Part shown: in pieces, positions 1-32,427 of the stretch | How positions within the stretch are numbered: position 1 is the first letter of the stretch | How the letters are laid out: the number at the start of each line of letters is the position of its first letter | NCBI RefSeq assembly: GCF_000281955.1 | Contig: NZ_AKKF01000188.1 | Coordinates: forward strand, 1 to 32,427 | Length of the DNA stretch: 32,427 nt | Direction of reading: 5' to 3' | DNA from: Caulobacter sp. AP07 | GTDB lineage: Bacteria; Pseudomonadota; Alphaproteobacteria; Caulobacterales; Caulobacteraceae | The notes under the pieces: generated by a model | The model's database searches: none | What the model saw: the letters and a program-made list of their open reading frames with translations, nothing else | What the model was told of the DNA's origin: nothing | Translations under genes and position numbers: made by a program

Positions 1-59
1 CTGGCGGCCGGCCTGGCCGCCACGTCGCCGAATTCCGCACCGTCGATCTCGACCGTCAT
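1..59 (-). CDS. Start of an unidentified gene, cut by the left edge
   Basis: Only about 19 codons are inside the window, beginning MTVEIDGAEFGDVAARPA. The ATG at 59 is preceded by a good Shine-Dalgarno sequence (GGGAGG, 66-73 on this strand), which is the main reason to believe the start. It follows lldD in the same direction after an 84-bp gap that holds its own candidate promoter (near 113-152) and an RNA hairpin over the ribosome binding site. Its position at the end of the rha locus suggests a role in rhamnose use, but too little protein is visible to name a family. Confidence 0.5.
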   Translation of the reverse strand, partial: MTVEIDGAEFGDVAARPAA

Positions 60-62
60 GCT

Positions 63-87
63 AAGCGCCTCCCGATGTCAGGCGCTT
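63..87 (-). promoter_or_regulatory. Hairpin covering the ribosome binding site of the left-edge gene
   Basis: AAGCGCCT (63-70) and AGGCGCTT (80-87) form a perfect 8-bp inverted repeat around a 9-nt loop. In the leftward transcript the 3' arm and loop contain the GGGAGG Shine-Dalgarno of the gene starting at 59, so the stem would mask it. The repeat is seen directly; translational control is inferred. Confidence 0.4.
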
Positions 88-112
88 GAACGCGCTCTCA
101 GGCCACACTGCC

Positions 113-152
113 TTTGATTGATATTGAATGTAAATGGTTCATTTCAATCATC
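113..152 (-). promoter_or_regulatory. Candidate promoter/operator of the left-edge gene, resembling the rha operator
   Basis: On this strand GATGATTGAAATGA (152-139) shares the 11-base core GATGATTGAAA with the rhaD promoter at 2745-2755. The TTGAAA could act as a -35 with TATCAA 18 bases later as a -10. The site overlaps the last codons (Asp-Asp-stop) of lldD. An AT-rich stretch of this kind stands out in this GC-rich sequence. It is a plausible target of the DeoR-type regulator encoded at 6277-7065, by inference only. Confidence 0.4.
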
Positions 153-1295
153 GTCGGTGAAAAGCGTTTCCCGCGACAGATCGGCGACCCGCGTCGTGCC
201 GGTCAGGGCCATGGCGACCCTCATCTCGGCGCGGATGATGTCCAGCATGTGGGCGACGCCCTGCTGGCCCCGCGCCGCCAGCGCATAGGCCCAGGCGCGG
301 CCCAGCAGCACGCCGTCGGCCCCCAGGGCCAGCATCCGGACCACGTCGAGGCCCGAGCGCACCCCGCCGTCCGCCAGGATCGGGATTCGCCCGGCCACGG
401 CCCTGGCCACGCCCGGCAGGGCGCGGGCGGTGGAGAGGGTCCCGTCCAGCTGGCGGCCGCCATGGTTGGAGACCACCACCCCGTCGGCGCCCAGTTCCAC
501 GGCGCGGACCGCGTCGCGCGGATCCAGCACGCCCTTGAGGATCAGCTGTCCCGACCATTCGGCCCGGACCCATTCGAGGTCGCGCCAGGTGACGGTCGGG
601 TCGAAATTGTCCCGCATCCAGGCGAAGAAATCTTCCAGGCCGCTGCTGGGCCCCAGCACCGGCGCGACATTGCCCAGGCTGTGGGGCCGGCCACGCAGGC
701 CGACGTCGTAGCACCAGCCCGGCCGGGTCAGGGCCTGGGCCACGCGCCGCAGGTCGCCGGCCAGCCCCGGCGCGCCGGCCAGGCCCGACCGGTAGTCGCG
801 GTAACGGGTTCCCGGCACCGGCATGTCGACCGTGAACACCAGGGTGGTGCAGCCGGCCGCCCGCGCCTGGTCCAGCAGGTCGCGCATGAAGGCGCGGTCG
901 CGGATCATGTAGAGCTGGAACCAGAACGGCTTGCTCACCCCCGCCCGAACCTCGCCGATCGAACAGGCCGACACCGTGGACAGGCAGAACGGCGCGCCGG
1001 CCGCCTCGGCGGCCCGCGCGGCCTGCACCTCGCCGCGCCGGGCGTTGAGGCCGGCCAGGCCGATCGGGCCCAGGGCCACGGGCAGCGACCATTCCTGGCC
1101 GAACAGGGTGGTCGACAGGTCGATGTCGCTGACATTGGTCAGCACCCGCTGGCGCAGCGCCACGTCCCGCAGGTCGGCGACGTTGCGTCCCAGGGTCACC
1201 TCGTCGAAGGCCCCGCCGTCGATGTATTCGAACAGGAACGGCGGCAGGCGGCGGCGGGCCAGTTCGCGGTAGTCTTCGATCGAGACCGGTTTCAT
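144..1295 (-). CDS. lldD: FMN-dependent L-lactate dehydrogenase (LldD family)
   Basis: A 383-aa cytoplasmic or membrane-associated flavoenzyme of the 2-hydroxyacid oxidase family, which oxidises L-lactate to pyruvate with electrons passing to the respiratory chain. The FMN TIM-barrel runs nearly end to end. Visible hallmarks are the N-terminal [20 protein letters not shown], the flavin lysine K254 (LILKGV), the active-site motif SNHGGRQLD with H278 and R281, and the phosphate-binding ADGGVRSG (308-315) and [11 protein letters not shown]. Length matches family norms. Its ATG overlaps the stop of rhaK (ATGA, 1292-1295), so the two genes are co-transcribed and probably translationally coupled. 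In this locus it would finish rhamnose breakdown by oxidising the L-lactate made from L-lactaldehyde by the dehydrogenase half of RhaD. Activity on another 2-hydroxyacid cannot be excluded. Confidence 0.88.
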
Positions 1296-2707
1296 GCGGC
1301 GGCGCTCCCGACGTCCTGTCGCCAGCGACGCCTGTAGTCATCGAGGCTGAGGGTCAGCGGCGCGACCCGCCGCAGCGCCGACGGCGGCGCCAGGTCCGGG
1401 CGTAGCAGACGCAGCGCGCCATAGGGAACGTCGTCGTGGGCGTTGGAGACGAACACCTGCTGCTCCGGCCGCAAGGTCGCCAGGGCCCGCACGAACACCT
1501 CGGCCTCGGCGAAGCGGCCCTCGACCAGCAGGCGCTCGCGCGAGCCGATCAGGTCCAGCGCCTCGTCGGCGACCAGGGCCAGGTAGAGGCCGAGCACGGC
1601 GCGCTTGTCGGAGGCGTCGGCCGGTTCGTTGCGCCAGCGCCCCCGGTGGGCGGGGAACGGGCCGACGCCGGGCGCGAAACTGGGCAGGACGAAGATGTCG
1701 CGGGCGATCAGGGCCGGCAGCCGGGCGATCAGGGCGTCGGGGTCGTAGTCCTTGGTCAGGCCGAAGATGTCCAGGCCGGCGATCGCCTCGGCCTCCCGCC
1801 CGCCCATGAAGCGAGCCGACAGCACGGGGCGGCCCTCGACATCGACATTGACCAGGCAGTCGCGCGCCTCGTCCAGGCCTTCGCACGTGGCGCGGGGCAG
1901 GGCCTGGCCGGGCGAACGCAGCGCGACGAACCAGGTGCCGGTCGAGAGGATGGTGGCGTCGTGGGCGGCGATCTCGGCGTGACCGCGCGCCGCCAGCAAG
2001 GCGGCGTTGCTGTCGTGCAGGCCGCAGATCACCGCGCAGTCCCGCGGCAGGCCGGTGCGCGCCGCCCATTCGGGGGTGATCGGCCCCAGGCGCTCGCCGG
2101 CGTGGCGCAGGTCGCCCAGCCGCGCCGCCCAGCCGCGCGCCTCGGCCAGGGCGCTGGGGCGCCCCTCGAAGGGACGCCAGAGATCGCTGTGGCAGCCCAG
2201 GCTGCTGACCTCGCTGGCCGCCACGCCGCTCAGCCGCCAGGCCCAGTATTGCGGCCAGGGCAGGATCCGCAGGTTGTCCGGCCAGGGCCCGGTCAGGCCC
2301 TCCAGCCGGTGGATCTGCAGGCCCAGGTTCAGCCCCTGAGGCAGGAACGGCGACCCGGTGGCGACGAACGGGTCGCGCGACCGGCGATACGGCTCGCGCT
2401 CCGCCTCTTCCGGTGTGTCCTCGTAGTCCATGGGCGGGGCGAACAGGGCGCCGTCCGAGATCAGCGCCGCCGCCGCGCCGTGGGCCACCGGGATGATCGC
2501 GGCGATCTGGCCGAGGCTGGCGAACTCGCGCAGCGTCGCGGCGATCCAGTCGTCGAGCCCGGCGACGTCGAGGGCGCGGTAGCCCGGCCCCTGGACGATT
2601 TCGTTCGGCCGCGTCCGGCGCGCCAGGGACTGGCCCCGCCGATCCCAGAGGGTCAGCTTGGCGTTGGTTTTTCCGATGTCGAGCACCACGGTGCAATCAG
2701 CCGCCAC
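1292..2707 (-). CDS. rhaK: FGGY-family sugar kinase, probable L-rhamnulokinase
   Basis: A 471-aa ASKHA-fold carbohydrate kinase, expected to phosphorylate L-rhamnulose with ATP to rhamnulose-1-phosphate. The phosphate-1 loop is [13 protein letters not shown] (residues 8-20), and a later [10 protein letters not shown] matches the second FGGY nucleotide-binding region. I chose GTG at 2707 because GGAGGAA lies 5 nt upstream and no ATG is available nearby. The reading frame stays open far upstream, antisense to rhaD, but that extension does not look like protein. It is divergent from rhaD across 78 bp and overlaps lldD by 4 bases. The kinase family is clear; substrate comes from context, being the only kinase beside a rhamnose isomerase and a rhamnulose-1-phosphate aldolase. 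It is closer to the generic FGGY group than to Escherichia coli RhaB by eye. Confidence 0.82.
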
Positions 2708-2716
2708 ACGTTCCTC

Positions 2717-2758
2717 CGATCTATCTTGATCATTTTCTATCGAAGATGATTGAAAACC
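2717..2758. promoter_or_regulatory. Divergent rhaK/rhaD promoter region with candidate DeoR-type operators
   Basis: The AT-rich core between the two start codons holds an imperfect inverted repeat, TCATTTTC (2730-2737) against GAAGATGA (2742-2749), 7 of 8 paired. It also holds a rightward GATGATTGAAAACC (2745-2758). The leftward strand of 2717-2741 matches the promoter of the TonB receptor at 12041-12065 in 20 of 25 positions. For rhaD, TTGAAA (2750-2755), a 17-bp spacer and TAGGCT (2773-2778) could be the -35 and -10. Likely bound by the regulator encoded at 6277-7065. Confidence 0.5.
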
Positions 2759-2785
2759 GCCAGACCAATCGTTAGGCTTCGTCCC

Positions 2786-4891
2786 ATGCCTACTCTGACC
2801 GCTTCCAAACCCGCCCTCCCCTTCCTGGTCCCCGCTTCGCGCTGGTCGAAGACGGACGCCGCGCGGCTGACGCCCGAGCAGCTTCTGCTGTATCGCTCCA
2901 ACCTGCTCGGTTCGGACCTGACCGTCACCAACTTCGGCGGCGGCAACACCTCGGCCAAGCTTTCCGCGACCGATCCGCTGACCGGCCAGCCCGTCGAGGT
3001 GCTGTGGGTCAAGGGCTCGGGCGGCGACATCGGCTCGATGGCCCTGGACGGCTTCTCGACCCTCTATCTCGACAAGCTGCTGGGCCTGGAGAGCCTGTAT
3101 CGCGGCGTGGCGTTCGAGGATGAGATGGTCGGCTTCCTGCCGCACTGCACCTTCGCCCTGAACCCGCGCGCCGCGTCGATCGACACGCCGCTGCACGCCT
3201 ATCTGCCGTTCCGCCACGTCGACCACGTCCACCCCGACGCCCTGATCGCCCTGGCGGCCGCCGCCGACGGCGAGCAGGTCACCCAGGAGATCTACGGCGG
3301 CGCCGTCGGCTGGCTGCCCTGGAAGCGGCCGGGCTTCGACCTGGGGATCCAGCTGCGCGACTACGTGGCGGCCAACCCCGGCCTGCGCGGCGTGATGCTG
3401 GCGGGACACGGCGTGATCTGCTGGGCCGACGACGCAGAGGCCTGCTACCAGAACACCATCGACCTGATCGCCCAGGCGGCCCGCCACCTGAACGCCAAGC
3501 TGGCCGGCAAGCCGGCGTTCGGCGGCGCCGTGGTCCAGCCCCTGGACGCGCAGGCCCGCGCCGCCGTCGCCGCCGACCTGATGCCCCGCCTGCGCGGCCT
3601 GATGACCGGCGAGCGCGGCAAGCTGGGCCACTTCAGCGACGACGCCGAGACCCTGGAATTCGTCTGCAGCAAGGACTTCGAGCGCCTCGCCGCGATCGGC
3701 ACCTCCTGCCCCGACCACTTCCTGCGCACCAAGATCGCGCCGCTGGCGCTGGACCCGGCGCGCATCGACCAGGACGGCTACCTGGCCCAGGCGATCGAAA
3801 CCTATCGCGACGGCTACGCCGCCTATTACGGCCGCAACGCCGGCCCGACCGATCCGGCCATGCGCGACGCCAACCCGGTGGTCGTGCTGCTGCCCGGCGT
3901 CGGGCGCTTCACCTTCGCCGGCGACAAGACCACAGCCCGGATCGCCGGCGAGTTCTACGCCAACGCCATCAACGTCATGCGCGGCGCAGAGGCGATCGGT
4001 GGCTATCTGGGCCTGCCGGAGTCCGAGGCCTTCGCCATCGAATACTGGGCGCTGGAAGAGGCCAAGCTGCAACGGATGCCCAGGCCCAAGCCGCTGGTCG
4101 GACGCATCGCCCTGGTCACCGGGGCGGCGGGCGCGATCGGCGCGGCGGTCGCCAGTCGCCTGCTCGAGGACGGGGCCTGCGCGGTGCTGGTCGACATCAA
4201 TCCCGCGACGCTGGAGACGGTGCGCGAGGGCATGGCCAAGACCTTCGGCGCCGACCGCGTCCGCTCGGCGATCTGCGACGTCACCGACGAGCAGCAGGTC
4301 GAAGCGGCCTTCAAGACCGCGACCCTGGCGTTCGGCGGGCTGGACATCCTGGTGGCCAATGCGGGCCTGGCCTCGTCCGCCTCGATCGAGGAGACCACCG
4401 TCGACCTGTGGCGCAAGAACTACGGCGTGCTGGCCGAGGGCTATTTCCTGACCAGCCGCGCGGCCTTCCCGCTGATGAAGCACAAGCGCGGCGGGTCGAT
4501 CGTGTTCATCGGCTCCAAGAACGCCCTGGCCGCCACGCCCAACGCCTCGGCCTACGCCTCGGCCAAGGCCGCCTCGCTGCACCTGGCCCGCTGCCTGGCG
4601 CTGGAAGGCGCCGAGCACGGCATCCGCGTCAACGTGGTCAATCCCGACGCCGTCATCCGCGGCTCGAAGATCTGGGACGGCGACTGGCGCAAGGAGCGCG
4701 CCAGCGCCTACGGGATCGACCCGGGCGACGAACTGGAGGAGTTCTACCGCAAGCGCTCGATGCTTAAGCGTAGCGTCCTGCCCGAAGACATCGCCGAAGC
4801 CGTCTATTTCCTGGCCTCGGACGCCTCGGCCAAGTCGACCGGCAACATCATCAATGTGGACGCCGGCAACGCCCAGGCGTTCACGCGCTAG
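2786..4891 (+). CDS. rhaD: Bifunctional rhamnulose-1-phosphate aldolase / L-lactaldehyde dehydrogenase
   Basis: A 701-aa two-domain enzyme. Residues about 1-430 are a class II aldolase/adducin domain: NFGGGNTSAKL, the zinc-binding HVDHVHPDAL and GHGVICW are visible. Residues about 435-700 are a short-chain dehydrogenase: nucleotide loop VTGAAGAIG, NAGLASS, catalytic Ser in FIGSKNAL and the Y-x-x-x-K in SAYASAKAA. This is the known RhaD aldolase-ADH fusion family (TIGR02632 type). The aldolase splits rhamnulose-1-P into DHAP and L-lactaldehyde, and the second domain oxidises the aldehyde to L-lactate. ATG 2786 is preferred over TTG 2750, which sits inside the proposed -35. A -10-like TAGGCT ends 7 nt before the ATG, so the mRNA may be leaderless. 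rhaI follows after 19 bp. Confidence 0.93.
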   Translation: MPTLTASKPALPFLVPASRWSKTDAARLTPEQLLLYRSNLLGSDLTVTNFGGGNTSAKLSATDPLTGQPVEVLWVKGSGGDIGSMALDGFSTLYLDKLLGLESLYRGVAFEDEMVGFLPHCTFALNPRAASIDTPLHAYLPFRHVDHVHPDALIALAAAADGEQVTQEIYGGAVGWLPWKRPGFDLGIQLRDYVAANPGLRGVMLAGHGVICWADDAEACYQNTIDLIAQAARHLNAKLAGKPAFGGAVVQPLDAQARAAVAADLMPRLRGLMTGERGKLGHFSDDAETLEFVCSKDFERLAAIGTSCPDHFLRTKIAPLALDPARIDQDGYLAQAIETYRDGYAAYYGRNAGPTDPAMRDANPVVVLLPGVGRFTFAGDKTTARIAGEFYANAINVMRGAEAIGGYLGLPESEAFAIEYWALEEAKLQRMPRPKPLVGRIALVTGAAGAIGAAVASRLLEDGACAVLVDINPATLETVREGMAKTFGADRVRSAICDVTDEQQVEAAFKTATLAFGGLDILVANAGLASSASIEETTVDLWRKNYGVLAEGYFLTSRAAFPLMKHKRGGSIVFIGSKNALAATPNASAYASAKAASLHLARCLALEGAEHGIRVNVVNPDAVIRGSKIWDGDWRKERASAYGIDPGDELEEFYRKRSMLKRSVLPEDIAEAVYFLASDASAKSTGNIINVDAGNAQAFTR

Positions 4892-4910
4892 GTTTTAGGG
4901 AAGAAACGCC

Positions 4911-6203
4911 ATGGACCCGATTCTTCTCTCGATCGACCAGATCGACGACCACAACGCCCAGCGCCTGGACGCCCTGCGCGACGAGTACGACAGCCTGGGC
5001 CGCGCCCTGGCCCGTCGCGGCATCGATATCGACACGGTGAAGGCCCGGGTGGCGGGCTTCTCGCTGGCCCTGCCGACCTGGGGCGCGGGGCGCGGCGGCA
5101 CGCGCTTCGCCAAGTTCCCGATCCCCGGCGAGCCGACCAACATCCACGAAAAGCTGCAGGACTGCGGCCTGGTCCAGACCCTGGGCCGCGTCACGCCGCG
5201 CGTCTCGCCGCACTTTCCCTGGGACAAGGTCAGCGACTACGCGGCGCTGCGCGAAGAGGCCGCCGCCCTGGGGCTGGGCTTCGACGCGGTCAATTCCAAC
5301 ACCTTCCAGGACCAGCCGGGCCAGCGGCATTCCTATCGCAACGGCAGCCTCAGCGCGACCGACGCCGGGGCCCGCGAGCAGGCCATCGCCCACAATGTCG
5401 AATGCATCGAGATCGGCCGGAAACTGGGCTCCAAGGCCCTGACCGTCTGGGTCGGCGACGGCACCAACTTCCCGGGCCAGCAGGACCTGGGCGCGTCGCT
5501 GGACCGCTACCTGGCCAGCGCCGCCGAGGTCTATTCGGCCCTGCCCGACGATTGGCGGATGCTGCTCGAGCACAAGATGTACGAGCCGGCCTTCTATTCG
5601 TCGGTGATCTCGGACTGGGGCAGCAGCATCCTGGCCGCCCAGACCCTGGGGCCCAAGGCCCAGTGCCTGGTCGACCTCGGCCACCACGCGCCCAACGTCA
5701 ATATCGAGCAGATCGTCGCCCGCCTGCACCGCTTCGGAAAGCTGGGGGGCTTCCACTTCAACGACTCCAAGTACGGCGACGACGACCTGGATTCGGGCAG
5801 CATCAACCCGCACCAGCTGTTCCTGGTGTTCAACGAGCTGGTCGAGGCCGAGCTGAACCCGCGCGACGGCTTCGACCCCGCCTACATGATCGACCAGTCG
5901 CACAACGTCACCGACCCGATCGAGAGCATGCTGTCGTCGGCGGAAGCCATCGCCGGGGCCTTCGCCAAGGCTGTGCTGGTCGACCGCGCCGAGCTGCTGG
6001 CGGCCCAGGACGCCAACGACGTGATGATGGGCTTCCAGGCGCTGCGGCGCGCCTATCGCACCGACGTCAGCCCGCTGGTGGCCATGGCCCGCATCGAGGC
6101 CGGCGGCGCGGCCGACCCGATCGCGCTCTATCGCCTGCTGGGCTGGCGCGAGCGGACCGCTCAGGAGCGGACCCCGGTGGGCCTGGGCGCCGGGATCGTT
6201 TGA
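4911..6203 (+). CDS. rhaI: L-rhamnose isomerase
   Basis: A 430-aa TIM-barrel metalloenzyme that interconverts L-rhamnose and L-rhamnulose in the cytoplasm, the first step of the pathway. It matches the Pseudomonas stutzeri-type enzyme in length. The four metal ligands recalled for that protein (E219, D254, H281, D327) appear here one position later: E220 (LLEHK), D255 (LVDLGHH), H282 (GFHFNDSK) and D328 (MIDQSHN). The exact constant offset makes the assignment strong. The family also acts on other aldoses such as L-lyxose or D-allose in vitro. It starts 19 bp after rhaD with AGGGAAG as ribosome binding site and is clearly the second gene of the rightward operon. Confidence 0.95.
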   Translation: MDPILLSIDQIDDHNAQRLDALRDEYDSLGRALARRGIDIDTVKARVAGFSLALPTWGAGRGGTRFAKFPIPGEPTNIHEKLQDCGLVQTLGRVTPRVSPHFPWDKVSDYAALREEAAALGLGFDAVNSNTFQDQPGQRHSYRNGSLSATDAGAREQAIAHNVECIEIGRKLGSKALTVWVGDGTNFPGQQDLGASLDRYLASAAEVYSALPDDWRMLLEHKMYEPAFYSSVISDWGSSILAAQTLGPKAQCLVDLGHHAPNVNIEQIVARLHRFGKLGGFHFNDSKYGDDDLDSGSINPHQLFLVFNELVEAELNPRDGFDPAYMIDQSHNVTDPIESMLSSAEAIAGAFAKAVLVDRAELLAAQDANDVMMGFQALRRAYRTDVSPLVAMARIEAGGAADPIALYRLLGWRERTAQERTPVGLGAGIV

Positions 6204-6217
6204 GCCGGACTGAGCAA

Positions 6218-6231
6218 AGTTGATTGCAACT
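6218..6231. promoter_or_regulatory. Small inverted repeat between rhaI and the regulator gene
   Basis: AGTTG-ATTG-CAACT is a perfect 5-bp inverted repeat with a 4-base centre, 46 bp before the regulator's ATG. It could be an operator for an internal promoter. The arms are short and chance occurrence is quite possible. Confidence 0.25.
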
Positions 6232-6244
6232 GGTCGCGAAACGA

Positions 6245-6268
6245 CGGAGATAACGGGGGTTGTCTCCG
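6245..6268 (+). promoter_or_regulatory. RNA hairpin abutting the ribosome binding site of the DeoR-type regulator
   Basis: CGGAGATAAC and GTTGTCTCCG pair over 10 positions (one U-G wobble) around a GGGG loop. The last base of the stem is the first G of the GGAGG Shine-Dalgarno (6268-6272) for the ATG at 6277. There is no T-run, so it is not an intrinsic terminator. It may damp translation of the regulator relative to rhaD and rhaI, or protect the upstream mRNA from 3' decay. The structure is visible; both roles are inference. Confidence 0.4.
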
Positions 6269-6276
6269 GAGGCCGC

Positions 6277-7065
6277 ATGCACGCGACTGAGCGCGAAAAC
6301 CTTATCCTGCGCCTGCTGCAGGAGCGGGGTTTCATTGGGTTCCAGGAGCTGGACCAGCGCCTCGACGCCTCGCCCGCCACCATCCGCCGGGACCTGGAAC
6401 GCCTCGACGGCGAGGGTCGGATCGAACGCGTCCGGGGCGGGGCGCGCCTGGCCGGTCCCGCCGAGACGCCCAGCCCCGATCGCCCGCAACTGCGCGGCGT
6501 CCCCTTCCACGAGAACATCGCCCGCCACACGGCCGAGAAGGCGGCGATCGGCCGCGCCGCCGCCGCCCTGTGCCGGCCCGGCGAGGCGGTGATCATCGAC
6601 GGCGGCTCGACCACCCTGCAGATGTGCCACCACCTGGAGGCGCTGGAACTGCAGGTGCTGACCAACTCGCTGCACATCGTCAGCGCCCTGCTGCCGCAGC
6701 CCGGCACCCGCATCTCGATCCCGGGCGGCACGGTGTTCCGCGAGCAGAACATCGTCCTCAGCGCCTTCGAGGACGACGGGGCCAGCCGCTACCACGCCAG
6801 CAAGATGTTCCTGGGCGCCGAGGCCGTCGGCCGCCACGGGATCATGCAGAGCGACATCCTGCTGGTCCAGGCCGAGCGCGGCCTGCTGAACCGGGCCGAC
6901 GAGCTGATCCTGCTGGTCGACAGCAGCAAGTTCGCCGCCTCGGCCGGCCACGTGGTCTGCGGGCTGGGCGAGCTGGACCTGGTGATCACCGATCCAGGCC
7001 TGTCGGCCGCGCACCGCCAGATGCTCGAGGACGCGGACGTCCGCGTGGTCATCGCCGAGGGATAG
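6277..7065 (+). CDS. DeoR/GlpR-family transcriptional regulator, probable rhamnose regulator
   Basis: A 262-aa regulator with an N-terminal DeoR winged helix (about residues 6-57: RENLILRLLQERG, FQELDQRLDASPATIRRDL, GRIERVRGGARL) and a C-terminal sugar-phosphate-sensing domain with the phosphate loop IDGGSTTLQM. DeoR members are usually repressors released by a phosphorylated sugar, so rhamnulose-1-phosphate or DHAP-type metabolites would be natural effectors. I use ATG 6277, which has GGAGG 4 nt upstream; an upstream in-frame TTG at 6220 has no support. It closes the rhaD-rhaI operon, so the regulator would be autoregulated. Candidate operators lie at 2717-2758, 113-152 and 12030-12065. E. 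coli RhaR is an unrelated AraC protein, so I give no symbol. Confidence 0.88.
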   Translation: MHATERENLILRLLQERGFIGFQELDQRLDASPATIRRDLERLDGEGRIERVRGGARLAGPAETPSPDRPQLRGVPFHENIARHTAEKAAIGRAAAALCRPGEAVIIDGGSTTLQMCHHLEALELQVLTNSLHIVSALLPQPGTRISIPGGTVFREQNIVLSAFEDDGASRYHASKMFLGAEAVGRHGIMQSDILLVQAERGLLNRADELILLVDSSKFAASAGHVVCGLGELDLVITDPGLSAAHRQMLEDADVRVVIAEG

Positions 7066-7100
7066 GCGGGCGGCCACTTGTTCTGCTTTATGCGGATGCT

Positions 7101-7117
7101 GCGGAACATCGTTCCGC
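7101..7117. promoter_or_regulatory. Perfect palindrome upstream of the tryptophan dioxygenase gene
   Basis: GCGGAAC-ATC-GTTCCGC, a perfect 7-bp inverted repeat with a 3-base centre, lies 65-81 bp before the dioxygenase ATG and 36 bp after the regulator stop. A second, weaker repeat (TCCCC/GGGGA, 7129-7146) follows. With no T-run after it, an operator for a tryptophan- or kynurenine-responsive regulator is at least as likely as a terminator. Confidence 0.35.
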
Positions 7118-7181
7118 GCCTGAAGGCATCCCCACGCAAACGGGGACAAATGTGCCGTCGGGAACCGCCTAAGGTCGCCTC

Positions 7182-7973
7182 ATGACGCAAGACATGACTT
7201 ACGCGCGGTACCTCGCGCTGGACCTCTTGCTCGCGGCCCAGCAGCCGCTGAGCGACCGTCACGACGAACTGCTGTTCATCGTCATCCATCAGACCAAGGA
7301 GCTGTGGCTCAAGGAGATCATCCACGAGGTGAACCTGGCCAAGCGCCTGGTCGCCACGCACGATCTCGAGCCGGCCTACAAGGCCTTGGCCCGGGTGTCG
7401 CGGATCCAGACGGTGATGACCCTGTCGTGGGACGTGCTGGCGACGATGACTCCGGCCGACTACCTGAGCTTCCGGGGCGACCTGGGCTCCAGCTCGGGCT
7501 TCCAGTCGCACCAGTTCCGGACCCTGGAATACCTGCTGGGCTTGAAGGACCAGAGCTTCCTGAAGTTCCACGCCGAGGGTTCAGACGCCCTGGTGCAGTT
7601 GCGGACGGCCCTGGAGGCGCCCAGCCTCTACGACGTCGCCATCGCCCAGTTGGCCAAGGCGGGTCTGGCCGTGCCGGACGCGGTGCTGAACCGCGACTTC
7701 GCCCAGACCTATGCCCCCTCGCCCGAGGTGGAGGCCGCCTGGCTGGAGGTCTACCGCGACACCCAGCGCTATTGGGAACTGTACCAGCTGGCCGAGAAGC
7801 TGGTCGACCTGGACGACGCCCTGGTGACCTGGCGCCACAAGCACGTGCTGACCGTCGAACGGATCATCGGCGGGCGGCCGGGCACCGGCGGCACCGATGG
7901 CATCGGCTATCTGGCCTCGACCCTGCGCCGGCGCTGCTTCCCCGAGCTGTGGTCGCTGAGAACCAAGCTGTGA
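7182..7973 (+). CDS. kynA: Tryptophan 2,3-dioxygenase
   Basis: A 263-aa cytoplasmic heme enzyme that opens the indole ring of L-tryptophan with O2 to give N-formylkynurenine. Using residues recalled for the Xanthomonas campestris enzyme, a constant shift of 19 places the distal His55 at H36 (FIVIHQTKELW), Tyr113 and Arg117 at Y94 and R98 (DYLSFRGDL), and the heme-ligand His240 at H221 (TWRHKHVLTVERIIG). The substrate loop SSGFQSHQFR, a GTGG segment and the C-terminal FPELWSLR are also present. The bacterial short form fits. Its stop overlaps the GTG of the next gene (GTGA, 7970-7973), so the two are coupled. No formamidase (kynB) is in the window. Confidence 0.95.
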   Translation: MTQDMTYARYLALDLLLAAQQPLSDRHDELLFIVIHQTKELWLKEIIHEVNLAKRLVATHDLEPAYKALARVSRIQTVMTLSWDVLATMTPADYLSFRGDLGSSSGFQSHQFRTLEYLLGLKDQSFLKFHAEGSDALVQLRTALEAPSLYDVAIAQLAKAGLAVPDAVLNRDFAQTYAPSPEVEAAWLEVYRDTQRYWELYQLAEKLVDLDDALVTWRHKHVLTVERIIGGRPGTGGTDGIGYLASTLRRRCFPELWSLRTKL

Positions 7974-9130
7974 GCGCCCGCAAGGACCTGTTCTCACGGG
8001 CGTTGGCGGCCGCGCCCGACCGGCTGCACATGGCCGCCCACAGCCATCATCTCTGGCCCGACGTCACCCTGGCCGCCCAGGTCGAGGCCTGGGAGGACGC
8101 CGCCGTCCTGGCTGATCACAAGTGGGACAAGGCGCTGGGCGAAGTCTATCCGAGCGCGCAAGGCCTGGTCGCCCGCGAGCTCTCCCTGCCGTCGCCCGAC
8201 AGCGTCGTCTTCGCGCCCAACACCCACACCTTGCTGGCGGTGCTGTTGTCGGCGGTCGGCAAGCGACCCGTCCGGGTGTTGTCCACCGACGGCGAGTTCC
8301 ACTCGTTCCGCCGCCAGGCCCAGCGCTGGATCGAGGCCGGCGAGATCGAACTGACGCGGGTGGACAGCGACACGCCCGACTTCGCGGAACGGTTTCTGGC
8401 CGCGGCGCGCGCGGGCGGTTTCGACCTGATCTTCGTCAGCCACGTCTTCTTCAAGAGCGGCTTCGTCTTCGACCGGGTCTGGGAACTGGCCGACCTCGCG
8501 CGGCCGGAGGGACCGTGGGTGGTGGTCGACGGCTATCACGGCTTCCGGGCCATCCCGACGGACCTGTCGGCGGTGGCCGACCGCCTGTTCTACATCGCCG
8601 GCGGCTACAAATACGCCATGGCCGGGGAAGGGGCGGCGTTCCTGCACGCCCCGCCCGGTTTCGGACCGCGTCCAGCCCTGACGGGCTGGTACGCCGAGTT
8701 CGGCGACCTGGAGGGCCCGCCGGGCGGCGTGGGCTACGCCCGCGACGCCGGCCGCTTCCTGGGCGCGACCTTCGACCCGTCAGGGCTATACCGCTTCGTG
8801 GCGGCGGGACGGATGCTGGAGGCCCAGGGCCTGACCACGGCGGTGATCGCCGGGCACGTCGGCGGCCTGCAGGGAAACCTGCTGGCCGGGATCCCCGCCG
8901 GCGCGGCCGGGCCGCTGAAGGACGCCGTCCTGTTGAACCCGCCGGGCCGGGGCTCGCGAGCCCGCTTCCTGGCGCTGCGCCATCCCTCCGCTCAAGCCTG
9001 GAAACAGGCGCTGGCCGCGAAGGACGTGGTGGTGGACGTACGAGACGACGTCCTGCGGATCGGGCTCTCGATCTATCACGACGAGACGGACATCGCGACC
9101 TTCTGCGCGGCGTGTCGGGCGTTGCCCTAG
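7970..9130 (+). CDS. kynU: Kynureninase (PLP, aminotransferase class V fold)
   Basis: A 386-aa PLP enzyme expected to cleave L-kynurenine to anthranilate and L-alanine. The PLP lysine is K214 in GGYKYAMAGEGAAFL, preceded by Y213, and the cofactor pocket shows D188 and H191 in VVVDGYHGF. The D-to-H spacing (3) and D-to-K spacing (26) are the same as D201, H204 and K227 of Pseudomonas kynureninase. It is some 30 residues shorter than typical KynU and lacks the usual YKYLNGG wording, so it is a divergent member. The GTG start at 7970 gives a 4-base overlap with the dioxygenase. The context (tryptophan dioxygenase directly upstream) supports the assignment; a related class V lyase with another substrate remains possible. 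Confidence 0.78.
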   Translation: MSARKDLFSRALAAAPDRLHMAAHSHHLWPDVTLAAQVEAWEDAAVLADHKWDKALGEVYPSAQGLVARELSLPSPDSVVFAPNTHTLLAVLLSAVGKRPVRVLSTDGEFHSFRRQAQRWIEAGEIELTRVDSDTPDFAERFLAAARAGGFDLIFVSHVFFKSGFVFDRVWELADLARPEGPWVVVDGYHGFRAIPTDLSAVADRLFYIAGGYKYAMAGEGAAFLHAPPGFGPRPALTGWYAEFGDLEGPPGGVGYARDAGRFLGATFDPSGLYRFVAAGRMLEAQGLTTAVIAGHVGGLQGNLLAGIPAGAAGPLKDAVLLNPPGRGSRARFLALRHPSAQAWKQALAAKDVVVDVRDDVLRIGLSIYHDETDIATFCAACRALP

Positions 9131-9182
9131 ACCGGCGCCGGCGGGCTGAACACGCCCAGGAGAGCCCTCCCCCAAAACAGCA

Positions 9183-9218
9183 GCGCCGGCCGCCGGGGTT
9201 CAACCCGACGGCCGGCGC
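9183..9218. terminator. Strong hairpin between convergent genes, likely bidirectional terminator
   Basis: GCGCCGGCCG (9183-9192) and CGGCCGGCGC (9209-9218) form a perfect 10-bp stem, with an inner GGGTT/AACCC pairing in the loop. It lies 52 bp after the kynureninase stop and 89 bp from the stop of the leftward receptor gene. No clear T-run flanks it on either strand, so termination is inferred from position and stem strength. Confidence 0.5.
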
Positions 9219-9307
9219 ACGTCACTCTCGGCAAGGCGCGGGGGGAGCGCGCCGGGTCCCGGCGCATCCCCACGCCAGGACCGCCTCGAGGCGGAACTTG
9301 TTCCCGC

Positions 9308-11938
9308 CTAGAACTTGACCGCCAGGGTCAGGTAGTAGGACCGGGGCTGGATGGTCAGGATGTTGAGCGTCTGGTCCGGGTTGGCGGCCAGGCGGGCCGG
9401 GGTGAAGGCTTGCCGGTCGAGGGAGGCGAGCAGGCCGCCCGCCGAGGCCCAGCTCATCACGCCCTTGCCGTCGAGCAGGTTGTTGATGTTGCCCGACAGC
9501 TGGACGCGATCATTGATCTGCCACTGCCCGCCGACGTCCACCTGCGAGAAGCCCGGCAGGTAGAAGGTGTTGTAGCGGTTGGCGGCGCGCTCGCCGAGAT
9601 AGCGCCAGGTGGCGAACAGGTTCCAGCGGTCGGACGGACGGTAGAGCCCGGTGAGGCTGGTCATGATCTTGGCGCTGTTGTCGGCCTCGCCGTCCGGCAC
9701 GCGCGTCAGCACGTCGTCGGCCTCGCCCGGGGTGTTGGCGATCCAGACGGCGAAGTCCTTCGACTTGGGCTCCTGCAGCGTCGCCTGCAGCTGGACCGAC
9801 AGGGCGTTGGTCACTTTCAGTTCGCCGTCGATCTCGACGCCGTAGGTCTCCTGCGTCGCGAAGACCGGCGGCGGGTTGTAGCTGGTCCCGTCCGCCCGGT
9901 TGAACACCTGGACAGCGCCGACGTTCTCCAGCCGGCTGTAGAACGGATTGACGGTCAGCGTCAGGCGGTCGAGCGTCAGCCGGTGGCCCATCTCGACCTG
10001 CAGCAGGTCCTGGGCGATCGACGGGCTGTTGGCGACGGCCGCCGCCGTGGTCAGGGTGGCGTAGAAGGACAGGTCGGGCGCCTTCTTGCCGTGCGACACC
10101 CGCACATAGGTCGTCTGGGCGTCGCTCCAGCGGTAGGTCGCCGCGGCGGAATAGGACGTGAAGTTCAGGTCGCGGTCATAGGAGACGGGCGGGCCCAGGC
10201 CCTGCTGGACGTTGTCGTAGAGCGTGTTGACGTTCCCGTCCGTCCCGCCCGGGGTCTGGCTGGCGAGGGCCACGCTGGTCCAGTTGGAGCCCCGGTTGGT
10301 GATCTTCTCGTAGCGGACCGCCGCATCGACGGTGATCTTGTCGGTCACGTCCCAGTTGCCGCCGGCGAACAGCGAGGCCTGGACCTGCTTGGTCCTGGTT
10401 AGGGTGGCGCTGACCCGGTTGCCGATGCTGCCGTAGCCGTTCGGATCGGTGACCTGCTGCACCACGCCGCCGGGCGTGGTCAGGGTGATGTCGAGGTTCC
10501 GCGGCCTGTCCTGCAGGGGCGCGACGCCGATGCCGGCCCCGCCGATGACGGTCGAGACGTCCGACTTGGCGTAGAAGCCCCCGAAGGTGAAGGCGCCGCG
10601 CTCGAATTTCCTGGTGACGGAGATCTGGTCCATCACCTCATCGACCTTGGGATTGTAGAACAGCGCCGCTTCCGACACGACGCTGTTGGCCATGACCGAC
10701 TGGTTGGGCAGGTTGTTGGTCACCACGGTCGCGGCGGCGCCCACGCGGTTCACCTGGGCCAGGATCGCGCCCGTCTTGCGGTCGCGATAGGTGTAGAGGC
10801 CGCTGGCCGTCGTGCCGAGGAAGGCCGCCAGCACCGGGTCGGCGATCGGCAGGGCGAAGATCACGCCGCCCGAGTTCCAGTCCAGTTCGTTGCGCGAGAG
10901 CCGCAGCGCGTTGGACAGGCTCCAGCCATCGCCGAAATCGTGGTCGATCCGCGCGCCGATCGCCTTGGCCTTGGCGTGGGCCAGCTTGTCGCCGTCCCAG
11001 GTGCGGGTCTTGGCGCCGGCATAGGGGGTGAAGCTGTGGCTGGTGGCTTCGGGCAGCAGGCTGGTGTCGCCGCCCAGTTCCGAGACCACCTTGGGATTGT
11101 TGAAGTCGCGGGCCGGCAGGAACTCGAACCAGCCGTTGTGGTCGTTGAGGTACTTGCCGAAGATCTGGATTTTCCCCGCCCCGTAGTCGTAGGTCAGGTT
11201 GCCCTTGATCTGGCCGCCCCGGTTGAGGGCGTAGCCGGGATCGCGCGCGCCGGTGCTCTTGCGGTAGAAGCCGCCGAGGCTGTAGCGCAGGCGGTCGCCG
11301 ATCGGGCCGGAGACATAGGCGTCGCCGCGGTAATAGGGGTTGCCGCCCTTGCCCTCGGCCCCGATCTTGGCGCGGACCTCGCCTTCGAACTCGGACCCGC
11401 CCGTGCGTGAGATGTAGTTGAAGATGCCGCCCGGCGCGTTGGGGCCGGTCACCGTCGCGGTGCCGCCGCGCAGGGCTTCCAGGCGCCCCAGGCCGACGTC
11501 GGGCCGCAGGAAATAGTCGGGGCCGTAATTGGTGAAGGTCACGTTGGTGACCGGCAGGCCGTCTTCCTGCAGCGACACGTAGTAGTAGCCGCCGGCCGCC
11601 TCGACCGAGTTGGCCGACACGCCGCGCGAATAGACGATGTTGCGGATCTCGCCGAGCGCCGAGTTGACGAAGACGCCCGGGACCGACTTGAGCAGGTCGG
11701 CGGCGCTGAGGGGCGCGACCCGCTCCAGGTCCTCGGCCCGCAGCACCGACACGGCGACCGCCGACTTGCCCAGCGAGGCCTGGCTCAGCACGCCGGTGAC
11801 GATGATCTCGGCCACCGAATCCGGCTCGGCCGGCGAGGTCTGGGCCTGGACCGGCGCGGTTTGCGCCGATGCGGCGTGCGCCGCGCACAGCGAAGCCACC
11901 AGCGCGAACGCCGTACCACCCACGAGCTTCTTCTTCAT
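9308..11938 (-). CDS. TonB-dependent outer-membrane receptor, possibly for a rhamnose-containing ligand
   Basis: An 876-aa outer-membrane receptor. Residues 1-25 are a signal peptide (KKKLVGGTAFALVASLCAAHAASAQ), followed by a TonB-box-like VAEIIVTG, a plug domain (about 50-190: DLLKSVPGVFVNS, GGTATVTGPNAPGGIFNYISR) and a long beta-barrel ending in LAVKF with the terminal Phe typical for BAM recognition. There is no N-terminal STN signalling domain. It imports an unknown ligand using TonB-ExbB-ExbD energy. It stands alone, convergent with kynU. The promoter region carries an element strikingly like the rhaK promoter (12041-12065), which suggests control by the rhamnose regulator and uptake of rhamnose, rhamnosides or rhamnogalacturonan fragments. 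That link is inference; family membership is certain. Confidence 0.92.
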   Translation of the reverse strand: MKKKLVGGTAFALVASLCAAHAASAQTAPVQAQTSPAEPDSVAEIIVTGVLSQASLGKSAVAVSVLRAEDLERVAPLSAADLLKSVPGVFVNSALGEIRNIVYSRGVSANSVEAAGGYYYVSLQEDGLPVTNVTFTNYGPDYFLRPDVGLGRLEALRGGTATVTGPNAPGGIFNYISRTGGSEFEGEVRAKIGAEGKGGNPYYRGDAYVSGPIGDRLRYSLGGFYRKSTGARDPGYALNRGGQIKGNLTYDYGAGKIQIFGKYLNDHNGWFEFLPARDFNNPKVVSELGGDTSLLPEATSHSFTPYAGAKTRTWDGDKLAHAKAKAIGARIDHDFGDGWSLSNALRLSRNELDWNSGGVIFALPIADPVLAAFLGTTASGLYTYRDRKTGAILAQVNRVGAAATVVTNNLPNQSVMANSVVSEAALFYNPKVDEVMDQISVTRKFERGAFTFGGFYAKSDVSTVIGGAGIGVAPLQDRPRNLDITLTTPGGVVQQVTDPNGYGSIGNRVSATLTRTKQVQASLFAGGNWDVTDKITVDAAVRYEKITNRGSNWTSVALASQTPGGTDGNVNTLYDNVQQGLGPPVSYDRDLNFTSYSAAATYRWSDAQTTYVRVSHGKKAPDLSFYATLTTAAAVANSPSIAQDLLQVEMGHRLTLDRLTLTVNPFYSRLENVGAVQVFNRADGTSYNPPPVFATQETYGVEIDGELKVTNALSVQLQATLQEPKSKDFAVWIANTPGEADDVLTRVPDGEADNSAKIMTSLTGLYRPSDRWNLFATWRYLGERAANRYNTFYLPGFSQVDVGGQWQINDRVQLSGNINNLLDGKGVMSWASAGGLLASLDRQAFTPARLAANPDQTLNILTIQPRSYYLTLAVKF

Positions 11939-12029
11939 GTGTTTCCCCTGCGTTTCCCGTCGCGGCTTCGTTGGTTGGCGCCGTCTTGTGGACGCCGAGC
12001 CTTAGCGATGATCGTGGGTAACGCGGGAA

Positions 12030-12065
12030 ACGATCATATTCAATCTATTTTTGTCTTTTTCTATC
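12030..12065 (-). promoter_or_regulatory. Candidate rha-type operator/promoter of the TonB receptor gene
   Basis: In this AT-rich stretch the leftward strand of 12065-12041 matches the leftward strand of the rhaK promoter (2741-2717) at 20 of 25 positions, including GATAGAAAA at one end and ATAGAT at the other. It continues into GATTGAATATGATCG, close to the GATTGAAA core of the other two sites. TTGAAT with TACCCA 17 bp later could serve as -35 and -10. The remaining leader down to the ATG (about 90 bp) has AGGGGA as ribosome binding site. Confidence 0.5.
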
Positions 12066-12088
12066 TTTTAACCACCAAAATCGCGCAT

Positions 12089-12115
12089 GAACCCAGGGGT
12101 TGAGCCCCTGGGTTC
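12089..12115 (-). terminator. Perfect 11-bp hairpin, likely terminator of the XRE regulator gene
   Basis: GAACCCAGGGG and CCCCTGGGTTC pair perfectly around TTGAG. On the leftward strand a TTTT begins about 9 bases after the stem. It would stop transcripts of the regulator gene at 12256-12648 before the receptor promoter. The loose T-run keeps confidence moderate. Confidence 0.5.
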
Positions 12116-12255
12116 GATCGCGCGTCTGGTCAGGTGGTCGCCGCGCGCCGTTCGCCACGGACGCCTGCGGCCGGCCGGAACGCGCATGGAGAAGGGCTCG
12201 CCGACCTCGAACCTCAGGGGCGCCGCGTCGCGGTGGAGAGTCTCGCCCTCGGCCC
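12116..12255. other. Non-coding stretch with nothing recognisable
   Basis: This is the rest of the 317-bp gap between the receptor and XRE genes. It is GC-rich and I see no convincing ORF with a ribosome binding site, no strong repeat and no RNA gene. Confidence 0.5.
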
Positions 12256-12648
12256 CTAGCCGTCGGTGTCCGCCATCGCCTTCGCCAGGGCGACGAGCTG
12301 CTTGCGGAGCGCGGGATTCATCGCCTTGAACGCCACCACGAGGTCCTGGGAGCCGCTGTCGTTCAGGAAATCGATCAGGCCGCCGGCGACGCTCTCGCCG
12401 CCGCCGCGCGGCGCGTCCAGACCCTCGAAGAAGGCCGACAACGGCGTGTCGAGCTTGTGGGCGATCTCATACAGCTTCGACGAGCTGACCCGGTTGGTCC
12501 CGCGCTCGTACTTCTGCACCTGCTGGAAAGTGACCCCCAGCGCATCGGCCAGGTCGGACTGCGAAATGCCCAAAGCCCGTCGCTTCACCCGGATGAGGGC
12601 GCCGACGTGCTGGTCCACGGGGTGGGGTGAATGGGGGGTCGCGGTCAT
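12256..12648 (-). CDS. XRE (Cro/C1-type) helix-turn-helix transcriptional regulator
   Basis: About 130 aa. Residues about 15-70 are a Cro/C1 helix-turn-helix: VGALIRVKRRALGISQSDLADALGVTFQQVQKYERGTNRVSSSKLYEIA. The C-terminal half (LSAFFEGLD, then a helical tail ending NPALRKQLVALAKAMADTDG) resembles the short chromosomal XRE proteins common in Caulobacter and rhizobia. Three in-frame ATGs exist at 12681, 12657 and 12648. I prefer 12648 because AGAGGA lies about 10 nt upstream, whereas 12681 has no ribosome binding site and abuts a palindrome. It stands alone, and the perfect palindrome at 12682-12700 points to autoregulation. Target genes are unknown; the SGNH gene upstream is transcribed in the same direction. 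Confidence 0.85.
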   Translation of the reverse strand: MTATPHSPHPVDQHVGALIRVKRRALGISQSDLADALGVTFQQVQKYERGTNRVSSSKLYEIAHKLDTPLSAFFEGLDAPRGGGESVAGGLIDFLNDSGSQDLVVAFKAMNPALRKQLVALAKAMADTDG

Positions 12649-12681
12649 GGTCTTCATGTCCTCTGTTGGAGAACGCGCCAT

Positions 12682-12700
12682 GGCGATTTACCAAATCGCC
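12682..12700. promoter_or_regulatory. Perfect palindrome at the 5' end of the XRE gene, probable autoregulatory operator
   Basis: GGCGATTT-ACC-AAATCGCC is a perfect 8-bp inverted repeat with a 3-base centre. It sits 34-52 bp upstream of the preferred ATG. A second palindrome, ATGAATTCAT, follows at 12706-12715. Cro/C1 proteins bind dyad sites of this kind as dimers; the binding itself is inferred. Confidence 0.5.
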
Positions 12701-12864
12701 GCGTGATGAATTCATTAAGGCCGAGGTTGTTGAAAGGTTGCAACTCTTGTCCCCGCTCGCGGGAATCGTGAAAGCCCTGGGCCGTCCGACGACATGGGCC
12801 GCCGTCCAAGGACCCCGGCGCCGACCAGCGCTGCGCATCTAAGCCATTGGAATCAAAAGACTCC

Positions 12865-14136
12865 CTAAGTCTCGCAACTCGGCGCTCCCGGCGCCCGCCC
12901 TTCCGGGAATGAAACGCCCGCCTCGCCGCCCGCGGTGGCCGGGCATCGACGATGTTCCGCGCCCGGATGGGCCTGGAGGTAGGCCGCGATAGCGCCGGCG
13001 ATCACCCGCGCCGCCCGGGCGTCCGGATGGCGATTGCTGGGCAGGCGCCAGCCGGGATCGAGGGTCACCATCACATAGGGCAGCCCCGCCTCGTCGAGCA
13101 CGCGGCGGCGCAGCGCCCGCTCCGCGGCGGTCTCCGGCGCCAGCTGCGGCACGACGATCAGCGGCGTGGCGCCGCGCCGGCGCGCCATCGCGACCGTGTC
13201 GGCGAGCGCCGCCCGGCTCATGGCCACGCCCCGGTCGATCTCGGCGTCCGAGCGGTAGGGGATCGCCCGGCGGGCCAGTTGGACCAGGCGCGGCGCGGCG
13301 TCCGGCGGACGCCAGGCCAGGCCGGAGTCGAGGCGCGGACGATCGGCGTCCAGGTTGCGCCGGAACAGCGACGGCATGAACAGCGACACCACCGCCACCG
13401 GCCGCCGATAGCGCGGCCATTCCTGGCGCAGGCGAAGATAGGCCTGGTCCGTCGCGTAGCCCTCCACCGCCAGGTTGGCGCTCTGGACGCCGGTCAGGGC
13501 CTCGACCCGCGCGGGGATCGACTCCTCCCAGGTCAGGCCGTGACCGAGCATGATCGACTCGCCGGTGAACAGGATGGTCGGCCGGGCCGGATCGACGGCG
13601 TCGCCCGGGCGGCGCACCCGATGGCCCGCGGCGTCGATGGCGTAGGCGATGGAACGCCCGCCCAGCCCGCCCACGCCCTGCCGCGACGGTTCCAGGACCC
13701 AGCCCAGCTGTGCGTCGCGCCGCCGCAAGGGCTCACGCAGGGCGGGCGTATCCTGGGCGCGCAGCCAGGGCAGGTGCGACAAAAGGACCTCGCAGAACAC
13801 CAGGGACAGTCCCACGGCGACCGCGACCGGCGCGGCGTCGCGGGCCAGGCGGACCAGGGGAACCCTGGCGAACAGGCGCCCCGCGCGGGGACGAATCCAG
13901 AGGATCAGGGCCAGCCCCAACCCTCCGCTCGCGACCCGAAAGCCCAGCAGGACAAGAGCTTGCGTGGCTCTCGGGGTGTAGAAATCGGGCAGGATATGCC
14001 GGTCCATCCAGGCGCCGTCGGCCACGAGCGCCCAGACCACCAGCGCCGCGCCGAGCGCCGCCACGACGGCCTCCGCCGACAGGCGCCGGACGAGCGCGCC
14101 GCCGGGGGCGGACGAGGCAACTGGCGGCCCATGCAT
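12865..14136 (-). CDS. Membrane-anchored SGNH/GDSL-type hydrolase-like protein
   Basis: About 423 aa. Three hydrophobic segments (roughly residues 21-40, 58-81 and 102-121) precede a soluble domain. That domain carries an SGNH block I, FTGESIMLGHGLTWEES with Ser194 as candidate nucleophile, and a C-terminal NRHPDARAARVIAGAI like block V with its catalytic Asp/His region. Such anchored SGNH proteins often add or remove O-acyl groups on surface glycans in the periplasm. The start is uncertain: ATG 14136 is chosen over an upstream TTG but lacks a clear ribosome binding site. It is divergent, with only 41 bp between starts, from the ferritin-like/carbamoyltransferase operon, so shared control is likely. 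I cannot name a substrate, and the domain may be degenerate. Confidence 0.65.
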   Translation of the reverse strand: MHGPPVASSAPGGALVRRLSAEAVVAALGAALVVWALVADGAWMDRHILPDFYTPRATQALVLLGFRVASGGLGLALILWIRPRAGRLFARVPLVRLARDAAPVAVAVGLSLVFCEVLLSHLPWLRAQDTPALREPLRRRDAQLGWVLEPSRQGVGGLGGRSIAYAIDAAGHRVRRPGDAVDPARPTILFTGESIMLGHGLTWEESIPARVEALTGVQSANLAVEGYATDQAYLRLRQEWPRYRRPVAVVSLFMPSLFRRNLDADRPRLDSGLAWRPPDAAPRLVQLARRAIPYRSDAEIDRGVAMSRAALADTVAMARRRGATPLIVVPQLAPETAAERALRRRVLDEAGLPYVMVTLDPGWRLPSNRHPDARAARVIAGAIAAYLQAHPGAEHRRCPATAGGEAGVSFPEGRAPGAPSCET

Positions 14137-14177
14137 ACCGGTGTTATTCCAGAAACAGACCAAGGGGATGCTAGCGC

Positions 14178-14906
14178 ATGAGATCCCTACTGTCGTTGGT
14201 TCACTGGTGGGTTTGGCGTGACGCCCGGCGGCGGGCGACCAACCTGCTGCGGTTCGCCGAGGTCGAGGCGGACGGCGGGCGCGACATCGTCCGCGCCGCC
14301 GAACAGACCCGCGATCCGGTGCTTCGCAAGCTGTTCCTGGTCCACGCCCTGGACGAGCAGCGTCACGCCGAGCTCTTCCGCAAACGGGGCCGAGCGCTGA
14401 TGGCCCAGCTGCCGCCCGGGCCGGACGGCGGCGGTCGGACCCAATGGCTGGCGCCGGGCGAGCGGGGCCTGGACGACCTGCGCGTGGAGCAGGAACGCGA
14501 CGGCTCGCTGCTGGCCTTCCTGCACCTGTCCGAGAAGACCGCCGCCCGCGACTTCGCCCACTATGTCGACGTGCTGGGACACGACCCGGCCACCCGCGAG
14601 GTCTTCGAGAAGGTCGCGCAAGACGAGGCGTTCCACATGAACTACACGCACGCTCAGTTGATCCGGGTCTCGCCCGGGGGTCACGGCCGCCTGCTCTGGA
14701 TGGCCCGCCTGCGCCGGTTGTGGTCGCTGTACCTGCGCTTCGCGGGCGCCTTGGCCGGCCTGATCGGCGCGGTCATCCTGACCCTGCAGTATTTCATCCT
14801 GGCGCCGCCCTTTGCCCTGCTGGCCCGCCGCGCCCAGGCTCGCGAGCCGCTCGGCTGGGTCGCCATACCGGAACAGCGCAACGGCGCGCTGACGCGGCAA
14901 TACTGA
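14178..14906 (+). CDS. Ferritin-like diiron protein with a C-terminal membrane helix
   Basis: A 242-aa protein with the ferritin-like four-helix diiron pattern: Glu28/Glu30 (RFAEVEADGG), E60-x-x-H63 (DEQRHAELF), Glu119 (LSEKTA) and E150-x-x-H153 (DEAFHMNYT). Residues about 185-217 form a long hydrophobic stretch (FAGALAGLIGAVILTLQYF onward), so it is probably anchored at the inner membrane. This arrangement can support an oxygenase, oxidase or desaturase-like chemistry as well as iron handling. It begins a tightly packed operon, its stop overlapping the ATG of the carbamoyltransferase by one base. The position suggests it oxidises or hydroxylates the molecule that is later carbamoylated and methylated, which is inference. 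I know no named homologue. Confidence 0.75.
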   Translation: MRSLLSLVHWWVWRDARRRATNLLRFAEVEADGGRDIVRAAEQTRDPVLRKLFLVHALDEQRHAELFRKRGRALMAQLPPGPDGGGRTQWLAPGERGLDDLRVEQERDGSLLAFLHLSEKTAARDFAHYVDVLGHDPATREVFEKVAQDEAFHMNYTHAQLIRVSPGGHGRLLWMARLRRLWSLYLRFAGALAGLIGAVILTLQYFILAPPFALLARRAQAREPLGWVAIPEQRNGALTRQY

Positions 14907-16675
14907 TGAAGATCCTCGGCGTCTCCGCCCACTACCACGACGCCGCCGCGGCCCTGGTCGTCGACGGCCTTCCGGTCGCGGCCGTGCAGGAAGAGCGCCT
15001 GTCGCGGCGCAAGAACGACGCGGCCTTCCCGATGGGGGCCATAGAGTGGTGCCTCGACCAGGCCGGCCTGCAGCCCGAGGACCTCGACGCGGTGGTCTTC
15101 TACGAACGGCCGATGCTGAAGTTCGACCGGATCCTGACCAGCGCCCTGCGCGCCTTTCCCCACAGTCGCCGCGCCTTCGCCCACGCCATGAAGAACACGC
15201 TGGGCGAAAAGGCCTGGGTGCGCGGCCTGATCACCGCCCAGCTGGGGGTGCGGCGGGATAAGATCCTGTTCACCGAGCACCACCAGTCGCACGCGGCCGC
15301 CGCCTTCCTGACCGCCCCGACCCGGCGCGCGGCGATCCTGACCACCGACGGCGTGGGCGAATGGGCGACCACCACCGTGGGCCGGGGCGAGCGGCCGGCC
15401 GACGGCCCCACCCGGATCATCCTGGATCGCGAGGTGCGCTTTCCCCACTCGCTGGGCATGTTCTACTCGACCTTCACCGCCTATCTCGGCTTCGCCATCA
15501 ACGAGGGCGAGTACAAGGTCATGGGCCTGGCCGCCTATGGCCGCCCGTCGATGGTCGACCAGGTCCGCAAGGTGCTGCGTCGCACCCCGGACGGGGCCTT
15601 CGCCCTCGACCTCGACTATTTCGAGTTCCATACCAGCGTCACGCGCTCGTTCTCCCGGCGCTTCGTCGACCTCTTCGGCCCGCCCCGCCTGGCGCATGGG
15701 CCCATCGATCTGGAGTCCGCCGAGGGGCGCAGGTTCGCTGACATCGCCGCCAGCGCGCAGCAGGTGCTGGAAGAGGTCCTGGTCGACCTGACCCGCCGCC
15801 TGAAGCGCGAGACCGGCCTGCCGGACCTCTGCCTGGGCGGCGGCGTGGCGCTGAACGGCGTCGCCAACACCCGCATCCTGGCCGAGTCGGGCTTCGAGCG
15901 CCTGTTCGTGCCCTCGGCGCCGGGCGACGCGGGCAGCGCCCTGGGGGCGGCGCTCTACGCCGACCGCATCCATTTCGGCAATCCCGACCGCGACGTCCCC
16001 GACCATCCGTTCTGGGGACCGGAGCTCGACGAGGCCGAACTGGCGCGCCTGGCCGGCGAGGACGGCCTGCCACTCCAGACCCTCGACGAGCCGGCCCTGA
16101 TCGACCTGACCGTGGAAGACCTGGCCCGCGACCGGGTCGTGGGCTGGATGGACGGGGCGCTGGAATTTGGTCCTCGCGCCCTGGGCCATCGCAGCATCCT
16201 GACGGCCCCGCACGACCTGGCCATGCGCGACCGGCTCAACCGGGACATCAAGTATCGCGAGGAGTTCCGCCCCTTCGCCCCGGTCGTTCCCATCGAGGCG
16301 GCCGACCGCTTCTTCGTGCTGCCGCCGGGCGGAGCGCGCCTGGCGCGGTTCATGTCGGGCGTCTTTCCGGTGCGGGCCGAATGGCGCGAGCGCCTGGCCG
16401 CCGTCACCCATGTGGACGGCACCGCCCGGATGCAGGTCCTGGAGCGGGACATGGCCCCGCGGCTGCACGACCTGCTGCTCGCCTACGGCCGGCGCAGCGG
16501 CCTGCCGGTGCTGCTCAACACCTCGTTCAACCTGGCCGGCGAGCCGATCGTCAACCGGGTGGTCGAGGGCTATTCCACGTTCCGGCGTTCGGGCATCGAC
16601 GTCCTGGTCGCCGGCCGGTCCCGCATCGTCAAGCGCGCGGTCGCCCAGGCCGCGCCCAGGGAGGAAGTCGCATGA
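14906..16675 (+). CDS. NodU/SxtI-type carbamoyltransferase
   Basis: A 589-aa enzyme of the NodU/CmcH/TobZ/SxtI family, which makes carbamoyl-adenylate from carbamoyl phosphate and ATP and transfers the carbamoyl group to a hydroxyl of a sugar or natural product. The N-terminal ASKHA domain starts MKILGVSAHYHDAAAALV, carries the metal motif EHHQSHAAAAF (H125, H129) and LTTDGVGEWATT. The C-terminal adenylation half has DGALEFGPRALGHRSI (from about residue 416) and NRDIKYREEFRPFAP. Full length for the family. It overlaps the genes on both sides and sits next to a DUF5989 protein, the pairing seen for sxtI/sxtK in saxitoxin clusters. No nod, antibiotic or toxin scaffold gene is in the window, so the acceptor is unknown. 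Confidence 0.9.
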   Translation: MKILGVSAHYHDAAAALVVDGLPVAAVQEERLSRRKNDAAFPMGAIEWCLDQAGLQPEDLDAVVFYERPMLKFDRILTSALRAFPHSRRAFAHAMKNTLGEKAWVRGLITAQLGVRRDKILFTEHHQSHAAAAFLTAPTRRAAILTTDGVGEWATTTVGRGERPADGPTRIILDREVRFPHSLGMFYSTFTAYLGFAINEGEYKVMGLAAYGRPSMVDQVRKVLRRTPDGAFALDLDYFEFHTSVTRSFSRRFVDLFGPPRLAHGPIDLESAEGRRFADIAASAQQVLEEVLVDLTRRLKRETGLPDLCLGGGVALNGVANTRILAESGFERLFVPSAPGDAGSALGAALYADRIHFGNPDRDVPDHPFWGPELDEAELARLAGEDGLPLQTLDEPALIDLTVEDLARDRVVGWMDGALEFGPRALGHRSILTAPHDLAMRDRLNRDIKYREEFRPFAPVVPIEAADRFFVLPPGGARLARFMSGVFPVRAEWRERLAAVTHVDGTARMQVLERDMAPRLHDLLLAYGRRSGLPVLLNTSFNLAGEPIVNRVVEGYSTFRRSGIDVLVAGRSRIVKRAVAQAAPREEVA

Positions 16676-16884
16676 TCCGTCCTCGCGGAAGGTTTCATCG
16701 CCAGATGATCGTGCTGGGCAGCATGGCCGGCTCGACCCTGGAACTGGTCCAGGGCCTTTGGCGCGGCGGCCCCGGGCGGCGCTGGCTCATCCCCCTGGCC
16801 GTCTTCCTGTGCCTGACCGGCGCGATCCTGATTTTGGCCGTCAGCGTCGAAGCCCTGGCGCCGTTCGTCTACGCCATCTTCTGA
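16672..16884 (+). CDS. DUF5989 (SxtK-like) small membrane protein
   Basis: A 70-aa protein with a basic amphipathic N-terminus and one transmembrane segment (about residues 39-59, WLIPLAVFLCLTGAILILAV), ending VEALAPFVYAIF. The W/L-x-P start of the helix and the APF-[VI]-Y-x-[IL]-F tail are the features I associate with DUF5989/SxtK, which accompanies SxtI-like carbamoyltransferases. It may dock the transferase at the membrane. The ATG overlaps the carbamoyltransferase stop (ATGA) and is preceded by GGGAGGAAG. The usual third partner, an SxtJ-like protein, is absent here. Confidence 0.8.
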   Translation: MIRPRGRFHRQMIVLGSMAGSTLELVQGLWRGGPGRRWLIPLAVFLCLTGAILILAVSVEALAPFVYAIF

Positions 16885-16886
16885 CC

Positions 16887-17876
16887 GTGGAGGCGTTCCG
16901 CACGCTGCTCGCCTGTCCGGCCTGCGCCGGCGACCTGGCGGCGGACTGGACCTGCCTGGGCTGCGGCGCCCGCCACGCCGCGCCGGACGGCGTGCCGGCC
17001 TTGCGCCTGGCGGCCGACGACCGCACCGAAACCGTACGCCGCTTCTACGAGCATGCGCCGTTCCCCGGCTATCCGCCGCGCGACAGTCTGGACTGGCTGC
17101 GCGCTCGCGCCGAGCGCAGCCCCTTCGCGCGGCTGCTGGACCGGTCCGTCGCCGGCGACGCCAGGATCCTGGAGATGGGCTGCGGCACGGGCCAGATGAG
17201 CCTCTACCTCGCCCGGGCCGACCGCCTGGTGATCGGCGCCGACCTTACCCGGGCCTCGCTGGCGCTGGGCGCGGCGGCGGCCCGGCGGTTCGGGGTGAGC
17301 GGCGTGCGGTTCGTCGAGACCGACCTGGCGGCTCCCGGCCTGCGCGAGGGCGCCTTCGACCTGGTCTATTGCTCCGGCGTGCTGCACCACACGCCCGATC
17401 CGCGGGCGTCGTTCCGTCGCCTGGTCCGGCTGGCGCGACCGGGCGGGATGATCGTCCTGGGGCTCTACAACGCCTATGCCCGCCTGCCGCTGCGCCTGCG
17501 CCGGGCCGTCGGCCGGCTGTCCGGCTTCCGCTGGATCCCGTTCGACCCGGTGCTGCGCGACCGCGCCGCCGAGCCCGAACGCCGCGCGGCCTGGCTCCGC
17601 GACCAGTACCGTCACCCCGAGGAGCATCGCCACACCCACGCCGAGGTGCTGGCCTGGTTCCGCGACAACGACGTCGACTATGTGCGCGCCTATCCCAGCA
17701 CCGTCCTCGGCGACGATCCGGAAGACCTGTTCATCCCGGCGGCCGACAACTGGGCGCTCGAGGCCTGGCTGGCGCAGCTGGGATGGATGCGCAGCCTCGG
17801 GCCGGAGGGCGGATTGTTCGTGATGGTCGGCCAACGCTCCGGGTCGAGCACGCCGGCCCCCACCGGGCCGACCTGA
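16887..17876 (+). CDS. Zinc-ribbon class I SAM-dependent methyltransferase
   Basis: A 329-aa protein. Residues about 9-35 are a zinc ribbon with two Cys pairs (CPAC, then CLGC) and the following DGVPAL, as in Trm112-like/biosynthetic methyltransferases. The Rossmann core follows: SAM loop ILEMGCGTGQMS, acidic GADLT, and the DLVYCSGVLHHTPDP motif of UbiE/UbiG-type enzymes. The C-terminal third (about 200-329, with HRHTHAEVLAWF and a DNWALEAW segment) is probably substrate-specific. The GTG start at 16887 lies 2 bp after the DUF5989 stop, with GGAG overlapping it downstream, so translation is likely coupled. It would methylate the product of the same operon. Substrate is unknown. Confidence 0.82.
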   Translation: MEAFRTLLACPACAGDLAADWTCLGCGARHAAPDGVPALRLAADDRTETVRRFYEHAPFPGYPPRDSLDWLRARAERSPFARLLDRSVAGDARILEMGCGTGQMSLYLARADRLVIGADLTRASLALGAAAARRFGVSGVRFVETDLAAPGLREGAFDLVYCSGVLHHTPDPRASFRRLVRLARPGGMIVLGLYNAYARLPLRLRRAVGRLSGFRWIPFDPVLRDRAAEPERRAAWLRDQYRHPEEHRHTHAEVLAWFRDNDVDYVRAYPSTVLGDDPEDLFIPAADNWALEAWLAQLGWMRSLGPEGGLFVMVGQRSGSSTPAPTGPT

Positions 17877-17901
17877 CGCCGGTCCGCGCGCGTCGCCGGC
17901 G
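17877..17901. terminator. Short inverted repeat between convergent genes, possible terminator
   Basis: CGCCGG (17877-17882) and CCGGCG (17896-17901) could form a 6-bp stem in the 28-bp gap between the methyltransferase and the LysR gene. No T-run is present. Evidence is weak and mostly positional. Confidence 0.25.
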
Positions 17902-17904
17902 GCT

Positions 17905-18852
17905 TCAGACCGCCAGCGCGCCGCGCAGGGCGGGGACCAGCAGGGCGCACAGCGCCGCCGCGCGGGGATGTTCCTCGCGGAGCTTGGCGCGATGGAACAG
18001 CATCAGCTTGCGCTTGATCGCCGGGTGCGTCAGCGGCGTCAGCCGCACCCGATCGGTGTCGAGGCCGCGCGTGTAGAGACGCGGCAGGACGCCGACCGCC
18101 AGGCCGCTGCTGGCCAGGCCGAGCAGCGACCCCACCTGGTCGACCTTGTAGCGCGTCGAGGGCGACAGGTTGTTCTGGCGCATCGCCGCCGAGCTGAGCT
18201 CGCCGATGCTGCCGCCGACGAAGTGAACGATCTCGCTGCCTTCCAGGGCGCTCCAGGGCAGGCTGGCCGAGGCCGCGAGCGGATGATCCTTCGGCGTCAC
18301 CAGCAGCATCTCGTCCTCGGCGATCAGGGTCGCTTCCAGCCCCTCCTCGGTGCGCCCCAGAACGCCCACGACGATGTCGAGCGCGCCGGTGCGCAGGTTT
18401 CCAAGGAGCGCGTCGTTCTTGCCGTCGCTGAGGTGGAAGCTCACATCGTCGCACTGGCCGCCGAGCCGCGCCACGATCTCGGCCGCCGCCGGCACCACCG
18501 ACGGGATCGCGCCGATCCGGATCACCGCCTTGCCCCGCGCGGCGACGTCGCTCATGTCGACGAAGGCGTTGTCGGCGGTCTTCAGCAGGCGCAGGGCGTG
18601 CGGCAGGAAGGCGGCCCCGGCGTCGGTAAGGGAGACATGGTGGGTGCTGCGGTCGAACAGCCGGACGCCCAGATGCTCCTCGATCTGACGGATGCCCGCG
18701 CTCAAGGCGGGTTGGGACACGATCATCCGCTCGGCCGCCCGGCTGAAGTTGCCCGCGTCGGCCAGGGCGGTGAAGAAGCGCAGCTGGCGCAGCGAGATGG
18801 CCTGGGTGCGGGCCGCTGGGCGCGAGGCCGGGGCGGTCAAGATCTCTGGCAT
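17905..18852 (-). CDS. LysR-family transcriptional regulator of the purine-nucleoside locus
   Basis: A 315-aa LysR protein. Residues about 16-75 hold the winged helix (ISLRQLRFFTALADAGNFSRAAERMIVSQPALSAGIRQIEEHLGVRLFDR), followed by the two-lobed effector domain (from IRIGAIPSV). ATG 18852 gives the normal family length; the frame stays open upstream but the extension reads as non-coding promoter DNA. It is divergent from the TonB receptor and the nucleoside genes behind it, the classic layout of a LysR activator and its target operon. The inducer is probably a purine or nucleoside, by context only. A candidate LysR box is at 18888-18902. Confidence 0.88.
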   Translation of the reverse strand: MPEILTAPASRPAARTQAISLRQLRFFTALADAGNFSRAAERMIVSQPALSAGIRQIEEHLGVRLFDRSTHHVSLTDAGAAFLPHALRLLKTADNAFVDMSDVAARGKAVIRIGAIPSVVPAAAEIVARLGGQCDDVSFHLSDGKNDALLGNLRTGALDIVVGVLGRTEEGLEATLIAEDEMLLVTPKDHPLAASASLPWSALEGSEIVHFVGGSIGELSSAAMRQNNLSPSTRYKVDQVGSLLGLASSGLAVGVLPRLYTRGLDTDRVRLTPLTHPAIKRKLMLFHRAKLREEHPRAAALCALLVPALRGALAV

Positions 18853-18887
18853 GGCGGCCTTCGGGGACAGTGAACGGGCCGGCCCCT

Positions 18888-18902
18888 GGTTATAAGCCAA
18901 CC
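18888..18902. promoter_or_regulatory. Candidate LysR binding box
   Basis: GGTT-ATAAGCC-AACC is a perfect 4-bp dyad with a T-N(n)-A layout of the LysR type. It is 36-50 bp from the LysR ATG and overlaps a direct repeat TATAAG(C) spaced 13 bp apart (18891 and 18904). The rest of the 272-bp gap to 19124 is AT-rich by local standards and probably holds both promoters; I see no further clear element. Confidence 0.35.
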
Positions 18903-19124
18903 CTATAAGCAGATAACTACAAAGAGCTTCCAATTCTAAGGAGCCGTCATAACCTCGTAACAATCGCGCACCGATGGAATAGTTGAAATAAGCAGCAGAA
19001 TTGGCGCAACCTCCGCGAAACAAGCGCGGACTTTGGGCAAATCTACTTGCTGGGGTGAACAACTATAGGAAGAAACGCCTGGGGAGGCTGTCGGCGGGCG
19101 CGCCAACCATCACGGGGGTTCTTC

Positions 19125-22097
19125 ATGTTGTCTGTTGTCGGCCATCGGCCTGAACGCGCCACCTCGCACGGCAAGGCGTCGATGCTGGGCATCGCCTCCA
19201 CCGCCGTGCTCATCGCCCTGTCCTGCGGCGCCTCGGCCCAGGCGCAGGACACCTCGGCCAGCGCCGAGGTCGAAGCGGTGGTGGTCACCGGATCGCGCAT
19301 CAAGAGCCCCGACGCCACCAGCGTCAGCCCGATCAGCACGGTGACCAACAAGCAGATCGCCCAGCGCGGCGTCGTCCGCGTCGAGGACCTGATCAACACC
19401 CTGCCCCAGGCCTTCGCCGACCAGGGCAGCGGCAATCGCGGCGGCACGGTCGGGGCCAGCGGCACCGCCACCATCAACCTGCGCAATCTCGGCAACCAGC
19501 GAACCCTGGTCCTGATCGACGGCAAGCGCCTGATGCAGGGCGACCCCGCCCGCTCGGCGGCCCAGGCCGCCGACATCAACAACATCCCCGCCGCGCTGAT
19601 CCAGCAGATCGACGTGGTCACCGGCGGCGCCTCGGCCGTCTACGGGTCGGACGCCCTGGCCGGCGTCGTCAACTTCATGCTGAAGCGCGACTTCGAGGGC
19701 GTGCAGCTGGACGTGCAGGGCGGCCTGTACATGCACAACAATCACAGCGCCATCGTCTCGGCGGCCACGGCGGCGGGACAGACGCCGGCGGTGGGCCGCG
19801 AACTCGACGGCGGCCAGCAGAGCTATTCGATCACGGCCGGCCGGAACTTCGCCGACGGTCGCGGCAACGTCACCGGCTTCTTCAGCTACAAGGAGATCGC
19901 CGGCGTCGGCACCAAGGACCGCGACTTCTCGACCTGCAACCTGTCGGCCACCGCGACCGGCTATGCCTGCTCGCTGTCCAGCGCCACCTATCCGGTCCAG
20001 TTCCAGCTGACCAACCCGGCCACCGGCGCGACGCGCGGCAGCTACGCCCTGGACAGCACGACCGGCAACACCCTGCGCGCCTATCGCACCTCGGACGGCT
20101 TCAACAACGGCAACACCTACGACCTGCAGTCGCCGGACAAGCGCTACAACGCCGACCTGTTTGGCCGCTACAAGATCTCGGACGCGGCCGAGATCTACGG
20201 CGAGTTCATGTACATGCATGACGAGGCCGACATTAAGCTGTCGCCCACCGCCGTGTTTACGGTCCCCGAAAGCATCAACTGCAACAACCCGCTGCTCTCG
20301 GCCCAGGAAAAGACCCTGATCTGCACCTCCGTCGGCCTGACCGACGCGCAGAGCGCCAACGTCATCGTCTCGCAGCGCAACGCCCTGGGCGGTTCGCGTC
20401 ACGACTATACCGACCACACGTCCTACCGTGGCGTGGCCGGCGTCCGCGGCGACATCACCTCCAACTGGCGCTACGACGTCTACGCCCAGTACGGCCGCAC
20501 CGACTATACCTCGCGCCTGACCAACGACTATTCCCTGGCCAAGTTCGCCAAGGCCCTGCGCGCGGTGACCAACGGCAGCGGCCAGATCGTCTGCGAATCC
20601 GTGGTCAACGGCAGCGACCCGTCCTGCGTGCCGATCAACCTGTTCCAGGTCGGCGGCATCACCCCGTCGGCGCTGAACTACGTGCAGAACACCGTCCGCC
20701 GGAAGGGCTTCACCGAGGAGACCATCCTCAGCGGCGCGCTGACCGGCGACCTGGGCCTAACCAGCCCCTTCGCCAGCTATCCGATCGGCGTCGCCATCGG
20801 CGCCGAATATCGCGACGAGAAGATCAGCTTCCAGCCCGACAAGTTCTACAGCAGCCGCGACGTGGCCGGAAACTCGGGCGGGGAATATCCGATCGAGGGC
20901 TCGTTCAACGTCAAGGAAGTCTATGGCGAGGTCCGGGTTCCGCTGGTCGAGAACAAGCCGCTCTTCAAGAGCCTGTCGGCCGAAGGCGGCGTGCGCTACT
21001 CCGACTACAGCACCGCGGGCGACACCTGGGCCTACAAGGCCGGCGGCGAATGGGCCCCGGTCAGCGACATCCGCTTCCGCGGCAGCTTCCAGCGCGCGGT
21101 GCGGGCCCCCAACCTGGTCGAGCTGTTCGGGCCGCAACGCACTGTGACCGCCGCGATCACCGACCCCTGCGAAGGCGCGACGCCCAGGGCGACGGCGGCC
21201 CAATGCGCCCTGTCGGGCGTGACGGCGGCGCAGTACGGGACCATCGCCCCGGCGGCGGGCCAGCAGTCCGGCGCCCTGGTCGGCGGCAATCCCGATCTGG
21301 CTCCGGAAAAGTCGAACACCAAGTCGTTCGGCGTGCAGTTCATGCCCCGGTTCCTGCAGGGCGTGACCTTCACCGTCGATTACTTCGACATCGACGTGAA
21401 GAAGCTGATCACCACCGTTCCGGCCGGGATCGAGCTGTCGCAGTGCATCAACACCGGGGTGTTCTGCGACCTGATCAGGCGCAACGCCGCGACCGGGTCG
21501 CTGGTCACCAGCGGCTATGTCGTCACCACCAGCGTCAATGCCGGCTACCTGAAGACCTCGGGCCTGGATTTCTCGGTCACCGCCGCGCACGACCTGCCCG
21601 AACTGTTCGGCAAGGACATGGGCCGGATCGGGCTGAACTTCTCGGGCACCAAGACCAACAAGTACGAGGTCCAGATCCTGCCCGGCTCGCAGCCCTATCG
21701 CTGCGACGGCTATTTCGGCGTCACCTGCGGCCAGCCGATCCCCAAATGGCGTCACCGCCTGATCGCCGACTGGACCTCGCGCGGCGGCGTCAACCTGTCG
21801 GCCACCTGGCGCTATATCGGCGAGACGAAGAACGACAAGTCGAGCAGCGCGACCTTCCTGAAGGCCGCCTACCAGCCCTACGACCTGAAGATGCCCAGCG
21901 TCAGCTATGTCGACTTCGCCGCCTCGATGGACGTCGCCGAGAAGGTCACGGTCCGGGTCGGCGTCAACAACGCCTTCGACAAGGATCCGCCCCTGACCGC
22001 CAGCACCGGCGGCCAGACCTCGAACGGGGCCTTCTTCTCGGGCATGTACGACTCGCTGGGCCGCTACATGTTCGTCGGCGCCACGGCGCGCTTCTGA
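19125..22097 (+). CDS. TonB-dependent outer-membrane receptor, probable nucleoside/purine receptor
   Basis: A 990-aa receptor. A basic N-terminus and hydrophobic stretch ending ALSCGASAQAQ (to about residue 40) form a long signal peptide. A TonB-box-like VEAVVVTGSRI, the plug (about 50-190: DLINTLPQAFADQG, TINLRNLGNQRTLVLIDGKRL, VYGSDALAGVVNFMLKRDF) and a barrel ending YMFVGATARF follow. It belongs to the large NTGSRI-type family abundant in Caulobacter and Sphingomonas. It has a different N-terminus and plug wording from the receptor at 9308-11938, so the two are not recent duplicates. GGGGG precedes the ATG. Directly downstream are a periplasmic nucleoside hydrolase and a purine permease, so nucleosides or nucleotide-derived oligomers are the likely cargo. 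Confidence 0.93.
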   Translation: MLSVVGHRPERATSHGKASMLGIASTAVLIALSCGASAQAQDTSASAEVEAVVVTGSRIKSPDATSVSPISTVTNKQIAQRGVVRVEDLINTLPQAFADQGSGNRGGTVGASGTATINLRNLGNQRTLVLIDGKRLMQGDPARSAAQAADINNIPAALIQQIDVVTGGASAVYGSDALAGVVNFMLKRDFEGVQLDVQGGLYMHNNHSAIVSAATAAGQTPAVGRELDGGQQSYSITAGRNFADGRGNVTGFFSYKEIAGVGTKDRDFSTCNLSATATGYACSLSSATYPVQFQLTNPATGATRGSYALDSTTGNTLRAYRTSDGFNNGNTYDLQSPDKRYNADLFGRYKISDAAEIYGEFMYMHDEADIKLSPTAVFTVPESINCNNPLLSAQEKTLICTSVGLTDAQSANVIVSQRNALGGSRHDYTDHTSYRGVAGVRGDITSNWRYDVYAQYGRTDYTSRLTNDYSLAKFAKALRAVTNGSGQIVCESVVNGSDPSCVPINLFQVGGITPSALNYVQNTVRRKGFTEETILSGALTGDLGLTSPFASYPIGVAIGAEYRDEKISFQPDKFYSSRDVAGNSGGEYPIEGSFNVKEVYGEVRVPLVENKPLFKSLSAEGGVRYSDYSTAGDTWAYKAGGEWAPVSDIRFRGSFQRAVRAPNLVELFGPQRTVTAAITDPCEGATPRATAAQCALSGVTAAQYGTIAPAAGQQSGALVGGNPDLAPEKSNTKSFGVQFMPRFLQGVTFTVDYFDIDVKKLITTVPAGIELSQCINTGVFCDLIRRNAATGSLVTSGYVVTTSVNAGYLKTSGLDFSVTAAHDLPELFGKDMGRIGLNFSGTKTNKYEVQILPGSQPYRCDGYFGVTCGQPIPKWRHRLIADWTSRGGVNLSATWRYIGETKNDKSSSATFLKAAYQPYDLKMPSVSYVDFAASMDVAEKVTVRVGVNNAFDKDPPLTASTGGQTSNGAFFSGMYDSLGRYMFVGATARF

Positions 22098-22155
22098 TCC
22101 GCGCGCGGGATAGGTCCCCCCTTCCCGCGACGGCTAGGCCAAGGACAGTCACCTT

Positions 22156-23301
22156 ATGCTGCTCAGCACCATTACCCCTTACTGGCGCCCCGCGGCCCTT
22201 GGCCTATCGGCGCTGCTCGCGACAGGCATGATCGCGAGCAGCGCCCTCGCCCAATCTTCTCCCGGAACGGCCTCGCCCGCCCCGGCGCCGGCTGGGTCCC
22301 CCGACAAGGTCAGCATCTTCTTCGACAATGACTTCCTTGGCCCTGGCCAGAGCAACATTCAATCGCTGATCCCGCTGCTGCGCGACGAGCGGGTCAAGCT
22401 GATGGGGGTCGGCGTCGTCACCGGCGACGCCTGGCTGAAGGAAGAGACCGCCCACGCCCTGCGCTTCCTGGAGATCGCCAAGCGTCCCGACGTGCCGGTG
22501 CATCTCGGCGCCGAGATGCCGCTGATGCGCACCCAGGCCGAGATGGCCAACTGGGAGGCGCGCTACGGCCGCGTGCCCTTCAAGGGCGCCTGGAGCACGC
22601 CGCGCCCAGGCCGCACCTACCATCCGCAGGACCCCGCCCTGATCCCGCCGATGCCGGAGGGCGCCCCGACGCTGAAGGCCTCCGACGAGGACGCCGTCCA
22701 CGCCCTGATCCGCACCGTGCGGGCCCATCCCGGCCAGATCACCATCGTCAGCGCCGGCCCCCTCACCAACATCGCCCTGGCCCTGCGCATCGCGCCCGAC
22801 ATCGCGCCGCTGGCCAAGGAGATCGTCATCGAACCCGGCAAGCTCGACACCGCCGTCGCGCGGGTGACCGGCAACACCGACTACGCCACCGACTTCAACT
22901 TCCTGTTCGACCCCGAGGCGGCCCACATCGTGCTGACCGCCCCGTGGAAGAAGGTCACCGTGATGGGCAACGTCACGGCCTCGGCCAAGGCGACCCAGGC
23001 GGTCGTCGACCGCATCGGCGCGGCCGGCACGCCGGTGGCGACCTACGTCAAGACCTACGCCCGGATCGGCCAGCCGCTGTGGGACGAGATCACCGTCGCC
23101 GTCGCCATCGACCGCACGCTGGTCACCGAGGAGCTGGTGGCGCGGATGGACGTCGACACCCTGCCCGGTCCGTCCTACGGCCAGCCCGTCGTCTGGAAGG
23201 AGGACATGGCCCCCAACAGCGGCGAGCGCGAGGTCCACATCGTCCGTGCGATCGACGTCGACCGCTTCCTGTCGACCTTCATCGCCCAGGCCTCGAAATG
23301 A
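22156..23301 (+). CDS. Exported nucleoside hydrolase family protein with atypical metal motif
   Basis: A 381-aa protein with a signal peptide (about residues 1-33, ending SSALAQ) and a nucleoside hydrolase domain, which splits ribonucleosides to base plus ribose, here in the periplasm. Family marks are the N-terminal Asp cluster, SAGPLTNIALALRIAP and DFNFLFDPEAAHIVL. The calcium-binding motif normally read as D-x-D-P-G-x-D-D appears as FDNDFLGPGQSN: the first Asp pair (D57, D59) is kept but the Asp-Asp is replaced near Gln65-Ser66. The usual His-Asp near the C-terminus reads Trp-Asp (LWDEI). It is therefore a divergent subgroup whose specificity or activity needs testing. It overlaps the permease ATG by 4 bases and ties extracellular nucleosides to base import. 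Confidence 0.85.
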   Translation: MLLSTITPYWRPAALGLSALLATGMIASSALAQSSPGTASPAPAPAGSPDKVSIFFDNDFLGPGQSNIQSLIPLLRDERVKLMGVGVVTGDAWLKEETAHALRFLEIAKRPDVPVHLGAEMPLMRTQAEMANWEARYGRVPFKGAWSTPRPGRTYHPQDPALIPPMPEGAPTLKASDEDAVHALIRTVRAHPGQITIVSAGPLTNIALALRIAPDIAPLAKEIVIEPGKLDTAVARVTGNTDYATDFNFLFDPEAAHIVLTAPWKKVTVMGNVTASAKATQAVVDRIGAAGTPVATYVKTYARIGQPLWDEITVAVAIDRTLVTEELVARMDVDTLPGPSYGQPVVWKEDMAPNSGEREVHIVRAIDVDRFLSTFIAQASK

Positions 23302-24620
23302 GCCGCCTCCACGCCTTCCTCGATCGCCGCTTCGCCCTGGACGCCCGCGAGACCACGGTCAGCCGCGAGATGATCGCCGGCCTGACCAGCTTCCTGGCGG
23401 CGGCCTATCTGATCGTCGTGATCCCGTCGCTGCTGTCGACCGGCGGTATGGACCGCGGCGCGGTGACCACCGCCGCCATCCTGGTCATGGCGCTGGGCAG
23501 CCTGTTCATGGGCGTCTACGCCAACCTGCCGTTCATCGTCGGGCCCGGCATCGGCGGCTCGGTGATCCTGGGCGTGACCCTGGCCCATGTGGAGCACGTG
23601 CCCTTCGCCACCGGCCTGGCGATCGCCATGACCTCGGGCCTGCTGTTCCTGGTCCTGACCCTGACCGGCGCGCGCGAACTGGTGGTGCGGATGATCCCGC
23701 CGCAGATCAAGCTGGGGCTGGGCGCCTCGATCGGCCTGTTCATCGCCATGCTGGGCTGCCGCGACGCCGGCATGGTGGCGCTGAACGTCAAGTCCAACGC
23801 CCTGGCGCTGGGCGACTTCTCCCAGCCCGGGCCGATCGTGGCCCTGATCGGCCTGGCGGTCGCGGTGGCCATGCAGGCGCGCAAGATCCCCGGCGCGGTG
23901 CTGGCCGGCATCGCCGTCGCCGCCCTGGCCGGCGTGCCGCTGGGCCTGACCCACCTGCCCCACAGCGGCCTGTCCCTGCCCCACGCCCTGACGCCGGTCG
24001 CCCTGCACGTCGACCTCATGGGCGCGTTCAGCCTCGCCGCCCTGCCCTATGTCTTCGCCTTCTTCGCCGGCGAGTTCTTCTCGACCCTGGGCACCACCCT
24101 GGCGATCGGCGCCAAGGCCGGACTGACCGACGCCGACGGCAACCTGCCGGGCATCGAGAAGCCCTTCCTGGTCGACTCCCTGGCCGCCGCCCTGGGACCG
24201 CTGATCGGCATCCCGGCCGGCACCGCCCTGGTGGAATCCGCCGCCGGCGTCGAGGCGGGCGGGCGCACCGGCCTGACCCCGGTCACCGCCGCCATCCTGT
24301 TCCTCTGCACGCTGTGCCTGCTGCCGCTGGCCATGGCGATCCCCAAGCAGGCCACGGCGCCCGCCCTGATCCTGATCGGCATCTCGATGCTGGGCACCAT
24401 CCGCCACCTGCGCAGCGAGGACATCACCGACCTCCTGCCGGCCCTGGCCATGGTCCTGCTGACCCTGATCTCCAACAGCTTCGGCACCGGCATCGCCGGC
24501 GGCCTGCTGGTCCATGTCATCGTCCAGGTCCTGGCCGGCAAGGCGCGCGAGATCCCGGTCGGCCTGCTGATCCTGTCCATCCCGCTTGGCTACTACTTCT
24601 ACACCGCCGCCACGCACTGA
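23298..24620 (+). CDS. NCS2-family purine permease (AzgA/PbuG type)
   Basis: A 440-aa inner-membrane transporter with about 12-14 hydrophobic segments, likely a proton symporter for adenine, guanine or hypoxanthine. The AzgA/PbuG signature is visible in the start (LDARETTVSREMIAGLTSFLAAAYLI), PFIVGPGIGGSVILG in place of the typical MNAF segment, IPPQIKLGLGASIGLFIA, and PAGTALVESAAGVEAGGRTGLT. It overlaps the nucleoside hydrolase (ATGA) and precedes the deaminase by 20 bp, so it would carry bases released in the periplasm into the cytoplasm for deamination. Confidence 0.92.
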   Translation: MSRLHAFLDRRFALDARETTVSREMIAGLTSFLAAAYLIVVIPSLLSTGGMDRGAVTTAAILVMALGSLFMGVYANLPFIVGPGIGGSVILGVTLAHVEHVPFATGLAIAMTSGLLFLVLTLTGARELVVRMIPPQIKLGLGASIGLFIAMLGCRDAGMVALNVKSNALALGDFSQPGPIVALIGLAVAVAMQARKIPGAVLAGIAVAALAGVPLGLTHLPHSGLSLPHALTPVALHVDLMGAFSLAALPYVFAFFAGEFFSTLGTTLAIGAKAGLTDADGNLPGIEKPFLVDSLAAALGPLIGIPAGTALVESAAGVEAGGRTGLTPVTAAILFLCTLCLLPLAMAIPKQATAPALILIGISMLGTIRHLRSEDITDLLPALAMVLLTLISNSFGTGIAGGLLVHVIVQVLAGKAREIPVGLLILSIPLGYYFYTAATH

Positions 24621-24640
24621 GTTCCCGTCTCCAAGGCATC

Positions 24641-25771
24641 ATGACCACCGACCCCATCCAGACTATCGGCAACGTCCCCGCGTCCACGCTCGGTCGCCGG
24701 ACGGACGCGGCGCAACGCCGGTTCTTCCGCGCCCTGCCGAAGGTGGAGCTGCATTGCCACCTGCTCGGCGCCGTGCGCCGCGACACCTTCACGGCCCTGG
24801 TCCGCAAGCGCGGCGCGCCGATCACCGACGCCGAGATCGCCGCCTTCTACGCACGGGGCGCCAAGCCGGTCGGCGTGCTGCGCGTCCTGCGGGCGCTGGA
24901 GCGGCACCTGCTGCTGGAGCCCGACGACTTCCGCCGGATCACCTACGAGTACCTGGAGGACGCGGCGGCCGAGACCGTCCGCCACGCCGAGTTCTTCTGG
25001 AACCCGACCGCCACGATCCGCGACACCGGCCTGGCCTATGGCGAGGTCCAGGCCGGCATCCTGGCGGGCATGCGCGAGGCCCAGGCCGATTTCGGGGTCA
25101 ACGCCCTGCTGATCCCCAGCATCGACCGCGAGGCCGAGGCCTCCAGCGCCCTGGAGATGGTGGAGATGATGCTGGCCCATCGCGATCCGGCGGTGGCGGG
25201 CGTCGGCATCGACTATCGCGAGAACGATCGCCCCCCCGAGCTGTTCCTCGAGGCCTACGCCCTGGCCCGCCGCCATGGCCTGAAGGCCACCGCCCACGCG
25301 GGCGAGTTCGGCATGCCCTGGACCAATGTCGAGACGGCGGTCGAACGGCTGAAGGTCGACCGCGTCGACCACGGCTACACCATCGTCGACAATCCCGACC
25401 TGGCGCGGCGCTACGCCGAACGCGGCGTCGTCTTCACCGTGGTGCCGACCAACTCCTACTACCTGCGCACGCTCGAACCCGAGCGTTGGGCGGCCGATCA
25501 TCCGATCCGCGCCATGTCGGCGCTGGGCCTGAAGCTCCACCCCAATACCGACGACCCGACCCTGCACAATGTCAGCCCGGCCGGCGCCTGGGAGCTGATG
25601 TACAGCCACCTCGGCTACGACCTCGACGCGCTGAAGGCGATGATGCTCAACGGCATCGACGGCTCCTGGGCCGACGAAGGCCAGCGCGCGGCCTGGCGCG
25701 CGGCCTGGCCCGCGGAATTCGACGAACTGGCCCTTACGGCCGGCTGGTTGCCCGCGGACGGCGCGGCGTGA
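24641..25771 (+). CDS. Adenosine/adenine deaminase family metalloenzyme
   Basis: A 376-aa cytoplasmic amidohydrolase-fold deaminase. Zinc ligands are H38 and H40 (VELHCH), a third His with the catalytic Glu at H219 and E222 (HAGEFG), and the NTDDP motif that supplies the metal Asp; DHGY carries the general-base His. It would convert adenosine to inosine or, more in keeping with the preceding hydrolase and base permease, adenine to hypoxanthine. The LLGAVRRDTF after HCH and DHGY in place of GHG differ from standard Add, so I leave the symbol blank. Its stop overlaps the next start (GTGA, 25768-25771). Confidence 0.88.
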   Translation: MTTDPIQTIGNVPASTLGRRTDAAQRRFFRALPKVELHCHLLGAVRRDTFTALVRKRGAPITDAEIAAFYARGAKPVGVLRVLRALERHLLLEPDDFRRITYEYLEDAAAETVRHAEFFWNPTATIRDTGLAYGEVQAGILAGMREAQADFGVNALLIPSIDREAEASSALEMVEMMLAHRDPAVAGVGIDYRENDRPPELFLEAYALARRHGLKATAHAGEFGMPWTNVETAVERLKVDRVDHGYTIVDNPDLARRYAERGVVFTVVPTNSYYLRTLEPERWAADHPIRAMSALGLKLHPNTDDPTLHNVSPAGAWELMYSHLGYDLDALKAMMLNGIDGSWADEGQRAAWRAAWPAEFDELALTAGWLPADGAA

Positions 25772-27126
25772 GCGAAGGCGCCGACCTGACGGCGACGATC
25801 GTCCGCCTCAGCCGCGCCGCCACGACGGACATCCCGCCCGCGACGCTGGAGATGGCCAAGCTGTGCGTGCTCGACTGGTTCGGCCTAGCGCTGGCCGGGT
25901 CGCGCGAACCCCTGAGCATGCTGCTGCACGACGCGGCCCTGACCGAAGGCGCCCTGCCCGCCGCCACCATCGTGGGCCGGACCTTCGGCTTCAGCCCGCG
26001 CCAGGCCGCGCTGGTCAACGGCGCGGCGGGCCACGCGCTGGACTATGACGACGTCAACCTGGCCATGCGCGTCCATCCGACCACCGTCATCCTGCCCGGC
26101 GTGCTGGCCCTGGCCGAGGCGCAGGGCCTGTCGGGGAGCGCCGTGCTGCAGGCCTTCGTCGCCGGCTACGAGGCGGCGGGGATGATCGGCGCCCTGGTCA
26201 GCGCCAGCCACTACGCGCGCGGGTTTCACGCGACGGGGACGATCGGCGCCTTCGGCGCGGCTGCGGCCTGCGCCCATCTGCTCGGGCTGGACGAGGCCGC
26301 GACGGCGCGCGCCTACGGCCTGGCCGGCTCGCAGGCCGCCGGCCTCAAGGCGCAGTTCGGGACGATGGCCAAGTCGCTGCACGCCGGGCGGGCGGCCGAG
26401 GCCGGCCTGACGTCGGCGCTCTGGGCGCAGGCCGGGATGACGGCCCGACCCGACCTCCTCGAACGCCCCCTGGGCTTCATCGCCACCCAGACCGACGGCG
26501 CGCCGGCCGGCGGCGTTCGCTGGAACGGCCATGCGCTGGACCGCAACCTCTTCAAGCACCACGCGGCCTGCTTCGGCACGCACGGAACGCTGGAAGCGAT
26601 CGGCGCCCTGCGGCGCGAGGGCCTGCGCCCCGAGCAGGTCCGCGCGATCCGCCTCAAGGTCGACGCCGGGGCCGACGCGATGTGCAACATCGCCGCGCCC
26701 CGCACCGGGCTGGAAGCCAAGTTCAGCCTGCGCTTCAACGCCGCCCTGGCGCTGCACGGCGCGGACACCTCCGACAGCGCCACCTATGCCGACGCGGTCG
26801 TCCTGCGTCCCGACCTCGAAGCCTCGCGCGCCGTCACCACGGTCGAACTGGCGCCGCCGGACTGGCCAGAGGACGTCACCGAAGTGACGGTCACGACGCT
26901 CGACGGCGAGACCCTGGTCAGGCGCCACGACATCAGCCTCCCGCCGGGCGACCTAGCGACGCAGCGCCCGCGGTTGCACGCCAAGTTCCTGGCCCTGGCC
27001 GCGCCGGTCATCGGCCATGAACGGGCTGAGCGGGCCGCCGCCGCGATCGGCCGGCTGGAGCACAGCGCCGACCTCTCCGAGCTCCTGGCCCTGATGCGAG
27101 ACCCCGACCTCGGCGCCGTTCGATAA
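25768..27126 (+). CDS. MmgE/PrpD family protein
   Basis: A 452-aa protein of the MmgE/PrpD fold, which includes 2-methylcitrate dehydratase, cis-aconitate decarboxylase and iminodisuccinate epimerase. Characteristic segments are AKLCVLDWFGLALAG (about 30-45), GAAGHALDYDDVN (89-101) with the family's His and Asp-Asp, HPTTVILPGVLALAE, FHATGTIGAFGAAAA, and KSLHAGRAAEAGL. The frame begins at GTG 25768, 4 bases inside the deaminase, so the two are translated together. It is not adjacent to prpB or prpC, so propionate metabolism is unlikely. Its place at the end of a purine operon suggests isomerisation, dehydration or decarboxylation of a base- or ribose-derived acid, with no known precedent that I can cite. 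Confidence 0.88.
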   Translation: MSEGADLTATIVRLSRAATTDIPPATLEMAKLCVLDWFGLALAGSREPLSMLLHDAALTEGALPAATIVGRTFGFSPRQAALVNGAAGHALDYDDVNLAMRVHPTTVILPGVLALAEAQGLSGSAVLQAFVAGYEAAGMIGALVSASHYARGFHATGTIGAFGAAAACAHLLGLDEAATARAYGLAGSQAAGLKAQFGTMAKSLHAGRAAEAGLTSALWAQAGMTARPDLLERPLGFIATQTDGAPAGGVRWNGHALDRNLFKHHAACFGTHGTLEAIGALRREGLRPEQVRAIRLKVDAGADAMCNIAAPRTGLEAKFSLRFNAALALHGADTSDSATYADAVVLRPDLEASRAVTTVELAPPDWPEDVTEVTVTTLDGETLVRRHDISLPPGDLATQRPRLHAKFLALAAPVIGHERAERAAAAIGRLEHSADLSELLALMRDPDLGAVR

Positions 27127-27146
27127 CGGTCCGCCCGCTTCCGCCC

Positions 27147-27932
27147 TCAGGCGGCGCGGCGGGCGTAGAGGAACTCGATCACCGCCGCCCGGGCGTGGAT
27201 GTAGGTCGGGTCCTGGGCGACGGCCAGGCGGTCGCGCGGGCGATCCAGGGACACGTTCAGCACCTGGCCGATCGAGGCGCGCGGCCCGTTGGTCATCATC
27301 ACGATGCGGTCCGACAGCAGGGCCGCCTCGTCGACGTCGTGGGTGACCATCAGCACCGTGTTGTTCAAGGTCGCGTGGATCTCCATGACGCTGTCCTGCA
27401 GGTGGGCGCGGGTCAGGGCGTCCAGGGCCCCGAACGGCTCGTCCAGCAGCAGCACCTTGGGCTCCATGGCCAGAGCCCGGGCGATGCCGACCCGCTGCTT
27501 CATGCCGCCCGAGATCTCGGCGGGCCGCTTGTCCAGGGCGTGGGTCATCTTGACCAGGTCGAGGTTGTGCAGGGTCCAGTCGCGGCGCTCGGCGGCGCTC
27601 TTGCTGGCCCCGAACACCTTGTTGACCGCCAGGGAGACGTTCTCGCGCACCGACAGCCAGGGCAGCAGCGAGTGGTTCTGGAACACCACCGCCCGGTCGG
27701 GTCCCGGCGCGTTGACCTCCTGCTTGTCGAGGATCACCGCCCCGGTGGTTACGGGAACCAGGCCGGCGACCACGTTGAGCAAGGTCGACTTGCCGCAGCC
27801 GGAATGGCCGATGATCGAGACGAACTCGCCCTTGTCGACCCGCAGGTCGATGCCGGTCAGCACCTCGGAACGGGCGGCGCCCTTGGCGAAGGTGACGCCG
27901 ACGCCTTCGATGGAGAGATAGGCCTTGGCCAT
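27147..27932 (-). CDS. nrtC: Nitrate-type ABC transporter ATP-binding protein
   Basis: A 261-aa ABC ATPase that powers NrtB. Walker A is GHSGCGKST (about 43-51), the Q-loop VVFQNHSLLPW, the signature ISGGMKQR, Walker B VLLLDEPFGALD and the switch VTHDVDEA. The NHSLLPWLSV wording after the Q-loop is typical of the NrtC/NrtD/SsuB/TauB group. It is the short form without the NrtA-like C-terminal domain of cyanobacterial NrtC. AGGAG lies about 10 nt before the ATG, 12 bp after the permease gene. It is the last gene of the leftward operon and meets the MmgE/PrpD gene tail to tail with a 20-bp gap. Confidence 0.9.
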   Translation of the reverse strand: MAKAYLSIEGVGVTFAKGAARSEVLTGIDLRVDKGEFVSIIGHSGCGKSTLLNVVAGLVPVTTGAVILDKQEVNAPGPDRAVVFQNHSLLPWLSVRENVSLAVNKVFGASKSAAERRDWTLHNLDLVKMTHALDKRPAEISGGMKQRVGIARALAMEPKVLLLDEPFGALDALTRAHLQDSVMEIHATLNNTVLMVTHDVDEAALLSDRIVMMTNGPRASIGQVLNVSLDRPRDRLAVAQDPTYIHARAAVIEFLYARRAA

Positions 27933-27944
27933 GGTCGTGGTCTC

Positions 27945-28847
27945 CTAGCTGGCCGCGTTGCCGCGCGAGATGACGTGGCCCAGCAGGGCCACCAGGCGGT
28001 CGAGGAAGAAGCCGGTCAGACCGACCCAGGCCAGGGCCACGATGATGTCGGAGATGCGCGAGGCGTTGTACTGGTCCCAGATGAAGAAGCCGACGCCGAC
28101 GCCGCCCAGCAGCATCTCGGAAGCGACGATGGCCAGCCAGCTCATGCCGATGCCGATCCGCAGGCCGGTGAAGATGTAGGGCGCGGTGGCCGGCAGCAGG
28201 ATCTGGAAGAAGTACTCCACCGGCGACAGCCGCAGCACCTTGGCCACGTTGACATAGTCGGCCGGGATGTTGCGCACGCCGACGGCGGTGTTGATGATGA
28301 TCGGCCAGATCGAGGTGATGAAGATCACGAACAGGGCCGAGGGCTGGGCCTCGCGGAAGGCGGCCAGCGAGATCGGCAGCCAGGCCAGGGGCGGCACGGT
28401 GCGCAGCACCTGGAAGATCGGGTCGAGGCCCCGGTGCGCCCAGCGGTTGGAGCCGATCAGCACGCCCAGCATCACCCCGCACACCGCCGAGATCGAGAAG
28501 CCGATCCCGACCCGCTTGAGGCTGGTCAGCACGTGCCAGAACAGGCCCTTGTCGACCCCGCCGTTGTCGAAGAACGGGTCGAGGATCAGGGTCTTGGAGT
28601 CGGTCCAGACATGGGCGGGCGACGGCAGGCCGGCATAGGAGTCGCCGACCGCGACCTGCCAGACGCCGAGGATCGCCAGCAGGGTCAGCAGCGGCGGGAT
28701 CACCGCCGCCGCCGTCGCGCCGGCCCGCCGCTTCACTTCGGCGAGGCCGGAGGTCCGGGTCTCGCCGGCGGGCGGCGCGATGGCCGGCCCGGCCATGGGC
28801 CCGACCACCGGTTCGGCCGGCGAGAACGAGGGCTTGGGAAAGGTCAT
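27945..28847 (-). CDS. nrtB: Nitrate-type ABC transporter permease
   Basis: A 300-aa inner-membrane permease of the binding-protein-dependent type. A Pro/Ala-rich cytosolic N-terminus (to about residue 45) precedes some six transmembrane helices. LKRVGIGFSISAVCGVMLGVLIG, the FQVLRTVPPLAWLPI segment and the EAA-like loop near YVNVAKVLRLSPVEYFFQILLP match NrtB. A single permease and a single ATPase imply that both work as dimers. It lies 13 bp after nrtA. Confidence 0.9.
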   Translation of the reverse strand: MTFPKPSFSPAEPVVGPMAGPAIAPPAGETRTSGLAEVKRRAGATAAAVIPPLLTLLAILGVWQVAVGDSYAGLPSPAHVWTDSKTLILDPFFDNGGVDKGLFWHVLTSLKRVGIGFSISAVCGVMLGVLIGSNRWAHRGLDPIFQVLRTVPPLAWLPISLAAFREAQPSALFVIFITSIWPIIINTAVGVRNIPADYVNVAKVLRLSPVEYFFQILLPATAPYIFTGLRIGIGMSWLAIVASEMLLGGVGVGFFIWDQYNASRISDIIVALAWVGLTGFFLDRLVALLGHVISRGNAAS

Positions 28848-28860
28848 CGCCGCGCCCTCC

Positions 28861-30159
28861 CTAGACCAGCTTCTTGATCGGCTGGCTGGCCAGGTAGGCG
28901 CCCGGATTGGCCGGGTCGAACACCTTGCCGTCGAAGAACCGCTCGACGCCGCGGCTGTCGCCGGCGGGGCCCGTCTGGCCGATGGTCTTGGCCGCCGCGC
29001 GCCAGATGTCCGAGCGGTTGACCTTGTTGACCAGGGCCTGGGTGTTGGTCTTCTGCGGCAGCACGCCCCAGCGGATGTCCTCGGTCAGGAACCACAGGTC
29101 GTGCGACTTGAACGGGAAGCTGGCGTTGTCGGCCCAGAACTTCATCCGGTGCGGCGAGTTCTTCAGCGTCCGCCCGTCGCCATAGTCCACCGTGCCCTGC
29201 AGGCGGGGCAGGATGTCGCCCATCGGCACGTTGACGTACTGGCGGCCCGAGACGATCGAGCACATGGCCGGCAGGTTGGCGGCCTTGTCGCACCACAGGG
29301 CGGCTTCCTGCACGGCGGCGGTGATCGCCTGGGCGGCGCGCGGATACTTGTCGACCCAGGCGGCGCGCATGCCCAGCGCCTTTTCCGGGTGGTTCATCCA
29401 CAGTTCCGAGGTCAGGCAGGCGGTGTAGCCGACCCGCTGGTTGACCAGCTGGCCGTTCCACGGCTCGCCGACGCAGAAGGCGTCCTGGGTGCCGGCCTTC
29501 ATGTTGGCCACCATCTGCGGCGGCGGGATGACGATGGTGGCCACATCGGTCTCGGGATTGATGCCGCCGGCCGCCAGCCAGTAGCGCACCCACAGGTCGT
29601 GGGTGCCGCCCCGGAAGGTCATGGCCACCTTGGCGATGTTGCCGGCCGCCTTCAGTTGCAGGAACTTGGCCTTGGCGCCGGCGCTGTTCAGCCCGACCTT
29701 CACCGCCTTCAGGTCGTTGCCGACCGAGATGCCCTGGCCGTTGGTGTTGAGCCGGGCCAGCACGTACATCGGGGTCGGCGCGCCGCCGGTGATCGCGCCC
29801 GTGGTCATCAGATAGGGCATGGGCGACAGGATGTGGGCCCCGTCGATGCCGCCGCGCTCCGAGCCCAGCACCAGGTTGTCGCGGGTGGCGGCCCACGAGG
29901 CCTGCTTGACCACCTCCAGGTCGGGCAGGCCGTGCTTGGCGAACAGGCCGCGTTCCTTGGCGATGATCACCGGCGCGGAGTCGGTCAGGGCGATGAAGCC
30001 CAGCCGGGCCTTGGCCACCTCGGGTCCGGCGCCGGCGGCGTGGGCCCCGGCCGGGAACAGGGCCTTGGCGGCGGCGACCGTGGCGGCGGCTCCCACCAGG
30101 GCGTGGCGGCGGGTCAGGCCCGCTTCGGGCGTGGCGGCGGTCTTGTCGATCTTGGTCAT
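28861..30159 (-). CDS. nrtA: Periplasmic nitrate-binding protein, Tat-exported
   Basis: A 432-aa substrate-binding protein of the NrtA/CmpA family. The leader carries a twin-arginine motif, LTRRHALVGAAA (R17, R18), then a hydrophobic stretch ending PAGAHAAG, so it is exported folded. Family marks include LGFIALTDSAPVIIAKERGLF, DGAHILSPMPYLMTTG, VGLNSAGAKAKFLQL and DAFCVGEPWNGQLV. Nitrate or nitrite is the likely ligand; the related CmpA binds bicarbonate and by eye alone I cannot exclude other oxyanions. ATG 30159 is preferred to an in-frame TTG at 30168. It lies 22 bp after the porin gene. Confidence 0.92.
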   Translation of the reverse strand: MTKIDKTAATPEAGLTRRHALVGAAATVAAAKALFPAGAHAAGAGPEVAKARLGFIALTDSAPVIIAKERGLFAKHGLPDLEVVKQASWAATRDNLVLGSERGGIDGAHILSPMPYLMTTGAITGGAPTPMYVLARLNTNGQGISVGNDLKAVKVGLNSAGAKAKFLQLKAAGNIAKVAMTFRGGTHDLWVRYWLAAGGINPETDVATIVIPPPQMVANMKAGTQDAFCVGEPWNGQLVNQRVGYTACLTSELWMNHPEKALGMRAAWVDKYPRAAQAITAAVQEAALWCDKAANLPAMCSIVSGRQYVNVPMGDILPRLQGTVDYGDGRTLKNSPHRMKFWADNASFPFKSHDLWFLTEDIRWGVLPQKTNTQALVNKVNRSDIWRAAAKTIGQTGPAGDSRGVERFFDGKVFDPANPGAYLASQPIKKLV

Positions 30160-30181
30160 GAGCTGCAAATCCCGCTGGAAA

Positions 30182-31564
30182 TCAGAGTTTGTATTCGAGG
30201 GTGAACCAGGCCTTGGTCCGCGAGGCCGGCGGCGTCGCCGTGCCCAGGGGCACGGTCTTTTCGCGCTGGAAGTCGGCGTACTTCAGCTGGATCGAGAGCT
30301 TGGGGGTGATGGCGGCGGTGAACTGCACGTCCCACTCGCGGCCAAGGTCCGCGCCGGTCCTCTGGTCGTTGAAGTCGTGGTAGCGGACCAGGATGTCGGT
30401 GTTGAAGAAGTAGGTCCGCTTGAACCGCGGCTTGGCGTTGAAGCTGAGGTTGGCGTCCTCGATCCCGTCGACGAAGCTCTTGTTGCCGCCCGGCGAGACG
30501 AAGGCGTCGGACCAGCCCTGGAAGGCGTGGACGGTGGCCAGGGGCGTGGTGAAGCCCCGGGTCCCGTTACCCTCCAGCGACTCGTAGCTGGCCTTGACCG
30601 TGTAGATGTCGAAGGTGCCGGCGACGTCGCCGCCGAAATAGGCCAGGTCGAAGTCGGGCGTGTTGCCGTGATACTCCGACTGCTTGGCGTAGGTGGCGTT
30701 GTAGGCCAGCTGGTAGAGGCCGACCCAGGTCTTGCCCGAGGCCTTGACCCCCTTGGTCAGCGACGAGTTGACCGCCGAATTGCCGAAGTCGAGGGCGTAG
30801 ACGAAGCCCTGCAGGCGCAGCGCCTCGGCCGGTGACCAGGTGACGTTCAGCAGGTGGCTATCCGAGTCCCAGTCCTTCAGCTCGCCGAGGATGCGGTTGA
30901 TGTGGGTGACATAGGCGTAGGTCGCCTTGAACCGGCCCAGGGCGACGTCGGCGCGGACGGCGTCGAAGGTCTGCTCGTCCTGACGCCAGCCGACATTGCC
31001 GACGAAGCGCTGATCGTCGAGCAGGATGCGCTGGCGGCCGGCGGTGACCTGCAGGGCGGCGCTCGGCGTCCAGGTCAGCTGGGCGCGGTTCAGCTCGGTG
31101 ACGTCCGGGTCGTTGACGATCGGATACTTGGCCTTGTCGGCCCCGTTCAGCGGCGGGGTGGCCACGCCCGGCACGTTGACGGCGTAGTGTTCGGGACCGG
31201 CCTGGCGGACGTCCTCGAACTCGATCAGGCCCTTGACGCTGTGGAACTCGGCGGTCTCCCAGCCCAGGCGGGTGCGGATCGTGAAGGCCGAGGCGTCGTC
31301 GGTCAGCGTCGCGGTCTTGGTCTGGTCGACGCCCTCGTAGCGGGCCCGGACCTCCAGGATCAGCTTTCCGGCCGCGACCTGGTCGCTGAAGGTCGGCGGC
31401 GGCGGCGGTTCGACGGCCTCGGCCGCCGGTTCGGCGACGGCTTCGCCAGCCGGCTCCGCGACCGCTGGAACCGGTTCCGGCGCGGCTTGAGCAAAGGCCG
31501 TTCCGCCCAACGTCAGGGCGCAGAAAGCCACGCTGCAACGCAGCATTCCTCGCGAGTTTTTCAT
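30182..31564 (-). CDS. Outer-membrane beta-barrel porin (alginate-export-like) heading the nitrate operon
   Basis: A 460-aa protein with a signal peptide (about 1-26: LRCSVAFCALTLGGTAFAQ) and an Ala/Glu/Pro-rich linker built of repeated AEPA-like units (about 27-60). The barrel follows, with alternating aromatic beta-strands (for example LILEVRARYEGVDQT, FTIRTRLGWETAEF, VTAGRQRILLDDQRFVGNVGWRQDEQTFDAVR) and ends WFTLEYKL. The QRxxxDDQRFVGxVGWRQ region is typical of the alginate-export-like porin family. ATG 31564 has GGGGGA as ribosome binding site; the frame stays open upstream but through the leader terminator, so I exclude that part. It most likely lets nitrate through the outer membrane to NrtA. 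Expression is probably set by the attenuator at 31585-31709. Confidence 0.85.
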   Translation of the reverse strand: MKNSRGMLRCSVAFCALTLGGTAFAQAAPEPVPAVAEPAGEAVAEPAAEAVEPPPPPTFSDQVAAGKLILEVRARYEGVDQTKTATLTDDASAFTIRTRLGWETAEFHSVKGLIEFEDVRQAGPEHYAVNVPGVATPPLNGADKAKYPIVNDPDVTELNRAQLTWTPSAALQVTAGRQRILLDDQRFVGNVGWRQDEQTFDAVRADVALGRFKATYAYVTHINRILGELKDWDSDSHLLNVTWSPAEALRLQGFVYALDFGNSAVNSSLTKGVKASGKTWVGLYQLAYNATYAKQSEYHGNTPDFDLAYFGGDVAGTFDIYTVKASYESLEGNGTRGFTTPLATVHAFQGWSDAFVSPGGNKSFVDGIEDANLSFNAKPRFKRTYFFNTDILVRYHDFNDQRTGADLGREWDVQFTAAITPKLSIQLKYADFQREKTVPLGTATPPASRTKAWFTLEYKL

Positions 31565-31584
31565 GCCTTGATCCCCCAAAGACC

Positions 31585-31626
31585 AAAAAAAAACGCCCGG
31601 CGAGATCGCGGCGGCGATCTCTCCGG
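31585..31626 (-). terminator. Intrinsic terminator in the leader of the porin-nrtABC operon (attenuator)
   Basis: On the leftward strand a 13-bp stem with one mismatch (CCGGaGAGATCGC, loop CGCC, GCGATCTCgCCGG; 31626-31597) is followed 3 nt later by nine T residues (31593-31585). The porin ATG comes only 20 nt further on, so this terminator would stop the operon's own transcript unless overridden. Its first bases (31626-31622) are shared with the second leader hairpin. Confidence 0.85.
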
Positions 31627-31641
31627 ACGTCGTTGTCCAAA
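31622..31641 (-). ncRNA. ANTAR-type leader hairpin 2 (antiterminator)
   Basis: UUUGGAC-AACGAC-GUCCGGA: a 7-bp stem (two U-G pairs) with a hexaloop having A at position 1 and G at position 4. The 3' strand overlaps the 5' strand of the terminator by 5 bases, so the two folds exclude each other. Binding by an ANTAR protein such as NasT or NasR would stabilise this fold and allow read-through. Confidence 0.75.
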
Positions 31642-31687
31642 CGGTACCTGGCGGCTGCATCGCCGCTGGGCGGCCCTCTCGGGCCTG

Positions 31688-31709
31688 CGCGGAACGTCGT
31701 TGTCCCGCG
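31688..31709 (-). ncRNA. ANTAR-type leader hairpin 1
   Basis: CGCGGGAC-AACGAC-GUUCCGCG: an 8-bp stem (one G-U pair) with the same AACGAC hexaloop as hairpin 2. A 46-nt linker between the two contains a GGCCC-GAGA-GGGCC hairpin and a GCGGC/GCCGC hairpin. Paired hexaloops with A1 and G4 are the known recognition pattern of ANTAR-domain antiterminators. Confidence 0.72.
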
Positions 31710-31743
31710 TGTCGAGATCAGGAAGGGGCCGGCGGCGCGACGC

Positions 31744-31759
31744 GGCAATTGGAAAACCG
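31744..31759 (-). promoter_or_regulatory. Candidate sigma-54 -24/-12 promoter of the porin-nrtABC operon
   Basis: Leftward strand CGGTTTTCCAATTGCC has GG, ten bases, then GC, with a full TTGC at -12 but a poor -24 (CGGT rather than TGGC). Transcription would begin near 31734, about 25 nt before hairpin 1. No good sigma-70 promoter was obvious nearby, but the -24 mismatch keeps this tentative. Confidence 0.35.
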
Positions 31760-31796
31760 CGTTATGTCGCACCGCAACAAGAGAATGGGGTCATTT

Positions 31797-31813
31797 TGCA
31801 CAGCGGCCATGCA
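31797..31813. promoter_or_regulatory. Candidate NtrC binding site upstream of the nitrate operon
   Basis: TGCACAGCGGCCATGCA is a 17-bp dyad matching the outer bases of the classic NtrC site (TGCAC...GTGCA) at nine of ten positions. It lies about 65-80 bp before the predicted transcription start and in the intergenic region, consistent with control by nitrogen status. The rest of 31814-31919 shows nothing else I can interpret. Confidence 0.35.
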
Positions 31814-31919
31814 GGGCCGGCGCGGTCGATGCTTGAATTTCGCGCGTTTATGCGTCGCGTCCAGCCCGTGCGCCGCCGCGCCGATCGCTCTTGATCACAC
31901 CGCGGAGGTCGCCGCCGCC

Positions 31920-32427
31920 CTACCGGGTCGCCCAGGCCCGGCCGAGTTCCGACAGCGGCACGCACCCGTGGTAGGCGCCCGGTATGGGGTCGTATCTCAA
32001 CGCCACCGTCGCGCCGGGTTCGGATGTGAAATAGCCGACCGTCACCAGGTTCTCGAGCACCAGGAAGAAGTGGGCGTCGTCAGGTGTTTCGTTGCGAACC
32101 GCCGAGGCTTCACGGTCATAGCCGGTCAGAAGCTCGACCTGCTGCTGCGGCGTCAACGCGACGAAGACGTCGCCATGGGCGGCGCGAGCGTCGGCGTCCA
32201 TGCGCGCCAGTCCTCCCAGCAGCCGCTCCTTCTGGGCCTTGTCGTAATAGTTGGCCAACGCGCGATCGATGAACTGCGGCACGCCGGCTTCCCGGGCGCC
32301 CGGCGTGTCCGTGGCGGGGATGATCAGTTCGGCCACCACGTCCACCAGCCGCGCCTGGTCGGGCGCCAGCGCCGTGGGGGTCCAGGTCAGTGTCTGGGCG
32401 GCGGCTCGTCCGGCCCAGCCGGTCGCC
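31920..32427 (-). CDS. Gluconate 2-dehydrogenase subunit 3-like protein, 5' end outside the window
   Basis: At least 168 residues are visible and the frame is open to the right edge; the GTG at 32345 sits in the middle of the conserved domain, so it is not the start. The core TALAPDQARLVDVVAELIIPATDTPGAREAGVPQFIDR is the hallmark of the Gluconate_2-dh3 family, followed by ALTPQQQVELLTGYDREA and a C-terminal GYFTSEPGATVALRYDPIPGAYHGCVPL. In characterised systems this small, usually Tat-exported subunit partners a flavin GMC dehydrogenase and a cytochrome c subunit in the periplasm. The partner genes should lie beyond the right edge or downstream of elsewhere-encoded copies; downstream here is the nitrate operon's promoter. 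The N-terminal signal is not visible. Confidence 0.85.
   Translation of the reverse strand, partial: ATGWAGRAAAQTLTWTPTALAPDQARLVDVVAELIIPATDTPGAREAGVPQFIDRALANYYDKAQKERLLGGLARMDADARAAHGDVFVALTPQQQVELLTGYDREASAVRNETPDDAHFFLVLENLVTVGYFTSEPGATVALRYDPIPGAYHGCVPLSELGRAWATR

Follow-up and report, generated by a model that had tools for sequence, protein, structure and literature searches.

A probable ANTAR-type antitermination leader with a long folded spacer ahead of a porin-nrtABC operon in Caulobacter sp. AP07

How is a nitrate uptake operon controlled when its first gene encodes a channel of the outer membrane? The question is raised by a stretch of 32,427 nucleotides from Caulobacter sp. AP07 (contig NZ_AKKF01000188.1, positions 1 to 32,427; hereafter the window), whose minus strand carries four closely packed genes. 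The first (30182–31564) encodes an Alginate_exp-family channel of the outer membrane (Pfam PF13372, 44.5 bits, cut-off 25.2; no NCBIfam match), referred to below as the porin. It is followed, with intergenic gaps of 12 or 13 nt, by genes for an nrtA-type binding protein of the NMT1_2 family (28861–30168; PF13379, E 1.2e-96; no NCBIfam match over cut-off), the ntrB-type permease nrtB (27945–28847; TIGR01183, nitrate ABC transporter permease, 320.6 bits, cut-off 209) and an ntrCD-type, nrtC-type ATPase (27147–27932; TIGR01184, nitrate ABC transporter ATP-binding protein, 340.4 bits, cut-off 291.8). With nrtB and nrtC identified by equivalog/subfamily matches over cut-off, nitrogen-metabolism genes lie downstream of the leader as they do behind ANTAR RNAs, and we read the four genes as an operon, porin-nrtA-nrtB-nrtC. 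The leader of this operon is, at a probability of roughly 0.93, an ANTAR-type antitermination switch that places all four genes under NasT. The direct basis of this reading is the sequence, the mutual exclusion of two structures on paper, covariation, a single NasT encoded beside NasS and the co-occurrence of leader and regulator; from these we infer that NasT binds the leader and that the leader responds to nitrate.

In the order of transcription the minus strand presents a hairpin P1, a linker with two hairpins (La and Lb), a hairpin P2, a terminator, a run of nine T, 20 nt and the porin start at 31564. P1 (31709–31688) is an 8-bp hairpin, CGCGGGAC-AACGAC-GTTCCGCG, and P2 (31641–31622) a 7-bp hairpin, TTTGGAC-AACGAC-GTCCGGA. 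Both have the stems of at least 3 bp and the hexaloops with A1 and G4 that define ANTAR RNA hairpins. The 46-nt linker (31687–31642) folds into La (31685–31672; GGCCC-GAGA-GGGCC) and Lb (31671–31646; GCC..GCGGC-GATGCA-GCCGC..GGU). On reading the sequence, the preliminary description proved right about the positions of the two hairpins with identical loops, the linker with its two extra hairpins, and the T9 run (31593–31585) followed after 20 nt by the porin ATG. Its 13-bp terminator overlapping P2 is real too but larger than described: the intrinsic stem spans 31630–31593 and comprises 8 + 8 pairs with one A.G mismatch between them (ACGTCCGG.A.GAGATCGC / GCGATCTC.G.CCGGGCGT). The bases shared with P2, given as 31622–31626, likewise extend over 31630–31622, that is, the full P2 3' strand and the last two loop bases. 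Since the whole 3' strand of P2 lies inside the 5' strand of the terminator, the two structures are mutually exclusive, as expected of an ANTAR RNA in which P2 is the antiterminator half.

Folding of the leader (31715–31564) gives a z of -4.6, with 0 of 200 shuffles equally stable. A detector that looks for two A..G.. hexaloop hairpins and an overlapping terminator found this single site when both strands of the window were scanned; 60 copies randomised by a first-order Markov model yielded no site. When the nascent RNA was folded every 4 nt, P2 was present at lengths 89 to 113 of 128 and gone from 117; the computed energy of the terminator stem alone is -28.9 kcal/mol vs -6.7 for P2. A generic terminator scan listed nothing in 31400–32000, a miss that we attribute to the A.G mismatch and the large loop left for the outer 8 pairs. 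Rfam returned no match for the window at gathering scores and no ANTAR match; a sub-threshold match to RF00236 at the leader (22 bits, cut-off 45, E 0.027) looks like chance. A search for a sigma-70 consensus promoter found none, and inspection of the upstream DNA by eye, unscored, showed no good candidate for a sigma-54 promoter (GG-N10-GC); transcription presumably starts just upstream of 31709. A loose hexaloop pattern is useless alone because its counts in the genome (257 + 284 matches) are near those of a reversed control (257 + 259). With R1, a covariance model built from the leaders of this analysis, the own genome gave a second match on another contig (18.3 bits, E 1.46), by eye an ordinary terminator behind a coding region.

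Relatives of the porin occur in 56 of the 149 genomes of the family. The scan of named genomes comprised 78 porin loci from the best 80 of 345 matches, mostly from Caulobacter, Phenylobacterium and Asticcacaulis, and a leader of this type precedes the porin in 59 of these 78. Counting the window with the 78 loci, the detector had flagged 61 of 79 rows for P2 and terminator, one of which, L090, was spurious on reading, leaving 59 loci and the window; in three others (L052, L057 and L058) it took P1 for P2, both hairpins being present on reading. From the 60 leaders, one duplicate (L056) and nine without a detected P1 at 25–60 nt were taken out, and 43 of the remaining 50 form alignment A2, with L052 and six Asticcacaulis leaders left aside.

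In the terminator conformation, A2 has two-sided changes in 25 of 34 pairs (shuffle mean 16.7, 0 of 500 reaching 25), and 90.4 % of its cells are paired vs 33.5–47.7 % with the partners slid by 1–3 columns. Changes on both sides affect 5 of 8 pairs in P1, 4 of 5 in La (81 % of cells paired), all 5 of the inner pairs counted in Lb (its two parts having 89 % and 68 % paired cells) and 11 of 16 in the terminator. Because a leader enters the set only with A..G.. loops, a P1 stem of at least 5 bp and an overlapping terminator with 8 pairs or more, as the detector requires, the 100 % pairing of P1 is by construction. The alignment for compensatory changes that the preliminary description had proposed as a check spoke for its reading: they are found in P1, the linker hairpins and the terminator, and only P2 lacks them, as its stem is invariant in A2 (GGAC/GTCC core in 43 of 43 rows) and so yields no covariation there. 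In Asticcacaulis, P2 reads AGAC/GTCT or GGAC/GTCT, with terminators that match by eye. Three leaders depart from A1, L070 and L075 in P1 and L052 in P2; G4 is intact in the leaders read.

The leader tends to occur where nitrate genes are near. Among the same 78 loci (best 80 of 345 matches), it is found in 58 of 61 with nas/nrt genes near and in 1 of 16 without (p 3.5e-12; one locus without upstream DNA excluded). Three nas/nrt loci were scored as leaderless. Read by eye, the leader of L091 is degenerate, none was seen in L107 (Hirschia maritima), and L101 has both hexaloop hairpins, no more than about 150 nt upstream of its porin match, with no T-run; the L101 leader may act on translation. 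A leader that precedes the porin alone occurs in C. endophyticus 774, whose 11-kb locus (L068) held no nrtA, nrtB or nasT that we could find, and the porin channel itself consequently looks like a NasT target. The same locus has a second porin copy upstream. Tandem porin copies, about 300 bp apart, are also seen in six Caulobacter genomes (G056, G064, G071, G086, G142 and G146).

A NasT homologue encoded elsewhere in the genome, which the preliminary description had postulated, does exist. The genome has one ANTAR match, NasT-like, at 74.7 bits (cut-off 27.3), and it lies on another contig (C252); in the locus taken from there (L166), the ORFs at 6313–6891 (nasT, ANTAR, 192 aa) and 6888–8045 (a nasS-like partner of the NMT1_2 family, 385 aa) overlap by 4 nt; nasT thus adjoins an NrtA-like nasS, the arrangement that characterises NasS-NasT systems. 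The closest solved structures are 1s8n, then 6wsh, 4akk ('nitrate regulatory protein', which we take to be NasR) and AmiR. The second of these, 6wsh, is EutV, in which Tyr164, Met172, Arg142, Lys143 and Lys147 contact the RNA or are important for binding (PMC8934654); given a chain-numbering shift of two, they correspond to Y159, M167, R137, K138 and R142 of this NasT, all identical or similar residues. EutV is phosphorylated on Asp54 (PMC8934654); unlike EutV, this NasT has Ala at the aligned residue (same shift of two, read from the alignment), which would suit sequestration by NasS over phosphorylation.

Leader and regulator also go together across the genus. Exactly one ANTAR match is present in 45 of 75 Caulobacter genomes, and strong R1 matches (at least 77 bits; the next reach 28) occur in 28 of these 45 vs 0 of the 30 ANTAR-less genomes (Fisher p 3.8e-9), in a scan limited by strict filters and to 48 scored candidates per genome, which may for that reason miss leaders. 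Weak R1 matches (up to 28 bits) occur here and there, both in genomes that have ANTAR and in genomes that lack it, the latter including 5 of the 30 (E 0.03–1, below 26 bits). The 17 ANTAR genomes with no strong leader match include one with no porin match (G035) and one with a distant one (G138). Within the 78 loci from the best 80 of 345 matches, 30 have nasT on the strand of the porin match and 1.9–2.3 kb upstream of it, and 3 more have nasT about 4.5 kb downstream. A nasS-like gene of more than 45 % identity stands between nasT and the porin in 22 of these 30; the other 8 are from Asticcacaulis and more distant loci and did not reach 45 %.

For EutV it has been shown that a protein keeping P2 closed prevents termination. 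We propose a corresponding course of events here. As long as nitrate is absent, NasS would hold NasT; P2 would form first, the 3' strand of the terminator would displace it and transcription would end at the T-run. Nitrate would cause NasS to release NasT, which, bound to both hexaloops, would keep P2 closed, so that the polymerase reads into the porin and the transporter. The two hairpins of the linker would serve to hold P1 and P2 close enough together though they are far apart in sequence. In its outline, an ANTAR-type two-hairpin antitermination leader before porin-nrtABC, this is what the preliminary description had proposed, and the covariation and the location of NasT beside NasS speak for it.

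Several well-described systems share parts of this arrangement. The eut leaders read by EutV in Enterococcus faecalis also have two A1/G4 hexaloop hairpins with P2 within the terminator and a REC-ANTAR protein (PMC3369931, PMC8934654). The NasR/nasF leader of Klebsiella oxytoca combines nitrate, an ANTAR domain and a two-hairpin target with antitermination (PMC3369931, PMC7496416); unlike the Caulobacter NasS-NasT pair, Klebsiella NasR unites nitrate sensing and RNA binding in one protein and has no NasS. Paracoccus denitrificans has the same regulator pair, and there nitrate frees NasT from NasS and NasT binds the leader RNA (PMC3795266); in the nasA leader, hairpin HI is needed in vivo (PMC5424462). 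That leader precedes a nas operon adjoining nasTS, whereas the leader described here precedes porin-nrtABC on a contig other than that of nasTS. Alphaproteobacterial NasT antitermination is also described at nosR, nap and nirA of Bradyrhizobium diazoefficiens (PMC6759348); the words nrtA and porin are absent from the main text of that study. Hairpins alone do not prove activation, since Bradyrhizobium narK-bjgb-flp has predicted NasT hairpins and behaves in the opposite manner, its expression rising in the nasT mutant (PMC6759348).

The linker is where the leader departs from the known pattern. Linkers measure 5–12 nt in E. faecalis eut, although PMC3369931 itself describes the linker as variable, and one search definition of ANTAR RNAs admits 2–25 nt (PMC8164766); the 46 nt of the window exceed both limits, and for this reason we class the leader as a variant and not as a plain member. 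The eut system is also intolerant of lengthening: with EutV, a 14-nt linker cut induction drastically, and in vitro there was no antitermination once 20 nt had been added (PMC3369931, PMC8934654). Either NasT may differ from EutV in this respect, or folding may rescue the spacing. In 49 folded leaders the linker is 28–55 nt long (the set being restricted to 25–60 nt), with two hairpins in 39 and one in 10 and a mean z of -2.9; six linkers from Asticcacaulis that were folded have one hairpin each, and the linker of L072, outside this set, is 22 nt long. After folding, 4–19 nt remain free (median 9), and 92 % of the real linkers have 4–12 free nt vs 65 % of shuffled ones. As evidence of selection, however, this compaction is weakened by the fact that shuffled linkers are equally compact on average (about 7 free nt) and only less uniform (sd 4.6 vs 2.8 in real linkers). 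That free length matters is best suggested by a Phenylobacterium MAG (L066, 4866–4909, plus strand), in which the linker hairpins are missing, apparently through a natural deletion of both, and 8 nt, CAACACCA, separate P1 from P2; its cluster has nasT upstream and nrtA downstream. On balance the odds lean, by a small margin, towards a spacer role in which folding of the linker keeps P1 and P2 within reach of each other despite their distance in sequence.

The two linker hairpins could instead constitute a second input, being the site of another protein or of a small molecule, or a pause that gives NasT time at P1, a reading that competes with the spacer role and not with control by NasT. La and Lb both covary, the loop of La is often GNRA-like (GAGA, GCAA, GCGA, GAAA), and compaction alone would hardly require two conserved hairpins when shuffled linkers are about as compact. 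An aptamer would, however, not be expected to vary as these elements do in loops, stems and number of hairpins (one in each of six Asticcacaulis linkers, none in L066), and we regard a second input as unlikely, albeit the strongest of the rival explanations.

The preliminary description had called the long structured linker unusual, and against the published limits it is. It is common to Caulobacter, Phenylobacterium and some relatives, but long linkers were detected in a few other Alphaproteobacteria as well, and the idea that they are unique to this group had to be rejected. When 29 NrtA loci from other Alphaproteobacteria were scanned, the detector picked out 6, whose linkers measure 6, 19, 25, 31, 35 and 62 nt. 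A stricter version, applied to the regions around 40 of the 51 ANTAR matches outside the own genome (one of the 40 belonging to the same order), found one place in each of 10 regions and nothing in the other 30; the linkers in these 10 places are 2, 2, 4, 4, 5, 9, 25, 35, 46 and 62 nt long, with 2–12 free nt. Three places are common to the two scans, and several of the places may be due to chance. A long spacing may also apply to the Paracoccus nasA leader, in which HI and HII are 46 bp apart (PMC5424462).

A possible second target of NasT is found ahead of the nas operon of the same genome (MFS transporter, nirB, molybdopterin oxidoreductase and tetrapyrrole methylase), which begins 390 nt into another contig (C241). 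Its leader (L165, 280–374, plus strand) contains one A1/G4 hexaloop hairpin and no terminator. The MFS transporter is present in 43 of 75 Caulobacter genomes, and all 30 of the Caulobacter loci compared have the single hexaloop hairpin, followed on its 3' side by nearly invariant segments, GGCTGCCAGAG...GACCGCTCGGATGCGGTC...CTCTCGCAGAC, and a variable hairpin, with no T-run. Covariation on both sides is confined to the variable hairpin, and a three-way junction is possible. Run against 348 genomes of the order, a model of this leader matched 19 with E no higher than 0.1, including 13 Caulobacter at 1.6e-17 or better; of the weaker matches, three in another family (G620, G632, G693) and one in Phenylobacterium (G098) have, by eye, the same transporter downstream, and two (G459, G686) look like chance. 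Rfam gave no gathering-level match for five nas-leader loci, nor any match in an evalue-mode search of the nas leader of L169. The nas leader may be a terminator-free NasT target and is put forward as a candidate.

Such a leader bears on the possibility that the ANTAR target before the porin regulates mRNA stability or translation, the terminator playing a minor part. That an A1/G4 hexaloop occurs with no T-run in the nas leader of the same genus, and that ANTAR RNAs overlapping ribosome-binding sites have been predicted in actinobacteria (PMC8164766), would be in keeping with it; the overlap of P2 and terminator is nevertheless preserved with compensatory changes, which makes regulation of this kind very improbable. 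Least probable of all is that the stem is the ordinary terminator of the upstream gene (Gluconate_2-dh3 family, stop at 31920) with chance loops and the porin promoter further downstream, for although that gene is on the same strand and the promoter scan found no start site, the terminator lies about 290 nt beyond the stop codon and 20 nt short of the porin ATG, with no room for a promoter between, the two hexaloop hairpins and their covariation would go unexplained, and the leader persists in the 22 loci where a nasS-like gene takes the place of the window's upstream gene.

Besides NasT, an activator might act further upstream of both leaders. TGCTnnGCA or TGCnnAGCA precedes P1 in 19 of 50 porin leaders, always at -93 to -98, and is found in 22 of 30 nas leaders, in 21 at -96 to -98 of the hexaloop hairpin. 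The window has at 31794–31805 (minus strand) a one-base variant of the TGCTGnGCAA motif, CGCTGTGCAAAA; the exact pattern is absent there, and it has 14 matches in the 64,854 positions of the whole window. The motif is possibly an activator site. For NtrC of C. crescentus, peaks have been reported in the narK promoter as well as at the nasT 5' end (PMC10274813). Ownership by NtrC is only suggested, and the Paracoccus NtrC consensus, (T/C)GC(C/A)NNNNTTNNT(G/A)GCA (PMC5424462), is longer than TGCTGnGCAA and unlike it. A dual control, in which nitrogen need would be read at the promoter and nitrate at the leader, is plausible.

The type of switch and the presence of nitrate transporters among its predicted targets are already known: a survey of 1902 genomes reported the class, with predicted ANTAR RNAs before nitrate/nitrite transporter genes (PMC3369931). 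The words Caulobacter, porin and nrtA are absent from the main text of that survey, and a search of titles and beginnings of abstracts, mostly of open journals, gave among the matches listed no paper on the Caulobacter leader described here or on a NasT-controlled porin. As far as these searches went, the long folded spacer, a variant of the known switch, appears to be new, and so does the target, an operon headed by a porin.

If the antitermination switch operates as proposed, nitrate-dependent antitermination would extend to the outer membrane. A filter for linkers of 2–25 nt would miss most of the leaders found here. That free length, and not length in sequence, is what matters is a testable statement on how an ANTAR protein bridges two hairpins, and the deletion in L066 offers a natural control for the spacer idea. 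More tentatively, and with the balance somewhat against it, the NasT antiterminators of Caulobacterales could form a distinct architectural class, in which a long covarying spacer with hairpins takes the place of the short linker and selection acts on some 4–12 free nt between P1 and P2 and not on the number of nucleotides, the same NasT also acting on the terminator-free nas leader; if this were true, one ANTAR protein would use two mechanisms in one cell.
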